From: Pseudomonadota bacterium
GTDB lineage: Bacteria; Pseudomonadota; Gammaproteobacteria; Steroidobacterales; Steroidobacteraceae
Direction: 5' to 3'
Length of the DNA: 64,000 nucleotides
NCBI GenBank assembly: GCA_026398735.1
Contig: JAPLSH010000015.1
Span: 1-64,000, forward strand
In this document: positions 1 to 64,000 of the stretch, piece by piece
How the letters are laid out: each line of letters begins with the position of its first letter
Position numbering within the stretch: the stretch's first letter is position 1
Made by a program: the position numbers and the translations under genes
Notes under the pieces: model-generated
What the model was told of the DNA's origin: nothing
What the model saw: only the letters and a program-made list of their open reading frames with translations
Databases searched by the model: none

Positions 1-522
1 TGCAGTGCCCAAGTCTGGCTGTATGGCTGTCAGGCCCACCGGCACCAGGATGATTGCAGCAGTGACGAACAGCGTACCCAGACCCAAAGGCAGCGGCCGC
101 TCTTGCAGATACCAGGCAACCAGCATCGGCACGGCGATCTTCATGATCTCTGAAGGTTGGAAGCGGATGAAGCCCAGATACAGCCAGCGCTGCGCGCCTT
201 TGCCGATGTAACCCGACGCATCAACCACGAGCAGCAGCAGCACGCCGCCGGCATATAACCAGGGTGCGGCATTGCGCAGTGTGTTGGGACGCAGTTGCGC
301 CACAGCGACCATGGCCGCTGTGCCCAGTCCCATGCGCAACAGCGAGCGCAGGATCATGTCGCTGTTCTGGCCCGACGCGCTGTACAGCACGATGAGCCCG
401 TAGCAGGCCACTAGTGCCAGTCCGATCAGCAGAGGACCGTCCAGCTTTAAGGCCAACAGGATGCGTGTGGCGATCGTGAGCGTACGGCGAGCCGACGGCG
501 ATTCAACTTGCGGGAAACTCAT
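1..522 (-). CDS. rodA: RodA (SEDS peptidoglycan polymerase), 3' part missing
   Basis: SEDS-family glycosyltransferase that polymerises glycan strands for side-wall growth with PBP2. The first 174 residues are visible; the gene runs off the left edge. Hydrophobic segments alternate with loops, and the family motifs KGAQRWL and QPSEIMK are present, followed at the very edge by QPDLGT, whose aspartate is the catalytic residue in characterised RodA proteins. The ATG overlaps the PBP2 stop (ATGA), so the two are translationally coupled at the end of the mreBCD-mrdA-rodA operon. FtsW is the main alternative, but the position after mrdA favours RodA. Confidence 0.95.
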   Translation of the reverse strand, partial: MSFPQVESPSARRTLTIATRILLALKLDGPLLIGLALVACYGLIVLYSASGQNSDMILRSLLRMGLGTAAMVAVAQLRPNTLRNAAPWLYAGGVLLLLVVDASGYIGKGAQRWLYLGFIRFQPSEIMKIAVPMLVAWYLQERPLPLGLGTLFVTAAIILVPVGLTAIQPDLGTA

Positions 523-2438
523 GGCTTGGCCTGTAGTGCAGCAGTGACAGCGGGTGCAGGTGCTACGGGCTGGGGCAACAGGTAGGCATCGAGCACTTTG
601 CGTGCAATGGGCCCGGCTGCCGCAGCGCCAAAGCCACCGTTCTCGACCAATACGACCAATGCGATGCGGGGTTTTTCGACGGGTGCAAAAGCGATAAACC
701 ACGAATGGTCACGCAACCGTTCCGAGACATTCTTCTCGACGTATTTTTCGTTCGCTCCGACCGAGAACACCTGTGCCGTGCCGGTCTTGCCAGCAATGGA
801 ATAGGCGGCGCCATTGCCCACGCCGCGTCCGGTGCCTCGTGTCATGGTGCCCATCATGCCGTTGAACACATGATTCCAGTCTGCTTCAGGAATGCCTTCT
901 ACTGACGGCAGCGCTTGCGGCGCCACAACTGTAGCCTGACCGGTCTCGGCATTGCGCATGCCGGTGACCAATCTGGGTTTGAAGCTGCGTCCGCGCGATG
1001 CAACGGTTGCCACCATGTGCGCCTGCTGCATCGGGGTGACAGTCATATAGCCTTGGCCAATACCAAAATTGACCGTCTCACCGGGAAACCACACTTGGTC
1101 CTGTCGGCGCTTGAAGCGGTTTTTCTTCCATTCACGTGAAGGCAGGATGCCTGACTGCTCGCCGGCAATGTCGATGCCAGTCGGTTTGCCATAGCCAAAG
1201 GGCGCCAAGAATTGGGAAATGTTGTCGACGCCGAGTTGACTTGCCAGGCCGTAGAAATACACGTCGCACGAGACTGCGATGGCGTCTTCAAGATTGACTG
1301 CACCGTGGCGACCACTGCGGCCTTCACGGAAGGGTTTGCTGCTGCCCGGCAAATAGAATTCACCGGCGCAGAAGCGCGAGCTCTCAGGTGTAACCGTGCC
1401 GTTGTGCAGGCCTGCAAGGGCAATCACCGGCTTAACGGTGGAGCCCGGTGGATAGGTGCCGCGCAGTGCGCGATTGAACAGCGGCCTATCGATGTCGGTT
1501 TCAAGGTTGCGATATTCGGCACGCGTCAGGCCGCGCCCAAACAGACTCGGATCAAAACCGGGTTGACTGGCGAGCACAAGGACATCACCGTTGGCAGGAT
1601 CCAGCGCAACCACCACACCGCGACGTCCTCTAAGCGCTTGTTCTGCTGCCTGCTGCGCCACTAGATCTAGCGACAGGATGAGGTCTGCGCCGGCCTTGGG
1701 CGCACGCGATTTCAGGTCCGGCGCCAGTCCGCCCTGTGATTGCACCGAGCGCCCTTGCGCGTTGACCAGCACTTCGCGAAAGCCGTTGGTGCCATGCAGT
1801 TCTTTTTCGCGGGCACTTTCAACGCCTAGCTTGCCGATCAAGGTGGTGCCGGCATAGGCGGATCTATCGATGCGTGGCAGATCCGCTTCGCCGATGGCGG
1901 CCACATAACCCAGCGCATGCACGGCCAGATCGCCATGGGGATAGAAGCGTGTCAGACGCGTGCGAATGTCGACACCCGGGAACTGATGACGATGCACGGC
2001 GAAGCGCGCAATTTCTTCTTCGCTCATGCGCAGTCGGATAGGCACTGCTTCGAAGCCGCGCCTTGCACGCACCATACGCCGGATCTCATCGACTTCATCG
2101 GCGGGGATCAGTTGCAAATGCGCCAGCCCGCGCAAAGTAGCAGCCAAGTCTGGCACTTGTTCGCGAATCAGTTCGAGTTGATAGGCGGCCTGGTTTTCGG
2201 CCAAGACTTTGCCGTTGCGATCCAGGATCAGTCCGCGATTGGCCGGGATCGGCTCTAGTCTTGCTCGATTGCCCTGCGACAACTGCAGGTAGTAATCGTG
2301 ACGCAGCACCTGCAACAGAAACAGCCGACCCGCCAGCACTACTGCCGCAACAGCCACCAAAGACACAGCCAGCACGATGCGGCGCTGAAAGGCGTGCTGT
2401 TCACGCTGTGGGTTTCTGATGCTGACCGGGCCGGCCAT
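519..2438 (-). CDS. mrdA: Penicillin-binding protein 2 (peptidoglycan transpeptidase)
   Basis: Class B PBP that cross-links peptidoglycan during elongation, partner of RodA in the inner membrane. With the ATG at 2438 the protein has 639 residues: a short cytoplasmic tail, one transmembrane helix (about residues 22-43), a dimerisation domain with the RGLILDRNG motif, and a transpeptidase domain with all three active-site motifs: STVK (333-336, nucleophile Ser333), SCD (390-392) and KTG (551-553). An upstream in-frame ATG at 2489 would overlap mreD by 38 bases; 2438 gives a 13-base gap and a normal N-terminus. It sits between mreD and rodA. Confidence 0.96.
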   Translation of the reverse strand: MAGPVSIRNPQREQHAFQRRIVLAVSLVAVAAVVLAGRLFLLQVLRHDYYLQLSQGNRARLEPIPANRGLILDRNGKVLAENQAAYQLELIREQVPDLAATLRGLAHLQLIPADEVDEIRRMVRARRGFEAVPIRLRMSEEEIARFAVHRHQFPGVDIRTRLTRFYPHGDLAVHALGYVAAIGEADLPRIDRSAYAGTTLIGKLGVESAREKELHGTNGFREVLVNAQGRSVQSQGGLAPDLKSRAPKAGADLILSLDLVAQQAAEQALRGRRGVVVALDPANGDVLVLASQPGFDPSLFGRGLTRAEYRNLETDIDRPLFNRALRGTYPPGSTVKPVIALAGLHNGTVTPESSRFCAGEFYLPGSSKPFREGRSGRHGAVNLEDAIAVSCDVYFYGLASQLGVDNISQFLAPFGYGKPTGIDIAGEQSGILPSREWKKNRFKRRQDQVWFPGETVNFGIGQGYMTVTPMQQAHMVATVASRGRSFKPRLVTGMRNAETGQATVVAPQALPSVEGIPEADWNHVFNGMMGTMTRGTGRGVGNGAAYSIAGKTGTAQVFSVGANEKYVEKNVSERLRDHSWFIAFAPVEKPRIALVVLVENGGFGAAAAGPIARKVLDAYLLPQPVAPAPAVTAALQAKP

Positions 2439-2451
2439 AGTGCGGACCAGC

Positions 2452-2937
2452 CTAACGCGGCTGGTGGGTGCGGCCGAGCAGGCCGGCAATCACTGGCCAC
2501 ACAGCGGCACCAGTGAAGGGCGGCAGCCACCGCAGCACGCTGTTGAGTGGGTGTCCGCTCCAGCCGTCGATGGCCCATAGCACCAGTTCATAGAGCAGCA
2601 GCGCCACCAACACCAGCAGGCTTTGTTCGAAGATCGGCTTGGCACGCGTGATGAGGTGCAGCTTAACGGCAAGATAGGTGACCAGCGATAACGCCAGTGC
2701 GTGCTGTCCCAGCTGTGCACCTTGCAGCACGTCCAGTAGCAGGCCACAGAAAAAGCCGATGAAGATGCCACCGGTGGCCGGGGACATGGTGGACCAGTAG
2801 AGCACCACCAGCACCAGCAGCGGCGGCCGCAGTAATGACAGCCATAGGGGCAGTGGTGCCAGCATGAGCAGCAGCGCGGCCAGCGACGTAGCCGCAACCA
2901 GCAACGCTGAAATGCGCTGTTGTTCGCGCAGCGTCAT
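2452..2937 (-). CDS. mreD: Rod shape-determining membrane protein MreD
   Basis: Integral inner-membrane protein of the elongasome linking MreC to the synthases. 161 residues, the usual size, almost entirely made of hydrophobic segments (about five membrane spans) with the short charged N-terminus MTLREQQR. Recognised by operon position and hydropathy pattern, including the Gly-rich GGIFIGFFCGLLLDVL segment typical of MreD. Its ATG overlaps the mreC stop by the ATGA arrangement, so translation depends on mreC reading to its end. Confidence 0.93.
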   Translation of the reverse strand: MTLREQQRISALLVAATSLAALLLMLAPLPLWLSLLRPPLLVLVVLYWSTMSPATGGIFIGFFCGLLLDVLQGAQLGQHALALSLVTYLAVKLHLITRAKPIFEQSLLVLVALLLYELVLWAIDGWSGHPLNSVLRWLPPFTGAAVWPVIAGLLGRTHQPR

Positions 2938-3933
2938 GGCTTGGCTGCCTTGGGCGCTGGTGCTGCGGGCATCTCGCCTTCGCCGCCGTCGTTAGCGACT
3001 GGGTCGTCGGCTGCGGCTTCGATGTCGGAGGCATCTACCGGTGCGCCCAGCGTGACTTGCGGTAGCGTGTCGCTGGCCACCGGCGCCACTGGCGCTGCCG
3101 AATGTGTGGGATCAAACCACAGCAGCAGTGTTACTCGATCGCGTTCGAGTGTGGCCAGTGGTTTGGCGCGCACCTGTGTGAGCAGCAACACGGGATCACG
3201 CTTGATACCGGTGACGGTGGCTACGGGATAGCCGGCAGGGAATACACCGCCGAGCCCTGACGTGATCAGCAGGTCGCCAGCCTTGACGTCCGAATTGACG
3301 GGCAGATAAGGCAGCAACAGTTCACCGCTGTTGCCGGCGCCGACGGCGATAGAGCGCAGACCATTGCGTGCGATCTGCACGGGCACGGCGTGTTCCGGAT
3401 CGGTGAGTAGGATTAGTTCTGAGGCCTGCGGACCGACGCGCGTCAATTGGCCCAGCAGCCCGCGTGCATCCACCACTGCCTGGCCTTGGAATGCGCCATC
3501 ACGCTTGCCCTTGTTGAGCATGAGGCGCTGTTTGAGCGGATTGAGTTCGACGCTGATCACCTCGGCAGCCAGGTGCTTTGTGACCAATGCAGGCAGCGCT
3601 TGAGTGAGCGCGCGCAATTGCGCGTTTTCGTGTTCCAACGCTTCGAGGCGCAGCGCTTTGACTTCGCTGCTGCAAGCGGGCGATTTCGGCGCGCAGGCTG
3701 TCGCGGCTTTCCAGGGCATCGCCAAGATTTTGCAATCCTATGCGCGGCGCATCGACCAGCCATTGCAGCGGATAGACCGAGCCTTGCAGCCAGTAACGCA
3801 GCGACTGCAGCCAGCCATCGCGCTGGTCGTAGTAAAGGCAGACGACGGACAACAGCGCGAACACCACGAAGCGCGGGCCGGGCGCACTGTCGCGGCTGGA
3901 ATTTTGATGACGGCTACGGCCGACGAAGGCCAC
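2934..3933 (-). CDS. mreC: MreC, apparent frameshift in the coiled coil
   Basis: Periplasmic elongasome scaffold. Its parts lie in two frames. From 3933 the first frame gives a cytoplasmic tail, one membrane helix (FVVFALLSVVCLYY) and the start of the coiled coil (RDSLRAEIARLQQ). The coil continues in another frame from about 3665 (EVKALRLEALEHENAQL) and runs through the beta-rich MreC domain (LITSGLGGVFPAGYPVA) to an acidic Pro/Ala tail ending at 2934. At about 3664-3672 one base appears extra, or two are lost: reading Gln-Gln, skipping one C, then Glu-Val-Lys restores the heptads. All other operon genes are intact and MreC is usually needed for rod shape, so sequencing error is likely; a real mutation or recoding cannot be excluded. 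Confidence 0.85.
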
Positions 3934-3946
3934 TCCAGCTCCTGGC

Positions 3947-5044
<1,098 letters not shown>

Positions 5045-5156
5045 CTATCAATCGAGACGACACGCCGCAAGGCGACGTGTATCCTTTATGACTGTATTTC
5101 TAGGGGCCAAAAGCTCCAAGGCCGCAAGGCCTCCCACTAGCACCCGGGCTGCCACT

Positions 5157-5447
5157 ATGAGTCTCTCATCCAAACAGATCGAAGGCATCGCGCATCTGGC
5201 ACGTCTTGAGCTCGACGCCGCCGAAATCCCCCGCTATGTCGACAGTCTCTCCAGCATTCTGGGCCTTGTCAGCGAGCTTGAGCGCGTCAATACCGACGGC
5301 ATCGCGCCCATGGCTCATCCGCTGGAAGGTCAGGTACAGCGACTGCGCGCCGATGTCGTCAGCTCGCCTAATTTGCGGGACCTGTTGCAGGCCAATGCCC
5401 CGCAGGTCGATGCAGGTCTTTATGTGGTTCCCAAGGTGATCGAATGA
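5157..5447 (+). CDS. gatC: Aspartyl/glutamyl-tRNA amidotransferase subunit C
   Basis: Small scaffold subunit of GatCAB, which converts Glu-tRNA(Gln) and/or Asp-tRNA(Asn) to the amidated form. 96 residues from the ATG at 5157, starting [19 protein letters not shown], a close match to the GatC family start; earlier in-frame starts would add a low-complexity leader. Ends [11 protein letters not shown], the usual tail. It overlaps gatA by ATGA, and the gatCAB order is standard. Confidence 0.95.
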
Positions 5448-6919
5448 CTGCCCCCACTCTGGCTGCCCTGTCTGCCGGGCTCAAGGCCCGCCAGTACTCC
5501 AGCGTCGAGCTCACTCGCGCCGCCTTAGCGCGTGTCGAGCGCAGTCAACCGCAGCTCAATGCGCTGGTCACGGTCACCGCTGAGTCGGCTCTGGCCGCTG
5601 CCGCCGCTGCCGATCAGCGCATTGCCGCCGGCACCGCCGGCCCGCTCACCGGCGTGCCGATGATCCACAAGGACATCTTCTGCACGGCCGGGGTACGCAC
5701 CACCTGCGGCTCGCGCATGCTGTCCAACTTCGTCTCGCCCTACGACGCGCACATCGTCACTTTGCTGGCCGATGCCGGCATGGTCATGGTCGGCAAGGCC
5801 AACATGGACGAGTTCGCTATGGGCTCGTCCAACGAAACCAGCTATTTCGGCCCAGTGAGCAATCCTTGGGATACCGCGCGCGTGCCGGGCGGCTCGTCGG
5901 GTGGCTCGGCTGCTGCGGTGGCCGCGCGTCTGGCGCCTCTGGCTACAGCTTCAGACACCGGCGGCTCGATTCGTCAGCCGGCGGCGCTGTGCGGTGTTAC
6001 CGGCATCAAGCCCACCTATGGCCGCGTGTCGCGCTACGGCATGATCGCCTTTGCCTCCAGCCTCGATCAGGCCGGTGTCATCACCGTGTCGGCCGAAGAT
6101 GCGGCCATGACTTTGCAGGCCATGGCGGGTTTCGACCGGCGCGATTCGACCAGCATCGATGCCCCCGTGCCCGACTATGTGGCCGAGTTGCAGCAGCCGC
6201 TGGCAGGGTTGCGCATCGGCATTCTCAAAGAGTTTTTTGGCGAGGGTCTGTCTGCGGCCATCGAAGGCCCGGTGCGCGAGGCACTGGCTACCTGGCAGCG
6301 ATTGGGCGCCACCGTGCGTGAAGTCAGCCTGCCCAGCCTGCCGCTGTCGGTGCCCACTTACTACGTGGTCGCGCCGGCCGAGGCTTCCTCCAATCTGGCG
6401 CGCTTTGATGGCGTGCGCTTTGGGCATCGCTGCGATAAGCCGCGCGATTTGATGGACCTGTACAAGCGCTCACGCGCTGAGGGCTTCGGGGCCGAGGTCA
6501 AACGCCGCATCATGACCGGCACCTATGTGCTGTCGGCGGGCTATTACGACGCGTATTACCTCAAGGCCCAACGCGTGCGTTCGCTCATCAGCGACGACTT
6601 CCGCCGCGCGTTCACCGAGGTTGATCTGCTGTTGGGGCCCACCACACCCACCACGGCCTTTGGCTTGGGCGACAAGACCAGCGACCCCATCACGATGTAC
6701 CTCAACGACATCTACACCATCGGCGCCAACATGGCCGGTCTGCCTGCCATGTCGCTGCCCTGCGGCTTTGCCGATGGTTTGCCGGTGGGTGTGCAGCTGA
6801 TCGGGCCGCACTTTGCCGAGGGCCGATTGCTGGCCGCGGCCCATGCCTATCAGCGTGAAACCGACTGGCACCTGCGGGCGCCGCCGGCCTTTGGCGCAGA
6901 CTTTGCGGGAGAAGCCTGA
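5444..6919 (+). CDS. gatA: Glutamyl-tRNA(Gln) amidotransferase subunit A
   Basis: Amidase-signature glutaminase subunit that releases ammonia from glutamine for GatB. 491 residues. The catalytic Ser-cisSer-Lys triad reads as Lys76 (PMIHKDIF), Ser151 ([15 protein letters not shown]) and Ser175 ([12 protein letters not shown]); the 99- and 24-residue spacings equal those of characterised GatA. The Gly-Ser loop and C-terminal [13 protein letters not shown] region are intact. The presence of GatCAB implies indirect Gln-tRNA or Asn-tRNA formation or a dual-use system. Confidence 0.97.
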
Positions 6920-8358
6920 TGAGTGGCGAATGGGAGACGGTCATCGGGCTCGAGATCCATGCCCAGCTGGCCACCAAATCCAAGATATTTTCCGGTTCAG
7001 CTACCGCTTACGGCGCCGAGTCCAACACTCAGGCCGACTTGGTTGATCTGGGCTATCCAGGCGTGTTGCCGGTGCTCAACGCCGAAGTGGTGCGTATGGC
7101 GGCCAAGTTCGGCTTGGCGGTGGGCGCCACGATCAATCGCCGCTCGGTGTTTGCCCGTAAAAACTATTTCTACCCAGATCTGCCCAAGGGCTATCAGATC
7201 AGTCAATACGAGTTGCCCATCGTCGCCGGTGGCCACCTCGATATCCTGCTAGAAGACGGCAGCACCAAGCGTATCGGCATCACTCGCGCGCACCTCGAAG
7301 AGGATGCGGGCAAGTCGCAGCACGAGGGCGTGGGCGTGTCGACTATCGACCTCAACCGTGCCGGTACACCGCTGGTCGAGATCGTCTCAGAGCCCGATAT
7401 GCGTTCGGCTAAAGAAGCCGTCGCCTATATGAAAAAGATTCATACGCTGGTGCGCTATCTGGGCATCTGCGACGGCAACATGCAGGAAGGCTCGTTCCGC
7501 TGCGACGCCAACGTTTCGATACGCCGCAGGGGCGCAGAGAAATTTGGTACGCGTGCCGAGCTCAAGAACCTCAACTCGTTCCGCTACGTCGAAAAGGCCA
7601 TCAATCTCGAGGTGGCACGGCAGATCGACATCCTGGAGGGCGGCGGCAAGGTGGTGCAGGAAACACGCCTTTACGATGCCGACAAGGACGAGACGCGCTC
7701 GATGCGTTCCAAGGAAGAGGCCAACGATTACCGCTACTTCCCCGACCCGGACCTGTTGCCGGTGGTCATCGAAGACAGCTTTGTCGAGGCCGTGCGCGCC
7801 AGCTTGCCCGAACTGCCAGACGACAAGGCGTTGCGCTTTCAGCAGCAGCATGGCCTGTCGCCCTATGACGCCGGGGTGCTGACTGCCAGTGCCGAAATGG
7901 CCGCGTTCTATGAGTCGGTGGTGGCACTGGTGCCGTCCGACCCGAAGCTGGTGGCCAACACCGTCATGGGTGACTTTTCCGCCTCGCTCAACAAAGACAA
8001 CCTAGACATTGCTAACAGCCGTGTCAGTGCTGCGCAGTTGGGCGTGCTGGTGAGTCGCATTGTCGACAACACCATCTCGGGCAAGATCGCCAAAGAAGTG
8101 TTCGAAGCGATGTGGGCCGAAGGTCTTGAAGCCGATGCGGTCATTGAGTCGCGCGGTTTGCGCCAGATCACCGATGCCGGTGCCATCGGCGCGGTCATCG
8201 ACGCCATCATGGCGGCCAACCCCAAGCAGTTGGCCGATTACCGCTCTGGCAAGGACAAGCTGTTTGGCTTCTTTGTCGGTCAGGCCATGAAGGCCACCGA
8301 CGGCAAGGCCAACCCGGCGCTGCTCAACGATCTGCTCAAGGCAAAGCTGGCGCCTTAA
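6919..8358 (+). CDS. gatB: Aspartyl/glutamyl-tRNA amidotransferase subunit B
   Basis: tRNA-binding kinase/transamidase subunit of GatCAB. 479 residues, full length: catalytic cradle domain starting [13 protein letters not shown], the [14 protein letters not shown] and [12 protein letters not shown] motifs, then the helical and YqeY-like tail domains ([13 protein letters not shown] at the end). It starts one base inside the gatA stop (TGATG). After the stop, GGCGCC-TTAAG-GGCGCC forms a short hairpin without a T-run before hslO. Confidence 0.97.
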
Positions 8359-8373
8359 GGGCGCCACAGCGGC

Positions 8374-9222
8374 ATGCGCGAAACCGACAGCCTGCGTCGT
8401 TTCCTGTTTGAGGAGGCGCCGCTGCGTGGCCATTGGGTCAAGCTCGAAGATGCTTGGTCTCAAGCCCGCGCTCACCAAGATCATCCGCCTGCTGTTGCAT
8501 CGTTGCTGGGGCAGGCATTAGCTGCCTCTACCTTGTTGGCTGCCTGTCTTAAGTTTCGCGGCACGCTGACTCTGCAGGTGCGCAGCCAAGGCGATGTGCC
8601 GTTGCTCATCGTGCAATGCACCCACGACCGGCAACTGCGTGGTGTGGCGCAGGTGCGTGAAGGCGCTGTTATTACCGACGATGCAGGTCTGGCTGAATTG
8701 GCCGGCCGCGGCACGTTGGTGGTCACCTTAGACAATCACGACGGTGGCGAGCCTTGGCAGGGCATCGTGCCGTTGGCGGGGGCTTCATTCCTGGCCGCTG
8801 ACGACTGGCGCGCCGGCGGCCTGTTGCTGCAAAAGCTGCCGCAGACGCAGTCAGCCGGTGAGGGTGCGCGTGGGCGCATGCTGGAGATCTGGGACGAGTG
8901 CTCACTGCTGCTCGATACGCTCGGTGGCCGGGAGTTGCTCGATACCGAGCCACAGCTGCTGCTGCATCGGCTTTTCTCTGCTCACGATGTGCGTTTGTTT
9001 GACGCCGACGCGGTGCGCTTTAGCTGCCGCTGCAGTCAAGCCCGTGTGAACAGCCTGCTGTTGTCGCTGGGTGAGGATGAGGTCAAAGAGATTCTGGACG
9101 AACAGGGTTCAGTGGCCATTACCTGTGAGTTTTGCAATCGCCAATATCGATACGATGCGATTGATGCAGCACAGGTGTTTGCTGATGCGCCGGCACCGGA
9201 TCTGCCCGGCTCGGTGAACTGA
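8374..9222 (+). CDS. hslO: Hsp33 redox-regulated holdase chaperone
   Basis: Cytoplasmic chaperone activated by oxidation; it protects unfolded proteins during oxidative stress. 282 residues with the N-terminal chaperone domain (SLRRFLFEEAPLRGHWVKL) and the C-terminal zinc/redox switch with a CxC motif (SCRCS) followed about 30 residues later by CxxC (CEFCN), the four cysteines that bind zinc when reduced. It follows gatB by 15 bases on the same strand and converges on the vapC-like gene. Confidence 0.96.
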   Translation: MRETDSLRRFLFEEAPLRGHWVKLEDAWSQARAHQDHPPAVASLLGQALAASTLLAACLKFRGTLTLQVRSQGDVPLLIVQCTHDRQLRGVAQVREGAVITDDAGLAELAGRGTLVVTLDNHDGGEPWQGIVPLAGASFLAADDWRAGGLLLQKLPQTQSAGEGARGRMLEIWDECSLLLDTLGGRELLDTEPQLLLHRLFSAHDVRLFDADAVRFSCRCSQARVNSLLLSLGEDEVKEILDEQGSVAITCEFCNRQYRYDAIDAAQVFADAPAPDLPGSVN

Positions 9223-9230
9223 GCCCGCTT

Positions 9231-9659
9231 TTACAGTTGCAGCAAGTTGTCTGCTGCAGCATTGGTCACGGCAGTGAGGCTGATGCCTCGGTCGAACGTC
9301 ACCAGTCGCCCGCCGTGCCGAACGGCCAGCGCTAACAGATAAACATCGGTGAGCTGTGAGGGCGCGTGGGCATACGATGCCTTGATGCGACTGGAATCAA
9401 GCCAGCTGATGTCGTCTGGCCAGAACTCATGCAGTGGCGATGCGCAGGCTGCCGCCAAACGCTGAGTGATTGCTTGGATGGGCATGGGGTTGGGGTAGCC
9501 CCGGTTGGACATGATGCGCACGCAGCCGTTTTGGGTCAGCGGACAGGACGCCCAGCCTTGGGGTGCATGAGCGGCAAACCAAGCGGTGGCGCTGGCATGA
9601 CCAATGTGGTCAGCATCTAGCAGTGCGATCAGGACATTGATATCCAGCAGCGATCGCAT
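9231..9659 (-). CDS. PIN-domain toxin, VapC type
   Basis: Probable endoribonuclease toxin. 142 residues with the PIN fold acidic residues: Asp6 (LLDINVLIALLD), Asp104 or nearby (LTDVYLLALAV) and the C-terminal FDRG. The second conserved position reads CPLTQNGCVRI, with Gln where many VapC proteins have Glu; this variant is common in a PIN subfamily. It overlaps the antitoxin stop (ATGA), the standard vapBC layout. The RNA target cannot be inferred. Confidence 0.88.
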   Translation of the reverse strand: MRSLLDINVLIALLDADHIGHASATAWFAAHAPQGWASCPLTQNGCVRIMSNRGYPNPMPIQAITQRLAAACASPLHEFWPDDISWLDSSRIKASYAHAPSQLTDVYLLALAVRHGGRLVTFDRGISLTAVTNAAADNLLQL

Positions 9660-9901
9660 CAGTAGGCGTCGTCGTCGCGAAGCGTGTTGATGAGCTGGTT
9701 GGTGACGATGCCGCCCCGGGATGGAAAGGGCGTGAACCCATAGGTGGCAGCGGGTTCTGCCACGCCGGCTTTTGTTACAGGCTGGGTGAGACCCAGCCGG
9801 GCCAGTGCCGAAATGACTTCGCCTGCGGTTTTGCCTTCCCGCCGGGCCCGCTCCTTGGCGGCGAGGAGTACATCATCGGCAATGTCGAGTGTGGTTCGCA
9901 T
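9659..9901 (-). CDS. Ribbon-helix-helix antitoxin, VapB type
   Basis: Cognate antitoxin of the PIN toxin and probable autorepressor. 80 residues: an N-terminal ribbon-helix-helix (MRTTLDIADDVLLAAKERA, then GKTAGEVISALARLGL) and a C-terminal toxin-binding tail rich in Pro, Gly and Asp (FTPFPSRGGIV). It precedes and overlaps the toxin. A plasmid-type or chromosomal TA cannot be separated from this evidence. Confidence 0.87.
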   Translation of the reverse strand: MRTTLDIADDVLLAAKERARREGKTAGEVISALARLGLTQPVTKAGVAEPAATYGFTPFPSRGGIVTNQLINTLRDDDAY

Positions 9902-9943
9902 GAATCAGATGCTAACGCATCAGTACATCACCCGCAAGTGCGC

Positions 9944-10651
9944 CTACAGCACCTGTTGCAGATAACGCGGGCCACCCAGCGCCTGCATCTGCCCCACAAT
10001 TTCATCGCGTCTGCGCTGCACATAGGCGCTGGGTTTGCCGGCTTTCAGGCGAATCGGATTGGGCAGTACGGCCGCCAGCAGTGCGGCCTCGCTGGCGCTG
10101 AGCTTGGCGGCGTCGTGGCGAAAATACTCTCGTGATGCCGCTTGCACGCCGTATAGCCCGTCGCCGAACTGCGCTACGTTGAGGTACACCTCCAAGATGC
10201 GTCGCTTGGGCCAGAACGCTTCCATCAGTACGGTGAACCAAGCCTCAAGGCCTTTGCGCACCAGGCTCTTGCCCGACCACAGGAACAGGTTTTTGGCAGT
10301 CTGTTGGCTGATGGTGCTGGCGCCGCGAGCGCGGCCGCCCTGATCGGCCTCATCTATGGCCTTGCGGATCTGTGCGACATCAAAGCCGCGATGCTGCGGG
10401 AACAGTTGATCTTCGGAAGCCACCACTGCAATGGCGGCCTGCGGTGAGATGTTGGACAGCGGTCGCCACTGCTGACGCAGCACAAACGGTTTGGAACTCT
10501 TGCTGTTCCAGGCTTCAATGCGCGCCGCGATCATGAAGGCGCTGGTGGGCGGGTTGACGTAGCGCAGCGCCGCCACCAGCAGAATGCTCAGCAGCAACGC
10601 TGCTAACACGCTCCACACAATCGTCCGCAGCAGACCTCTAAGCAATCGCAT
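9944..10651 (-). CDS. mtgA: Monofunctional biosynthetic peptidoglycan transglycosylase
   Basis: Glycosyltransferase family 51 enzyme that polymerises lipid II into glycan chains in the inner membrane. 235 residues from the ATG at 10651: one N-terminal membrane helix (about residues 7-28), then the GT51 domain with catalytic-Glu motif SEDQLFPQHRGFD, GASTISQQTAKNLFL and RRILEVYLNVAQFG. No transpeptidase domain follows. The start overlaps the prmC stop by ATGA, so the two are cotranscribed. Confidence 0.95.
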   Translation of the reverse strand: MRLLRGLLRTIVWSVLAALLLSILLVAALRYVNPPTSAFMIAARIEAWNSKSSKPFVLRQQWRPLSNISPQAAIAVVASEDQLFPQHRGFDVAQIRKAIDEADQGGRARGASTISQQTAKNLFLWSGKSLVRKGLEAWFTVLMEAFWPKRRILEVYLNVAQFGDGLYGVQAASREYFRHDAAKLSASEAALLAAVLPNPIRLKAGKPSAYVQRRRDEIVGQMQALGGPRYLQQVL

Positions 10652-11565
10652 CAACTGTCTCCGACGTTCAGTGTGCCCGCGGACCAACGAGCCTGAGTCA
10701 CGCGTGGCAGACCGGCAAGGTCGGCGTGGCAGACAACCTCAGCGTAACCGAGCGTCGCAAGTTCTGCGGCCAGCCGCGGTGCCTGAGTGCTGCCGTGTTC
10801 CAGCAGCAACCAGCCACCTGGCCGCAGATGACGACGCGCTTGGCCTGCGATGGTCAGTAAGTCGGCATAGCCATCCTCTGCGGCTGCCAGCGCTGATAGC
10901 GGCTCATGCGCCAATGCTGCAAGTGCCGGGTCATCGGTCGCGACGTAGGGTGGGTTGCTGACAATCGCATCCAGCAGCCTGTCGCCCAGCGGCTCGCACC
11001 AACTGCCTAGCCTAAAGTCCACATGCTGCAGTTTCAGTTGCACCGCGTTGGCTTGCGCCAGTATCAATGCGGCAGCGGACGCATCGACAGCAGTGATCGA
11101 CCACTGCGGCCGCTCGTGTGCCAGCGCCAGCGCGATAGCACCGGAGCCGGTACCCAGATCTGCGATGTGCTGCGGCCCCGTAGGCAACAGTGTCAGACAG
11201 CGCTCGACCAGCAGTTCTGTTTCGGGACGCGGGACCAGCACCGCAGGTGAGACCTGTAGCGGCAGTGACCAGAACTCTTTGCTGCCCTCGATATAGGCCA
11301 ACGGTTCACCGCTCAACCGACGTGAGCATTCAGCGGCAAACTGCACCTGCGCGGAGGCGGCGACGGGCAATTCGTCATGAGCGCGCAGTGTGGCGCGTGA
11401 CAGGCCGGTGGCGCGGGTCAGCAGCAGTTCGGCGTCCAGTCGCTGCAGTCCGCACTCAGCCGCATGCTGCAGTAGCGCGGCAATGCTGCGCTGCTCTGCT
11501 ACATTGCTGGCCCCGAATATGGAGCCTGCCGTGTCTGAAGCTGACCTGTCCTCGTCGTCTGCCAA
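10651..11565 (-). CDS. prmC: Release factor glutamine methyltransferase PrmC (HemK)
   Basis: SAM-dependent N5-glutamine methyltransferase that methylates the GGQ motif of release factors 1 and 2. It has the helical N-terminal substrate domain (LQRLDAELLLTRATGLSR), the SAM site (IADLGTGSGAIALALA) and the catalytic SNPPYVA motif. The start is uncertain. A TTG at 11565 with GGAG eight bases upstream gives 304 residues, slightly long; the open frame extends further without homology, and no ATG lies close to the conserved region. With this start it overlaps the divergent membrane-protein gene. prfA, its usual neighbour, is separated from it here. Confidence 0.9.
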   Translation of the reverse strand: MADDEDRSASDTAGSIFGASNVAEQRSIAALLQHAAECGLQRLDAELLLTRATGLSRATLRAHDELPVAASAQVQFAAECSRRLSGEPLAYIEGSKEFWSLPLQVSPAVLVPRPETELLVERCLTLLPTGPQHIADLGTGSGAIALALAHERPQWSITAVDASAAALILAQANAVQLKLQHVDFRLGSWCEPLGDRLLDAIVSNPPYVATDDPALAALAHEPLSALAAAEDGYADLLTIAGQARRHLRPGGWLLLEHGSTQAPRLAAELATLGYAEVVCHADLAGLPRVTQARWSAGTLNVGDS

Positions 11566-12274
11566 ACCTGAAACTCCAGTGGTGAAGTGGCGTCCGCCCT
11601 CTACGCTAAAGGCGCGAGAGGTGCTGCGGGCGGCGGCGGCATTATTCCAGCTATCGTGGGTGTTCTGTTTGCCACTAGCACTGATTGGCGTATTGGCCAG
11701 TGGAGCGCCCGGGTCTGAATCCATCGCCAGCGGCGAGGGCAGTGGGCTAGTGCACAGCGGCCAGTGGTGGGCGCTGTACGGCGCCAGCATCCTCATCATG
11801 CTGCTGTGCTATGGCGCGGTAACGCTGCGTCAGCAGTCGCTGATCGATGGCAGGGCGCTGCGGGTGTTTGATGCGCTGCGCCGTAGCCTCATCACCTTGC
11901 CTTCTGCCGCACTTACTGCAGTGATCTGGCTGCTGTGTGCGCCGCTGGTATTGCCGATGGTGTGGCTGTCGCTGGCTTGGACGGTAGCGGTATGCGAAGG
12001 CTTGGGGCCCTTGCAGGCCTGCCGTCGCAGCATCGCGCTGGTGCGCGGCAATGCATTGACGCTGACCGGCAGTTATCTGGCCACGCTGGCAGCCGTGCTG
12101 GTATTCGTGATGCTGGTGGGCATTTTCTTTGGCGTCGTGATGTCGCTGGCCGGGCAGGAGGGCGCGCGCACTGGCGTGGCCGTATCGCGGGTGTTGTTTG
12201 CCGCGCTGCTGTCGCTGCCAGTGATCTACGTCAGCGCAATGCTGGTCAGCGTGCAGCGTGGTGCGCGCGGCTAA
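11519..12274 (+). CDS. Multi-pass membrane protein, YciC/UPF0259-like
   Basis: Inner-membrane protein of unknown function. 251 residues from the ATG at 11519; a Ser/Pro-rich cytoplasmic start of about 30 residues, then five to six hydrophobic segments. The segment WTVAVCEGLGPLQACRRS followed by IALVRGN is the signature seen in YciC-like families, where it precedes a long helix. It lies on the opposite strand to prmC and prfA, between them, and its start overlaps the probable prmC start. No function is assigned. Confidence 0.65.
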   Translation: MEPAVSEADLSSSSAKPETPVVKWRPPSTLKAREVLRAAAALFQLSWVFCLPLALIGVLASGAPGSESIASGEGSGLVHSGQWWALYGASILIMLLCYGAVTLRQQSLIDGRALRVFDALRRSLITLPSAALTAVIWLLCAPLVLPMVWLSLAWTVAVCEGLGPLQACRRSIALVRGNALTLTGSYLATLAAVLVFVMLVGIFFGVVMSLAGQEGARTGVAVSRVLFAALLSLPVIYVSAMLVSVQRGARG

Positions 12275-12350
12275 ATGCCTTGATGCGCCAGATTCTGATC
12301 TGGCCAGAGTCGCCAGGTCGGGTGAGCCTCAAACTCCTGAAGGCTTGTTT

Positions 12351-12366
12351 TTTCGTAACTACGAAA
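12351..12366. promoter_or_regulatory. Palindromic operator before brnTA
   Basis: TTTCGTA-AC-TACGAAA, a perfect inverted repeat with 7-bp arms, ending four bases before the brnT ATG. BrnA antitoxins are known autorepressors binding palindromes at their own promoter, so this is a likely BrnA operator. The brnT start itself has no clear ribosome binding site. Confidence 0.6.
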
Positions 12367-12370
12367 TATC

Positions 12371-12649
12371 ATGGAGCTCGAGTTTGATCCGGCAAAGCGT
12401 CTTCGGACATTGCTTGAGCGCGGGCTCGATTTTTCGCGCGCCGTAGAAATCTTCGCTGGTTTGCATCTGACTCAGAGGGACGCGAGGCGAGACTATCGGG
12501 AGGCGCGTTTCATCACTGTCGGTCAACTGGATCGGCGAGTGGTGGTCTTGGTGTGGACCCGGCGACCCTCTGGGGTGCGAGTCATCAGTTTGAGGAAAGC
12601 CAATGGCAGGGAACAAGCGCTCTTCGCAAACCGCATCAGCGGATGCTGA
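12371..12649 (+). CDS. brnT: BrnT family ribonuclease toxin
   Basis: RelE-like fold endoribonuclease toxin. 92 residues with the family pattern: EFDPAKRLRTLLERGLDF near the start, then RRDYREARFITVGQLDRR, VVVLVWTRR and VRVISLRKANGREQAL near the end. It lies four bases after a palindrome and overlaps the brnA antitoxin gene by 47 bases in another frame, a normal brnTA arrangement in which the toxin comes first. Confidence 0.9.
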   Translation: MELEFDPAKRLRTLLERGLDFSRAVEIFAGLHLTQRDARRDYREARFITVGQLDRRVVVLVWTRRPSGVRVISLRKANGREQALFANRISGC

Positions 12650-12869
12650 TGACGCACCAACGCTGACCAAAGCCTTCTTTGAGGCTGCAGATCTTTATAA
12701 GGGAACTCTGCTGGTCCAGCGTGGCAGGCCCAAGGTCGCGAATCCTAAAAAGGCACTCACCATTCGTTACGACGCGGATGTCATTGATGCCTTTCGTGCT
12801 TTAGGCAGCGGCTGGCAAACACGCATGAATGATGCGCTGCGCAAGTCGCTAAAACTCCCGCCACGATAA
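12603..12869 (+). CDS. brnA: BrnA family antitoxin
   Basis: Antitoxin and DNA-binding autorepressor for BrnT. 88 residues with the BrnA ribbon-helix-helix signature: RGRPKVANPKKALTIRYDAD and VIDAFRALGSGWQTRMNDA, then ALRKSL. The N-terminal 45 residues, including FFEAADLYKGT, contact the toxin in known pairs. It ends seven bases before the convergent prfA stop, with no visible terminator between them. Confidence 0.9.
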   Translation: MAGNKRSSQTASADADDAPTLTKAFFEAADLYKGTLLVQRGRPKVANPKKALTIRYDADVIDAFRALGSGWQTRMNDALRKSLKLPPR

Positions 12870-12876
12870 GACCTAG

Positions 12877-13962
12877 TTACTCGCCAACCTGCGCGGCCAG
12901 CTCCTCGGCTTGATGCTCTTGCTGCAAGGCCTGCAGCAGTTCATCTAACTGGCCTTCCACCACATCGGCCAACTTGTAGAGCGTGAGGTTGATGCGGTGG
13001 TCGGTAATGCGACCCTGCGGAAAATTATAGGTGCGGATGCGCTCGGAGCGATCGCCGCTGCCCACCTGCAGTTTGCGTGACTGCGCCTGCGCGGATTGCT
13101 GCTTCTCACGCTCTGCCGCCAGCAATCGTGCCTTAAGCAAGGCCATCGCTCGCGAGCGGTTCTTGTGCTGCGAACGCTCGTCCTGACACTCCACCACCAC
13201 GCCGGTGGGAATGTGCGTGAGCCTGATGGCCGAGTCGGTTTTGTTCACGTGCTGACCACCGGCACCGGATGCACGAAAGGTATCCACGCGCAGATCCGCA
13301 GGATTGATCTCGATCGATTCGATCGCGTCTTCTTCGGGCAGGATGGCCACGGTGCAGGCCGAGGTATGAATGCGGCCCTGTGCTTCGGTGGCCGGTACGC
13401 GCTGCACGCGATGGGTGCCTGACTCAAACTTGAAGGCCGAGAATGCGCCGCGCCCAACCACCCGGCTGATGACTTCTTTAAAGCCACCGTGTTCGCCGAT
13501 GTTTTCGCTGATCAGTTCGACCTGCCAGCCGCGCCGTTCGGCATAGCGGCTGTACATGCGATGCAGGTCGCCCGCAAAAATGGCCGCTTCATCGCCGCCC
13601 GTGCCGGCGCGCACCTCAAGATAAATGTTGCGCTCATCACGCGTGTCGACCGGCACCAGCAGCAGGCCCAAGGCGCGCTCATGTTCCAGCACTACCCCTT
13701 GTAGACGCCGCTGTTCTTCTTCGCCCATGTCGCGCATATCAGGGTCGGCATCGTTGGCCAGTTCGGCTGCGGCAGCCAGTTCCTGTTCCAGTGCCAGATG
13801 CGCACGAAAGCCCTGTGCCACTGGCTCTAATCGCGCGTACTCCATCGACAGTTCGCGAAACTGTGTGGATCCGCCGGCAATGGCCGGATCGGCCAGCAGG
13901 TGGCCGATTTCCTCGAAGCGGTCCGAGGTCTTTTCGAGTTTGGTGCGGAGCGAGTCTTTCAA
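12877..13962 (-). CDS. prfA: Peptide chain release factor 1
   Basis: Recognises UAA and UAG and triggers peptide release. 361 residues from a TTG at 13962 ([17 protein letters not shown]), the usual length. It shows the codon-recognition PxT motif ([14 protein letters not shown]) and the catalytic GGQ ([11 protein letters not shown]), whose Gln is the PrmC substrate. No ATG or GTG in frame fits the family start; the only upstream in-frame codons extend into non-homologous sequence. TTG with a poor SD is unusual for such a gene. Only 38 bases separate it from the divergent TPR gene, where hemA normally lies. Confidence 0.95.
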
Positions 13963-14000
13963 GCGGGACGGCTGCAGGTGATGGGCATATAGTCGGCGGC

Positions 14001-15686
14001 ATGATGCCTCAATCAACCCTTGTCCGTCTGGCTGCCGGCGTGCTGTTGCTGCTGGCCAATCCTTTGTTGGCGGCCGCACCGGCATCCGAGCCGGGCTGGG
14101 CGCGTAGCCCCGATGTGGTCATCGCCGAACTGGCGCTGCAACGCGGTCAATGCCGGGAGGGCGCCGAGGCTTATACCAAGGCGGCGCTTGCCTCTGCCGA
14201 CGCGTCGCTTGCCTCACGCGCCGCGCAGGTGGCAGTCGGGTGTGAACAGCTCGATACCGCTTGGCGTGCCGTGCAGCGCTGGCAAGCACTGGTGCCGCGC
14301 AATGGTGAGGCTGCGCTGCTGGCTACGCTGGTGGCGCTAAAGCGCTACCAACTCGAGGACGCCCGTAAGGCGCTGACGGTGTGGTACGACTCGTCGTCGG
14401 CCGGCAATCAGGATCCGCAGCGATTTGCCGAGTTGCTTGAAGGCGAATCCGAGGCCACTGCCGTGCAGCGTGTGTTTGCACCGGTGTTCCTCAACGACGA
14501 TTCCAACGCCGATGTCGTGCTGGCTGCCGCCAACATTGCGTTTCATTCCTACGATTTTCAGCGCGCCCTGCAGTTGGCAGAGCGGGTGATAAAGCTGGAG
14601 CCGCAGCAGTCAAAGGCCAAACTATTGTCGATCCGCATCCGATCGCTGTTGGGCGAGCATGATGCAGCGCTGGCATCGGCTCGTGAGTTGCTGCCATCCC
14701 TCAGTGGCGAGGACGCCTTTTTAGTTGCCGATCTGTTGGCCAATGCCGATAGAGGTGAGCAGGCACGCACCGAGCTGCTGCGATTGCGCGAGGATGCCAA
14801 GCTGGCTGCCGGTGCAGACCGGCGCTTGGGTGCGCAAGCACTGGAGCAGGGCGATGACGTCGAAGCCGAAAAGCGCTTCATGGGTCTGATGTCACAGCGC
14901 GGCAGTACTGCGCTGGCTACCTTGGCACTTGCACAGATTGCCGAGCGCCGTGGCGATAGCGAACGTGCGTTGCGTGCCTATCAGATGCTTGATGAAGCTG
15001 GCATTGGCCTGCAGGCTCGTGCCGGTGCGGCACGCGTGATTCTAAAAGCCGGCAAGCGCAGCGAGGCGCTAGCACTGCTAGAGGATTACGCTCGACGTAA
15101 TCCCGATGCTGCTATCGAGGCCGTCAACACGCGCGCCAATCTGCTGGCAGGCGAGGGTGACTTTGCCACTGCGCTGGCCGACATCAATGCAGCGTTGCAG
15201 CGCTATCCGGCGCATCCGTCGCTGGGCTTTCAACGTGCCAATTTGCTGGAGCGGGCCGGTCGCCTGCGCGAGGCCGAAGCGGCGCTGGATCAGTTGCTGC
15301 GCGCACGGCCCGATGATCCGGGCTTGGCCAATGCGCTGGGCTTCACGCTGGCCGATCACAATCGCAGCCTGGATCGTGCTGAAAAGCTTATCCGTCAGGC
15401 ATTGGCCATCTCGCCTGACAACCCGGCGATTCAAGACAGTCTGGGTTGGTTGCACTACCGTCGCGGCAAACTCGCCGAAGCGCAGCCGGTCCTTGAGACC
15501 GCTTGGCGCAATGGCCGTGATGCCGAGATCGGCGCGCACCTTGGCGAGGTGCTGTGGCGGCGCGGTGAAGAGGGCAGGGCGCGCTATGTCTGGGCCCAGG
15601 CACTCAACCACGATCCGGGCAATGCCGTGGTGATCGCCACCCAGGATCGGCTCACCGGTGCGGCACCTGCCAAGCGTGGCCGCTAG
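14001..15686 (+). CDS. Exported tetratricopeptide repeat protein
   Basis: Probable periplasmic or outer-membrane-associated scaffold. 561 residues: Sec signal peptide ([19 protein letters not shown]), then TPR helices throughout, clearest at the C-terminal third, where [20 protein letters not shown] is a canonical unit followed by [20 protein letters not shown]. The same gene sits upstream of lolB in Pseudomonas (PA4667 type), which supports orthology. The exact role is unknown. It starts ATGATG 38 bases from the divergent prfA start and overlaps lolB by 29 bases. Confidence 0.88.
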
Positions 15687-16323
15687 AGCACGGTATGCCG
15701 GCGCGGCAGTTGCGCTGCCGCTGCTGCTGATGGCGCTGCTTACCGGTTGCGTTGGCGCGGTTCGCCCACCGCCTGTGCCAGCGGTGGTTCTTGCGCCGCT
15801 GGACCAACGACGCGCCGCACTGCAGGCCGTGCAGTCGTTTCAATTAGAGGGGCGGCTCGCTGCGGCTGTGGCCGGCGAGGGCTTCAATGCCAATCTAGGC
15901 TGGACGCAGCGCGGTGACCGTACCGAGCTGGACCTGCGCGCCCCACTGGGTTTTGGCGCCGCGCGCGTGGTGCGCGATGCCGGTCAGCTGACGCTGGAGG
16001 CCAGTCGTGGCGAACACTTCAGTGGTCCGTTGGCCAGCGAGCAACTGACGCAGCGTTTGGGTTTTGAGCCGCCGCTGGGCAGCCTGCGCTGGTGGGTATT
16101 GGGCGTGCCCGACCCGACCGTTGCACTGTTTACTCAGCAGCTCTCGGCTGATGGCCAATCGCTGCTTGCGATAGATCAGCTCGGCTGGCACATCGATTAC
16201 AGCGAATACGGCCGATATGGCAGCACGCTAGCTGCAGCGCAGTTGCCGCGTCGTCTCACGCTGACGCGCGATCAGGTAAGGCTGCGGTTGGTGGTGGACC
16301 GTTGGACAGTCGAATCGCCATGA
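15658..16323 (+). CDS. lolB: Outer-membrane lipoprotein receptor LolB
   Basis: Accepts lipoproteins from LolA and inserts them in the outer membrane. 221 residues from a GTG at 15658; a second GTG at 15676 would also give a signal peptide. The lipobox LLTGC marks the lipidated Cys. The mature part shows the LolB pattern (SFQLEGRLAAAVAGEGF, then GWTQRGDRTELDLRAPLG and WHIDYSEYGRYG). It overlaps the TPR gene upstream and ispE downstream (ATGA). Confidence 0.92.
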   Translation: MRHLPSVAARARYAGAAVALPLLLMALLTGCVGAVRPPPVPAVVLAPLDQRRAALQAVQSFQLEGRLAAAVAGEGFNANLGWTQRGDRTELDLRAPLGFGAARVVRDAGQLTLEASRGEHFSGPLASEQLTQRLGFEPPLGSLRWWVLGVPDPTVALFTQQLSADGQSLLAIDQLGWHIDYSEYGRYGSTLAAAQLPRRLTLTRDQVRLRLVVDRWTVESP

Positions 16324-17144
16324 GTACGCTGCGGGTGCTGGCGCCGGCCAAGCTCAATCTGTTTCTGCATGTGGTCGGGCGCCGGCCCGATGGCTATCAC
16401 TTGCTGCAGACGGTGTTTCAGCTGATTGACCTGCAAGACGAGGTCTCGCTGGCGGCCACTGACGACGGGCGCATCGTGCGCGACCCGCCGCCCGATGATC
16501 CTGTGTTGGCGGCACTGCCCGATGCCGCCGACCTGTGTGTCAAAGCCGCCCTGCGTTTGCAGGCTCACACAGGCTGCCGGCTGGGCGCGCGCATTCACGT
16601 GACCAAACGCATTCCGGCCGGCGGCGGCTTGGGCGGTGGCAGTTCAGATGCTGCTGCGGTGCTGCTGGGCCTCAATCAGCTGTGGAATTTGGGGCTGTCA
16701 CGCGACGAGTTGGCACAGCTGGGGCTGGCGCTGGGCGCGGATGTGCCGGTGTTTGTGCACGGTCACAACGCCTGGGCCGAGGGCTTGGGCGAGCAACTTG
16801 TGCGGCTGCAAACGCCGCAGCGTTGGTTTGTGGTGCTGCGGCCGCCGGTTTCGATCAGTACAGCCGAGGTATTCGCTGCTTCTGAATTGACGCGTGATAC
16901 CCCGCCCATCACAATCGCGGCCTTCCTCGCCGGCCATGGTCATAACGACTGTGAGCCGGTGGTGCGCAGCCGCTACCCGGTAGTGGCCGCGGCGCTGGAG
17001 TGGTTGGGGCAGTTTGCCCCGGCCCGTCTGACCGGCACCGGGTCCTGTGTGTTTGCGGCGTTCGCCGACGAAGCAGCAGCCCGGAACGTGGCAGCAGCGC
17101 CACCACCCGGCCATCAGGCCTGGGCGGTGCGCGGAATCGGTTAA
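16320..17144 (+). CDS. ispE: 4-diphosphocytidyl-2-C-methyl-D-erythritol kinase
   Basis: GHMP kinase of the MEP isoprenoid pathway, phosphorylating CDP-ME. 274 residues from the ATG at 16320, overlapping the lolB stop. It shows APAKLNLFLHVVGRRPDGYH near the N-terminus, the ATP-binding loop PAGGGLGGGSSDAAAVLLG and the C-terminal LTGTGSCVFAAF. The C-terminus ends WAVRGIG and is slightly shorter than the E. coli protein. It is followed after four bases by tRNA-Gln, as in other gammaproteobacteria. Confidence 0.95.
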   Translation: MSTLRVLAPAKLNLFLHVVGRRPDGYHLLQTVFQLIDLQDEVSLAATDDGRIVRDPPPDDPVLAALPDAADLCVKAALRLQAHTGCRLGARIHVTKRIPAGGGLGGGSSDAAAVLLGLNQLWNLGLSRDELAQLGLALGADVPVFVHGHNAWAEGLGEQLVRLQTPQRWFVVLRPPVSISTAEVFAASELTRDTPPITIAAFLAGHGHNDCEPVVRSRYPVVAAALEWLGQFAPARLTGTGSCVFAAFADEAAARNVAAAPPPGHQAWAVRGIG

Positions 17145-17148
17145 CTGT

Positions 17149-17223
17149 TGGGGTGTCGCCAAGTGGTAAGGCAGCGGGTTTTGATCCCGCCATTCGGAGG
17201 TTCGAATCCTTCCACCCCAGCCA
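17149..17223 (+). tRNA. tRNA-Gln (anticodon TTG)
   Basis: 75 bases with encoded CCA. The acceptor arm TGGGGTG pairs with CACCCCA; the anticodon arm GCGGG/CCCGC closes a 7-base loop TTTTGAT, with anticodon TTG reading CAA (and CAG by wobble). The T-arm loop reads TTCGAAT. It lies four bases after ispE, so it is probably processed from the ispE transcript. In related genomes prs follows directly; here a block of about 9 kb separates them. Confidence 0.97.
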
Positions 17224-17227
17224 ATTT

Positions 17228-17884
17228 TCAGCGCACGCGCGTCGCGCGCACCCAGCTCTTGCTGCCGTCCTTGTCCAAGCTCAACCGGTAAGAGCCCATC
17301 GAGCCTTTGCGCACTGTGACTTCGTCGCCTGCTTCCGGTTCGAAGCCCACCCGTACTTCGTCCTGACGCCACACCTGACCGTTATCGAGCGTGAACAGCC
17401 AGGTGTCGGGCACGGTCTGGCGCAAGTCTTCGATGATGGCCTTGAGCTCCTGCGACTGCTGTTCCTTCTGAACTTCAGAGGGCTTCCTGGCGATCTGTTC
17501 TGCGCCAAAGGCTGCCGGGGCACTCGCCGCGGCTTTGGCAGGTGCGGCAGCCACTTCAGTTGCTTCTGCAGAGCCGCTAAACACCGAGCCGACAGCGGAC
17601 TTGGCCCGCGCCAGCATGCCAGGTGACTTGGGCTTGGCGACGGCCGCAGTCGCAGCAGGTGCTGCAACCGGTGCTGCAGCGGCCACTGGCGCAGCGACGG
17701 CCTGCGCGGGAGCAACGGCTTTAGAGAGTGCCGCGGCCTCGCGATCGAAACAGGTCAGCCGCTGCAGCGAATCCTGCACTTTGCTGCAGTCGATCACCTT
17801 GCTGACGGCTTGTTGGGGCGCCTCGGCTGCGGTGGCCGACAGGCCTGTGGCGGCGAGCACGAGCCAAGCGAGTGATCTGTTCAT
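17228..17884 (-). CDS. Exported Ala-rich protein of unknown function
   Basis: 218 residues from the ATG at 17884. Sec signal peptide (MNRSLAWLVLAATGLSATAA), a short CSKVQDSLQRLTCFDREAA motif with two cysteines like the Cys-x(n)-RLxCYD motif of VasI-type periplasmic proteins, a long Ala/Pro/Lys linker, then a beta-rich C-terminal segment (TWLFTLDNGQVWRQDE and GDEVTVRKGSMGSYRLSL) resembling a small SH3-like barrel. Convergent with tRNA-Gln, four bases from its end. No specific function is proposed. Confidence 0.75.
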   Translation of the reverse strand: MNRSLAWLVLAATGLSATAAEAPQQAVSKVIDCSKVQDSLQRLTCFDREAAALSKAVAPAQAVAAPVAAAAPVAAPAATAAVAKPKSPGMLARAKSAVGSVFSGSAEATEVAAAPAKAAASAPAAFGAEQIARKPSEVQKEQQSQELKAIIEDLRQTVPDTWLFTLDNGQVWRQDEVRVGFEPEAGDEVTVRKGSMGSYRLSLDKDGSKSWVRATRVR

Positions 17885-18178
17885 TGAAGTCCCCAGTAAT
17901 GCGTTTGAGCATTCTTGCCTGAAGCGCGTCGTGTTTGCCATGCGGCGTAAATCGGCCTTGAATAAATCCTAGTTGCATCCTCAACAGAATCCGCCGGTTC
18001 CGCGGTCATTTCGAGACACTGTTGCTAAATACCGACAATAACTTGTCCAAATTGCTTGAAACACCCGTTGTAAATGTGGCTTGATTCGCGGTGGGGAACA
18101 AAGCATCGAAAAAGGTGCCTAACTGTCACTTTTTTATGGCCCCACGATTTTTTGTAATAACTAGTTTGGGGAGATCAG

Positions 18179-21100
18179 ATGAAGCACGCTGAAACCAAAG
18201 GCCTGTCTGCGAGCGGTTCGTTCGCCGTACGCGCCGCCGTAGCGATGGCGCTGGGTGGCTTTGCAATGCTGGGTCAGATGCCGCAGGCGTATGCCGCCGA
18301 TGCCGCTGCTGCCGATAAGCTTGAAGAAGTACAGGTCACCGGTTCACGCATCGTCCGCAAGGACTATGTGTCCAACAGCCCGCTGGTGTCGGTTGATACC
18401 GCGGCGCTTGAGTCCAAGTCTGGCCTCAACATTGAGTCCTACCTGAACCAGCTGCCGGAGTTCAACCCGGCCGGTTCGCCCACTGTTAAGGGCGGCACCG
18501 GCGGTAACTCAGACGTGCAGATCTCTGCAGTCAACTCAGTCGGTATCGCTTCGGTCTCGCTGCGCGGCTTCGGCCCCAACCGCGGCCTGGTGCTGATGGA
18601 TGGCCACCGCGCCACCCCGACCAATGCGCTGATGGTTGTTGACATCAACAGCGTGCCTTCGTCGATGATCAAGCGCGTCGAGATCATCTCGGGCGGCGCC
18701 TCGGCCACCTACGGTGCCGACGCTATCGCCGGCGTGTCGAACTTCATCCTGCGTAAGGATTTCCAGGGCCTGGAAGTCGACTTGCAGCAGGGCATCACCC
18801 AGGCCGGCGACGGTCAGGAAACCCGCGCTTCGGCCCTGATGGGCACGAAGTTCGCCGATGGCCGCGGCAACGTGGTCTTCGCTGCGGAGTACTACAACCG
18901 CGAAGCTGCCTACGAAAAGAACCGCAGCTTCTTCACCAAGGGCTGGGGCGACGCTACCGTTGGTGGCAACTTCTTGGGCTTCATCTTCGGTGTCAACGGT
19001 TACAACCCGATCTTCAACAACTACTCGCCGGCTGCGCTGGCGGGCATTCTGGGCAAGACCCCGGCCACCGTCACCGGCCCGTCGGGCGCGGGCAGCGGCG
19101 GTATCCGCTTCAATCCGGACGGCTCGATCTTCCTGATCACCGGCAACAACGCCAGCACCTTCAAGCTGCCGATCGATGGACAGCGCTACGCGTATGTAAA
19201 CGCCTACAACGACAGCCTGGTGAACAACGCGGCCAACCCGCCGCCGGTCATTCAGAAGGTCAAGTACAACGAGATCGACGGCTACGCCGGTTCGCCGCAA
19301 ACGCGCTATGCGTTCATGGGCTCGGGCTCGTACGACATCACCGACAATCTGCAGTTCTACTCGAGTGCGCGTTTTGCACAGAGCCGTACCACCACCTACC
19401 TGGCCGGCACCAACGCCAGCTTCGGTTGGGAAGCTACGGTTCCTTACAACGCCACCACCGACAGCCCGGTCAACCCGACGCTGAACTTCAAGGATCAGGC
19501 GACGGTCGCGGCCATCATGGCCAACCCGGCTGCCTACGCGAACCCGGGCTTCATCGCTCACGGTGCCGTGGGTGCCAAGAACCCCGTGCCGTTGAACATG
19601 GCCGTCCTGCTCAACAGCCGCGCCACCAATCCGCTGACCTCGGGCTGGATTGTTGAGACCTATCCGCTCAACAGCTTCGCTTCGCGTAGCACCCTTGACG
19701 AGAACCTGGCTTGGCAGATCGAAGCTGGCCTGAAGTTCGACCTGCCGTTCGGCGATTGGAAGGGCGAGGTGTATTACTCGCGCGGTGAGTCGCAGACCTA
19801 CAACATTGCCAACGGCAACAACTCGCTGGCCCGCTGGCGTGGTGAAGTCACGGCCAATGACTATGGCTACAAGTCGAACCTGCAGAGCAACAGGACCAAC
19901 AACCCGGGCGCCAACCTTGGCTTCGGTTCGGTGGCTGTGCCTTGCACCAGCGGCTTCTACGACACGATCTTCAAGGGCGACGCACGTCCGACTGAAGATT
20001 GCTTGTATGCCGTCAATGCCCCGCTGCAGACTCGCACCGAGAACCAGCAGGACATCGGTGAAGTCAACTTCCAGGGCGGCCTGTTCAACCTGCCTGCCGG
20101 TGAAGTACGCGCCGCCGCCGGTTATGAGTACCGTCGCAACTCCTCGCAGTTCATCCCCGACATCCTGCAGTCGACTGCCTCGTTTACCGATCAGGTCATC
20201 GGCGTGTACCCCACCGGGTATCTGGACGCACAGACCAAGGTCAACGACTACTACGCCGAACTGCTGGTGCCGGTCCTGTCGAACACCTTTGTGAAGAAGG
20301 TCGACTTGGAACTGGGCGGCCGTATGTCGGATTACGACAAGACCGACTCGACCACTACCTTCAAGATCAACGCCAGCGTCGAGGTCAATGACTTTGTGCG
20401 CTTCCGTGGTGGTTACAACCGTGCCAATCGCGCCCCCAACCTGGGTGAGATGTTCCTCAACCTGCAGCAGATCTTCACCGGTGGCCCCAAGTACGGTGAT
20501 CCCTGCAGCTTGATCTCCAACTCGCCCTTCGGTGCGGGTGGTGCAGCTCCGAACCCCTGGTCTAACGCGGTTGCCAACCCGGCTGTGCTGGCCGGTGGCC
20601 AGACCGCTGCCGGTGCCAAGAGCGCCTACCTCATCTGCCAGGCGCAGATGGGTGCCGGTGCCTTCGCCCCGTCGGGCGGCTACTATTCGCCGACCAGCGC
20701 CCCGGGCGCCATCGGTGGTGGTGGCTTCGCTTGGGTGAACCAGATCGGTAATGCCAAGCTCAAGTCTGAAATCGCTGACACCTACACCGCCGGCTTCGTG
20801 CTGCGTTCGCCCTTCGAGAACGCATTGTTGTCGAACATCACGGCGACGGTGGACTGGTATCAGATCAGCCTGAACAACACGATCCTCCCGTACTCGACGA
20901 CCTATGCACAGTACCTGTGCTACGGCGCTGTGCAGGTGACCGACGCCGCCGGTGCTGCAGCGCAAGCCAACTCTGCGGCTTGCCTGAACATGCCGCGCAG
21001 CACGTCTAACGGCGGTGCCTTGACCACCCAGGTGTCTTACGACAACCAGGCTACGGTCAAGACCTCGGGTGTGGACTTCACCATGAGCTGGTCTGCCAAG

Positions 21101-21742
21101 ATGGCCGACATGGGCTTGGAGAGCATTCCGGGCGGTCTGAACGTCAGCGTTCAGGGCACTTGGCTGAACTACTACAAGACCAAGGAATCGGCTGCCAGCT
21201 ACGATCCGGAAGTGGATTGGAAGGGTTCGCTGGGACCGAGCCTGCAGGGCTTCAACGCTGGTGCATATAGCTATCGCTTGTTCACCAACTTCAGCTACGT
21301 GTTGCCGGCTGCAAGCTTCAACCTGCGCTGGAGGCATCTGCCCCCGGTGAATGTTGCTGGTCAGGCTGTTCAGGATGCGACGGTCAAGAACAACGCCGCT
21401 GCCGCAGCGGGCGCTGCTCTGCCGATCCTCAGCTACACGCCGATCACCAACGAGCCGGTCGAGGCATATGACGCGTTCGACCTCTCGGTGAACTGGAACT
21501 TCTCGGAGAACTTCACCGTTCGTGCCGGCGTTGACAACCTGCTGGACACCCAGCCGGCAATCACCGGTAAGGCCAACGGTTATCCCGTGGGTACCACGCT
21601 GTCGGGCGTCTGCAATGGCGCGCCGGGTTGCGTGAACCCGGGTGCGTACAGCCTGGGCACTTCGGGCCAGGGCTCGACCAACGGTGGTTACTACGACGTG
21701 CTGGGTCGCCGTTACTTCCTGGGCTTCAAGGCGAAGTTCTAA
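18179..21742 (+). CDS. TonB-dependent outer-membrane receptor 1
   Basis: Large receptor, 1187 residues, for TonB-energised uptake of an unidentified substrate. Signal peptide ends near residue 39 (QMPQAYA), the TonB-box-like EEVQVTGSRI lies at 49-58, the plug domain covers about 60-190 (VSLRGFGPNRGLVLMDGHR; SGGASATYGADAIAGVSNFI), and the beta-barrel runs to a C-terminal Phe (YFLGFKAKF), required for outer-membrane assembly. The barrel is long and Gly/Asn/Ala-rich. No FecI/FecR-type regulator, degradative enzyme set or siderophore gene adjoins it, so the ligand is open. RBS GGGGAG lies 5-10 bases upstream of the ATG. Confidence 0.93.
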   Translation: MKHAETKGLSASGSFAVRAAVAMALGGFAMLGQMPQAYAADAAAADKLEEVQVTGSRIVRKDYVSNSPLVSVDTAALESKSGLNIESYLNQLPEFNPAGSPTVKGGTGGNSDVQISAVNSVGIASVSLRGFGPNRGLVLMDGHRATPTNALMVVDINSVPSSMIKRVEIISGGASATYGADAIAGVSNFILRKDFQGLEVDLQQGITQAGDGQETRASALMGTKFADGRGNVVFAAEYYNREAAYEKNRSFFTKGWGDATVGGNFLGFIFGVNGYNPIFNNYSPAALAGILGKTPATVTGPSGAGSGGIRFNPDGSIFLITGNNASTFKLPIDGQRYAYVNAYNDSLVNNAANPPPVIQKVKYNEIDGYAGSPQTRYAFMGSGSYDITDNLQFYSSARFAQSRTTTYLAGTNASFGWEATVPYNATTDSPVNPTLNFKDQATVAAIMANPAAYANPGFIAHGAVGAKNPVPLNMAVLLNSRATNPLTSGWIVETYPLNSFASRSTLDENLAWQIEAGLKFDLPFGDWKGEVYYSRGESQTYNIANGNNSLARWRGEVTANDYGYKSNLQSNRTNNPGANLGFGSVAVPCTSGFYDTIFKGDARPTEDCLYAVNAPLQTRTENQQDIGEVNFQGGLFNLPAGEVRAAAGYEYRRNSSQFIPDILQSTASFTDQVIGVYPTGYLDAQTKVNDYYAELLVPVLSNTFVKKVDLELGGRMSDYDKTDSTTTFKINASVEVNDFVRFRGGYNRANRAPNLGEMFLNLQQIFTGGPKYGDPCSLISNSPFGAGGAAPNPWSNAVANPAVLAGGQTAAGAKSAYLICQAQMGAGAFAPSGGYYSPTSAPGAIGGGGFAWVNQIGNAKLKSEIADTYTAGFVLRSPFENALLSNITATVDWYQISLNNTILPYSTTYAQYLCYGAVQVTDAAGAAAQANSAACLNMPRSTSNGGALTTQVSYDNQATVKTSGVDFTMSWSAKMADMGLESIPGGLNVSVQGTWLNYYKTKESAASYDPEVDWKGSLGPSLQGFNAGAYSYRLFTNFSYVLPAASFNLRWRHLPPVNVAGQAVQDATVKNNAAAAAGAALPILSYTPITNEPVEAYDAFDLSVNWNFSENFTVRAGVDNLLDTQPAITGKANGYPVGTTLSGVCNGAPGCVNPGAYSLGTSGQGSTNGGYYDVLGRRYFLGFKAKF

Positions 21743-21822
21743 GCGCCAGCCAGGAAGTCTGTCTGCGGTGGCGGGTGCAAGCCCGCCACCTATTCAGGCA
21801 GCGTAAGTTGATGTTGATTTGA

Positions 21823-21857
21823 AGGCCGCGACGGGCAACCGCCGCGGCCTTTTTGTT
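21823..21857 (+). terminator. Intrinsic terminator after receptor 1 (repeat copy A)
   Basis: AGGCCGCG and CGCGGCCT arms pair around a short loop, followed by TTTTT. The 35 bases are identical to those at 25066-25100 after receptor 2. Confidence 0.88.
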
Positions 21858-21978
21858 TGCGTTGCATTGACGCAACAAAAACGCACCGGATCGAGTTGTC
21901 ATCGCAACTTTCGCTTGTCATTGCAGTATCAACTGTGGCCTTATCCGGCAGTCTTTACGACCACACAGGAACGCACAC

Positions 21979-24900
21979 TTGAAATCAAACACCACACGCT
22001 TTCACACCGCTGGCGTACGCGCCGCTGTTGCCGCTGCACTGGGCACTGCTCTGCTCGGCGGTTTTGCTTCGCAGGCCTTTGCGGCTGAAGAGAAGCTCGA
22101 CGAAGTGCAGGTCACAGGCTCGCGCATCAAGCGCGCCACTGACTTCGACACCGCCAACCCGACCACGGTCGTGGATGCCGACTACTTCAAGAACATGGGC
22201 ATCGTGAACGTGGGTGACGCGATCAAGTCGCTGCCTTCGAACGTGTCCAACAACTCGCCGACCACCACCGGCAACGCCAACTTTTTCGCCGGTTCGACCA
22301 TCGCCAACCTGCGTGGTCTGAACCCATTCTTTGGCAGCCGCACGCTGAACCTGGTCAATGGCCGCCGCTTCGTCCCCACCAACCAGGGTGATGGCGTCGA
22401 TCTCAACTTCATTCCGTCGGTGCTCATCGAGCGCATGGACGTGGTGACCGGCGGTGCATCGGCCGCTTATGGTTCGGGCGCCATCTCGGGTGTGAACAAC
22501 GTGTTTCTGGCTCGCAAGCTCGAGGGCGGCAAGCTGGATGTGGACTTCGGCCAGACCGCGCAGAGCGATGGCAAGGATCGGCACATTGCTGCGGCTTTTG
22601 GCAGCAGCTTTAACGAGGGTCGCGGTCATTTCAGCGTGGGCTATGAGCATCAGCAGTCGGATTCGATCGGTTGCTACACCGTGCGCGACTGGTGCGCCCG
22701 TGGCACTGCCTTCGTGAACAACCCGGACAGCACCGCCAACGGTGGCACCAGTGCCACCGCGCCGCAGTACCTGCTCAAGGACAATGCCCGTGCTGCGCAG
22801 ATCAGCGACGCCGGTGTGTTCCAGAACTTCGGTGCACCGTTTGGCGCGCCGACCTATGGCGTGAACGCTGCTGGCACCGGCACCGTGGCCTATAACGTGG
22901 GCACTGGCGCTACCGGTTCGCCGTTTAACACCGTGGTCGGTGGTGACGGCAAGTCGGCCTACAAGTACTCCAACCTGCGCGCCCCTGTTAAGCGCGATGT
23001 CGGCGCCCTGACGCTCACCTATGAGCTGGCCGACAACCTGAACCTGAGCGTTGATGCCAGCTACGGCAAGGTGGTCACTTCCAACCGCACGGGCGGCTTG
23101 GATGCGCAGTTCACGGCTATCAACGCCGACAATGCGTTCCTCGGTACCGCCACTGGTGCAGGTTCGCTCAAGGCAGCGCAGGCTGCTGCCGCACTGTTCC
23201 CGGGCGGCTTTGCGTTCTACAACAAGGATTGGACCAGCCAGATCGATTCGCACTCGGACTTCAACACCGAAGTGAAGCGTTTGGCAGCGGGCCTAGATGG
23301 TCGCTTTGCCGGCACGAGCTGGACCTGGGACGGCTACTTCCAGTACGGCGAGACCAAGCGTTCGCAGCTGGTGGCCGATAACCGTCACCTTAATGCCTAT
23401 AACTACGCCATCGACTCTGTGATCGACACGCGTGCCGGTTCGGCCACGCTGGGTCAGGCTATCTGCCGCGCCACGCTGACCGGTTCGACCGATCCGATTG
23501 CCAAGGGTTGCGTTGCACTCAATCCGTTCGGCACTGGCGCAATATCCAAGGCCGCACACGACTACGCCTTTGGTTATCTGCTCGAAGAGCTGACCTACAA
23601 GCAGTCGGTGTTTGCTTTCAACACGACCGGTAACGTGTCAGATGGTATCGGCGCTGGTGCCTTCAAGGCTGCAGCCGGTATGGAGTATCGTCAGGAGAAG
23701 GGCGAGAACATCGGCTCACAGGGCGGTGCACCCGACTACGTGCGCACCGACTACCTGATTCAATACGGTGAGTCGTTCGCCGGTAACGTCAACGTGATCG
23801 AAGGCTACGGCGAGCTTGATCTGCCGCTGCTGCGCGATGCTGCGTTGGCCAAGCGTTTTGACCTGAATCTGGCTGCGCGTTATTCGCAGTACGAGAATCA
23901 GGGCAAGGCTGGCACCACTGGTGAGAAGCGCACCCACGACATGCTGACCTACAAGGCCAGCCTCAACTGGGATCTGGTGGATTCGGTTCGCCTGCGTGGT
24001 ACTTACTCGCGCGATAGCCGTGCAGCCAACTTCCGCGAGCTGTACTACGGCCAGAAGATTCAAGCCGGCGGCATCTTTGGTTTCTGCGGCCCGGTGGGCA
24101 GCAATCAGGTGGATGCTTGTAACTGGAGCCTCGAAGGCAATGTCGATCTGAAGCCTGAGAAGGCAGACACGTTCACTGCCGGTATCGTGTTGACGCCTGC
24201 CGATGCGCTGCCTGGTTTCCAGTTCGCCATCGACTACTTCAACATCAAGATCACCGACGCGGTCCAACAGGCCAATGTGCGGCGCGTGCTCGATGGCTGC
24301 CAAGTGTCGAACATTGCAGAGTTCTGCAATCTGTTGACGCTGGACGGCACGACCTACACGTTCAACGGCAAGAGCTATAAGGGTGTGAGCAACCTGCGCG
24401 CGCTGGCGTTCAATGGCAGCGAATACCTGTATCGCGGCTTTGACATCACCAGCAGCTACAAGCTGAACTTGAATGACTATGGTGCGGTCAACTTCCGCTT
24501 CCTGGCCACTCATATGATGGAGCAGAGCTTCCAGCCGACACCGGATCCGACCTCACGTGTCAACGTGGTGGGTCAGGTCGGTACGGCCAACAGCTTCCTG
24601 TCAGACAACCAGCCTTCGGCTGATTGGCTGGCCACGCTGTCGGCGACCTATGTACTGGGGAACTTCAGCGCCACGCTGCAGGATCGCTATGTCAGCTCGG
24701 GCAAGATGAATTACCTGGGCACCACGCCGTCGGATTCCGACTACACGGCGTTGATGGCTACCGGTCGCTACACCAGTTCTGATGTGAACTCGGTGCCCAG
24801 CTATCAGGTGTTCGCACTCAATGCTTCGTATACCTTCCAGGATCTGGGCTTTGCCAAGACTCTGCGGGTGTGGGGTGGCATCGACAACCTGTTCGACAAG

Positions 24901-25017
24901 GACCCGCCGGTGGCGACGGGTACGGGCTTTGGTGGTGCAGCCAATGGCGGCACGAACGCGGTGTTCTACGACACCATCGGCCGTGCTTACAAGCTGGGCC
25001 TGAGCCTGACGTTCTGA
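21979..25017 (+). CDS. TonB-dependent outer-membrane receptor 2
   Basis: 1012 residues from a TTG at 21979 with AGGA nine bases upstream; no ATG gives the signal peptide. The leader GVRAAVAAALGTALLGG resembles that of receptor 1, followed by a cut near residue 35, the TonB box DEVQVTGSRI (41-50), a plug (NLRGLNPFFGSRTLNLVNG; TGGASAAYGSGAISG) and a barrel ending LGLSLTF. Cys pairs (CYTVRDWC; CGPVGSNQVDAC) suggest disulphide-bonded surface loops. It is similar to receptor 1 in architecture but not a recent copy, judging by sequence. Ligand unknown. Confidence 0.93.
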   Translation: MKSNTTRFHTAGVRAAVAAALGTALLGGFASQAFAAEEKLDEVQVTGSRIKRATDFDTANPTTVVDADYFKNMGIVNVGDAIKSLPSNVSNNSPTTTGNANFFAGSTIANLRGLNPFFGSRTLNLVNGRRFVPTNQGDGVDLNFIPSVLIERMDVVTGGASAAYGSGAISGVNNVFLARKLEGGKLDVDFGQTAQSDGKDRHIAAAFGSSFNEGRGHFSVGYEHQQSDSIGCYTVRDWCARGTAFVNNPDSTANGGTSATAPQYLLKDNARAAQISDAGVFQNFGAPFGAPTYGVNAAGTGTVAYNVGTGATGSPFNTVVGGDGKSAYKYSNLRAPVKRDVGALTLTYELADNLNLSVDASYGKVVTSNRTGGLDAQFTAINADNAFLGTATGAGSLKAAQAAAALFPGGFAFYNKDWTSQIDSHSDFNTEVKRLAAGLDGRFAGTSWTWDGYFQYGETKRSQLVADNRHLNAYNYAIDSVIDTRAGSATLGQAICRATLTGSTDPIAKGCVALNPFGTGAISKAAHDYAFGYLLEELTYKQSVFAFNTTGNVSDGIGAGAFKAAAGMEYRQEKGENIGSQGGAPDYVRTDYLIQYGESFAGNVNVIEGYGELDLPLLRDAALAKRFDLNLAARYSQYENQGKAGTTGEKRTHDMLTYKASLNWDLVDSVRLRGTYSRDSRAANFRELYYGQKIQAGGIFGFCGPVGSNQVDACNWSLEGNVDLKPEKADTFTAGIVLTPADALPGFQFAIDYFNIKITDAVQQANVRRVLDGCQVSNIAEFCNLLTLDGTTYTFNGKSYKGVSNLRALAFNGSEYLYRGFDITSSYKLNLNDYGAVNFRFLATHMMEQSFQPTPDPTSRVNVVGQVGTANSFLSDNQPSADWLATLSATYVLGNFSATLQDRYVSSGKMNYLGTTPSDSDYTALMATGRYTSSDVNSVPSYQVFALNASYTFQDLGFAKTLRVWGGIDNLFDKDPPVATGTGFGGAANGGTNAVFYDTIGRAYKLGLSLTF

Positions 25018-25031
25018 TGAGTGCTTGAGGC

Positions 25032-25051
25032 AGCCGGCTGCAGAGCCGGCT
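25032..25051. repeat. Inverted repeat after receptor 2
   Basis: AGCCGGC-TGCAGA-GCCGGCT: 7-bp perfect arms and a 6-base loop, 14 bases after the receptor stop and just before the terminator copy. Probably an RNA 3'-end stabiliser or part of termination. Confidence 0.5.
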
Positions 25052-25065
25052 TGCCCGATGGATAC

Positions 25066-25100
25066 AGGCCGCGACGGGCAACCGCCGCGGCCTTTTTGTT
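25066..25100 (+). terminator. Intrinsic terminator after receptor 2 (repeat copy B)
   Basis: The same 35 bases as at 21823-21857, GC-rich hairpin and T-run. It ends five bases before the convergent dehydrogenase stop codon. Confidence 0.88.
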
Positions 25101-25105
25101 GCCGC

Positions 25106-26200
25106 TTACTTGCTGCGTGCTTGCAGCTTGGCCGTCTCGGCGGCGTACAGCGGTACACGCATGGTCACGCGCTCGAGATTCAAACGCTCTTGCGTGGGCT
25201 GATGACCGGTGGGGATCGAGGCCAACACGGATTCAAAACGTTCGGCGATGCCTTGCTTGAACTCGGGGTGCGAGAAGATGAACAGATCGTTGTTGCGGAT
25301 GCCGGCCATCACCACTTCGCCTGCTTCGATCGGGTCCATGCCGGCCGGTGCCGGCGGGTTGCCCGGCATGCCACCGGGCGGGCGCGGCAGCGGTGCAGCA
25401 GTGGCAGCACGCGGTGCATTCTTGAGTTGCTCGGGGCGATACAACTCACTGCGACCGATGTTGGTGTTGACTGCGCCGGGCAGATACACCGACGTGCCGA
25501 TGTTAGTTTCTTCCAATTCGATACGCAGCGCTTCCATCAGTCCCATCGCTGCAAACTTACTAGCCGTATAGATGCCGGCCTTGCCACCGGGCAGCACGCC
25601 GCTCATTGATGAAGTGGTGCAGATGTGTGCGCCTTCGCCATAGGCGCGCATGCGCGGCACAAAGGTTTGTATGCCGTTGAACACGCCTGCCACGTTTACA
25701 TTGAAGCCCCAATCAAAATCGTTGTGGGTGGCTTCGGCCACTTGGGCGCGCACACCCACGCCGGCGTTGTTGACCAGCAGGTGCACGCGACCGAACTTCT
25801 TCTCGGCTTCATCGGCCAGGCGCACCCAGCCGGCGCGGTCGGTCACGTCGTGCTTGATGGCATGCACGCGCGACTTGTCGGCAAACAGCGCCAGCGCGCC
25901 TTCGATCTGCGTGTCGTCGATATAGCCGATGATGACCTTCATGCCGGCGTTGTAGGCAGCACGGGCAATGCCTAAGCCGATGCCGCTGGAGGCGCCGGTG
26001 ATGTAGGCGACCTTGCCAGCCACGTCCTTGAGCGGGGCGGTCTGCGACGGGCGGTAGCCGGCTGGGGTGGCGGTCTGGGCCTGGGCGGTGGCCGGGGTAA
26101 GGCCGGCAGCTAGACCGGTGGCGGCGGTAGCGGCTGCCACAGTGGCGCCACCCAGAAAGCGGCGGCGGGTGGCCGCGAAGTCGTCAGAAATATCGGTCAT
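25106..26200 (-). CDS. Tat-exported short-chain dehydrogenase/reductase
   Basis: 364 residues from the ATG at 26200. The N-terminus has a twin-arginine signal (TRRRFLGGATVAAAT, cleavage near AQA), then a classical SDR fold: TGASSGIGLG cofactor site, NNAGVG, and the catalytic YTASK with the preceding Ser (TTSSMSG). After the SDR core comes a Pro/Gly-rich insert (PLPRPPGGMPGNPPAP) and a helical tail. It acts on an unknown alcohol/ketone substrate. An exported NAD(P)-dependent enzyme is unusual. It is convergent with receptor 2 and divergent from prs. Confidence 0.88.
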   Translation of the reverse strand: MTDISDDFAATRRRFLGGATVAAATAATGLAAGLTPATAQAQTATPAGYRPSQTAPLKDVAGKVAYITGASSGIGLGIARAAYNAGMKVIIGYIDDTQIEGALALFADKSRVHAIKHDVTDRAGWVRLADEAEKKFGRVHLLVNNAGVGVRAQVAEATHNDFDWGFNVNVAGVFNGIQTFVPRMRAYGEGAHICTTSSMSGVLPGGKAGIYTASKFAAMGLMEALRIELEETNIGTSVYLPGAVNTNIGRSELYRPEQLKNAPRAATAAPLPRPPGGMPGNPPAPAGMDPIEAGEVVMAGIRNNDLFIFSHPEFKQGIAERFESVLASIPTGHQPTQERLNLERVTMRVPLYAAETAKLQARSK

Positions 26201-26225
26201 GGAGAGCCCCCCGGCTGGTTTTGAA

Positions 26226-26254
26226 ATGACGTACAGGCAGCGCTGGGCTATAAT
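26226..26254 (+). promoter_or_regulatory. Sigma-70 promoter of prs
   Basis: ATGACG (26226-26231), 17-base spacer, and a perfect TATAAT (26249-26254), 36 bases before the prs start. It lies in the 90-base divergent interval with the dehydrogenase gene. Confidence 0.6.
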
Positions 26255-26290
26255 TGTCGGTTCCGCAGACTGCCTTGCAGGTTCGAGACC

Positions 26291-27244
26291 GTGACCGAGC
26301 AATCGATGGCTCTTTTCACGGGCAACGCCAATCCGGCGTTGGCCCATGATATCGCGCGGCACCTCACGGTGCCCCTTGGTCGTGCCTCAGTGGGCCGCTT
26401 CAGCGATGGCGAAGTTAACGTCGAGCTGATGGAAAACGTGCGCGGTCGCGACGTGTACATCGTGCAGTCCACCTGCCCGCCGGCCAACGACCACCTCATG
26501 GAATTGCTGGTTATGGTCGATGCCTGTCGCCGTGCTTCGGCCGCGCGCATCACCGCAGTCATTCCGTACTTTGGTTATGCGCGCCAAGATCGCCGTCCGC
26601 GTGCCACGCGTGCTGCCATCACCGCCAAGCTGGTCGCCAACATGATTGCCGGCGCCGGTGTTGATCGCCTGCTCACGGTCGATCTGCATGCCGACCAGAT
26701 CCAAGGCTTCTTCGATATCCCCGTAGACAACGTCTATGGCTCACCGGTGTTGCTGGGCGATGCTTGGCGTCAGCGTCACGAGAACCTCATCGTGGTGTCG
26801 CCCGATGTGGGCGGTGTGGTGCGTGCGCGTGCGCTGGCCAAGCAGCTCGATGATTGCGATCTGGCCATCATCGACAAGCGCCGGCCGCGTGCCAACGAAG
26901 TCAAAGTCATGAACATCATCGGTGATGTGCGCGATCGCAGCTGCATTCTCATCGACGACTTGGTAGATACCGCAGGCACGCTGTGCCAAGCCGCGGTGGC
27001 TCTCAAAGAGCAGGGCGCGCGCAAGGTCATTGCCTACATCACCCATCCGGTGCTGTCGGGCAAGGCTGTCGAGCGCATCTCTACCTCAGAGCTCGATGAG
27101 CTGGTCGTCACCGACACCATTCCGCTGTCTGTTGCAGCCAAGGCTTGCAGCCGCATCCGCGTGCTGTCTGTGGCCGAACTGCTGGCAGAGACCATCCGTC
27201 GCATCCGCGACGAAGAGTCCGTCAGTTCGCTTTATATCGATTAG
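26291..27244 (+). CDS. prs: Ribose-phosphate pyrophosphokinase
   Basis: Makes PRPP from ribose 5-phosphate and ATP for nucleotide, His and Trp synthesis. 317 residues from a GTG at 26291 (an ATG lies at 26306). It shows the [12 protein letters not shown] start, the flexible catalytic loop [28 protein letters not shown] and the PRPP-binding [13 protein letters not shown]. Cytoplasmic hexamer. Next to rplY, pth and ychF as usual, but separated from tRNA-Gln. Confidence 0.97.
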
Positions 27245-27308
27245 TTTTTGAAGGTGGCGCGCCGCAGGTCGCGGCGGCGTGCCGTTGTGTCAACGTCAGG
27301 AGATCAAC

Positions 27309-28007
27309 ATGCGTATTGTTTTCGAACTCAGCGCCGAACCGCGCAACGACCAGGGCAAAGGTGCGAGCCGCCGCCTGCGTCACGCGGGTAAGGTGCCGGC
27401 CATTGTGTACGGCGGTAGCGCCGCACCGGCCAATATCTCGCTCAGCCATCAGAAGCTGCTGCTGGTGATTGACAACCAGAAGTTCTATTCAACCATCGTC
27501 AATGTCGATGTGGCCGGCACCAAGCAGGCTGTCATCGTTAAGGACGTGCAGATGCACCCGGCCAAGAACGCCGTCGTGCACGTCGATCTGCTGCGTGTGT
27601 TCGAAGACCAGCCGCTTCGCGTGCACTTGCCCATCCGCTTCCTCAACGAGGCCACCAGCCCCGGCGTGAAGTTGCAGGGCGGCACGGTGTCGCACGTGCG
27701 TGCGGATATCGAGATCCAGTGCTTGCCCAAGGATCTGCCGGAGTCGGTTGAAGTCGACATGGGCCAAATGAGCATCAATACCTCGGTCAAACTGTCGGAC
27801 CTCAAGCTGCCTGCCGGCGTCACCATCCCCGAGCTCGTGCACGGTCATGACGCACCGGTGGTGGTCATCAATGCGCCGCGCGTCGACAAGGAAGCCGAGG
27901 CCGAGGCCGCTGCTGCCGCAGAAGCCAAGCCCGCTGCGGGCAAGGCGGCTGCCAAGCCTGCTGCCAAGGCTGCTGCTGCGCCTGCCAAGGCTCCGGCGAA
28001 GAAGTAA
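27309..28007 (+). CDS. rplY: 50S ribosomal protein L25, Ctc/TL5 form
   Basis: Binds 5S rRNA. 232 residues: the N-terminal L25 domain (KGASRRLRHAGKVPAIVYGG) plus the C-terminal TL5 beta domain found in the long Ctc form, then an Ala/Lys/Pro-rich tail of about 40 residues (AAGKAAAKPAAKAAAAPAK). RBS AGGAG seven bases before the ATG at 27309. Located between prs and pth, as in most gammaproteobacteria. Confidence 0.96.
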   Translation: MRIVFELSAEPRNDQGKGASRRLRHAGKVPAIVYGGSAAPANISLSHQKLLLVIDNQKFYSTIVNVDVAGTKQAVIVKDVQMHPAKNAVVHVDLLRVFEDQPLRVHLPIRFLNEATSPGVKLQGGTVSHVRADIEIQCLPKDLPESVEVDMGQMSINTSVKLSDLKLPAGVTIPELVHGHDAPVVVINAPRVDKEAEAEAAAAAEAKPAAGKAAAKPAAKAAAAPAKAPAKK

Positions 28008-28040
28008 GCCGCGTCCGCGCTGCATCCTGCCCCCGCACCT

Positions 28041-28637
28041 ATGGCCGGTACCGACATCCAACTGGTCGCCGGCCTGGGCAACCCGGGCAAGGAGTATGCG
28101 CAGACCCGTCACAACGCCGGGTTTTGGCTCGTCGACGAGCTGGCCCGGCGTCATGGCGGAAGTTGGCGGCGCGAGCCACGCTTTGATGCCGAGCTGTCCC
28201 GCGTGCGGGTGGCCGGCACAGAGCTCTGGCTGGTCAAGCCTCAGGCTTATATGAACCGCAGCGGCGGAGTCACCGCCGGTGTGGCCAATTTCTACAAGAT
28301 CCCTGCCGCCAGCATGCTGGTGGTCCACGATGAACTCGACTTGCTGCCTGGCGTAGTACGCCTGAAGCAGGGCGGCGGTTCGGGTGGTCACAACGGCCTC
28401 AAAGACCTCATTGCCCATTTGGGCGAGGACTTCTGGCGCCTGCGGCTGGGCATCGGCCATCCCGGTTCGCGGGATCTGGTCACCGATTTTGTGCTGGGCC
28501 GCGCTTCCGCGGCCGAGCAGCAGTTACTCGACGACGGCACCTATGCCGGCGCCGATTGCCTGCCGCGCGTGCTGGAGCAGGGCGCGCAGCAGGTCATGAA
28601 ATCCCTCCACTCCGCAGACGGAAAACAGAAGGTCTAA
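28041..28637 (+). CDS. pth: Peptidyl-tRNA hydrolase
   Basis: Frees tRNA from prematurely released peptidyl-tRNA. 198 residues with the family start [19 protein letters not shown] containing the catalytic His (RHNAG), [10 protein letters not shown] with the substrate-binding Asn, and [10 protein letters not shown] followed by [12 protein letters not shown]. Same strand as rplY and ychF, with ychF six bases downstream. Confidence 0.97.
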
Positions 28638-28642
28638 GGCAT

Positions 28643-29734
28643 ATGGGCATCAAGTGCGGCATCGTCGGGTTGCCCAATGTCGGCAAGTCCACCCTCTTCA
28701 ACGCGCTGACGCGCGCGCAGATCGCAGCCGAGAACTATCCGTTCTGCACCATCGACCCCAATGTGGGCGTGGTGGGTGTGCCCGATCCGCGTCTGGATGC
28801 CTTGGCTGCCATCGCCAAGCCCGAGAAGGTGCTGCCCACTGCCATAGAGTTTGTCGATATCGCAGGCCTGGTGGCCGGTGCCTCGCAGGGCGAGGGCCTG
28901 GGCAACCAGTTTCTGGCGCATATCCGCGAAACCGATGCCATCTCGCATGTGGTGCGCTGCTTTGAGGACGACGACATCATCCACGTGGCCGGCGGGGTTA
29001 ACCCCATTGCCGACATCGACGTCATCGACACAGAGCTGGGTCTTGCAGACCTGCAGAGCGTTGAGAAGGCCGTCGATCGCGCCGCCAAGCTGGTCAAGTC
29101 TGGCGACAAAGAGGCCCTGCGCCGCCGCGACTTGCTGCAGCGTCTGCGCGAGCACCTGAACAACGGCAACCCGGCGCGTTCGATGCAGATGAGCGACGAT
29201 GACCGCAAAGAGCTGCGCGATCTGCACCTGATCACGCTCAAGCCGGTCATGTATGTGGCCAATGTCAACGAGAGCGGATTTACCAATAACCCGCACTTGG
29301 ACGCGGTGCGCGCCCGCGCTGCCACCGAGGGCGCTGTGGTGGTAGCCATCTGCGCGGCCATCGAGGCCGAGATCGGTCAGCTCGAGGACGCCGAGCGCAT
29401 CGACTTTCTCAAGGACCTGGGTTTGGAAGAGCCGGGCCTGAACCGCGTGATTCGCGGTGCCTATCAGCTGCTGGGTCTGCAGACCTATTTCACTGTGGGC
29501 CCCAAAGAAGTGCGGGCTTGGACGGTCAAGGCCGGATCAACGGCGCCGCAGGCCGCGGCGGTCATCCACACCGACTTTGAGCGCGGCTTCATCCGTGCCG
29601 AGGTCATCGCCTTCGACGACTACATCGCCTGCAAGGGTGAGGCGGGCGCCAAAGAAGCGGGCAAGCTGCGCTTGGAAGGTAAGGAGTACTTGGTGCGCGA
29701 GGGCGACCTCATGCATTTCCGCTTCAACGTCTAA
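28643..29734 (+). CDS. ychF: Redox-regulated ATPase YchF (OLA1 family)
   Basis: Ribosome-associated P-loop ATPase of the Obg superfamily. 363 residues from the ATG at 28643: GLPNVGKST Walker [20 protein letters not shown] as G2/G3 region, the NVNES segment in place of a canonical NKxD, and a C-terminal TGS domain ([17 protein letters not shown]). A terminator follows at 29745. Confidence 0.97.
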
Positions 29735-29744
29735 TTTGCAGCCT

Positions 29745-29776
29745 AATAGTGTTGCGCTCCGGCAACACTATTGTTT
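29745..29776 (+). terminator. Intrinsic terminator after ychF
   Basis: AATAGTGTTG and CAACACTATT form a perfect 10-bp stem with an 8-base loop, followed by GTTT. The T-run is short. Confidence 0.7.
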
Positions 29777-29984
29777 CGCAGCGCGAAGAGCTGGCCGTTT
29801 CGCGCTGCTTTCCACCCTCAAAATACGTAAAAACGCTCGCGAGGGGTGGCCTTTAGGCCCCGAACGTATTAATTTTGTCATACGGGTCGCGCTACCACGG
29901 GGTGGCGTGCCCAAACCCATGCGCTCGCTGCACCCTGTCCGCAGGTTGCAACTGAGCAACACACGATCAGGGAGCTACTAAATA

Positions 29985-32900
29985 ATGTCCAAGCATGTCG
30001 TTAATGCCCTGGCCCAGCGCAAGCTGAGCACCGGTGCCGTCAAGGTCGCCGCTGCCGTCGCGTTCGCGCTGGTTGCCGCAGGTGGCAGTTCGTTGGCCTT
30101 TGCACAGTCATCCGAGGGTTCCTTGTACGGCAAGGTTACCCCGGGCGCTTCGGTCACCTTGACCAGCTCCGAGACGGGCACCACCCGCACTATCACTGCA
30201 GATTCCGGCGGTAACTTCACCGCCTCGCGCTTGCCTCCGGGCAAGTACACCGTCTCGGCCGGTGGCAAAGAATCAGACGTGAACGTGTCGATCGGTGGCA
30301 GCACGCTGGTTGATCTGGACAAGGCATTGACCACCGTGGCGGTGACCTCGGGTCGCGTCGGCGCGATCGACTTCAAGAGCACTGAGACCAACTTCGTGTT
30401 CAGCCAGGAGCAGGTTCAGGCCCTGCCTGTAGCCCTGTCGGTCAACGCGGTTGCGGCACTGTCGCCCAGCGTGCTCAAGGGTGACTCGGGCCTGGGCTCG
30501 GGCAACCTGCCGTCGTTCGCCGGTGCATCGGTCGCCGAGAACGCGTACTACATCAACGGTTTTGACGTCACCAACATCCGCAACTTCCTGGCCTATGCAG
30601 ATCTGCCCTTCGAAGCGATCGCGCAGCAGCAGGTTAAGGCCGGCGGCTATGGCGCCGAGTACGGTCGTTCGCTGGGCGGTGTCATCAGCCTCGTGACCAA
30701 GCGCGGCACCAACGAGTGGAAGGGTGGCGTGTCGATGATCTGGGAGCCTGCTGGTCTGCGTGCCCGCGGCCATGATCTGCTCGACAAGGAGCCGGATCGT
30801 AAGGGCAGCTACTGGCTGTTCGGTAGCAACAACACTGCCGATGAGTTTACGACCACCGCCTATTTGGGCGGCCCGGTCATCAAGGACAAGCTGTTCATCT
30901 TCGGTTTGGTGGAGCGCACCGCAACTCGCATCGATTCGTTCGGCCAGTCGCAAAGCGTTCATCGGTCGGCAGATACGCCCAATGCCATGGTCAAGCTGGA
31001 CTGGAACATCAATTCCAAGAACCTGCTCGAAGTCACCGGCATCTATAACAAGCAGCGCCAAGATTTCACGGACTTCACCAACGCCAAGCCCTACAGCACG
31101 TCGCACGATGGCTTGGGTGCTAACAGCTTTGTCTACACCGGTGGCTCAGTGCTCATCGGCAAGTACACCGGCTATGTCACCGACAACCTGACGGTTTCGG
31201 CTGACGTGGGTCAGGTCAAGAGCTTGGCCGGCGTGATACGCGGTGCTCGTACGCTGGGTCAGGATTGCCCGGTGGTGTACAACATCGGTGCCACCACTCC
31301 GCTGGGTTGCTGGGTGCCGCCTTTCCCCAGCAACGGCGGCCGCGACCCGGACGCGCCGAGCGAGGACGAGGACAACCGCACTGCGGGCCGCTTCGACGTG
31401 GAGTACCGCCTCGGTGCGCACACGATCAAGGCCGGTGCCGACGTGCAGCAGTTCAAGTCGGCTGAGGCCGGTGGCAGCACCTATTCGGGTGGCCACTACT
31501 ACCGCTACTACGCGCCGACGACCACCATCAACGGTGTCGCCCAGTCGGTTGCCACGCCCTATGTGCGTGACCGCATCGCCAAGAGCACGTCTGGTAAGTA
31601 CGAGGTGATCAACACCGCTTACTACATCGAAGACAGCTTCAGGGCCACCAGCCGTCTGAATCTGTATGCGGGTCTGCGCGCCGAAAGCTTTGAGAACAAG
31701 AACGGCGACGGTATTGCGTTTGCCAAGAAGGAAAACCTGCTTGCGCCGCGTTTGGGCTTCTCGCTGGATATCAGCAAAGACCAGCCGACCAAGCTCTATG
31801 GTACGGCCGGTCGCTATTACATCCCGATCGCCTCCAACACCAACATCCGCATGACCCGTGGCGAACTGTCGTCCACTTACTACTACACCTACAACGGCAC
31901 CGATCCGCGTACTGCGGCGCCGCTGAATCTGGGGCCGTCGATCGGCGTGCCGCAGATCGTGGGTGATGGTTCGCTGCCCAACCCGGGCGGTGTGGTTGAT
32001 ACGAAGCTCCAGCCCATGAACCAGGATGAGTTCATTCTGGGCGTTGAGCGCACGCTGGATAACAACTGGACCTTGGGCACCAAGCTGATCTATCGCAAGA
32101 TCAATGCCGGCATGGACGACTATTGCGATCCGACGCCGTACATCAATTACGCCAAGGACAAGGGCTTTACCAAGTTCGATTACCACACGTTGGCAGGCTG
32201 CCAGCTGATTAACCCGGGCAATGATCTGAGCATCGCCATGGACATCAACAACGATGGCAAGCTGGTTGTGCAGAACATACCTGCCTCGTACACCGGTCTG
32301 AGCAAGTACACCCGCTCTTACAAGGCTGCTCAATTCACCTTCGAGAAGCCTTGGAATGGTCAGTACGCCGTGCGTGGTTCGTACGTGCTGTCGTTCAGCA
32401 AGGGTACGGCTGAAGGCTATGTGAACTCCATCATCAATCAGGAAGATGCCGGCGTTTCGCAAGACTTCGACTTCGGTTCGTTCACTAACGGTGCCGATGG
32501 CTACCTGCCCAACGACCGCCGTCATGTGTTCAAGCTGTTTGGTAACTACGGCATTACCCAGAAGCTGGTGGTCGGTACCAACCTCACCTACGCTTCGGGT
32601 CGGCCGCTGAGTTGCATTGGTTTTGTGCCCCCAACCGTAAGCGATTATGCAAAAGGTTCGAGCAACTACGGCACCGCTTCGTCGTTCTACTGCTTGAACG
32701 ACAAGGGTGTGTCGGAGTTGCATGACCGTGGCACGTTCGGTCGTACGCCGGACACCGTGCAGGTCGACCTGCAGTTGTCTTACACCAGCGACGATCTGGT
32801 GGCCAACGGCAAAATGCGCTTTGCTCTGGACGTGTTCAACGCGTTCAACAGCTCGCGCCCGACCGAGCTGTATGAGACTCGTGACTACAGCCGTGGCACC

Positions 32901-33002
32901 AGCAATGCCGCTAGCGGCAACCAGCTCAATGCCAACTACGGTCAGCCGACGTCTTTCCAGTCGCCGCGCTACTTCCGTCTGTCGGCCCGCTATTCGTTCT
33001 GA
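29985..33002 (+). CDS. Oar-like TonB-dependent receptor 3
   Basis: 1005 residues. Signal peptide to about residue 40 (SSLAFA), then a carboxypeptidase-regulatory-like beta-sandwich (about 45-105: DSGGNFTASRLPPGKYTVSA), a plug (AYYINGFDVTNIRN; GYGAEYGRSLGG) and a barrel ending YFRLSARYSF. This domain order is that of the Oar/OmpA-related receptors, some of which pass peptides or proteins. RBS AGGGAG is 11 bases before the ATG at 29985. The 250 bases upstream hold the ychF terminator and presumably the promoter, though none stands out. It is monocistronic, ending in a strong terminator. Confidence 0.93.
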   Translation: MSKHVVNALAQRKLSTGAVKVAAAVAFALVAAGGSSLAFAQSSEGSLYGKVTPGASVTLTSSETGTTRTITADSGGNFTASRLPPGKYTVSAGGKESDVNVSIGGSTLVDLDKALTTVAVTSGRVGAIDFKSTETNFVFSQEQVQALPVALSVNAVAALSPSVLKGDSGLGSGNLPSFAGASVAENAYYINGFDVTNIRNFLAYADLPFEAIAQQQVKAGGYGAEYGRSLGGVISLVTKRGTNEWKGGVSMIWEPAGLRARGHDLLDKEPDRKGSYWLFGSNNTADEFTTTAYLGGPVIKDKLFIFGLVERTATRIDSFGQSQSVHRSADTPNAMVKLDWNINSKNLLEVTGIYNKQRQDFTDFTNAKPYSTSHDGLGANSFVYTGGSVLIGKYTGYVTDNLTVSADVGQVKSLAGVIRGARTLGQDCPVVYNIGATTPLGCWVPPFPSNGGRDPDAPSEDEDNRTAGRFDVEYRLGAHTIKAGADVQQFKSAEAGGSTYSGGHYYRYYAPTTTINGVAQSVATPYVRDRIAKSTSGKYEVINTAYYIEDSFRATSRLNLYAGLRAESFENKNGDGIAFAKKENLLAPRLGFSLDISKDQPTKLYGTAGRYYIPIASNTNIRMTRGELSSTYYYTYNGTDPRTAAPLNLGPSIGVPQIVGDGSLPNPGGVVDTKLQPMNQDEFILGVERTLDNNWTLGTKLIYRKINAGMDDYCDPTPYINYAKDKGFTKFDYHTLAGCQLINPGNDLSIAMDINNDGKLVVQNIPASYTGLSKYTRSYKAAQFTFEKPWNGQYAVRGSYVLSFSKGTAEGYVNSIINQEDAGVSQDFDFGSFTNGADGYLPNDRRHVFKLFGNYGITQKLVVGTNLTYASGRPLSCIGFVPPTVSDYAKGSSNYGTASSFYCLNDKGVSELHDRGTFGRTPDTVQVDLQLSYTSDDLVANGKMRFALDVFNAFNSSRPTELYETRDYSRGTSNAASGNQLNANYGQPTSFQSPRYFRLSARYSF

Positions 33003-33030
33003 CTCGCGTCAGATAAATAGCTGAGAACAG

Positions 33031-33064
33031 CCCGGCCCTCAGAAATGAGGGCCGGGTTTTTTTT
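33031..33064 (+). terminator. Intrinsic terminator after receptor 3
   Basis: CCCGGCCCTCA and TGAGGGCCGGG form an 11-bp perfect stem with loop GAAA, followed by eight T. It separates the receptor from the convergent flgN. Confidence 0.95.
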
Positions 33065-33110
33065 GGTTCAAGGAAAGGCGCCGCAAGCCCGAGCGGGCAG
33101 GGCGCAAGGT

Positions 33111-33620
33111 TCAGGCGCTGAAGCTGAGCATGCGCCCGGCGGTAGTAGGCGCAGCGAAAGCATTGCCCTTACGGCCATAGACTGATGAGGCGGGTGTGGC
33201 GTCATTGCTGGTGAGCAGACCGAGCACGCCCGACACACGCTGCAAGCGCACGTTGACCAATATGCCGTTGCGCGTGTTTTGATCGCGGCAGCGACCGGCC
33301 AGGTCGGTGCAGTCTTGTAATGCCTGACGCAGGATGGCTTGCGGGTCACACCATCGCAGCAGCGTTTCTAATCCATTCAAGTCTGGACTGTGGCCGAGCA
33401 TGCGGCACAGGCCCAAACGTTCGTCTTCGAGTTTGAGCAGCGCAGCCACGCAGGCCTGGCGCTCGCCACCGACAGCCTCCAGGCCATCGATGTCGCCTTT
33501 GCCAAGCAAAGCATGCTCACGCACAAGTTGGCGCTCGAGCTGGATCAGCAGGGAATATTCGTCGCTGAGCAGACGCCCTAGCGTGTCGCGACAGACTGAC
33601 GGATCAATGCCGCGCGTCAT
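33111..33620 (-). CDS. flgN: Flagella synthesis chaperone FlgN
   Basis: Cytoplasmic export chaperone for the hook-filament junction proteins FlgK and FlgL. 169 residues, mostly helical (SLLIQLERQLVREHALL), ending with the YGRKGNAF segment corresponding to the YGxxG motif common near FlgN C-termini. Recognised by weak family pattern plus its place after flgM, whose stop overlaps the flgN ATG. Confidence 0.85.
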   Translation of the reverse strand: MTRGIDPSVCRDTLGRLLSDEYSLLIQLERQLVREHALLGKGDIDGLEAVGGERQACVAALLKLEDERLGLCRMLGHSPDLNGLETLLRWCDPQAILRQALQDCTDLAGRCRDQNTRNGILVNVRLQRVSGVLGLLTSNDATPASSVYGRKGNAFAAPTTAGRMLSFSA

Positions 33621-33949
33621 TGACGACCTTGGCGCCCCGGCAGTTCACGTTCCATGCGGATCAGCTTGTCAGCGATGCGCTGCGGGTCTGGCTTGTAAGT
33701 GCCATCCTCGATGCGCTGCTGGACTGCTGCCACGCGGGCGCTGTCTACCGTGGGAGACTGGCTGACGGCCGCTTCGAGTGCGGCCATGCTGCGTGCAGCA
33801 GAGCTGATCGAAACACTGTCGCTCGGCGGTTCGCTAGACGCCGGATCTGCAGAAGGTCCGGTGTCGCTGGCGTCAGCGGCACGCGAAACTGCCTTGCCGC
33901 CCGCAATGCGGACCGCTTGGGTTCCAAAGCCGTTGATACTGCTGCTCAC
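33617..33949 (-). CDS. flgM: Anti-sigma-28 factor FlgM
   Basis: Holds FliA (sigma-28) inactive until exported through the finished hook. 110 residues: disordered N-terminal half (Ser/Ala/Pro/Asp-rich), then the sigma-binding C-terminal half (VDSARVAAVQQRIEDGTYKP and IADKLIRMERELP), a typical FlgM signature. It has its own sigma-28 promoter at 33990-34016, giving the usual autoregulatory loop. flgN overlaps its end. Confidence 0.93.
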   Translation of the reverse strand: MSSSINGFGTQAVRIAGGKAVSRAADASDTGPSADPASSEPPSDSVSISSAARSMAALEAAVSQSPTVDSARVAAVQQRIEDGTYKPDPQRIADKLIRMERELPGRQGRQ

Positions 33950-33989
33950 CGTCGTTCTCCTGTCACTACTCTTGCCTGTCTCATAGGGG

Positions 33990-34016
33990 CTAACGGCAAG
34001 GTTTATTGGAACTTGA
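33990..34016 (-). promoter_or_regulatory. Sigma-28 promoter of flgM
   Basis: On the minus strand TCAAGTTC (34016-34009), 11 bases, GCCGTTAG (33997-33990), against consensus TAAAGTTT-N11-GCCGATAA. Located 40 bases before the flgM start. Confidence 0.8.
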
Positions 34017-34032
34017 GGACCAATTTGTCATA

Positions 34033-34728
34033 TCACATCCCGAGTCGCACACGATCTGACGACTCTGCCTGCCCTTCCACAACTTTCTGCGAGTCCAAGT
34101 TGCGTACCCTGACCCGTCCGGCAGGCGAGGCATCGGCAATGGCCTCACCTTGGACCCGCACCTCAAGGCCACCGGCTGCGGCGACCAGAGTCACGCGCTG
34201 CCCGCGCTTGATGAGCACGTCACTTACCAGCAGGTCGGTTGTCAGTGCGGTCCCCGGCCCAGCTGCATTCTTCAGGTGTCGCCCTTGCAGTGCCGTGATG
34301 TCGCTCACGTAACGCGATGTAAAGCCCGGCAGTCGCTGGGTGCGCAGTTCTACGTCTGCGCTGGTAAGCGCACTGCCGGCAGCGGCTGCGTTGCGCAGCA
34401 CCAGAACGGGCATTTCAGTCTCAAGGGTGACCGGTACGTAGACAGTCCAAAAAGGGTTGGTACAGCGGACTCCCACAGTCATGCGTGCGGCAGTGGATGT
34501 ACCAGGCGGCAAAAACGCTTCGGGTGCAGGGCAGGCGGGTAAGCGCAATCGCGTATCGAGTGCTGCAGCCTGCGCATGCAATGTTGCTTTGCCATCACCG
34601 CCAGGTATCAGCGAGCGCACATGTGCGCTGGCCAGCTGGCGCAACTGCGCGGTGTCCTGGATTGCATGTGCAGATGCCTCTAGAGAAAGCAGGGCGGTGA
34701 GCCAGAGCAGATGTTTGAAGTGCGCCAT
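34033..34728 (-). CDS. flgA: Flagellar P-ring chaperone FlgA
   Basis: Periplasmic protein that helps FlgI assemble into the P ring. 231 residues from the ATG at 34728, with a signal peptide (HLLWLTALLSLEASAHA), a variable N-terminal domain and the C-terminal SAF-like domain (VLRNAAAAGSALTSADVEL; KRGQRVTLVAAAGGLEVRVQ; RVRVRNLDSQKVVEG). Earlier in-frame starts give no signal peptide. It lies upstream of flgM and divergent from flgB, with a sigma-54-like promoter about 96 bases upstream. Confidence 0.93.
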   Translation of the reverse strand: MAHFKHLLWLTALLSLEASAHAIQDTAQLRQLASAHVRSLIPGGDGKATLHAQAAALDTRLRLPACPAPEAFLPPGTSTAARMTVGVRCTNPFWTVYVPVTLETEMPVLVLRNAAAAGSALTSADVELRTQRLPGFTSRYVSDITALQGRHLKNAAGPGTALTTDLLVSDVLIKRGQRVTLVAAAGGLEVRVQGEAIADASPAGRVRVRNLDSQKVVEGQAESSDRVRLGM

Positions 34729-34823
34729 ATATAAGGTGTCCGTTGTGCAGCGCGGAGTTGCTTGACTGCAGTGACGGGTTTCCGTCGATTCCGCAACGCA
34801 TGCAACAGCGCTGCTTACGTCAA

Positions 34824-34839
34824 AGCAATCGCCATGCCA
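34824..34839 (-). promoter_or_regulatory. Sigma-54 promoter candidate of flgA
   Basis: Minus strand TGGCAT (34839-34834), 5 bases, TTGCT (34828-34824); one base off the -24 consensus TGGCAC, exact at -12. Confidence 0.6.
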
Positions 34840-34947
34840 CGCTATAGAAGGTGATGCAGCACACAATGCTGTGCTCAAGTTATGCGTTAGTCGGCCGTTA
34901 CAAGACGACAGCCATTAGCCGCACGCGGCAAGGTTTCACCTTGCTCG

Positions 34948-34963
34948 TGTGACACAGTTCACG
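34948..34963. promoter_or_regulatory. Flagellar palindrome at flgB
   Basis: TGTGACACAGTTCACG, one of six related 16-bp sites. It starts 70 bases before the flgB -24 element, an upstream-activator position. Confidence 0.65.
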
Positions 34964-35017
34964 AAACAGCAGCCCTTTCAGGGCTAGCAGGCCACATCAA
35001 GCCTATTTACAGGCCTG

Positions 35018-35033
35018 TGGCACAGCCCTTGCT
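35018..35033 (+). promoter_or_regulatory. Sigma-54 promoter of flgB operon
   Basis: TGGCAC-AGCCC-TTGCT, an exact match to the -24/-12 consensus, 39 bases before the flgB ATG. Confidence 0.9.
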
Positions 35034-35072
35034 CAAGTCAATACCGAGACAGGTTTTTGACGGAGCACAAAC

Positions 35073-35513
35073 GTGGCGATGGATCTCGATTCATACCTTG
35101 GTATTCATGCACAGGCACTGCAGGTGCGTGCGCGGCGTACTGAGTTGCTCGCGACCAATCTCGCCAATGCCGACACGCCTGGATACAAGGCGCGCGACAT
35201 TGACTTCAAGTCTGCGATTGCCGCGGCCATGGGTCCGGCCAATACGCCCTCGACACCGCTTGCTACCAACGCCCGCCACATCGGCATAGGCGGCTCGTCT
35301 GCTGCTGAATCTGCAGGTGCGCTGGGTGGCAAAGACTCACTCGAATCATTTTTGAAGTACCGCACACCGCTGGCTCCTTCACTCGATGGCAACACCGTCG
35401 ATGCGCAGCTGGAGCAGGCCGCGTTTGCCGACAACACCGTGCGCTACCAGGCAACCCTTCAGTTTCTGTCAGGGCGTTTCCGCAGCTTGATGACCGCGAT
35501 CACTGGCCAGTAA
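35073..35513 (+). CDS. flgB: Flagellar proximal rod protein FlgB
   Basis: First structural gene of the hook-basal-body operon. 146 residues with the flagellar rod-family N-terminus (ARRTELLATNLANADTPGYK) and a coiled C-terminus (NTVRYQATLQFLSGRFRSL) that packs in the axial structure. Exported by the flagellar type III apparatus without a cleaved signal. It follows a consensus sigma-54 promoter and precedes flgC by 19 bases. Confidence 0.96.
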   Translation: MAMDLDSYLGIHAQALQVRARRTELLATNLANADTPGYKARDIDFKSAIAAAMGPANTPSTPLATNARHIGIGGSSAAESAGALGGKDSLESFLKYRTPLAPSLDGNTVDAQLEQAAFADNTVRYQATLQFLSGRFRSLMTAITGQ

Positions 35514-35532
35514 CAGGCTCAGGAGCAGCAGC

Positions 35533-35955
35533 ATGTCTTCATTTCGCATTTTTGATATCGCCGGGTCGGGTATGTCCGCCCAGTCGGTACGCCTCAATAC
35601 CGTAGCCAGCAATCTGGCCAACGCAGAGAGCGTCAGCGGTGACCCGTCGACTACTTATAAAGCGCGCCACCCGGTGTTCGAGGCCGTGCGCGCCAACGTG
35701 GCTGCCGGTCGCAATGGCGAGGCTGGTGCCGCAGTACGCATTAAAGGTGTGGTCGAGTCTGACGCTGCACCCACAGCGCGCTATGAGCCCGGCAATCCTT
35801 CGGCCAATGCCGATGGCTATGTCTTTGCACCCAGCGTCAACAGCATCGAGGAGATGGTCGACATGATCAGTGCCTCACGTGCTTACCAGAACAACGTTGA
35901 AGTGCTCACTACGTCCAAAGAACTGCTGATGGCCACTTTGCGCCTCGGCCAATAA
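35533..35955 (+). CDS. flgC: Flagellar proximal rod protein FlgC
   Basis: 140 residues with the rod signature near the start (SVRLNTVASNLANAESV) and the C-terminal SRAYQNNVEVLTTSKELL helix shared by axial proteins. RBS AGGAG nine bases before the ATG. It assembles with FlgB and FlgF into the proximal rod. Confidence 0.96.
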   Translation: MSSFRIFDIAGSGMSAQSVRLNTVASNLANAESVSGDPSTTYKARHPVFEAVRANVAAGRNGEAGAAVRIKGVVESDAAPTARYEPGNPSANADGYVFAPSVNSIEEMVDMISASRAYQNNVEVLTTSKELLMATLRLGQ

Positions 35956-35973
35956 CAGCAGCACAGGTAAACC

Positions 35974-36636
35974 ATGGCCACATCCGCAATTACTGCAGCA
36001 ACGACCTCCGCCTTGACCGGTGGTGCCAGCGCAGGCGCCAAGAGTCAGCTCGGTCAGGACGAGTTCCTGAAGTTGATGCTCTCGCAGATGAAAAATCAGG
36101 ATCCGTTCAAGCCTCAGGACCCTGGTGCGTTTATTGCCCAGCTGGCGCAGTTCAGCACTGTTAGCAGTACGCAGTCGATGCAAAAAGACATCGCCTCGTT
36201 GACCGACTCGCTGCGTTCATCGCAAGTGATCGACGGCACTGCGCTGGTCGGTCACAGCATTCTGGCTGCCTCTGATGTGGCTACGCTGCAGCAGAGCGGT
36301 GAGGTCAACGGGTCTATCACCGTGCCCGAGGGTGCCTCGGCAGTAAACATGGTGATCACCGACGCCAGTGGCCAGTTGGTGCGGCGCATGCCGATGAGCA
36401 CTCAGACCGGCCTCGCCAGTTTTTCCTGGAATGGCAACACCGACGGTGGATCACGTGCCCCAGCTGGCACCTACAAAGTGTCTGCCGTCGCCAACATTGG
36501 CGGTCGCAACCAGCAGCTTGAAACCCAGATGAGCAGCAAGGTCGAGTCCGTGACCATCGACCCTGCCAGCCATGCGCTGACGCTCAATACCGACCTTGGC
36601 CCCATTGCACTCGGCGCTGTGCGCCGCGTGATGTAA
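35974..36636 (+). CDS. flgD: Hook assembly cap FlgD
   Basis: Scaffold that caps the growing hook and is then discarded. 220 residues: the export region with QLGQDEFLKLMLSQMKNQDP and QDPGAFIAQLAQFSTV, then the FlgD Ig-like/Tudor domains with FSWNGNTDGGSRAPAGTYK. Directly precedes flgE, the hook protein it caps. Confidence 0.96.
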   Translation: MATSAITAATTSALTGGASAGAKSQLGQDEFLKLMLSQMKNQDPFKPQDPGAFIAQLAQFSTVSSTQSMQKDIASLTDSLRSSQVIDGTALVGHSILAASDVATLQQSGEVNGSITVPEGASAVNMVITDASGQLVRRMPMSTQTGLASFSWNGNTDGGSRAPAGTYKVSAVANIGGRNQQLETQMSSKVESVTIDPASHALTLNTDLGPIALGAVRRVM

Positions 36637-36648
36637 GGAGATTTATTC

Positions 36649-37866
36649 ATGTCTTTCCGCCTTGCGCTCAGCGGTCTTAACGCCGCATCGACTGACCTTA
36701 CGGTCACGGCCAACAATATCGCTAACTCGGCCACCTCTGGCTTTAAGAGTTCGCGCACTGAGTTTGCGGAGCTGTTCTCCAGCACTGCCGATTCTCTATC
36801 TGCCCAGGCTACCGGCAACGGTGTGCGGGTTGCCAGCGTGGCTCAGCAGTTCAAGCAGGGCAACATCGAGACCACCAGCAACAGTCTGGATCTGGCGCTG
36901 AGCGGCTCGGGTTTCTTTACGCTCAGTAGTGGCGGCGCGCTCAGCTATACGCGCTCTGGCGCATTTCGTCCTGAGGCTAACGGTTTTGTGGTCAATGGCG
37001 AGGGCCAGCGTCTGCAGGTCTATCCGCCGCTGGATACCGGTGGTTTCAACACCGGCGCCCTGAGCGATCTGCAATTGGTGACCGCTGAGAGTGCACCGCA
37101 GGCCACGACCGCGGTCGACATGTTGCTGAACCTGCCATCGGATGCAACGGTTCCGAGCAATGCAACTTTTGATCCGGCAGATCCGACCAGCTATTCACGC
37201 GCCTCAGCACTGACCGTGTATGACTCGCTGGGTGCTGCGCATACGACGCAGACCTATTTCGTTAAGACTGCTGTCCGTGGGCAATGGGATGTGCATGCCT
37301 CGATAGACGGCACGCCAGTCGGTCCGGCGCAGCAGCTGACATTCAACGATAGCGGCAGCTTGGTTACGCCGGCCAATGGCACGGTGACCTTGCCGCCCTA
37401 TACGCCGGCCACAGGCGCAGCCGCTCTGGCTATGACTATTAACTTCACTGGCTCAACGCAGTTCGGTAGCACTTTTGGTGTGAACTCGGTCAGCCAGAAC
37501 GGCTACACCAGTGGTCGTTTGATCGGGATTGATATCGACAAGACAGGCGTGGTGCAGGCTCGCTTTACCAACGGCCGTGCCAATGCACTGGGTCAGGTGG
37601 CGCTGGCCAATTTTTCTGCTCCGGCCAGCTTGCAGAAGCTTGGTGACACGCAGTGGGCCGAGAGCTATGGCTCGGGTCAGGCAGTGCAGGGTCAGGCGGG
37701 TATCGCCGGTCTGGGCAGCATCCAGTCCAGCTCACTGGAAGCCTCCAACGTCGATATCACCTCGCAGCTGGTCAACATGATCACTGCACAGCGCAACTTT
37801 CAAGCCAACGCGCAAATGATCCAGACGTCTGACCAGATCACTCAAACCATCATCAACATGCGCTGA
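36649..37866 (+). CDS. flgE: Flagellar hook protein FlgE
   Basis: 405 residues, the monomer of the hook. N-terminal axial helix (DLTVTANNIANSATSGFK), D1/D2 beta domains with conserved LSGSGFF- and YTRSGAF-type segments, and the C-terminal VDITSQLVNMITAQRNFQAN helix. RBS AAGGAG eight bases before the ATG. Length is normal, so hook length should be set by FliK in the usual way. Confidence 0.96.
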   Translation: MSFRLALSGLNAASTDLTVTANNIANSATSGFKSSRTEFAELFSSTADSLSAQATGNGVRVASVAQQFKQGNIETTSNSLDLALSGSGFFTLSSGGALSYTRSGAFRPEANGFVVNGEGQRLQVYPPLDTGGFNTGALSDLQLVTAESAPQATTAVDMLLNLPSDATVPSNATFDPADPTSYSRASALTVYDSLGAAHTTQTYFVKTAVRGQWDVHASIDGTPVGPAQQLTFNDSGSLVTPANGTVTLPPYTPATGAAALAMTINFTGSTQFGSTFGVNSVSQNGYTSGRLIGIDIDKTGVVQARFTNGRANALGQVALANFSAPASLQKLGDTQWAESYGSGQAVQGQAGIAGLGSIQSSSLEASNVDITSQLVNMITAQRNFQANAQMIQTSDQITQTIINMR

Positions 37867-37893
37867 GTGACCAGGCACTAAAAGGACACAACA

Positions 37894-38634
37894 ATGGATC
37901 GCATGCTGTATGTCGCGATGTCGGGCGCCACGGAAACCCTTAAGGCCCAAACCGCGAATAACCACAATCTGGCCAATGCCAGTACCACCGGCTTTCGCGC
38001 GGATCTGGCTGCGTTTCAGAGCCAGTCGGTTAAGGGCGCCGGATATGGCACGCGAGCCTATGCAACCAATTCGTCGGTGGGCTTCGATGCGACCAGTGGT
38101 GCCATGCAGTCCACCGGCCGTGACTTGGACGTGGCGATTCAGGGCAGTGGCTATATCGCAGTGCAGGGCCGTGATGGTCGTGAGGCCTATACACGCGCCG
38201 GCAACTTGCGGGTTGATCCGACCGGTCAGTTGATGACAGCCGCCGGTCTGCAAGTCATGGGTGATGCGGGTCCGATCAGCGTGCCGCCCAACGCGTCGCT
38301 GCTAGTGGGTACGGACGGAACGATATCGATTGTGCCGCAGGGCCAAGGCCCGGAAACACGCAGTGTTGTTGGCCGCATCAAGTTGGTCGATCCGCCGACG
38401 AGCCAGCTGGTGCGTTCTGATGCAGGCGTGTTTCGACTCAAAGACGGCACCGATGCGCCAGCCAGTGCCTCGGTACATCTGGGCTCTGGAATGCTCGAGT
38501 CGAGCAATGTGAACCTGGCCGACACGATGGTGAACATGATTGAACTGGCGCGCCGCTATGACCTTCAAGTCAAGGCGATGCGCACCGCAGAAGACAATGG
38601 TGCTGCCTCCGCGCAGCTGCTCAAAAACGGCTGA
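37894..38634 (+). CDS. flgF: Flagellar proximal rod protein FlgF
   Basis: 246 residues. Start MDRMLYVAMSGATETLKAQ, then NNHNLANASTTGFRADL, the central GSGYIAVQGRDGREAYTRAG and the C-terminal MVNMIELARRYDLQVKAM. Paralogue of FlgG, distinguished by length and start. Proximal rod subunit. Confidence 0.95.
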   Translation: MDRMLYVAMSGATETLKAQTANNHNLANASTTGFRADLAAFQSQSVKGAGYGTRAYATNSSVGFDATSGAMQSTGRDLDVAIQGSGYIAVQGRDGREAYTRAGNLRVDPTGQLMTAAGLQVMGDAGPISVPPNASLLVGTDGTISIVPQGQGPETRSVVGRIKLVDPPTSQLVRSDAGVFRLKDGTDAPASASVHLGSGMLESSNVNLADTMVNMIELARRYDLQVKAMRTAEDNGAASAQLLKNG

Positions 38635-38666
38635 TCGCAGCGCACACCTGAGGCAATAGAACACAT

Positions 38667-39452
38667 ATGAACTCCGCACTTTGGGCAGCTAAGACTGGAC
38701 TCGACGCGCAGCAGACGCGCATGTCGGTCATCTCACACAACCTGGCTAACGCCAACACCACCGGCTTTAAGAAAGACCGCGCGGTGTTCGAAGATCTGTT
38801 GTATCAGAACGTCCGGCAGGTCGGCGGTGCTACCTCGCAAGATACCGTCTCGCCGACAGGCCTTTCGGTAGGTACCGGTGTGCGCGTGGTGGCTACCGAA
38901 AAGAATTACAGCCAAGGTAGCTTGTCGACCACCGGCAACTCGCTGGACGTTTCGATCAACGGCCGCGGCTTCTTCCAGATTCTGATGCCCGATGGCACCT
39001 TCGGCTATACCCGCGATGGCTCCTTCAAGATGAGCTCCACCGGCGAGCTGGTGACCTCCAGTGGTTACAAAGTGCAGCCCGGCATCGTCATACCTGCCAA
39101 CTCACAGAGCATCACCATCGGCAATGACGGTGTGGTCAGCGCACTGAGCGCAGGGTCTACTGCTCCGACGACGGTCGGCACGCTGCAGCTAACCGAGTTC
39201 GTCAATCCCGCAGGCCTTCAGCCGCGCGGCGAGAATCTGTTGTCTGAGACCACCGCCAGCGGCCCGGCGCAGACCGGAAACCCCGGTATCAGTGGCTTGG
39301 GCACGCTGCTGCAGGGCTCGCTGGAAGGCTCCAACGTGAATGTGGTGGAGGAGCTCGTGACGATGATCGAGACCCAGCGCGCCTACGAGATGAACTCTAA
39401 GGCGATCAGCACCACGGATCAGATGCTGCAGTACGCGAGCCAGAACCTGTGA
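38667..39452 (+). CDS. flgG: Flagellar distal rod protein FlgG
   Basis: 261 residues, a full-length distal rod subunit. Start [58 protein letters not shown] and the C-terminal [20 protein letters not shown]. Its stop overlaps the GTG start of flgH. Confidence 0.97.
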
Positions 39453-40117
39453 TTCAACAGACCGTCAAACTGCTCTGTGCCGCTGGCACTGCGCTGCTGC
39501 TGCAAGGCTGCATCCAGCAGGTGCAGTTGGGCGGCGGCAACTACGACGCCACCATGCCTCAGGAGATCCCTGCAGCGGCGGCGGCGACGGGCGCCATATT
39601 TCAGGCCGGTCACGACATCGCATTGTTCGAAAATGCGGTGGCGCGCCATGTAGGCGACACCATCACCATCAGCCTGATGGAGAGCACGGCCGCGCAGAAG
39701 AGCTCGAGCACTACGACGGCCAAGAAGACTGCCGCCAACGTGACTCCGCCTAGCTTTGCCGGCCACGCCGTGGCCGAGCTGACCGGTGGCATCAGCAGCA
39801 ATAACAGCTTTGATGGTTCGGGTGACAGCTCGCTGAGCAACAAACTTGAAGGACAAGTCACCGTGACGGTGGCCCGTCGTTTGACCAACGGCAACCTGGT
39901 GGTGCGTGGCCAGAAGTGGATCACGATCAATCAGGGCCGCGAGTTCGTGCGCATTCAGGGAATCATCCGCCCGGTAGACATCCTGCCCGACAACACCGTG
40001 CCTTCTTCCAAGGTGGCCGATGCGGTCATCAGCTATGGCGGACAGGGCGCATTGGCAGATGCCAATACCCCGGGCCTGCTGTCGCGTTTCTTTAATTCTG
40101 TTCTGAACCCGATGTGA
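39449..40117 (+). CDS. flgH: Flagellar L-ring lipoprotein FlgH
   Basis: Outer-membrane ring of the basal body. 222 residues from a GTG at 39449: signal peptide with lipobox LLQGC (Cys21), [20 protein letters not shown] and the C-terminal [20 protein letters not shown] and [10 protein letters not shown]. Overlaps flgG at the start and flgI at the end. Confidence 0.95.
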
Positions 40118-40119
40118 TC

Positions 40120-41232
40120 ATGAAGCGCAATCTACTCATGGCCATGTTGGCCGCCCTGTTTGTAGTGCTGGTGACCCCTCCGGCGCATGCCGAGCGCGTC
40201 AAAGACATCGCCTCGGTGGCCGGTGTGCGCGGCAACCAGCTGATCGGCTATGGCTTGGTCGTGGGCCTGGATGGCACCGGCGATCAGACCAGTCAGGCGC
40301 CGTTCACCATTCAGAGCATCAAGAACATGCTCAGTCAGTTTGGCGTGACCATTCCGCCCAACGCCAACCCACAGCTCAAGAACGTGGCTGCCGTGACGGT
40401 GACCGCAGATCTTCTGGCTTTCTCGAAAGTGGGGCAGACAGTTGATGTGACGGTTTCATCGATGGCCAACGCCTCCAGCCTGCGGGGCGGCACGTTGCTG
40501 ATGACGCCGCTGCGTGGTGTGGACGGCGAGGTCTATGGCATCGCGCAGGGAAGCTTGGTGGTTAGTGGCTTTGGTGTGCAGGGCAAGGATGGCTCGCGTA
40601 TCTCGGTCAACGTACCCAGCGCGGGTCGGGTACCCAACGGTGCCACGGTCGAGCGTGAAGTGCCCAACAGCTTCAACAGCAATCCTTATGTGATGCTCAA
40701 CCTGCATACACCCGATTTTACGACTGCCTCGCGCATGGCTACCGGCATCAATGCGCTGCTCGGTGCATCTACCGCCAAGGCTGTCGATGCGGTGTCGATT
40801 CGAGTCACTGCTCCGCAGGATGCAGATCAGCGCATTGCCTATCTGTCGACGCTTGAGGCGATCGAGATTCAACCGGGCGATGCGCCGGCGCGCGTCATCG
40901 TCAACTCACGTACCGGTACGGTTGTTATTGGCTCCTATGTTCGCGTGACACCAGCTGCGGTGGCCCATGGCTCGCTGTCTGTGACCATCACCGAGCGCAA
41001 TGATGTAAGTCAGCCTGGGCCGTTTAGCAATGGCACCACCACCATCTCTCCGAGTAGCCAAATCGCTGTGAATCAGGGTGAAGGACGCATGTTTGTCTTC
41101 AACGCAGGCGTGAGCCTGGACGAGATCGTGCGCGCAGTAAATCAGGTGGGCGCTGCTCCCGGCGACTTGGTCGCGATTCTTGAAGCACTCAAGCAAGCCG
41201 GCGCATTGCATGCGCAGCTGATTGTCATCTGA
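40120..41232 (+). CDS. flgI: Flagellar P-ring protein FlgI
   Basis: Periplasmic ring around the distal rod. 370 residues from the ATG at 40120; an alternative GTG at 40114 overlaps the flgH stop. Signal peptide ([20 protein letters not shown]), then [20 protein letters not shown] and [11 protein letters not shown], both highly conserved, and a C-terminus with [19 protein letters not shown]. Needs FlgA for assembly. Confidence 0.96.
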
Positions 41233-41254
41233 GTCAGGCACAGGAACCTCAAAC

Positions 41255-42157
41255 ATGAGCGCCGCTCCCGTCAACAGCCAGTTCTACGCCGACCCTCAGG
41301 GTCTCAGTGCGCTGCGTAAAGACGTGCGCGCTCAGGGCAGTGAGGCGGTGCGCGAGACTGCGCGCCAGTTCGAGAGCCTGTTCACCGGCATGTTGCTCAA
41401 GAGCATGCGTGCCGCGACGCCCAAAGACAGCCTGATGGGCAGTGACCAGCAGGACTTTTATCAGGACATGTTTGACCAGCAGATGGCCACACACCTGTCG
41501 CATGGCAAGGGGCTGGGCCTTGCCGACATGCTAGTACAGCAGTTGATGCGCAACGCCGGCGAAGCAGGTGGTGTTGCAGCGTCCAAGCCTGTCGCGGCAG
41601 CGGCAGCGGCCGCGTCTGCGCCGGTTGCTGCCAGTACAGTGCCCACCGCTATTGCTTGGCCTCCAGCCACACGCAAAGAGTTTATTGATGCGCTAATGCC
41701 CGCAGCGACTGAAGCCGGTCGCAAGCTGGGTGTGGATCCTAAGTCGCTGGTGGCCCACGCGGCCCTTGAAACCGGCTGGGGCAAGTCGATGCCGCGCAAT
41801 GCCGATGGCAGCTGCAGCTTTAACCTGTTTGGCATCAAGGCCGGCAACAGCTGGAGTGGCGCACGCGCCCAGGCCGGCACGGTCGAATTTGTGAATGGCG
41901 TGGCCCGTAACGAGACGGCAACGTTCCGTTCCTACAGCTCGCCGCAAGCCTGCCTTGAGGACTACGCCAACTTGCTGGCCTCCAAGCCGCGCTTTGGCGC
42001 TGCGCTGGGCACCGGCACCGACGCCACAGCATTTGCTACGGGCCTTAAGAGTGGCGGCTATGCCACCGATCCTAACTATGTCGGCAAGTTCGGCGCCGTC
42101 GCTCGTCAGTTGCACGCCTTGGCTGCCAACACCGCAGCCGCCGGGAGAATCGCATGA
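41255..42157 (+). CDS. flgJ: Rod scaffold and peptidoglycan hydrolase FlgJ
   Basis: 300 residues from the ATG at 41255. The N-terminal domain (about 1-100) caps the rod (ETARQFESLFTGMLLKSMRA; GLGLADMLVQQLM); an Ala-rich linker leads to a C-terminal glucosaminidase domain (about 150-300) with AHAALETGWGKSMPRN carrying the catalytic Glu and KAGNSWSG. This is the bifunctional form typical of beta- and gammaproteobacteria, opening the wall for the rod. Confidence 0.95.
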   Translation: MSAAPVNSQFYADPQGLSALRKDVRAQGSEAVRETARQFESLFTGMLLKSMRAATPKDSLMGSDQQDFYQDMFDQQMATHLSHGKGLGLADMLVQQLMRNAGEAGGVAASKPVAAAAAAASAPVAASTVPTAIAWPPATRKEFIDALMPAATEAGRKLGVDPKSLVAHAALETGWGKSMPRNADGSCSFNLFGIKAGNSWSGARAQAGTVEFVNGVARNETATFRSYSSPQACLEDYANLLASKPRFGAALGTGTDATAFATGLKSGGYATDPNYVGKFGAVARQLHALAANTAAAGRIA

Positions 42158-42193
42158 CCCTGAACCCGATCGTCATGATCCAGGGGAGGGCGC

Positions 42194-44104
42194 ATGGCTG
42201 ACATGCTGAACTCTGGCGTATCCGGCTTGCTCGCGATGCAGCGCGCACTGGATGTGACCAGTCACAACATTGCCAATGCCTCCACTGCCGGCTACAGCCG
42301 CCAACGTGTGGACTTGGCTGCCGTGCTGCCAGCCGATTCCGGTGGTGGCGAGTTTGTCGGTCGGGGCGTCAACGTACTGGGTGTGCGTCGTTCATACGAC
42401 GAGCTGCTGGCCAATCAGCAGCGCTCAGCCGCAGGAAACTATTCACGGCTCGATACCTATGCCAGCCGCGCACAAACGCTCAGCAACCTGTTTGGCGATA
42501 GCGCGACGGGTCTCAGTGCCTCACTGCAGCGCTTTACCAATGCAGTGCAGGGTGTGGCCAATACGCCCACCTCGACGGCTGCACGTCAGGTGTTGCTCAG
42601 CGAAGCCGAAGGCCTCAAGCAGCGCTTGCAGACCTATGACAACCGGCTGCAGGAAATTTCTGTCGAGACCAACACCTCGATCAAGAACGAGGCTACGACG
42701 ATCAGCGATCTGGCGGCGCGCATTGCCACGCTGAATCAGCAGATCGTCAGTACGCAGAATCAGACCGGCCAGCAGCCTAGCGATTTGATGGATGCCCGCG
42801 ATCAACAGATCGACGAGCTCAGCCGGCACGTCAGCGTCAGCATTCAGTCGCAGGGTGATGGCACCTTGAACGTCTATATCGGTAAGGGTCAGCCGCTGGT
42901 TTTGGGCACTCGTGCTGCCAGCATCGTGGCTCAGTCAGACCGCTATGATGTGTCGCGTATGAGCTTGGTGTACAAGTCGGGCAGCACCTATACCAATCTG
43001 GGTGATACCAGCTCCAGCCTCGGTGACACACTCAGTGGCGGCAGCCTCGGTGGCTTGCTCGACTTTCGCACCGAGTTGCTGGACCCCGCGCGCAATCAGC
43101 TGGGTCAGGTCACCGTAGGCCTTACGTCAGTGGTCAATGCCCAACATCGCGAAGGCCAGGACTTGGCCGGCAATATGGGTGGAGACTTATTCTCGGTCGG
43201 TGGCGTGCGAGTACTGCCTGCCAGTTCCAATGCGGGTTCCGGCTCGGTCAGCATCAGCCGCACCAGTGCCTCTGTCCTGACGGCCAATGACTATGTGTTG
43301 CAATACACCGGCGGAGCTTGGGCACTGCGCCGGGCCGATACGGGCGTGGCCGTTGCGCTAACCGGAACTGGCACTGCTGCCGATCCGTTTCAGGCCGAGG
43401 GCTTGGCCTTTGTTGTGGGCGGTACGCCAGCTACTGGCGACAGTTACAAGCTGCAACCGACGGCCGGTGCGATCAGTGGTCTGCAGGTGCTGGTCACCGA
43501 TGCCACCAAGGTGGCTGCTGCTGCGCCCATTCGTTCATCGGTCGCTTTTGGCAACAAGGGCGGCGTAACCATTTCGGCCGGTGAGGTGCTTGATGCCACT
43601 GCGCCGCAGCTACGCGCTACGGTCAACATCGCCTTTACGTCATCGAACACTTACATGCTCAACGGCACAGGCTCCTACACGCTGCCAGCCAGCGGCATCA
43701 TCGCCGCCAATGGCTGGATGGTGCAGTTGTCGGGCACGCCTGCCGCAGGCGATGGCTTTGTCGTGCAGTCCAACACTGGCGGCACAGGCGATAACCGCAA
43801 CGCTCTGGAAATTGCCCGCATGCTCGACACCGGCGTGCTCACCGGTGGTACTGAATCGTTGACCGGCGCGGTCTCGCGCATGGTTGGCGCTGTAGGTGTG
43901 GCCACTAATCAGGCCCAGAACGGCCGGGATACTCAAAAACTGATTCTGGAGGACACCACCTCTGCTCGTGATGGCGTGCAGGGCGTGAATCTGGATGAGG
44001 AGGCCGCCAACATGATGCGCTTCCAGCAGGCCTATCAGGCCACTGCCCAGGTCATCAAGGCGACCCAAACCCTCTTCGACACCTTGCTGCAGGCGACACG
44101 CTGA
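42194..44104 (+). CDS. flgK: Hook-filament junction protein FlgK
   Basis: HAP1, first junction protein between hook and filament. 636 residues with the N-terminal MLNSGVSGLLAMQRALDVTS and NIANASTAGYSRQRVDL and the C-terminal NLDEEAANMMRFQQAYQAT. The middle domain is variable and Ser/Gly/Thr-rich. Its stop overlaps the flgL ATG (TGATG). FlgN is its presumed export chaperone. Confidence 0.95.
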   Translation: MADMLNSGVSGLLAMQRALDVTSHNIANASTAGYSRQRVDLAAVLPADSGGGEFVGRGVNVLGVRRSYDELLANQQRSAAGNYSRLDTYASRAQTLSNLFGDSATGLSASLQRFTNAVQGVANTPTSTAARQVLLSEAEGLKQRLQTYDNRLQEISVETNTSIKNEATTISDLAARIATLNQQIVSTQNQTGQQPSDLMDARDQQIDELSRHVSVSIQSQGDGTLNVYIGKGQPLVLGTRAASIVAQSDRYDVSRMSLVYKSGSTYTNLGDTSSSLGDTLSGGSLGGLLDFRTELLDPARNQLGQVTVGLTSVVNAQHREGQDLAGNMGGDLFSVGGVRVLPASSNAGSGSVSISRTSASVLTANDYVLQYTGGAWALRRADTGVAVALTGTGTAADPFQAEGLAFVVGGTPATGDSYKLQPTAGAISGLQVLVTDATKVAAAAPIRSSVAFGNKGGVTISAGEVLDATAPQLRATVNIAFTSSNTYMLNGTGSYTLPASGIIAANGWMVQLSGTPAAGDGFVVQSNTGGTGDNRNALEIARMLDTGVLTGGTESLTGAVSRMVGAVGVATNQAQNGRDTQKLILEDTTSARDGVQGVNLDEEAANMMRFQQAYQATAQVIKATQTLFDTLLQATR

Positions 44105-45300
44105 TGAGTTACCGAATCTCAACAGCTTCGTTCCACGGGGACACCGTCAATCGCATGCTCTCGCGGCAGGCGGATCTGTCTAAGACTCAGGAGCAGCTGG
44201 CCTCTGGTCAGCGCATTCAATCGCCAGCGGACGACCCGGTCGCTGCAACTCGCATCCTCGATATGGAGCGGCAGAGGTCCCAGCTCAATCAGTTCGGCAC
44301 CAATGCCGAGGTGCTCAATTCCCGTCTGACCCTCACCGAGCAGGCCTTTGCCGACGCCAACGGAGTGATCAACCGCATTCGCGAGATTACTTTGCAGGCC
44401 AGTGGTCCTTCGGTTGAGACCAGTGCCCGCAAAACGCTGGTCGCAGAACTGGACACGCGCAAACAAGAGCTGATGGATATTGCCAATCGCACAGACGCGA
44501 ATGGCGAATATCTGTTCTCTGGACTGTCGACCAAGACTCGGCCTTTTGCCGCGGTTGGAAGCCTCAACGGCTACTTCGGTGATCAGGGCGTTCGTGTGCT
44601 GCAGATCGGTACCGACCAGAAAATCGCTGATGGTTTCTCTGGCGAGAAAGTGTTTCGTAGCATTGCCCAAGGCAATGGCACGTTTGCAGTCGGTCAGGGA
44701 GTGCATGTTGGCACCAGTTCCATTGATGCAGGAGTGGTCGTGGACCCCTCTCTTTGGGTTGCTGGCAACTATTCGCTCAACTTCACCGCTAGCGACACCT
44801 GGCAAGTTGTTAACTCCGCCAACGCAGTAGTAGCCAGTGGCAGCTATAGCAGCGGGTCGGTCATCAGCTTCAACGGTGCGCAGGTCAAGGTCACTGGCAC
44901 ACCCGCTGCCGGTGACACCTACACGATCAGCCCAGCAAATACGCAAGACGTGTTCTCGTCGATCGACACCCTGCGCAACAGCTTGTCTGGTGCAGCAGAT
45001 ACGGCAGTCAGTCGTGCGGCGCTGACGACGACCTTGCAGCAGTCGCTGGTTCAGCTGGACAACGGTTTGGCCAATATTTCGTCACTGCGCGCCGAATTGG
45101 GCACGCGGATGTCGACTATCGCCACGACGCAGTCTGTGCGGCAAGCAGCTAGTGATGAACTCACCGGTGCTGTCGGCAAGCTTCGGGACGTGGATTACGC
45201 CGAAGCGGTCAGTCGCATGAACCAACAGATGCTCGGGCTGCAGGCGGCTCAATCGGCCTATAGCCGTATCGCTCAGCTTTCACTCTTTAATTATCTGTAA
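44104..45300 (+). CDS. flgL: Hook-filament junction protein FlgL
   Basis: HAP3, flagellin-like second junction protein. 398 residues: QADLSKTQEQLASGQRIQSP and ADDPVAATRILDMERQRSQL at the N-terminus, and the C-terminal LRDVDYAEAVSRMNQQMLGL with QAAQSAYSRIAQLSLFNYL. Last gene of the flgB-L series; the first flagellin follows after 143 bases. Confidence 0.95.
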   Translation: MSYRISTASFHGDTVNRMLSRQADLSKTQEQLASGQRIQSPADDPVAATRILDMERQRSQLNQFGTNAEVLNSRLTLTEQAFADANGVINRIREITLQASGPSVETSARKTLVAELDTRKQELMDIANRTDANGEYLFSGLSTKTRPFAAVGSLNGYFGDQGVRVLQIGTDQKIADGFSGEKVFRSIAQGNGTFAVGQGVHVGTSSIDAGVVVDPSLWVAGNYSLNFTASDTWQVVNSANAVVASGSYSSGSVISFNGAQVKVTGTPAAGDTYTISPANTQDVFSSIDTLRNSLSGAADTAVSRAALTTTLQQSLVQLDNGLANISSLRAELGTRMSTIATTQSVRQAASDELTGAVGKLRDVDYAEAVSRMNQQMLGLQAAQSAYSRIAQLSLFNYL

Positions 45301-45305
45301 GGCCA

Positions 45306-45321
45306 TGGCTATGACCTTGCA
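45306..45321 (+). promoter_or_regulatory. Sigma-54-like promoter before fliC1
   Basis: TGGCTA-TGACC-TTGCA: exact TTGCA at -12 and TGGC at -24, two mismatches. 123 bases before fliC1. No sigma-28 pair or palindrome is seen here, unlike at the other flagellin genes. Confidence 0.4.
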
Positions 45322-45443
45322 TACACCGATTCGCGAGGCGCTCTCACAGGCGCTGATCGAGACCCAGGCAGCCGATGGGTTGCCATTACAACCCACCGGC
45401 TAACACCGGATTTTAGATACAGCCTTAGAACTGGAGACTCACC

Positions 45444-46967
45444 ATGCCTCTTTACGTCAATACCAATACGACTGCGCTTAATGCACAGCGCAGTCTCACA
45501 TCGGCTAACACTTCTCTGCAGACAGCGCTCAAGCGGTTGTCGTCCGGTCAGCGCATCAACAGCGCCCAGGACGATGCAGCGGGCTTGGGAATTTCGGAGC
45601 GGATGACCACGCAGATCTCGGGCCTGAACCAGGCCGCACGCAATGCCCAGGACGCCATCTCGCTGTCCCAGGTGACCGAAGGTGCGCTGGGTGAAGTGAC
45701 AAAGAACCTGCAGCGCGTTCGCGAGCTGTCGGTGCAGTCGGCCAATGCCACCAACTCCTCCAGCGACCGCGCGGTGCTGGATCAGGAAGTTCAGCTGCGT
45801 CTTGCAGAAATTGACCGTATTGCTACCCAGACCAACTTCAACGGCCAGAAAGTGCTCGATGGCACCTTTGGTACCAGCACCTTCCAGGTCGGTGCCAATG
45901 CCGGCGAAACGATCGCCGTCAATCTGTCGACCAGCATCAAGACCAATTCATTGGGCAAGGTGTCTGACAGCGTGGGTGGCAGCACCTATAGCAGCGCACT
46001 GAATGTCGGCCAGCAAGGCGCAGCAGTAGATGCCACGACGATGGCCGCAGGCGATATGCGCATTGCCATTGGTGCCGGTTCGGCGGTGTCGATCTTGGGC
46101 TCGGCGGGCTATGCCGGTTCAGCAACCGGTCAGGGCGCAAGCAGCGGTTATGCCAAGGCTGCAGCGATCAATGCATCGGGCGTTGCCGGTTTGACCGCAA
46201 CGGCAGATACCAGCTCTCAATATGCCTATGTCGCCACCACGGGCGCCGGCTATACCCTGAGCATCAACGGCACGACCATTGTCAGTGCCGGTACCACCGC
46301 CCTTACCGGGTCGGATTGGGCAACGTTGGTCAACGGTTACACCGGCAGCACCGGCGTGACGGCCGCCTTTGACTCGGTCAACAATCGTATGACCCTGCAG
46401 GCCGCTGACGGCCGTGATATCGCTATCTCACAGACCGCGACGGTGGCGGGTGACGTTGCCAAGGGCCTCGGCGCTAAGGCAGGCACCAACAACAGCAGCA
46501 ATACGGCCACCGCGCTGACGGCTGCTGTGGGCACAGCGGTTGCGCTGACTGATCGTGCCTCGATCCGGCTGGCGTCGTCGAGTGCAGTCACGGTTAGTGG
46601 TACAACACCGGCTCGCATCGGCTATGCCGCGGGTACGCAGGCGTTGGGCTCCTCCACGCTGAGCGCCGGCTCTGTTACCACGCTGAGCAATGCAAACTCC
46701 ATGATCGGCATGGTCGATGCAGCATTGGAGCAAGTCTCGTCGGTGCGCGGTGGCCTGGGTGCGATTCAGAGTCGTATCGAGGCAACGATCTCGTCGATTC
46801 TGGTGAACTCAGAGAACCTGCAGTCGTCGCGCAGCCGCATCTTGGATACCGACTACGCAGCCGAGACGGCCAACTTGACCAAGGCGCAGGTGATGCAGCA
46901 GGCATCTACCGCCATTCTGAGTCAGGCCAACGCCGTGCCGCAGAGTGTGTTGTCGTTGCTCAAGTAA
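45444..46967 (+). CDS. fliC: Flagellin 1
   Basis: Filament subunit, 507 residues. Conserved D0/D1 ends: LYVNTNTTALNAQRSLTSAN, LSSGQRINSAQDDAAGLGIS at the N-terminus, and TDYAAETANLTKAQVMQQAS plus LSQANAVPQSVLSLLK at the C-terminus. The centre is Ala/Gly/Thr/Ser-rich with a flagellin IN-like segment (GVTAAFDSVNNRMTLQAADG). It differs from copies 2 and 3 at several D0/D1 positions and in promoter type. RBS TGGAG lies 8-12 bases upstream. Confidence 0.96.
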   Translation: MPLYVNTNTTALNAQRSLTSANTSLQTALKRLSSGQRINSAQDDAAGLGISERMTTQISGLNQAARNAQDAISLSQVTEGALGEVTKNLQRVRELSVQSANATNSSSDRAVLDQEVQLRLAEIDRIATQTNFNGQKVLDGTFGTSTFQVGANAGETIAVNLSTSIKTNSLGKVSDSVGGSTYSSALNVGQQGAAVDATTMAAGDMRIAIGAGSAVSILGSAGYAGSATGQGASSGYAKAAAINASGVAGLTATADTSSQYAYVATTGAGYTLSINGTTIVSAGTTALTGSDWATLVNGYTGSTGVTAAFDSVNNRMTLQAADGRDIAISQTATVAGDVAKGLGAKAGTNNSSNTATALTAAVGTAVALTDRASIRLASSSAVTVSGTTPARIGYAAGTQALGSSTLSAGSVTTLSNANSMIGMVDAALEQVSSVRGGLGAIQSRIEATISSILVNSENLQSSRSRILDTDYAAETANLTKAQVMQQASTAILSQANAVPQSVLSLLK

Positions 46968-46980
46968 CGCGACGGTCAGT

Positions 46981-47013
46981 TCCGCGACAGGTGGTTTTGC
47001 CGCCTGTCGCGGA
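46981..47013 (+). terminator. Hairpin after flagellin 1
   Basis: TCCGCGACAGG and CCTGTCGCGGA form an 11-bp perfect stem with an 11-base loop (TGGTTTTGCCG). No T-run follows; probable terminator or mRNA 3'-stabiliser. Confidence 0.6.
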
Positions 47014-47045
47014 GGCTGAAATAATTTCAGTGTTGTGGCGCGACC

Positions 47046-47061
47046 TGTGACGCAGATCACA
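47046..47061. promoter_or_regulatory. Flagellar palindrome at fliC2
   Basis: TGTGACGCAGATCACA, an exact TGTGA-N6-TCACA site, ending nine bases before the sigma-28 -35 box. Confidence 0.75.
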
Positions 47062-47070
47062 CTGAGGGTG

Positions 47071-47097
47071 CAAAGTTTTGCCGCCCCTTGCCGTTAG
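47071..47097 (+). promoter_or_regulatory. Sigma-28 promoter of fliC2
   Basis: CAAAGTTT (47071-47078), 11 bases, GCCGTTAG (47090-47097); 67 bases before the fliC2 start. Confidence 0.85.
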
Positions 47098-47116
47098 TTC
47101 TCCTGTGAGCTTCTGA

Positions 47117-47134
47117 GGAGACATTGCGGTCTCC
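47117..47134 (+). other. Leader hairpin of fliC2 mRNA
   Basis: GGAGAC-ATTGCG-GTCTCC, 6-bp perfect stem in the predicted 5' leader, with AGGAG at its 5' side and a second AGGAG at the ribosome site (about 47154). Such paired GGA motifs are typical of CsrA/RsmA targets. Confidence 0.35.
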
Positions 47135-47164
47135 CGGAAATATGAAAACCTCCAGGAGAATGTC

Positions 47165-48685
47165 GTGCCTCTTTATATCAATACCAACAGTGCGTCTTTG
47201 GGTGCCCAGCGCAGCCTGACGACCGCCAATAATGCTCTGCAGACTTCGTTGCAGCGCCTGTCTTCAGGCCAGCGCATCAACACCGCCAAGGACGATGCGG
47301 CCGGTATGGGTATCACCAATCGCATGACCACGCAGATCACCGGTCTGAACCAGGCTGCCCGTAATGCCGGCGACGGCATTTCGCTGGCGCAGGTCACAGA
47401 AGGTGCGCTGGGTGAAGTGACCAAAAACCTGCAGCGCGTACGCGAGCTGGCTGTTCAGTCTGCCAACGCCACCAACTCTGCCGGTGACCGCGCGGTGCTG
47501 GATCAGGAAGTGCAACTGCGCTTTGCAGAAATCGACCGTATTTCGTCGCAGACCAATTTTAATGGCCAGAAAGTGCTCGATGGCACCTTTGGCACTAGCA
47601 CCTTTCAGGTCGGCGCCAACGCCGGTGAGACCATTTCGGTGAACTTGTCGCAGAGCGTCAAGTCCAGCATATTGGGCAAGGTGTCGGACAGCGTCGGTGG
47701 CTCGGCGTATAACAGCGCGCTGAACATTGGCCAGCAGGGTACGGCAGTGGACGCCACCGTGATGACCGCTGGTGAAATGCGTATTGCGATTGGCACCGGC
47801 GCTGCAGTCTCTATTGCAGGCTCCGCCGCCTATGCTGGTGCCGCTACGGGCCAGGGTTCAGCCAGCGCCTATGCCAAGGCAGGTGCTGTCAACGCTTCGG
47901 GCGTCGGCTCGCTGACAGCCACAGCGGACACAACGTCTCAGTACGCCTATGTGGCGACCACAGGTGTCGGCTATACACTTGCCATCAACGGTCAGGCCAT
48001 TACCACTGCGGGTACCACGGCACTGTCGGGGTCAGACTGGGCCACCATGGTCAACGGCTATACCGGCAGCACCGGTGTGACGGCGACCTTCGATTCGGTC
48101 AACTCCCGCATGACAATGCAGGCGGCCGATGGGCGCGATATTGCTATCACTCAGCAGGCCACCGTAGCCGGTGACTCTGGTAAGGGCCTTGGGGCCAAAG
48201 CCGGCACCAACAACGCCACCAATACCACGTCCGCCGTAACAGTTGCTCTGGCGGCAACGAACGTCACCGACCGTGGTTCGATCCGTCTGACTTCATCCAG
48301 TGCGGTGACGGTCAGCGGCACGACGCCCGCTCGCATCGGCTATGCCGCTGCGACGCAGGCGCTGGGCACTAGCACGCTGTCGTCGAGCTCGGTGACCACA
48401 CTTGCCAATGCCAACTCGATGATTACCAGTGTCGATGCGGCTCTGGATCAAGTGTCGACCTTGCGTGGCCAGATGGGCGCCATCCAGAGTCGTATCGAAG
48501 CCACGATCTCGTCGATCTTGGTGAACTCGGAGAACCTGCAGTCTTCGCGCAGCCGCATCCTGGACACGGACTACGCGGCTGAGACGGCCAACCTGACTAA
48601 GGCGCAGGTGATGCAGCAGGCATCCACCGCGATCCTGAGCCAGGCCAATGCTGCTCCGCAGTCAGTGCTCTCGCTGCTGCGTTGA
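47165..48685 (+). CDS. fliC: Flagellin 2
   Basis: 506 residues from a GTG at 47165 with AGGAG seven bases upstream. N-terminus LYINTNSASLGAQRSLTTAN and LSSGQRINTAKDDAAGMGIT; C-terminus as in flagellin 1, ending SVLSLLR. It is nearly identical to flagellin 3 in the first 170 and last 130 residues, with more change in the centre. Has its own sigma-28 promoter and a terminator after it, so it is an independent unit. Confidence 0.96.
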   Translation: MPLYINTNSASLGAQRSLTTANNALQTSLQRLSSGQRINTAKDDAAGMGITNRMTTQITGLNQAARNAGDGISLAQVTEGALGEVTKNLQRVRELAVQSANATNSAGDRAVLDQEVQLRFAEIDRISSQTNFNGQKVLDGTFGTSTFQVGANAGETISVNLSQSVKSSILGKVSDSVGGSAYNSALNIGQQGTAVDATVMTAGEMRIAIGTGAAVSIAGSAAYAGAATGQGSASAYAKAGAVNASGVGSLTATADTTSQYAYVATTGVGYTLAINGQAITTAGTTALSGSDWATMVNGYTGSTGVTATFDSVNSRMTMQAADGRDIAITQQATVAGDSGKGLGAKAGTNNATNTTSAVTVALAATNVTDRGSIRLTSSSAVTVSGTTPARIGYAAATQALGTSTLSSSSVTTLANANSMITSVDAALDQVSTLRGQMGAIQSRIEATISSILVNSENLQSSRSRILDTDYAAETANLTKAQVMQQASTAILSQANAAPQSVLSLLR

Positions 48686-48715
48686 TAGCTGAGCTGGAGT
48701 TGATAAGGTGAAAAG

Positions 48716-48743
48716 CGGGGCTGCGTAAGCGGCCCCGTTTTTT
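48716..48743 (+). terminator. Intrinsic terminator after fliC2
   Basis: CGGGGC and GCCCCG arms (48716-48721, 48732-48737) followed by six T. Confidence 0.88.
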
Positions 48744-48768
48744 GCAGGGGAGCAGGTCAAAGCTAAAA

Positions 48769-48784
48769 CGTGATCTGCATCACA
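48769..48784. promoter_or_regulatory. Flagellar palindrome at fliC3
   Basis: CGTGATCTGCATCACA, the site in reverse orientation, ending nine bases before the proposed -35 box. Confidence 0.7.
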
Positions 48785-48793
48785 TGAGCAGTC

Positions 48794-48820
48794 TCAAGAA
48801 TGTTTGGTTGGTGCCGCTAC
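48794..48820 (+). promoter_or_regulatory. Sigma-28 promoter of fliC3
   Basis: TCAAGAAT, 11 bases, GCCGCTAC. It is weaker than the fliC2 promoter but has identical spacing to the palindrome. Confidence 0.65.
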
Positions 48821-48914
48821 ATAACCTGTACAGCAGTGTGGCGGCCTACGAACTTCGTGGCGCTATCGCCGCAGTTTAAACGTCACCAAGCTTTGTATAA
48901 TTCAGGAGTCCTCA

Positions 48915-50438
48915 ATGCCTCTTTATATCAACACCAACAGCTCGTCTCTGGGTGCCCAGCGCGCGCTGACCACTGCCAATAACACCTTGCAGACTTCGTT
49001 GCAGCGCCTGTCTTCGGGCCAGCGCATCAATACTGCCAAGGACGATGCGGCCGGCATGGGTATCACCAATCGCATGACCACGCAGATCACCGGTCTGAAC
49101 CAGGCTGCCCGCAACGCCGGCGACGGCATTTCGTTGGCACAGGTCACAGAAGGTGCGCTGGGTGAAGTCACCAAGAACTTGCAGCGCGTACGCGAGCTGG
49201 CTGTCCAGTCTGCCAACGCCACCAACTCTGCCGGCGATCGCGCGGTGCTGGATCAGGAAGTGCAGCTGCGCTTTGCAGAAATCGATCGTATCGCGACCCA
49301 GACCAACTTCAACGGCCAGAAAGTGCTCGACGGCACATTCGGCACCAGCACCTTCCAGGTCGGCGCCAACGCCGGCGAGACCATCTCGGTCAACCTGTCA
49401 CAGAGCGTCAAGTCCAGCGTGCTGGGCAAGGTGTCGGACAGCGTCGGTAACGTGGCGTACAACAGCGCACTCAACGTTGGCCAGCAGGGTGCGGCAGTAG
49501 ACGCCACCGCGATGGCCGCAGGCGATATGCGTATTGCCATTGGTACTGGCGCCGCCGTATCGATCACCGGCTCGGCGGCCTATGCTGGCGCCGCGACGGG
49601 CCAGGGCTCATCCAGCGCCTTCGCCAAGGCAGCGGCTATCAACGCCTCGGGCGTTGGTTCGCTGGCAGCGACGGCCGACACCACATCGGTCTATGCCTAT
49701 GCCGCTACGACGGGCGTCGGCTACACGCTGAGCATCAACGGTCAGGCCATAACCACTGCGGGCACTACTGCACTGTCGGGATCAGACTGGGCCACCATGG
49801 TCAACGGCTATACCGGCAGCACCGGTGTAACCGCAACTTTCGACTCGGTTAATAACCGCATGACCATGCAGGCTGTTGATGGTCGCGACATCGCGATATC
49901 CCAGACAGCCACGGTGGCCGGTGATGTTGGTAAAGGCCTCGGTCTAAAGGCAGGCACCAACAACAGCAGCAATACGGCTACGGCATTGACCACTGCTGTC
50001 AGCACGGCGGTTGCTTTGACCGATCGCGGTTCGATTCGTTTGACGTCATCCAGTGCAGTGACGGTCAGCGGCACGACGCCGCTTCGCATCGGCTACGCCG
50101 CCGCGACGCAGGCGCTGGGCACCAGCACGCTATCGTCAAGCTCGGTGACCACGCTGGCCAATGCCAACTCGATGATCACCAACGTCGATGCGGCGCTGGA
50201 TCAAGTGTCGAGCTTGCGTGGTCAGATGGGTGCGGTGCAAAGCCGTATCGAGGCCACGATCTCGTCGATCCTGGTGAACTCGGAGAATCTGCAGGCTTCA
50301 CGCAGCCGCATCCTGGACACCGACTACGCGGCCGAGACGGCCAACCTGACCAAGGCGCAGGTGATGCAGCAGGCATCCACTGCGATCCTGAGCCAGGCTA
50401 ACGCGGCTCCGCAGTCGGTACTGTCACTGCTGCGTTAA
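48915..50438 (+). CDS. fliC: Flagellin 3
   Basis: 507 residues from an ATG with CAGGAG nine bases upstream. N-terminus LYINTNSSSLGAQRALTTAN; C-terminus ends SVLSLLR. It shares most of its D0/D1 sequence with flagellin 2, while parts of its centre (GDVGKGLG, NNSSNTATALT) are closer to flagellin 1, suggesting exchange between copies. Predicted independent transcription from a sigma-28 promoter, with a strong terminator after it. Confidence 0.96.
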   Translation: MPLYINTNSSSLGAQRALTTANNTLQTSLQRLSSGQRINTAKDDAAGMGITNRMTTQITGLNQAARNAGDGISLAQVTEGALGEVTKNLQRVRELAVQSANATNSAGDRAVLDQEVQLRFAEIDRIATQTNFNGQKVLDGTFGTSTFQVGANAGETISVNLSQSVKSSVLGKVSDSVGNVAYNSALNVGQQGAAVDATAMAAGDMRIAIGTGAAVSITGSAAYAGAATGQGSSSAFAKAAAINASGVGSLAATADTTSVYAYAATTGVGYTLSINGQAITTAGTTALSGSDWATMVNGYTGSTGVTATFDSVNNRMTMQAVDGRDIAISQTATVAGDVGKGLGLKAGTNNSSNTATALTTAVSTAVALTDRGSIRLTSSSAVTVSGTTPLRIGYAAATQALGTSTLSSSSVTTLANANSMITNVDAALDQVSSLRGQMGAVQSRIEATISSILVNSENLQASRSRILDTDYAAETANLTKAQVMQQASTAILSQANAAPQSVLSLLR

Positions 50439-50465
50439 GTTAGATCGATCAGTTATGGTGAGGAC

Positions 50466-50501
50466 GGGTGGGGCTGTGTTAGCGGCCCCACCCATTTTTT
50501 T
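50466..50501 (+). terminator. Intrinsic terminator after fliC3
   Basis: GGGTGGGGC and GCCCCACCC, 9-bp perfect stem with a 10-base loop, then A and seven T. Confidence 0.93.
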
Positions 50502-50517
50502 GCCTGCTGGTCGTAAA

Positions 50518-50533
50518 TGTGATGCAGATCACA
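50518..50533. promoter_or_regulatory. Flagellar palindrome at flaG
   Basis: TGTGATGCAGATCACA, exact TGTGA-N6-TCACA, ending nine bases before the sigma-28 -35 box. Confidence 0.75.
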
Positions 50534-50542
50534 AACAGTGGC

Positions 50543-50569
50543 TAAAGCTTGCCCGCTTCTTGCCGTTAC
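50543..50569 (+). promoter_or_regulatory. Sigma-28 promoter of flaG-fliD
   Basis: TAAAGCTT, 11 bases, GCCGTTAC; 60 bases before the flaG start. Near consensus. Confidence 0.85.
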
Positions 50570-50629
50570 CGGTAGTGAGCCGTTCCGGGATGTTTTCTGG
50601 GACTGCCTCTAGAGTTGTGGGCGGGCCTT

Positions 50630-50968
50630 ATGGATATTCAGTTGTTGTCATCTTCACCAGCACTAGCGGTAACTGGCACCGGTGTGCCCGGTGTCGCCCC
50701 GCAAGGTGCAGAGACCACTGAGTTGAAGATTCCGGCATCTTCGCAGGAAGAGCCAGTAGCCGATGTTGCAGATTCGCTCAATTCGGCTGCACGCCTCAAC
50801 TCAACAGCGTTGGAATTCAGCGTAGACGAGGCAACTCAAAGCCAAGTAGTGATAGTGCGTGATGTCGAATCCGGAGAGGTCATCATGCAATATCCGTCCG
50901 AAGACGCATTGCGGATGATCCGCAATCTGGAGGCCGGGGTCGGCGGGCTGGTTGATAAGCTGATTTGA
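50630..50968 (+). CDS. flaG: FlaG family protein
   Basis: 112 residues from the ATG at 50630 (a GTG lies at 50615). Variable Ser/Thr/Ala N-terminal half, then the FlaG domain: ALEFSVDEATQSQVVIVRDV and SGEVIMQYPSEDALRMIRN. FlaG proteins affect filament length in Pseudomonas, Vibrio and Campylobacter by an unclear mechanism. Located between flagellins and fliD as in those genomes. Confidence 0.9.
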   Translation: MDIQLLSSSPALAVTGTGVPGVAPQGAETTELKIPASSQEEPVADVADSLNSAARLNSTALEFSVDEATQSQVVIVRDVESGEVIMQYPSEDALRMIRNLEAGVGGLVDKLI

Positions 50969-50983
50969 TGACACTGGCTATTT

Positions 50984-50999
50984 CGTGAGCTCTATCACG
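50984..50999. repeat. Palindrome upstream of fliD, different core
   Basis: CGTGA-GCTCTA-TCACG: perfect 5-bp arms with the same 6-base spacing as the flagellar palindromes, but lacking the GCAG core. No good sigma-28 or sigma-54 promoter follows before fliD at 51032. Confidence 0.35.
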
Positions 51000-51031
51000 C
51001 TGGCGCTAGACAGCTTTGGGATACTGCAGGC

Positions 51032-52429
51032 ATGGCTTCAACTCTTACAACAGGTGGGCTCGGCTCCGGCCTGGATGTCGCCGGCATGGTCGCCAAGCTG
51101 GTGGCGGCCGAGCGTGCGCCCGCTGATGCGCGCATCACTAAACTTGACAAGGCCAATACCAGTGACCTGACCGCGGTAAGCACCTTGCGCGGCGCCATGG
51201 CTACGTTTCAGGACAAGGCGACAGCACTCAAAGATTCGACGGCATTGGTGTTGCGAACGGCAACCAGTGCAAATACTGCGTTGTTTACGGCCACGGCAGA
51301 CAGTACTGCCAGTACGGGCTCGTATGATATTGAGGTTAAGAACCTGGCAGCCGCTGGAAAGTTCACGACCGTTTCTTTGGGCGCTACGACAGCCTCGGCC
51401 GTACAGACTGGCACGCTCGCAGTCACTCAAGGGTCTACCACTTTCAATGTCGTCATCAACTCCAGCAACAACACCTTGAGTGGCTTGCGGGATGCGATAA
51501 ATTCCTCTGCTTCAACAACCGGTGTCACTGCAAGTCTGTTGACTCTGGCCGATGGCGTACATCTGCAGCTCAATGGTGGGGCTACCGGCTCAGCCAATGC
51601 CCTGTCGATTGCGGCAAGCAATCCATCTGCTGCCGGCGATGTCAGCCTTGCTGCCTTGTTTAATTCTGCCCAGACGGTAGTGGCAGCCAACGCAAACATT
51701 ACGATTAATGGGCTTGCCGCAACGAGCGCCACAAACACATTCTCTGGGGCGATACAGGGGGTCACGGTGAACGTGGCGGGTGTGTCGACCGTCGGCAGCA
51801 CTACCGGTCTTGCTGTGGCTAACAACGATTCGGCGATAGCAGCAAAAGTCTCTGACTTTGTGAATGCCTATAACAATCTAATCACCACCATGGCTGGTCT
51901 GGGCGGATACAACGCCACCACCAAAACAGCGGGTGCGATGCTGGGCGACAGCATGATGCAGTCTATCCAGACGCAGGTCAGGCGCACTGCGACGATGGTC
52001 GTGTCTGGCGGTTCGTCTATTTACAACACCTTATCGGCCATTGGCGTTGTGCGTGACGATACAAACAAAGCGGACGTGACGGGCAAGCTCAAGGTAGATG
52101 CCACCAAGTTACAGGCAGCCCTGACTGCGGATTCACAGTCAGTATCCAAGGTGCTTGCGGGCTCTGGCGGAATAGCGACAGCGTTTGCTACTGCCTTGGA
52201 CAAACACACCGAGACAAAAACCGGCGTTGCGGATTTGGCGACGCGAGAGGCCGTCATCGCCGCGAGAACCAAAGACATTGCCAAGCAGAAAACTGCCCTT
52301 GAAGCGCGGATAGCAGACTATAAAGCGCGCCAGACAAAGATCTTTAATTCGTTGGATGGCATGTTGTCGAAGATGCAGACCACCTCGAGCCAACTGTCGC
52401 AGTCGCTTTCAAAGTCGACTTCCATCTAA
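51032..52429 (+). CDS. fliD: Filament cap FliD
   Basis: HAP2, the cap that folds flagellin at the filament tip. 465 residues, with the N-terminal TTGGLGSGLDVAGMVAKLVA and AERAPADARITKLDK, a Ser/Thr/Ala-rich middle, a flagellin hook IN-like segment (ANITINGLAATSATNTFSG) and a coiled C-terminus (LSKMQTTSSQLSQSLSK). Probably read from the flaG promoter. Precedes fliS, its neighbour in most genomes. Confidence 0.94.
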   Translation: MASTLTTGGLGSGLDVAGMVAKLVAAERAPADARITKLDKANTSDLTAVSTLRGAMATFQDKATALKDSTALVLRTATSANTALFTATADSTASTGSYDIEVKNLAAAGKFTTVSLGATTASAVQTGTLAVTQGSTTFNVVINSSNNTLSGLRDAINSSASTTGVTASLLTLADGVHLQLNGGATGSANALSIAASNPSAAGDVSLAALFNSAQTVVAANANITINGLAATSATNTFSGAIQGVTVNVAGVSTVGSTTGLAVANNDSAIAAKVSDFVNAYNNLITTMAGLGGYNATTKTAGAMLGDSMMQSIQTQVRRTATMVVSGGSSIYNTLSAIGVVRDDTNKADVTGKLKVDATKLQAALTADSQSVSKVLAGSGGIATAFATALDKHTETKTGVADLATREAVIAARTKDIAKQKTALEARIADYKARQTKIFNSLDGMLSKMQTTSSQLSQSLSKSTSI

Positions 52430-52455
52430 GACGCTTTCTGTTGCCTGACTTTCAC

Positions 52456-52482
52456 TAAAGTCCGCTCCGCTGCTGCCGTTAA
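52456..52482 (+). promoter_or_regulatory. Sigma-28 promoter of fliS
   Basis: TAAAGTCC, 11 bases, GCCGTTAA; 26 bases before the fliS ATG. Unlike the flagellin and flaG promoters, no palindrome precedes it. Confidence 0.8.
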
Positions 52483-52508
52483 CTACGCTGCAGCACAGGG
52501 AGTTTCAA

Positions 52509-52925
52509 ATGTTCGCAAGTTCGCCGTCCTCTAGCCTTAACGCCTACCGCCAGAATGCTGCTCACGGTGGTGTCGCCGCCGCCGATCCGCATCAGCTGGT
52601 AACCATGCTGTACGACGGTGCCATCGAACGGATCCAGCGTGCCCGCGGCGCCATGGCTGCAGGAGAGCGCCGGAGCGCCGCAGAGCTTATTTCCCGTTCC
52701 GTCGACATTGTCGAAGAGTTGCGGTGTGCTTTGCGGCCCCAAGAGGATGGTTCTATCGCCAACAACCTGGGCGATCTCTATGAGTACTGCGGCCGTCGTC
52801 TGCTGCTGGCCTCGCTGGGGCAAAAGGTAGAGCCGCTTGAAGAGGTAGCCGGTTTGCTGCGGCAACTGCGCAGTGCTTGGGTCAGCATTCAGCCCGTTGC
52901 TAAACAGCTGCGTACTGGCTCATGA
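52509..52925 (+). CDS. fliS: Flagellin export chaperone FliS
   Basis: 138 residues, four-helix chaperone that binds the flagellin C-terminus. It shows NAYRQNA near the start, the conserved AADPHQLVTMLYDGAIERIQ and, later, IANNLGDLYEYCGRRLLLAS. Overlaps the fliT-like gene by ATGA. Confidence 0.94.
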   Translation: MFASSPSSSLNAYRQNAAHGGVAAADPHQLVTMLYDGAIERIQRARGAMAAGERRSAAELISRSVDIVEELRCALRPQEDGSIANNLGDLYEYCGRRLLLASLGQKVEPLEEVAGLLRQLRSAWVSIQPVAKQLRTGS

Positions 52926-53182
52926 GTGCGGCGCTGCAATTGCAGCGCACCGCCTCGCAAAAACTCCTGACGCAGGGCGTTGTCGCCCTCACCGAGCAGA
53001 TGGCAAGATGCCTGCTCGATCGGGATCAGCGAGAGGTGCGGCGCATGATGGCCGACCGTCACCGCATGTTGCGGGATCTTGGTTTTAGCGTTCGGGATGA
53101 CGACGCGCTGGGGTGTCTGGCGGCAATGACCGCTGCAGTCAACGAGTCCGACATGGCGCTTGAGGCGCTGCTGCGGCCCTGA
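52922..53182 (+). CDS. FliT-like small flagellar protein
   Basis: 86 residues, helical (VALTEQMARCLLDRDQREVR; MTAAVNESDMALEALLRP). Position directly after fliS and the overlapping start are those of fliT, the FliD export chaperone, but sequence similarity is too weak to prove it. It is followed by the PilZ-type gene 20 bases later. Confidence 0.65.
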   Translation: MSAALQLQRTASQKLLTQGVVALTEQMARCLLDRDQREVRRMMADRHRMLRDLGFSVRDDDALGCLAAMTAAVNESDMALEALLRP

Positions 53183-53201
53183 GGGTCGCCTGGAGAACGC
53201 T

Positions 53202-53777
53202 GTGAGCAGGTTTGAGGGCGTTGATACTGTCGTGCTGTTTGACGAAATGGCCTATGAAGATGTGCTCTCAGTTCGCTGGAGTCCGCTTTCCTCGGTCCTC
53301 TCCGTTGCCGAGTGCGCCCACTTTGCCCAGCGCAACCTGAAGGTGCTGCAAGTGTGCTCTGCCGCAGAGAGTCAGATCGCAGTCGATGCCTTTGATGAAA
53401 AAAACCCTTACGCCAGCGATCTGCATCGGGTTGAGGTCAAGCTCAACATGGCGTTGGAGGTACTGGGCCAGTTGATGGCTGCTCAAGACCCTAGACCCGC
53501 CGCTCAAGCAGTGCGTTTTAATGCTCTGGGTGGGGTGTGGCATAACCCGCAAGGGGTGCCTGCGACCGGAACTCAGGGTTTGCTGCAGATCTACCTGCAA
53601 GAGTGTTTGGCTCAGCCGCTAACATTCATAGGCACGGTACTAGGCGCCACGGAAGACGGGCGGGTGCGTGCACAGTTCACACCGCCTGGCGAGCCGGTGG
53701 CAGAACTTATCGGGAAATTGGCGTTCCGCCGTCATAGGCGTCAAGTTGCCGGCATGCGGCAGCATCACAGGGACTGA
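53202..53777 (+). CDS. Flagellar-locus PilZ-like protein, atypical
   Basis: 191 residues from a GTG at 53202 with GGAGAA about six bases upstream. The N-terminal half (VVLFDEMAYEDVLSVRW) is a conserved extension of unknown role; the C-terminal half looks like a PilZ beta-barrel (QLLQIYLQECLAQPL-type strand, RVRAQFTPPGEPVAELI) with Arg-rich FRRHRRQ at the end. The canonical c-di-GMP motifs RxxxR and (D/N)xSxxG are not in their usual order, so binding is doubtful. In Xanthomonas a similar gene sits between fliS/fliT and the rpoN-fleQ genes. Here fleQ follows directly, without rpoN. Confidence 0.7.
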   Translation: MSRFEGVDTVVLFDEMAYEDVLSVRWSPLSSVLSVAECAHFAQRNLKVLQVCSAAESQIAVDAFDEKNPYASDLHRVEVKLNMALEVLGQLMAAQDPRPAAQAVRFNALGGVWHNPQGVPATGTQGLLQIYLQECLAQPLTFIGTVLGATEDGRVRAQFTPPGEPVAELIGKLAFRRHRRQVAGMRQHHRD

Positions 53778-53887
53778 TTCGCGAACCACGTCACAGGTGG
53801 CTGCTGCTGAGTTCGGCAATGCGTCACTTTCTCGACGCTCCCATAACCTGACAATCACTGCTCTTCAAAGAGGTGGTGTCAGGACTC

Positions 53888-55022
53888 ATGGCAACGATTG
53901 AAAGCGAAGTGTTTAGCGGTCCGGTTTTGCGTGCGCCTGTCGTGGCCAGCATGCCCACGGGCAGGTCTCGCGCCATTCGTGATGTCTTGACCCTTATTGA
54001 CCAAGTCGCGGCTCACGAGTCCAGTGTATTGGTGCTGGGAGAATCTGGCACGGGCAAAGAAGTGGTTGCTCGTGCGATCCATGAGGCAAGCCCGCGTCGT
54101 AGCCGGCCGTTCATTGCCGTCAATTGCGGCGCAATTCCTGCTGACCTACTCGAGTCTGAGCTCTTTGGCCATGAAAAAGGCGCCTTTACAGGTGCCGTGG
54201 CCACGCGTAAGGGCCGCTTTGAGCTGGCTGAGGGTGGCACGCTGTTTCTAGACGAAATTGGCGACATGAGCCTACCCATGCAGGTGAAGCTGCTTCGCGT
54301 GCTGCAGGAGCGGGTATTTGAACGCGTGGGCAGCGCACTGCAGTTTCGCTGCAATGTGCGCATCATTGCCGCCACTCACCGCAATCTAGAAGAGGCGATC
54401 ACCCGTGGCGGTTTTCGCGAAGATCTTTTCTATCGCCTCAATGTCTTTCCTATCGATATGCCTCCTTTGCGTGGCCGATTGGAAGACTTGCCTGTTTTAG
54501 TCAATGATTTCGCAATCTATAACGACGCTGCAGTGTTTGGCTGACTATCCCTGGCCTGGCAATGTGCGCGAGTTGGCTAATCTGATCGAGCGGCTGTCCA
54601 TTCTGTGTGGCTCGCGTCCAGTGACAATCGGTGACTTGCCGCCGCGTTACCGACCCAAAGACTGGGTGCCGCCGTTGTTTCAGGAGCTTGCGCTTGAGTC
54701 ATTGCAGGAACCAACGCGGTTTAACGACAGCTACGACTACGACAGCGTCGGGCTCAACGAGCGCGAAGCGCTGTTGATTCTCGAGCAGGACCTGCGTTTG
54801 CCGGTTGCTGACCTTGCAACGCTGCCCGAAATGGGCCTCGACTTGCGTATCCACATTGCTGCTATTGAAGAACAGCTCATTCGACAATCGCTGGATCGTA
54901 CGGCAGGGGTGGTTGCACAAGCTGCACGGCTTTTAGGCTTGCGCCGGACGACACTGGTTGAAAAGTTACGCAAATACGGCATCAGCGGCATCAGCGGCAT
55001 AGACGAGGTGACGGAGGATTGA
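53888..55022 (+). pseudogene. fleQ: FleQ master regulator remnant: no N-terminal domain, frameshift
   Basis: Sigma-54 activator of flagellar genes, damaged. From the ATG at 53888 one frame gives Walker A ([14 protein letters not shown]), the sigma-54 contact GAFTGA, Walker B ([12 protein letters not shown]) and the Arg-finger segment [18 protein letters not shown], then stops at 54544. Another frame (about 54520-55022) gives YPWPGNVRELANLIERLSI and the FleQ helix-turn-helix QAARLLGLRRTTLVEKLRKY. Between VLVND and the second part, roughly 13 conserved residues are missing, consistent with a 38 or 41 base deletion. The N-terminal REC-like domain of about 120 residues is also absent, with no room upstream. 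Without recoding, the product has no DNA-binding domain. Confidence 0.85.
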
Positions 55023-55040
55023 CGCATTTTTGCCGCATCT

Positions 55041-55056
55041 TGTGAACTGCATCACA
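55041..55056. promoter_or_regulatory. Flagellar palindrome at flrC
   Basis: TGTGAACTGCATCACA, reverse orientation of the six-site motif. It starts 34 bases before the -24 element, closer than at flgB and fliL. Confidence 0.7.
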
Positions 55057-55074
55057 GGAACGGCAAGGCATGTC

Positions 55075-55090
55075 CGGCACGCATCTTGCT
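55075..55090 (+). promoter_or_regulatory. Sigma-54 promoter of flrC-fliE operon
   Basis: CGGCAC-GCATC-TTGCT, one base off consensus at the first -24 position; 28 bases before the gene start. Confidence 0.75.
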
Positions 55091-55117
55091 CTGTACTTGC
55101 CACGATAGATTTGTAAC

Positions 55118-56128
55118 GTGGATGAACCCATGACTGATGCATTGAATGTGATTGCCTTCGACCGCGAGCCGGTGGTCGTTGCAGACAATTCCCGCGCACT
55201 CTATGAAGTTGCCCGCCGTGTTGCGGCCACTGATTGCACGGTGATGATTTCTGGTGAGTCGGGGACAGGCAAGGAAGTCCTTGCCCGGTATATCCACAAC
55301 CAGTCCAAGCGAGCCACAGGCGATTTTGTCGCCATTAACTGTGCCGCTATTCCAGAGAACATGCTTGAAGCACTGCTGTTCGGTTACGAGCGCGGGGCCT
55401 TTACCGGGGCTGCCAATGCCCATCCCGGCAAGTTTGAGCAGGCACAGGGTGGCACGTTGCTACTCGATGAAATCACCGAGATGCCCTTGTCGTTGCAAGC
55501 CAAGCTGCTTCGCGTATTGCAGGAGCGCGAAGTAGAGCGCATCGGCGGTCGGGGCCCTATCGCGTTGGATGTGCGTGTCATCGCCACCACCAATCGCAAC
55601 TTGCGCACCGAAGTGCTGGGTGGTCGATTCCGCGAAGATCTGTTTTATCGCCTTTGCGTGTTCCCGTTGGCGATACCGCCATTGCGCGAGCGTCGTGATG
55701 ACGTGCTGCCGTTGGCAATGCAGTTGCTGGCATCGCGCTGCCCACCCGGAAAGGCAGTGCCGGCGCTCAGTGCCGATGCGGCGCACTTGTTGCTGCTGTA
55801 TCCCTGGCCGGGTAATGCCCGGGAGCTGGACAACTTGCTGCAGCGTGCGTTGATTCTTGCTACCGGCGCTGTGCTGGGTCCGGAACATATACGCTTTGAG
55901 TCGGTGCTTGGGAGTGCGACAGGCGCGCCGCCCGGCGACGATCCAATGGGAGCGGGTGCCGCATTGAAAGGGTCGCTGCGACATACGGAGCGGGACTTGA
56001 TTCTGGATGCGCTAGGTAGTGGTGCGACGCGCAACGAGGCTGCAGAGCGGTTGGGCATCAGTCCGCGGACGCTGCGCTACAAATTAGCTCGTTTGCGTGC
56101 CGACGGCGTTGCAGTTCCTGTCGCCTGA
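55118..56128 (+). CDS. Sigma-54 activator, FlrC/FleR-like without receiver domain
   Basis: 336 residues from a GTG at 55118 (an ATG lies at 55130). Intact AAA+ core: [50 protein letters not shown] and [18 protein letters not shown]. The C-terminal helix-turn-helix [18 protein letters not shown] is of the FlrC/FleR type. The N-terminus is only about 20 residues where FlrC and FleR carry a phosphorylatable receiver, and no FlrB/FleS kinase gene adjoins it. It may be constitutively active or controlled by another protein. It heads the fliE-fliK series and is probably the only working flagellar activator in the window. Confidence 0.85.
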
Positions 56129-56148
56129 TCAGACCCAGGAGCACAGCC

Positions 56149-56502
56149 ATGAGCAATATGCAGATCAATAGTGTCCTTGCGCAGATTCGCTCTTTGCAAC
56201 AGCAGACGCGTATTGGAGCGCCCAGCATTCGTCCTGCAGACCAATTGTCTGCACCGGATGCTGCACAGGCACCGGCCGCTAGCAGCTTTGCCAATGTCCT
56301 TAAGGCGGGCTTGGATAAAGTCAACGAGACGCAAGCCAGTGCATCGAGCATGACGACGGCATTTGAGCGCGGTGACCCGGGTACCGATCTTGCACAGGTA
56401 ATGCTCGAATCTCAAAAAGCCAGTGTGTCTTTCCGCGCAGCAGTTGAAGTGCGCAATCGCCTGGTCAGTGCGTACCAGGACATCATGAATATGCAGATCT
56501 GA
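56149..56502 (+). CDS. fliE: MS-ring/rod junction protein FliE
   Basis: 117 residues linking the FliF ring to the rod. The C-terminal part is typical: FANVLKAGLDKVNETQ, and VMLESQKASVSFRAAVEVRN followed by LVSAYQDIMNMQI. RBS AGGAG nine bases before the ATG. 20 bases after flrC and 17 before fliF, so cotranscribed. Confidence 0.95.
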   Translation: MSNMQINSVLAQIRSLQQQTRIGAPSIRPADQLSAPDAAQAPAASSFANVLKAGLDKVNETQASASSMTTAFERGDPGTDLAQVMLESQKASVSFRAAVEVRNRLVSAYQDIMNMQI

Positions 56503-56519
56503 CGGCATGAGGCCACACG

Positions 56520-58205
56520 ATGAATGAAGATGAAGTCGTCATAGAGGCCGAGAAGGGAACCATTATCCCTGCCGGTCTCAAACCGTTGCTGATGCTCATT
56601 GGCGTAGCCGCTGCGGTTGCCGCTGGCGTTGGGGTGGTGCTGTGGTCTCAAGGTCCCAGTTACAGCCTGCTGTATGGCAATCTTGCTGACACCGATAAAG
56701 CGCAAGTGGTTGCGTCGCTTGACCAGGCCGCTATTCCGTATCGATTAGAGCCCGGTACCGGTGCGGTGCTGGTGCCCAGTGACAAAGTCAGCGATGCACG
56801 CATGAAGCTGGCTGCGAAGGGCTTGCCGGAATCCGGTGGCTACTCGCTGATGGACAAAGATCCTGGTTTTGGCGTTAGCCAGTTCATGGAGAGCGCGCGC
56901 TACCAGCATGCTATCGAGACCGAGCTGGGCCGCACCATTGCGAGCCTCAAACAAGTGGAGGGCGCCCGGGTGCATCTGGCCATGCCAGCGCAATCCGCGT
57001 TTGTGCGTGATAAGCGTCAGGCCTCGGCATCTGTGTTTTTGCAGATGAAAAGTGGCCGTCGTCTGGAGCGCGAACAGATCTCATCCATCATCAATCTGGT
57101 GGCTTCAAGTATTCCCGACATGGACCCCAACCAGGTCACTGTCATAGATAGCCAGGGGCGATTGCTCTCTTCGCCAGACCGGGACGGCGAAGTGGCTCAG
57201 CGCGAACAGCAAATCGAAATTGCCCGTCGCATGGAAGAAGACTACGCCCAGCGCATCGAATCGCTGCTGTCACCTATTTTGGGTAATGGTCGCGTGAAGG
57301 CGCAGGTGGTTGCACAGGTAGAGATGTCTGCTACCGAAGAGGCCCGCGAGCAGTATCGACCCGACAGCCAGATTCTGCGCAGTGAGCAAACCAGCGAGGA
57401 AAGCTCCCGCACGGGGCCCAACGCTGCCCAAGGCATACCCGGAGCCCTCAGCAATCAGCCGCCACCGGGTGGAACAGTCGCTCAGGCCGCGCCTGCTGCT
57501 GCCACGCCCGCCGTCGCCGGTGCTCCAGGCGCAACAGCGCCGGGTGCTCAGGTTGCTGTAGCCGCTGCAGCCAGCGCTGCAACGCCAGAAAACACCAATC
57601 GTCAGGCCACGCGCAACTATGAGTTAGACCGCACGATCGCCTATACCAAGAATCCTGCCGGGCGCCTGCAGCGTTTGTCGGTCGCGGTGTTGGTCGACAA
57701 CATGCGCAAGACAGACAAAGAGGGCAATACAACCGAAGAGCCCTTGAGCGAAGAGCAGATCGAGCGTCTCAAGACGCTGGTCAAAGATGCCGTTGGATTT
57801 GATGAGAAGCGAGGCGACACCGTATCGGTAGTCAACCAAGGCTTCCACACCGATCCGATCAGTGTGCCAGAGATAGAAAAGACGCCCCTGCTTGAACAGC
57901 CGATAGTGCGCGAGGTCGCGCGGATCGGTGCGGGTTTGGTCATTGTGGTGCTGCTGTTGGTGATGGTGGTTCGTCCGCTTATCAAGGGCCTCACGCCCCC
58001 ACCCAAACCGCTTTTGGTATCGGGCTCAAAGGCCCTGGCGCAGCTGCCCAGTCCCGCAAATTCTCCGGCAGCACCAGCGCCTTTGCCGCCGCCTATGCCC
58101 GGTATCCCGTTTGAACTGCAGCTGGAACAGGCCAAGACGATCGTCAGTCAGGATGCGCCGCGTGTTGCGCAGGTGCTCAAAGAGTGGGTTCAGAACGATG
58201 TTTAA
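56520..58205 (+). CDS. fliF: Flagellar MS-ring protein FliF
   Basis: Base ring of the motor in the inner membrane. 561 residues, full length: first membrane helix near 20-42 (LLMLIGVAAAVAAGVGVVLW), periplasmic ring-building motifs (LYGNLADTDKAQVVASL; GFGVSQFMESARYQHAIE), an Ala/Pro-rich loop, the second helix (IGAGLVIVVLLLVMVVRPLI) and a cytoplasmic tail ending EQAKTIVSQDAPRVAQVLKE then WVQNDV. That tail is the conserved FliG-binding segment. Yet the next gene, 13 bases on, is fliH; fliG is not present. Confidence 0.96.
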   Translation: MNEDEVVIEAEKGTIIPAGLKPLLMLIGVAAAVAAGVGVVLWSQGPSYSLLYGNLADTDKAQVVASLDQAAIPYRLEPGTGAVLVPSDKVSDARMKLAAKGLPESGGYSLMDKDPGFGVSQFMESARYQHAIETELGRTIASLKQVEGARVHLAMPAQSAFVRDKRQASASVFLQMKSGRRLEREQISSIINLVASSIPDMDPNQVTVIDSQGRLLSSPDRDGEVAQREQQIEIARRMEEDYAQRIESLLSPILGNGRVKAQVVAQVEMSATEEAREQYRPDSQILRSEQTSEESSRTGPNAAQGIPGALSNQPPPGGTVAQAAPAAATPAVAGAPGATAPGAQVAVAAAASAATPENTNRQATRNYELDRTIAYTKNPAGRLQRLSVAVLVDNMRKTDKEGNTTEEPLSEEQIERLKTLVKDAVGFDEKRGDTVSVVNQGFHTDPISVPEIEKTPLLEQPIVREVARIGAGLVIVVLLLVMVVRPLIKGLTPPPKPLLVSGSKALAQLPSPANSPAAPAPLPPPMPGIPFELQLEQAKTIVSQDAPRVAQVLKEWVQNDV

Positions 58206-58218
58206 GGTTTGCTGAACT

Positions 58219-58875
58219 ATGTCTACTGATGTGAGTACTGCCCAAATCCGTGCCTGGCGTATGCCCGATATCGAGGGCGCTGTGCTGGGCAGTCGACACC
58301 GTCGAGATTTTTTCGGAGATACGCCGGAAGAGGCTGACGCCGCGCTTGAACGCCTTAAACAACAGGCCTGGGATGCCGGTATGGCACAAGCACGTGCCGA
58401 CATTGATGCCATGCATCAGCAGCTGGCTGCCCAATACACCACGCTGCAGTCCGCGCTGGCCGCGCTGGCCCAGCCCATGCTTGCCGTTGACGAGCAGGTA
58501 CGTGCACAACTGACAGAGCTGGCTACGGTGATCGCACGCCATGTAGTACGCCGTGAGCTGCGCAGTGACCCGGCTCAGGTGATTGCCATTGTCCGCGAGA
58601 CCGTAGGCCTACTTCCTGCCGCGACGCCAGATGTGCGCGTGGTTCTGCATCCTGAGGATGCGGCCCTGCTGCGGGAGCGCCTGTCGCTGCCACAAGGCGA
58701 GGGTGCGTGGACGCTGTTTGAAGATCCGACGCTGTCGCGGGGTGGCTGCCGGGTTACGGCCGGGGTGTCGCAGATCGATGCACGCATTGAATCGCGCATG
58801 GCTGCGGTCATTGTCAGCCTGTTGGGCGAAGAGCGTGTGCGCGAACGTGCTAACGGCGAGATCGGCGCACCATGA
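58219..58875 (+). CDS. fliH: Flagellar export ATPase regulator FliH
   Basis: Peripheral stator of the export ATPase; binds FliI and FliN. 218 residues: [11 protein letters not shown] at the start, a central helix ([20 protein letters not shown]) with small-residue spacing, and the C-terminal domain ([39 protein letters not shown]). It overlaps fliI by ATGA and follows fliF directly. Confidence 0.93.
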
Positions 58876-60227
58876 GTGCCGCCGCACGTGACCTATCGGG
58901 AAAGTGGACGGCGCATTTGGCTCGCAATTTGCGTGATGTGCAGCTATTGCCACCGCCTGCCGTTGAAGGACGTTTGACCCGGATGGTGGGGCTGACCTTG
59001 GAAGCGCAGGGCTGCCAAGCAGCCATTGGCGATCGCTGTGACGTCATGGCCGGCGATGGCAGCTTTGTTGAGGCAGAGGTGGTCGGCTTTGCCGGCGACC
59101 GTTTGTACCTCATGCCTACAGGCGACATTCACGGCTTGCGGCCCAGTGCGCGGGTCATTCCTCGCACTGGTGCGGGTTTTGTAAAAGTAGGCCCGGAGAT
59201 GCTGGGCCGCGTAATCGATGGCGCAGGCGTTCCCCTTGACGGTAAAGGCCCCTTGCGCTGCGAGGGTCAGACTCGTCTGACAGGCACCGCCATCAATCCG
59301 CTGCAGCGCGCACCGATCACGCAGACATTGGATGTGGGTGTGCGCGCCATCAATGCATTGCTAACCGTCGGTCGAGGTCAACGCATCGGCTTGTTTGCAG
59401 GCTCTGGTGTGGGTAAGAGCGTGTTGCTGGGCATGATGGCGCGCTACACCGAGGCCGACATCATCGTTGTGGGACTGGTGGGTGAGCGCGGACGAGAGGT
59501 CAAAGAGTTCATCGAAAAGATTCTGGGTGAAGAGGGGCTGCGTCGTTCTGTTGTGGTCGCCTCTCCCGCCGACAATACGCCCCTGATGCGTCTGCATGGG
59601 GCTTGGCTTTCTACTGCAGTCGCGGAGTACTTCCGCGACCAAGGTCAGAATGTCCTGTTGATCATGGATTCCTTGACACGCTTTGCTCAGGCTCAGCGCG
59701 AGATCGGTCTGGCAATCGGCGAGGCGCCAGCCACCAAGGGCTATCCGCCGTCTGTATTTGCCCGTTTGCCCCAACTAGTAGAACGTGCGGGCAATGGTGC
59801 CCAGGGAACCGGCTCTATAACCGCCTTCTATACTGTGTTGACCGAAGGTGATGATCAAAACGATCCGATAGCCGACAGTGCCCGTGCCATCTTGGATGGC
59901 CATGTCGTGTTGTCACGCCGGATTGCCGAAACGGGCCAATATCCTGCGATCGATGTGGAAGCCTCGATCAGTCGTGTGATGCACGACATTGTTCCCACCG
60001 ATCAAACCAACGCTGCCCGTAAGCTTAAGCAGACCCTGTCGGCTTATGAGCAGAACCGTGATCTGGTGGCTATAGGCGCCTACACCCGCGGCACCGATCC
60101 GCGCATTGACGCCGCTATGGCGTTGTGGCCGCAGATGCAGCGATTTCTTGCGCAGGGTATGCACGAGAGCGTATCGCTGCCCGATAGCGTCGCCCAACTT
60201 GCGGCGCTGTTCCAGGACGCTGCATGA
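58872..60227 (+). CDS. fliI: Flagellum-specific export ATPase FliI
   Basis: 451 residues, F1-beta-like hexameric ATPase that releases substrates from chaperones. Walker [34 protein letters not shown], Walker [19 protein letters not shown] and [19 protein letters not shown] are all intact. Overlaps fliH and fliJ. Confidence 0.97.
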
Positions 60228-60676
60228 CCCGCTCAACGCGCATTGCCCCAGTGCAAAAAGTGCTAGAGGGCAAGGAGCAGGCGCAGGCTCGCAAGCTTGG
60301 CCTTGCACAACAGGCCGTCGCAGCCGCCGAAGGGCGCTTGGAAGAGCTGCGCAGCTATCAGGCAGACTATGCGGCAGGGTTCGACAAACAAGTAGCACAC
60401 GGTGCTGCGGTGCATGTGCTGCAGGACTACCGGGCTTTCATGGTTCGGCTGGTGGATGCCATACGGCAGCAAGAACAGCTGGTCGAGAAGCAGAAACTGG
60501 AGATGGCCATGCAGACTGCCTATTGGCAATCTGCGGCGCGTCAGTCGCGTGGTTTGGATTCGGTGGTCGCCGGATGGAAGCGCCAGGAAGAGCAGTTGGC
60601 TGACCGACGCGATCAAGCTGCAACTGATGAGCGGGCGCTCTCTATGCTGTTGCGCAAGACAGGAGTAATAGGCTGA
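60224..60676 (+). CDS. fliJ: Flagellar export chaperone FliJ
   Basis: 150 residues, a two-helix coiled coil resembling the gamma stalk of F-ATPase, linking FliI to FlhA. Strongly charged heptads ([38 protein letters not shown]). Recognised mainly by size, composition and its place between fliI and fliK, both overlapping. Confidence 0.9.
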
Positions 60677-61776
60677 TGAACACGCTGACACTGAACATTC
60701 CTGCCGCACCCCCTAATCAAAACACTTCGCTGCGATCCCCAACTTCCGAGCCCTCACAAGATCAATCTTTTGATCAACTGATGTCTGCCCAGAGACCTGA
60801 AAAATCGGTCGGCAGACAGACCCAAACACCCGAGACGGTAGCCACAGAGGCCGAGGCGCAACAGCCGCCAGACAATGAGGCTGATGTAAGCCAGGCCGAT
60901 GCGCAGCCGGAACCGACACCGGACAGACCGCGCGAGGCCAGTTCTGCAGAGCTGGCCGACGACGCAGATCCGGCTGACGCGGCTCGAGTGGCCGCTGCTG
61001 CTGCTCTTTTGCAATGGCTGGCAGTAGCGCCGGCACCAGTGGGCACGGCGCCGACCACCAGTGGTGCGGCTCCTCTTGCTCCGTCTGGATTACCCACTGC
61101 AGCAGCTGACACCAACGACGCGCCAGCTAACGATGCGACGCTTGGCGACGACGCTTTCAGTACTGCGCCAGTCTTACTGCTCACAGCCGGCGCCGAGCGT
61201 CAGGACCAAGGCGATTCAGGATCCTCGCAATTACGCGGTACTGACACGGCAGCTCTACCGCAAGCAGCAACGACTAGCTTCGGCGCGGTCCTCAACCAAG
61301 CCGGCCAACCGGTATCCCTCTCGGCGCAGGTTGCGCAGTCAGCGCAGGTCCCGCGTCCGTCCATTGAATCGCCGGTTGGAACCAACGAGTGGGCGGAGGA
61401 GCTCGGGACTCGATTGGCTGTCATGACAGCAAGAGGTGAGCAAACCGGGTCCTTGCGGCTGTCGCCAGAGCACCTTGGACCGCTTGAAGTGCAGATTCGG
61501 TTGCAAGACGACAAGGCCAGCGTGATTTTCGGGGCGCAGCACGCCGATACGCGCGCCGCATTGCAGGAAGCTTTGCCGCGACTGCGTGAACTGTTTGCCG
61601 CGTCAGGCCTGCAGTTGCTCGATGCAGGTGTGTCGAGAGAGGGCGCAAGGCAGGCAATGCCTTCACGCTTTACGCGTAACTTCGGATCTGGCCTCGATGC
61701 GGACAGCACTGGCGTAGAAACCAGCATTTCCGTAGCAGGTCTGCGCCATAGCGGAACGCTCGATACCATCGCCTGA
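60676..61776 (+). CDS. fliK: Hook-length control protein FliK
   Basis: 366 residues. Molecular ruler secreted during hook growth that switches export to filament proteins through FlhB. The first 230 residues are disordered and rich in Ala, Pro, Gln, Asp and Thr; the C-terminal Flg_hook domain carries SLRLSPEHLGPLEVQIRLQD and ALPRLRELFAASGLQLLDA. Ends the flrC-fliK series; a new promoter region follows. Confidence 0.93.
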   Translation: MNTLTLNIPAAPPNQNTSLRSPTSEPSQDQSFDQLMSAQRPEKSVGRQTQTPETVATEAEAQQPPDNEADVSQADAQPEPTPDRPREASSAELADDADPADAARVAAAAALLQWLAVAPAPVGTAPTTSGAAPLAPSGLPTAAADTNDAPANDATLGDDAFSTAPVLLLTAGAERQDQGDSGSSQLRGTDTAALPQAATTSFGAVLNQAGQPVSLSAQVAQSAQVPRPSIESPVGTNEWAEELGTRLAVMTARGEQTGSLRLSPEHLGPLEVQIRLQDDKASVIFGAQHADTRAALQEALPRLRELFAASGLQLLDAGVSREGARQAMPSRFTRNFGSGLDADSTGVETSISVAGLRHSGTLDTIA

Positions 61777-61820
61777 TTACCGACGATTGTTGCGACGGTT
61801 TTTTGTCGCTGACTGCTCTG

Positions 61821-61836
61821 TGTGACGCAGTTCACA
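61821..61836. promoter_or_regulatory. Flagellar palindrome at fliL
   Basis: TGTGACGCAGTTCACA, exact TGTGA-N6-TCACA, starting 74 bases before the -24 element. Confidence 0.75.
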
Positions 61837-61894
61837 TTCGTTGAATCTGCAAAATATCTATGGCTTCAGTAGCTTGAAGTGCGCTCTCTGCGCG

Positions 61895-61910
61895 TGGCAC
61901 AAGGTTTGCT
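61895..61910 (+). promoter_or_regulatory. Sigma-54 promoter of fliL operon
   Basis: TGGCAC-AAGGT-TTGCT, an exact consensus match, 55 bases before the fliL ATG. Confidence 0.9.
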
Positions 61911-61965
61911 AAACCTGTTCGGGATAACCACTTCCCGCCACGCCTACAGTTGAGGGATACACGAC

Positions 61966-62499
61966 ATGTCTACTGCTGATGCAAAAAAGTCTGCCAAATC
62001 CAAGGCCGGCGAAGAAGCTGCTAAAGCCGAAGAAGCCAAGAAAGGTGGCAGCAAGAAAAAGCTGATCATCAGTATTGCTGCGGTGGTGGTCCTGTGTGGT
62101 GGCGGCGCCGGCGCCTTCTTCATGATGAAGGGTGGCGATAAGGCCAAACCTGAGGAAGTCCACGAAGCGGTCAAGCTCGCTGCGGTCTATGTGCCGTTGG
62201 ACCCGCCGTTTACTGTGAATTTTGAAAATGTCAGCAATGCCCGCTTCCTTCAGATTGCGGTGCAGATGATGACGCGTGATCCCAAGGCTGTTGAAGAGGT
62301 CAAGGGTCATATGCCGGCGATCCGCAACGACCTGTTGCTGCTGTTCGGTCAGCAAACCGCTGCAGGTTTGTCCAGCCTAGAAGGTAAGGAAAAGCTGCGC
62401 GCTGAAGCTCTGGAGACTGTGCGTTTGACGCTCGGTCATGAGGGCATCAAGCCAGAGACCATCGAAGGTCTGTATTTCACCACCCTCGTGATGCAGTAG
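61966..62499 (+). CDS. fliL: Flagellar basal-body protein FliL
   Basis: Inner-membrane protein that surrounds stator units and affects torque. 177 residues: Lys/Ala/Glu-rich cytoplasmic N-terminus, one membrane helix (LIISIAAVVVLCGGGAGAFF) and a periplasmic stomatin-like domain (VYVPLDPPFTVNF; FLQIAVQMMTRDPKAVEEVK). It normally precedes fliM; here fliN follows after 22 bases. Confidence 0.94.
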   Translation: MSTADAKKSAKSKAGEEAAKAEEAKKGGSKKKLIISIAAVVVLCGGGAGAFFMMKGGDKAKPEEVHEAVKLAAVYVPLDPPFTVNFENVSNARFLQIAVQMMTRDPKAVEEVKGHMPAIRNDLLLLFGQQTAAGLSSLEGKEKLRAEALETVRLTLGHEGIKPETIEGLYFTTLVMQ

Positions 62500-62521
62500 T
62501 CGCAAGGCCAGGAGCTTTCCC

Positions 62522-62890
62522 ATGAGTGAAATGAGCGAAGAAGAAATCTCGGCAGCTATGGAGGCAGACCTTGCTTCTCAGCAGCCACCAATATGGCAGG
62601 AGCCGCGCGGCTCTATTGAGCAAAAGGGTGATGTTGATCTGGACGTCATTCTGCAAGTACCGGTTACCTTGACTTTGGAAGTGGGTCGCACACGGCTGCC
62701 GATCCGCAGTTTGCTGCAGCTTAACCAAGGTTCTGTGGTTGAGCTGGAGCGCGCTGCCGGTGAGCCTTTGGATGTGCATGTAAACGGCACGCTGGTCGCA
62801 CACGGCGAAGTTGTCCTGATCAATGACAAGTTTGGCATTCGCCTCGTCGATGTCATCAGTCCTGCGGATCGCATCCGCACTCTGCGGTAA
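62522..62890 (+). CDS. fliN: Flagellar C-ring protein FliN
   Basis: 122 residues. The C-terminal SpoA domain is complete (LQVPVTLTLEVGRTRLPIRS; LLQLNQGSVVELERAAGEPL; LVDVISPADRIRTLR). FliN forms the base of the C ring and docks FliH-FliI for export. The N-terminal stretch EMSEEEISAAM loosely resembles the ILSQAEIDALL peptide at the start of FliM. fliM itself, which should lie between fliL and fliN, is absent. RBS AGGAG nine bases before the ATG. Confidence 0.95.
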   Translation: MSEMSEEEISAAMEADLASQQPPIWQEPRGSIEQKGDVDLDVILQVPVTLTLEVGRTRLPIRSLLQLNQGSVVELERAAGEPLDVHVNGTLVAHGEVVLINDKFGIRLVDVISPADRIRTLR

Positions 62891-62894
62891 CCCG

Positions 62895-63359
62895 ATGTCG
62901 CTGCGATACCCTTGCGTTCTGGCAGCTCTTTCTCTGGCTGCGCCGCTGGGCCTGAGGGCTGCCGAAGCTGTCGACGCTGTACCGCGTGTATTTGCTGCTC
63001 CGGCAGCCGCTGCAACTGTCCCTGCTGGTAGTGCCGTAGGTCTAGGCCAGGTCACGTTTGCGTTGCTATTGGTGCTGGCGGCGGTATTTGCGGTGGCGTG
63101 GATGACACGCCGGCTGCGTACGCTTGGCAGCCCTGGCACTGCCACGATAGAAATCGTCTCGCAGGTTGCACTGGGTGCGCGTGAGCGCGCGGTGGTGGTT
63201 CGTGTTGGCCAACTGCATGTGCTGCTGGGTGTTGCACCAGGGCGCGTCAATCTGCTGCAGCAGTTGCCTGAGGGTAGTGTTGTGGCTGCCGTGCCGCCGA
63301 CAGCAGAAACTGGCAAGGCGGATTTTGCGACGCTACTGCGCCGGAGCCTGGGTCGATGA
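62895..63359 (+). CDS. fliO: Flagellar export-gate accessory protein FliO
   Basis: 154 residues from the ATG at 62895. Hydrophobic N-terminal segment resembling a signal peptide, one membrane helix ([20 protein letters not shown]), then the short cytoplasmic FliO domain ([35 protein letters not shown]). It helps FliP assemble. Overlaps fliP by ATGA. Confidence 0.92.
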
Positions 63360-64000
63360 ATCTGCTCCGCCGCCATAGCGTGCTTGGCCTGGCTGTTGCT
63401 GCAGTGGCTCTGTGTGTGCCTGCCATTGCCAGTGCCGCGGCCCCTGGTATTCCAGCTCTGACCGTGACCGGAACCGGCGCGGGCCAGGGCTACTCGCTGA
63501 CGCTGCAACTGCTGATCCTGATGACGGCAATTACCTTGTTGCCGTCGGTTCTGCTGATGATGACCGCATTTACCCGCATCATCATCGTGCTGACCATCCT
63601 GCGCCAAGCCATCGGCGCCGGTCAGTCGCCACCTAACCAGGTGCTGGTTGGACTCGCGCTGTTTTTGACGTTTTTTGTAATGTCGCCGGTCATTGATCGC
63701 ATCAACGTCGAAGCCGTGCAGCCTTATATGGCGGGCACCATCGAGACCACCGAGGCGCTCTCGCGTGGAGCAGTACCCCTGCGCACTTTCATGTTGGATC
63801 AAACACGCGAAAGTGACATATCAACCTTTGTGCGCATTTCCGGTGGCAAGGGCTTTGCCAAGCCTGAAGACGTGCCCATGTCGATCCTAGTGCCGGCTTT
63901 TGCTACCAGCGAGCTCAAGTCAGCCTTTCAAATTGGGTTCATGATTTTCATACCGTTTGTGATCATCGATCTGGTGGTCGCCAGCGTGCTGATGTCGATG
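63356..64000 (+). CDS. fliP: Flagellar export-gate protein FliP, 3' end missing
   Basis: Core of the FliPQR export gate. 215 residues visible, running off the right edge; the family has about 245. Signal-peptide-like start ([19 protein letters not shown]), membrane segments with [20 protein letters not shown] and [31 protein letters not shown], and [20 protein letters not shown] with the final [13 protein letters not shown]. Confidence 0.96.

Follow-up and report, generated by a model that had tools for sequence, protein, structure and literature searches.

Why should a palindrome stand at the same distance from the sigma-28 promoter in three flagellar units of one bacterium, and which regulator might it serve? 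The window analysed here, a stretch of 64,000 nucleotides from a member of the Steroidobacteraceae (contig JAPLSH010000015.1), raises this question at fliC2, fliC3 and flaG. The original prediction took the constant position to imply a second direct input into late flagellar genes, on the premise that transcription from sigma-28 promoters usually requires no activator; this is a fair generalisation, to which an exception was published in 2009.

Results

Geometry of the three promoters

The constant gap of nine bases is borne out by our analysis. At all three promoters, on the forward strand, TGTGA-N6-TCACA is followed after exactly 9 bp by a pair of sigma-28 octamers (-35 and -10) that are 11 bp apart. 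Upstream of fliC2 (47165–48685; flagellin of 506 aa, PF00669), the predicted CRP-type site TGTGACGCAGATCACA (47046–47061) agrees with the consensus at 10/10 positions, is identical in the congener G002 and precedes the sigma-28 motif match CAAAGTTT-N11-GCCGTTAG (47071–47097). The predicted site of fliC3, CGTGATCTGCATCACA (48769–48784), has one mismatch (9/10) and stands before TCAAGAAT-N11-GCCGCTAC (48794–48820), a motif match whose -35 octamer is weak; the gene (48915–50438) encodes a flagellin of 507 aa, assigned by Pfam as for fliC2. Both fliC2 and fliC3 are followed by similar sequences of the form GGGGCTG...GCGGCCCC. An intrinsic-terminator-like hairpin of 12 pairs with a T-run (50466–50493) separates fliC3 from the flaG promoter, and such terminator-like sites are no more numerous in 44000–53000 than in shuffled sequence. 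For flaG (PF03646; longest ORF 50615–50968, with an ATG at 50630), the predicted site TGTGATGCAGATCACA (50518–50533) is again a 10/10 match, identical in G002, and the sigma-28 motif match is TAAAGCTT-N11-GCCGTTAC (50543–50569). If +1 is placed 6 bp past the -10 octamer, the distance mapped at Escherichia coli aer, each site has its centre at -49.5. Since a dimer site is symmetric, it should make no difference which way the six inner bases run.

In a search of the whole genome for GTGA-N6-TCAC followed at 0–30 bases by AAG-N14-GCCG, three places were recovered, all sharing one gap among the 31 spacings allowed, against a single place for the reversed-pattern control. The sigma-28 pattern AAG-N14-GCCGNTA is unremarkable on its own (38 places genome-wide versus 56 in the control, with 6 of the 38 inside the window), and the signal therefore resides in its co-occurrence with the palindrome. 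A palindrome of at least 9/10 at the fixed register in three of six promoters has a P of about 2e-11, or about 5e-7 when any of the 31 spacings is permitted, the promoters being taken as independent and the background rate counting the sites themselves. Palindromes with at most one mismatch number six in the window (2.1 expected; 3/100 shuffles reach six), and all six are non-coding according to a hand-made gene list in which the non-coding share is 6.1% of 33111–62499.

Regulators encoded by the genome

A search with PF00325, the one family used to look for CRP/FNR-type regulators, gave one match in the genome, which scores 310.9 against a cut-off of 266 for the NCBIfam CRP equivalog. Its SREMAGR aligns with SRETVGR of E. 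coli CRP and its AMTHPEGMQIK with AMTHPDGMQIK, a segment that we take to be the AR1 loop; the protein is nearer to CRP and Vfr (about 1.6e-74) than to 3iwz (8.5e-59). The genome also encodes FliA (279.7, cut-off 201) and one class III cyclase domain (PF00211), and it holds no match to a class I adenylate cyclase. The consensus of FNR is TTGAT-N4-ATCAA, and no FNR-type site was found at the three promoters, where the half-sites are TGTGA and TCACA with one CGTGA.

Other sites in the window and in congeners

That fliS and flgM lack the site holds, with in-register matches of 2/10 and 5/10. The claim that the site marks filament genes and no others is overstated on two sides: fliC1 (45444) has neither a palindrome–promoter pair nor a sigma-28 match, and in the flgA-flgB intergenic region (34850–34901, forward strand) a weak CRP-like GGTGATGCAGCACACA (34850–34865, 8/10) stands in register, 9 bp from the sigma-28-like TCAAGTTA-N11-GCCGTTAC (34875–34901). 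On another contig, a fourth gene for flagellin, 'fliC4' (C13:285618), has an 8/10 palindrome exactly 9 bp upstream of a sigma-28-like site. Of the further flagellin loci of the genome outside the window (L005–L008), the one compared, L008, lacks the site, and its sigma-28-like match is poor.

CRP-type palindromes also precede genes of other kinds, all on the forward strand. One, TGTGACACAGTTCACG (34948–34963, 9/10), lies upstream of a sigma-54-type motif (35018–35033) and of the gene at 35073, a Flg_bb_rod protein named flgB from gene order; another, TGTGACGCAGTTCACA (61821–61836), lies upstream of a sigma-54-type motif (61895–61910) and fliL; a third, TGTGAACTGCATCACA (55041–55056), precedes a sigma-54-activator gene (55118–56128), and both its half-sites are retained in G002 (TGTGACCTGCGTCACA). 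Sigma-54-type motifs are mildly enriched in the window (7 versus 3.1 expected; 3/100 shuffles reach 7). For fliC1, a TGGC-N7-TTGCA at 45306 was considered as a sign of sigma-54 control, which we do not claim because the TGGC is not retained in the congener L013.

Site and spacing are retained in the congeners G001 and G002. The fliC3 promoter of G002 keeps GTGAT and ATCAC together with the linker length while 4/9 linker bases differ, and G001 shows the geometry at another flagellin gene. Of four other congeners (G003, G004, G005 and G007), the two compared, G004 and G007, carry sigma-28-like promoters at flagellin genes, and in neither does a palindrome stand in register.

Recurrence outside the genus

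With a stricter pattern, 9 bp separates 10 of 47 pairs outside the genus (P about 2e-6); once relatives were collapsed by hand, the figure is 9 of 38 (P about 3e-6). A spacing of 10 bp accounts for a further 8 of the 47, so that 18 stand at 9–10 bp. These P values assume uniform spacing, the 10 bp class was added after the fact, and the count of 47 leaves out rows of the own genus and one 9 bp pair before an MCP gene in Luteibacter rhizovicinus (L136). Eight of the 18 pairs precede Pfam-confirmed flagellin genes of other families, at 10 bp in f8, at 9 and 10 bp in f15 and at 9 bp in f18. In other genomes the geometry also stands before a chemoreceptor gene and before genes for sensor kinases; the dCache match in G490 (31.6) is under the Pfam curated cut-off of 45. 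Two of the 18 (G161, G436) have no recognised downstream gene and one (G706, contig C82) is truncated where the contig ends. Palindrome–sigma-28 spacings of 12 and 22 occur at motA in other genomes, which together with the 10 bp peak means that 9 bp is not the sole arrangement. At a spacing of 3, the loci L154–L156 look flgM-like by eye, and Pfam on another ORF of L154 returned no family.

A looser pattern lacking NTA, applied to 60 relatives, placed 2 of 44 matches outside the genus at 9 bp, which is no clear peak (5 were at 10 bp and 6 at spacing 16; the reversed-pattern control gave 16). In 15 hand-chosen genomes, 1 of 12 matches outside the genus was at 9 bp; these matches are mostly background. 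Among 78 flagellin loci, 36 have a sigma-28-like promoter by our own score, and a site of at least 8/10 at 9 bp occurs in the congener L013 alone. Two Methylophaga flagellin loci have a site at 20 bp.

Discussion

We consider it likely, from the promoter sequences and by analogy with E. coli aer and trg, that cAMP-CRP directly co-activates sigma-28 transcription of fliC2, fliC3 and flaG. The palindromes would be operators for the organism's own CRP which, when bound to cAMP and with its centre 49.5 bp before the start site, would touch the alpha C-terminal domains of the FliA (sigma-28) polymerase and recruit it to the three promoters. Consensus match, exact geometry, genes for CRP, FliA and a cyclase domain, and recurrence at flagellin promoters elsewhere come from sequence; CRP binding, activation rather than repression, the AR1-alphaCTD contact and cAMP as ligand are inferred from the aer/trg analogy. 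Release of FliA follows hook completion and FlgM export, and the filament genes would fire only when FliA has been freed and cAMP, as a measure of energy or carbon status, is high. Among the proteins of the flagellum, flagellin is a very expensive one. Because the aer/trg distance between CRP and promoter is matched at three filament promoters, the filament probably requires both signals, and this expense would then be incurred only when both are present. The second direct input of the original prediction thus gains a candidate, CRP, with a tested precedent of the same geometry, and its restriction to filament genes goes too far.

The nature of the regulator and the origin of the spacing can both be argued otherwise. 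It is improbable that CRP binds and represses, or answers another ligand such as cyclic di-GMP, to which Clp has been reported to respond. Cyclic di-GMP often lowers motility genes, and the CRP matches include 3iwz, a Clp-type 'Catabolite activation-like protein' that is presumably Xanthomonas Clp; the protein encoded here, however, is much nearer to CRP and Vfr and passes the CRP equivalog cut-off. Moreover, the sites keep clear of the -35 and -10 elements, at the position from which CRP was shown to activate the sigma-28 polymerase (PMC2859248). We give still less weight to mere descent, in which the promoters were copied along with the genes during flagellin duplication and kept their spacing by inheritance. 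The paralogs are indeed in tandem, alike stretches follow fliC2 and fliC3, and part of the constancy may come from paralogy, the fliC2 and flaG linkers being identical at 10/20 positions. Yet the fliC3 linker matches those of fliC2 and flaG at 4/20 and 7/20, its counterpart in G002 was altered without a change of length, and the geometry is found in three other families and, within the genus, at another flagellin of G001. Descent would account for the origin of the arrangement, not for its maintenance.

Nor is it at all likely that the palindromes belong to sigma-70 or sigma-54 promoters beside coincidental sigma-28-like boxes. Those at 34948 and 61821 do lie upstream of sigma-54-type motifs, but near the three sites no exact sigma-54 motif was found, the one sigma-70-like site in 44000–53000 (46997–47025; fewer than in shuffles) lies upstream of the fliC2 palindrome, and the spacing to the sigma-28 boxes is exact. 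Chance palindromes are scarcely credible: CRP half-sites are short and six sites in the window are only mildly unusual, but the joint statistics of spacing and position, and the recurrence in other genomes, speak against an accident.

If cAMP-CRP does act in this way, a global nutrient signal would bear directly on filament genes. The geometry, hitherto described at the promoters of two sensor genes in E. coli, is found at flagellins of other families of the same class; it may therefore define a promoter type of wider use, and its spacing rule gives an easy prediction of further CRP/sigma-28 promoters. More tentatively, and on balance doubtfully, CRP with sigma-28 could be a recurrent, repeatedly evolved class of flagellin promoters in this bacterium's class, setting filament composition by carbon state; on that reading fliC1 would supply a constitutive core subunit, to which the products of fliC2, fliC3 and fliC4 and FlaG are joined only when cAMP is high.

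Comparison with known systems

Control by CRP has been described at the flagellar master operon flhDC of E. coli and of Proteus mirabilis (PMC5544767 for the latter), where nutrient state likewise enters flagellar synthesis via cAMP-CRP; binding was demonstrated there, whereas our sites are predicted and lie at late genes. Class I and Class II sigma-70 promoters share the activator and its site, but have CRP centred at -61.5 and -41.5; the three promoters have centres at -49.5 and sigma-28 elements, with no site near either position beside sigma-70 elements.

The closest parallels are E. coli aer and trg, sigma-28 promoters with an activating CRP site at -49.5 (Hollands et al. 2009, PMC2859248). 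CRP activation was lost when the aer site was moved to -41.5, -44.5 or -54.5, and at -61.5 activity became independent of sigma-28 (PMC2859248). The E. coli sequence reads TGCGATCTAAATCAAA (core), 9 bp, TAAAGATA at aer, and TGTGACGCAAAGAGGT, 9 bp, TAAGTAAT at trg, the register of the latter being set by its left half-site and by the stated equality of the trg and aer spacings (PMC2859248). Both thus share with our promoters the order of CRP-type site, 9 bp, -35 octamer, 11 bp and -10 octamer. They differ in that their CRP sites are poorer and in the AT-rich DNA upstream of aer, a feature associated with alphaCTD there and not strictly defining; on the upstream side of our three sites, 18.5 bp from the centre, such DNA was not found (3/7, 4/7 and 2/7 AT bases). 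The targets differ too, being an aerotaxis sensor and a chemoreceptor in E. coli, and flagellins with flaG here. Late flagellar genes are usually described as controlled by FlgM and sigma-28 (PMC2859248), and our literature search, covering titles and abstract openings with subscription papers mostly outside its scope, returned no sigma-28 promoter of a flagellin gene with CRP at -49.5. As E. coli CRP showed no clear binding to the fliC/fliD fragment of that species (PMC2859248), the flagellin arrangement appears to be new within a known promoter class.

Results

Three filament genes share one promoter architecture

The flagellar gene stretch at 44104-52925 comprises a flagellin-like gene assigned as flgL, the three flagellin genes fliC1-3, flaG, fliD and fliS. 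In each of the fliC2, fliC3 and flaG promoters of this stretch, a 16-bp palindrome stands 9 bp ahead of an 8-bp -35 box, which 11 bp separate from an 8-bp -10 box, and the nine-base spacing initially proposed between palindrome and -35 box is exact in all three. When the palindrome and the sigma-28 pair were combined at 31 spacings across the whole genome, only these three places were recovered (control, one). A CRP-like palindrome directly upstream of fliD (palindrome region 50980-51003; L246) is weaker in the window, CGTGAGCTCTATCACG, than its 9/10 counterpart in the congener G002, and no sigma-28 boxes were seen in register with it. Elsewhere in the genome, four further flagellin-domain genes (L005-L008, contigs C29 and C31) perhaps belong to a second flagellar system.

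The window has six exact matches to AAG-N14-GCCGNTA. Scored for a palindrome at 9 bp over ten consensus positions, they gave 10 for fliC2, 9 for fliC3, 10 for flaG, 8 at 34875-34901 before flgB, 5 for flgM and 2 for fliS. The fourth flagellin gene, fliC4, located outside the window on contig C13, scores 8 at a spacing of exactly 9 bp. Among flgM, 34875, fliS and fliC4, a quartet picked afterwards, the probability of at least 8 at two of the four is ~6e-7. The original prediction that filament genes are singled out stands against fliS and flgM, which lack the site, but not against the flgB region or against fliC1, which has neither palindrome nor sigma-28 match (45301-45444). A sigma-54-like match at fliC1 is not kept in a congener.

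Three further CRP-type palindromes lie upstream of flgB, of a sigma-54-activator gene and of fliL. At flgB (34948-35033) and fliL (61821-61910), an exact sigma-54-type motif follows at a distance that differs between the two, and a less exact motif was recognized by eye before the activator gene (palindrome, 55041-55056), whose site in G002 keeps both half-sites with two of the six central bases changed. From these motifs, CRP may act on middle flagellar genes too. A FleQ-like sigma-54-activator gene at 53873-55022, ahead of that palindrome, is split: a short deletion near 54500, either a real mutation or a draft-assembly error, divides it between two frames, and the G002 copy is uninterrupted.

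The genome encodes CRP and FliA

The CRP consensus given by Hollands et al. (PMC2859248) has TGTGA-N6-TCACA as its core. The single PF00325 match of the genome exceeds the NCBI CRP equivalog cut-off and aligns with E. coli CRP and Vfr over ~200 residues. One class III cyclase domain is present and no class I cyclase was matched in the genome. The FliA gene is found further along this contig, past the window end, and follows genes whose position and sequence start suggest flhF and flhG.

The arrangement is patchy in the genus and recurs outside it

Site presence was judged in four congeners. G002 (contig C47) has the same three sites, at coordinates coinciding with those of G060, the genome of locus L013, and G001 has one at its flagellin gene, behind which lie flaG-like and fliD-like genes. 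In G004 and G007, the sigma-28-like promoters of flagellin genes have no in-register site, and G006 and G008 yielded no flagellin above the cut-off. The trait is patchy within the genus.

A stricter pattern, ending in GCCGNTA, was searched in three draws of genomes, 369 from the class, 200 from the family and 396 from the order, which overlap and each include the genome itself. Outside the genus, 13, 15 and 34 matches were obtained versus 6, 1 and 8 (counted by eye) for the reversed-pattern control. In all, 47 matches lie outside the genus, with 10 at 9 bp, 8 at 10 bp and at most five at any other spacing. Eight of the 18 at 9-10 bp precede Pfam flagellins, at 9 bp in G076, G714 and G693 and at 10 bp in G669, G712, G684, G706 and G043. 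The others precede one MCP, one weak dCache match, one DUF1631 protein, two CHASE8-HAMP sensor kinases (one genus) and two regulator-propeller proteins; two have no recognized gene behind them and one is cut by a contig end. Other spacings between the CRP-like site and the sigma-28-like boxes were also found: 22 bp before motA in genus g13 (L164 by Pfam; L165 and L166 resemble it in sequence), 12 bp before motA in G503 of the same family (L158) and 11 bp before a flagellin in G145. Additional CRP/sigma-28 spacings, such as those before motA, may exist. A looser pattern without NTA, applied to 60 relatives, gave 44 matches outside the genus (two at 9 bp, five at 10 bp; control, 16) and is dominated by background.

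Discussion

We consider it probable that cAMP-CRP directly co-activates sigma-28 transcription of the filament genes. Centred at -49.5, it would recruit sigma-28 polymerase to the fliC2, fliC3 and flaG promoters. From aer and trg, we infer an AND gate in which hook completion (via FlgM and FliA) and high cAMP would both be required.

According to Hollands et al. (PMC2859248), aer transcription in E. coli starts 6 bp past the -10 octamer with CRP centred at -49.5, which places the 16-bp core exactly 9 bp from the -35 octamer, a gap that we verified in the E. coli sequence. The same source declares the trg spacing identical, and the left half-site of trg is indeed in the aer register; trg escaped our pattern search of the E. 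coli sequence owing to its very poor right half-site. At aer, CRP activation was lost once the site had been recentred at -41.5, -44.5 or -54.5, and the residual activity at -61.5 was independent of sigma-28 (PMC2859248). The window promoters therefore occupy an experimentally supported position. For the E. coli fliC/fliD fragment, that paper reports no clear CRP binding, and we found no report of this CRP/sigma-28 arrangement at a flagellin promoter in the open-access literature searched. The promoter geometry is already known and flagellin/filament genes are a new, recurrent class of putative targets: fliC2, fliC3 and flaG share the geometry of aer and trg but, unlike them, are filament genes.

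Follow-up and report, generated by a model that had tools for sequence, protein, structure and literature searches.

Flagellar switch genes are encoded apart from the rest of the motor across a genus of uncultured Steroidobacteraceae

Results

Two short junctions in the window cluster

The window, a 64,000-nucleotide stretch of a Steroidobacteraceae draft genome, carries on its + strand a flagellar cluster with hook and rod genes at ~34-45 kb, three long flagellin genes, fliD and regulators, and with the gene order fliE-fliF-fliH-fliI-fliJ-fliK-fliL-fliN-fliO. Beyond the window, the same contig (C11) carries fliP, fliR, flhB, flhA, flhF, flhG, fliA and a motC-motD-like stator pair. Compared with the canonical operon fliE-F-G-H-I-J-K-L-M-N-O-P-Q-R-flhB-flhA, the other identified genes of the window keep the same order and orientation, fliN included, but fliG and fliM are found on another contig.

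The MS-ring gene fliF (56520-58205, + strand; 561 amino acids, stop codon TAA) encodes a protein matching TIGR00206 (310 bits), PF01514 and PF08345. Its C-terminal tail (FELQLEQAKTIVSQDAPRVAQVLKEWVQNDV) appears to retain the FliG-binding pattern, as the original prediction had proposed; in an alignment of tails from 23 genomes, the pattern is kept likewise in relatives with canonical gene order. The next gene is fliH (58219-58875, + strand; start codon ATG at 58219; PF02108), and the 13 bases between the two (58206-58218) hold no remnant of fliG, confirming from the sequence the absence that had been noted there. A fliG open reading frame was likewise not found elsewhere in the flagellar region of the window. 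The 13-base gap had also been set against the overlaps from fliH to fliK, and the ORF coordinates agree: fliH ends at 58875 and fliI (58872-60227; ORF list, mostly 60-75% identity to the fliI of relatives) starts at 58872, fliI ends at 60227 and fliJ (60224-60676) starts at 60224, and fliJ shares position 60676 with fliK (60676-61776). All are on the + strand, with fliJ and fliK assigned by position, ORF and matches within the genus. Downstream, fliL (61966-62499, + strand; PF03748) is separated by only 22 bases (62500-62521) from fliN (62522-62890, + strand; TIGR02480), which the FliN tree identifies as the native copy, retained in the main cluster. As canonical relatives read fliL-fliM-fliN, fliM is gone from this cluster too, an absence that the original prediction had missed.

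Among the regulators, a fleQ-like sigma-54 activator gene (53873-55022) is split over two frames. Alignment to the intact copy of a congener (G002; L243) places a 38-base absence near position 54524, resulting in a frameshift that is either a true mutation or an assembly error, and its consequence for flagellar expression in the window strain is uncertain. A second fleQ-like gene, on contig C31, is intact (L006:13846-14991).

A complete switch set beside chemotaxis genes on another contig

The genome as a whole spans 2.77 Mb in 36 contigs and is 98.4% complete. A search of it for the missing genes, as had been recommended, yielded two FliG and two FliM proteins, with FliG encoded on contigs C10 and C31, motAB on C31, and the motC-motD-like pair on C11. 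On C10, mnmG and a divergent gene are followed by a fliG-fliM-fliN-cheY-cheZ-cheA-cheW operon, and one of the explanations originally offered, that fliG lies elsewhere, is therefore the one that holds. Its FliG (C10:271634-272644), FliM and FliN are full length and all score above curated cut-offs in profile searches. FliG reaches 318 bits against TIGR00207 (cut-off 226.7) and contains its N, M and C domains (PF14842, PF14841 and PF01706), while FliM reaches 342 bits against TIGR01397 (cut-off 219.6) with PF02154 and PF01052, corresponding to a middle domain and a FliN-like C-terminus. Alignment of the C10 FliG with experimentally determined FliG structures (8z4d, 8umd) extends over the full length, and in alignments with these and with relatives it retains the charged torque residues K264, R281, D288, D289 and R297 (E. 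coli numbering) as well as the EHPQ and MFVF motifs. The N-terminal CheY-binding motif of FliM, QDEIDALL, is also retained. The fliN of this operon is a second, divergent copy beside the native fliN of the window (FliN tree).

Just upstream of the C10 fliG, in the correct orientation, is a sigma-54-like site (CGGCACG-N4-TTGCT), and such a site precedes the remote fliG in 6/6 genus genomes examined, each time with 10 or 11 matches over the 12 positions scored. The sites were found with a simple home-made scan for -24/-12 elements, which gave five sites of that score on both strands of the whole 64-kb window; their recurrence at the same place and in the same orientation is thus unlikely to be due to chance.

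The second FliG belongs to a complete and separate flagellar system. Contig C31 carries fliF-fliG-fliH-fliI-fliJ-fliK-fliL-fliM-fliN-fliO-fliP and further genes, together with flhA, flhF, flhG, fliA and motAB, so that this system has its own fliF-fliG-fliH, fliM, fliN and stator. The C31 FliG is complete and sits in a distant clade of the FliG tree. This system (L005 and L006 in the window genome, G000) also occurs in G002, with similar systems in G020 and G065.

The separation is conserved across the genus

The window genome belongs to a genus of uncultured bacteria, represented here by the genomes G001-G005 and G007 (MAGs such as Jr-16oct17-84, Umea_bin-10690, Jr-25may17-45, Jr-28jun17-52 and KLAP74). 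In all members whose contigs span the loci, fliF is directly followed by fliH, fliL likewise by fliN, and fliG-fliM-fliN lies elsewhere. In G002, fliF is broken across contig ends, and its 3' end directly abuts fliH. Four members (G001, G003, G004 and G007) each carry a single fliF, a single fliG and a single fliM, with both short junctions and a remote fliG-fliM-fliN; as these genes are single, the remote switch must serve a FliF of the window type. In addition, trees of FliG and FliM from the genus have the same branching order as the tree of concatenated FliF, FliH and FliI, indicating joint inheritance of the two loci from the genus ancestor onward. Loss of fliG from the main cluster therefore dates back to the origin of the genus or earlier, contrary to one of the alternatives originally offered, that it was recent.

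Few junctions in flagellar operons are as well conserved as those between fliF and fliG and between fliL and fliM, and the FliF and FliG proteins interact directly. Conservation of the fliF-fliG order, also assumed at the outset, was evident across the class: among 58 sampled gammaproteobacterial genomes, FliG is encoded within ~2 kb of FliF in 30/30 in which both genes were found, with the window genome excluded. One further genome of this sample (G165), a fragmented assembly, has FliF without FliG and is not among the 30. Of 80 named fliG loci retrieved, only the five of the window genus are split; in the other 75, to the extent that contig ends allow a judgment, fliG is preceded by fliF and followed by fliH or fliI. 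Within the family sample, fliF and fliG are separated in the window genus and in one genome of another genus (G085). Apparent separations in G057, G106, G062 and G090 proved to be contig ends and were rejected as true splits. Literature searches, which covered open-access papers, found no published description of a split-switch arrangement.

Relatives with two switch sets

Several relatives display states intermediate between the canonical operon and the arrangement of the window genus. SZAS-89 (G097) has one fliF and two complete switch sets (L205:5366-11724 and L206): a canonical operon containing fliG and fliM and, ~70 kb off, a second fliG-fliM-fliN-cheY-cheZ-cheA-cheW whose gene order is identical to that of the C10 operon. 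In genus g17, one genome (G096) is canonical; another (G024; L181, L182) has fliG beside fliF, a main cluster without fliM, and a remote fliG-fliM-fliN by che genes; and a third (G085; L201, L202) has lost both fliG and fliM from the main cluster, leaving fliF-fliH and fliL-fliN junctions and the remote set only. The concatenated FliF, FliH and FliI of G024 and G085 cluster with those of G096 with full support, while their remote FliG and FliM belong to another clade that includes G017, GL140 and palsa MAGs. Tests rejected trees that unite the remote FliG with the native FliG of the same genus (AU p = 0.016) or the remote FliM with the G096 protein (p = 2e-5). In g17, the MS-ring is therefore served by a switch set of foreign origin. 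The native fliG of G024 sits on a long branch. In four other genomes (G017, G045, G046 and G048; L184, L041, L052 and L065, respectively), fliG is in place and fliM is absent between fliL and fliN and located elsewhere; in G048, cheY and cheZ come immediately after the displaced fliM, and cheA and cheW are close by.

Discussion

The window very probably carries a flagellar cluster of a working type, with its motor switch genes at another locus and the C10 FliG serving the window motor. The window FliF would be capped by FliG from C10, and the FliM and FliN of the C10 operon would complete the C-ring. As the genes for CheY, CheZ, CheA and CheW come immediately after these, the ring and signaling genes are probably co-expressed, from the putative sigma-54 promoter. 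Whereas gene content and positions, their conservation across the genus, the congruent trees and the intermediate relatives are observed directly, we infer expression, assembly of a rotor from two loci, and motility. The original prediction had held that, lacking FliG, the motor should not turn, and had itself named a normal fliG elsewhere in the genome as the finding that would overturn this; such a gene is present, and given an intact fliG accompanied by fliM, a second fliN and chemotaxis genes, the motor should turn. Binding of the FliF tail by another protein, also proposed, becomes unnecessary.

How the switch genes came to reside on C10 may be read in the relatives. The order of events that we infer for the window genus is that a second fliG-fliM-fliN set once stood by chemotaxis genes alongside the original set, as it does in SZAS-89 today, and that this remote set took over, with fliM and fliG being deleted from the original set and its fliN staying. 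Addition of a second set followed by loss of the native fliM and fliG is, from sequences and by analogy, the more probable course when compared with a simple move. The rotor itself would then be a replacement, a proposal that we favor with some reserve: a chemotaxis-linked set, either paralogous or foreign, would have coexisted with the native switch and displaced it, leaving a rotor in which the MS-ring is native, the C-ring is substituted and FliN is of two kinds. Replacement is favored over a move because the remote operon contains a divergent extra fliN while the native fliN is retained, and because the same operon order occurs as an extra set in SZAS-89. The window genus retains neither a native fliG nor a native fliM, and the case for replacement is accordingly drawn from the extra fliN and from analogy with other genera.

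The trees are consistent with more than one origin for the window-genus set. Its FliG and FliN join the second set of SZAS-89 with weak support (84/76 and 91/84, respectively), and the FliM tree does not settle its placement relative to that set. An AU test (p = 0.023) argues, though not decisively, against all remote FliG proteins sharing one origin, and the trees do not distinguish a native from a foreign origin of the window-genus set at this depth (FliN test, p = 0.22). A simple translocation, in which fliG and fliM of the original set, together with a duplicate fliN, moved to the chemotaxis operon in the genus ancestor and never faced a competing set, would give a motor that works alike. 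Such a move is compatible with vertical inheritance since that ancestor, and with the position of the genus FliG and FliM, which fall within the family, where native genes would be expected, at a point that the trees do not fix. We nevertheless consider it unlikely, given the divergent second fliN in an operon whose genome keeps the native one, the occurrence of fliG-fliM-fliN-cheY-cheZ-cheA-cheW as an extra set in SZAS-89, and the clearly foreign nature of the remote set in g17.

The remaining readings fare considerably worse. The lack of fliG in the cluster and the frameshifted fleQ-like gene might point to a motor without FliG, either a non-rotating relic or a secretion apparatus, but the surrounding hook, rod, filament and stator genes, a FliF tail common to relatives, and a conserved switch operon with its CheY-binding motif render this highly improbable. 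Even less can be said for the C31 FliG serving both flagella, leaving the C10 FliG with another role: the C31 protein is complete and encoded in the same genome, but it belongs to a distant clade, and the four members with single switch genes lack the C31 system yet have the fliF-fliH junction. Finally, loss of fliG and fliM from the window contig during assembly, conceivable for a draft of 36 contigs and raised for fliG in the original prediction, is scarcely credible when both clean junctions recur in genomes of the genus that different projects assembled separately (Jr, Umea and KLAP74 MAGs) and in G085.

Taken together with what is known of flagellar systems, the parts are familiar and the arrangement is unusual: switch genes are separated from the rest of the motor across a whole genus. 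The C10 proteins are full-length C-ring components with motor and switch motifs (TIGR00207, TIGR01397, TIGR02480), but their genes, unlike standard C-ring genes, share a single operon, separate from fliF, with cheY-cheZ-cheA-cheW and a second fliN. Operons mixing switch and chemotaxis genes are known as fla/che operons, for example in Bacillus subtilis, where switch genes likewise adjoin chemotaxis genes but fliG stays with fliF; on C10, fliG instead travels with fliM and fliN. The genome resembles those of dual-flagella bacteria in having a complete second set with its own fliF-fliG-fliH on C31, but the window set differs in being without switch genes of its own, its switch constituting a third locus. 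Several FliG copies are also found in Spirochaetes (fliG1 and fliG2; PMC7225975), and SZAS-89 and G024 are similar in having more than one FliG per genome, whereas the window genus has lost its native copy and relies on the remote switch alone for the window-type motor.

For the missing fliG itself, these findings are reassuring, as the gene is present in the genome. More broadly, a FliF that is kept while its switch set is encoded elsewhere, together with living two-set intermediates, suggests that the torque and switch ring is exchangeable as a module. This makes testable both the interchangeability of C-rings between motors and the outcome when two sets compete for one MS-ring. Genus g17 (G024 and G085) offers a substituted set that the trees mark as foreign, and SZAS-89 a FliF facing two alternative C-ring sets.

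Two further observations concern the flagellar systems of these genomes. The three successive flagellin genes of the window (45444-50438) encode proteins of ~507 amino acids with a big central insertion, compared to 281 amino acids for the two flagellins of the C31 system. In G065, a lone FliG of the window kind (L203:9890-10891; L204) is encoded far from a C31-type cluster with its own fliG, and is possibly the leftover of a lost system.
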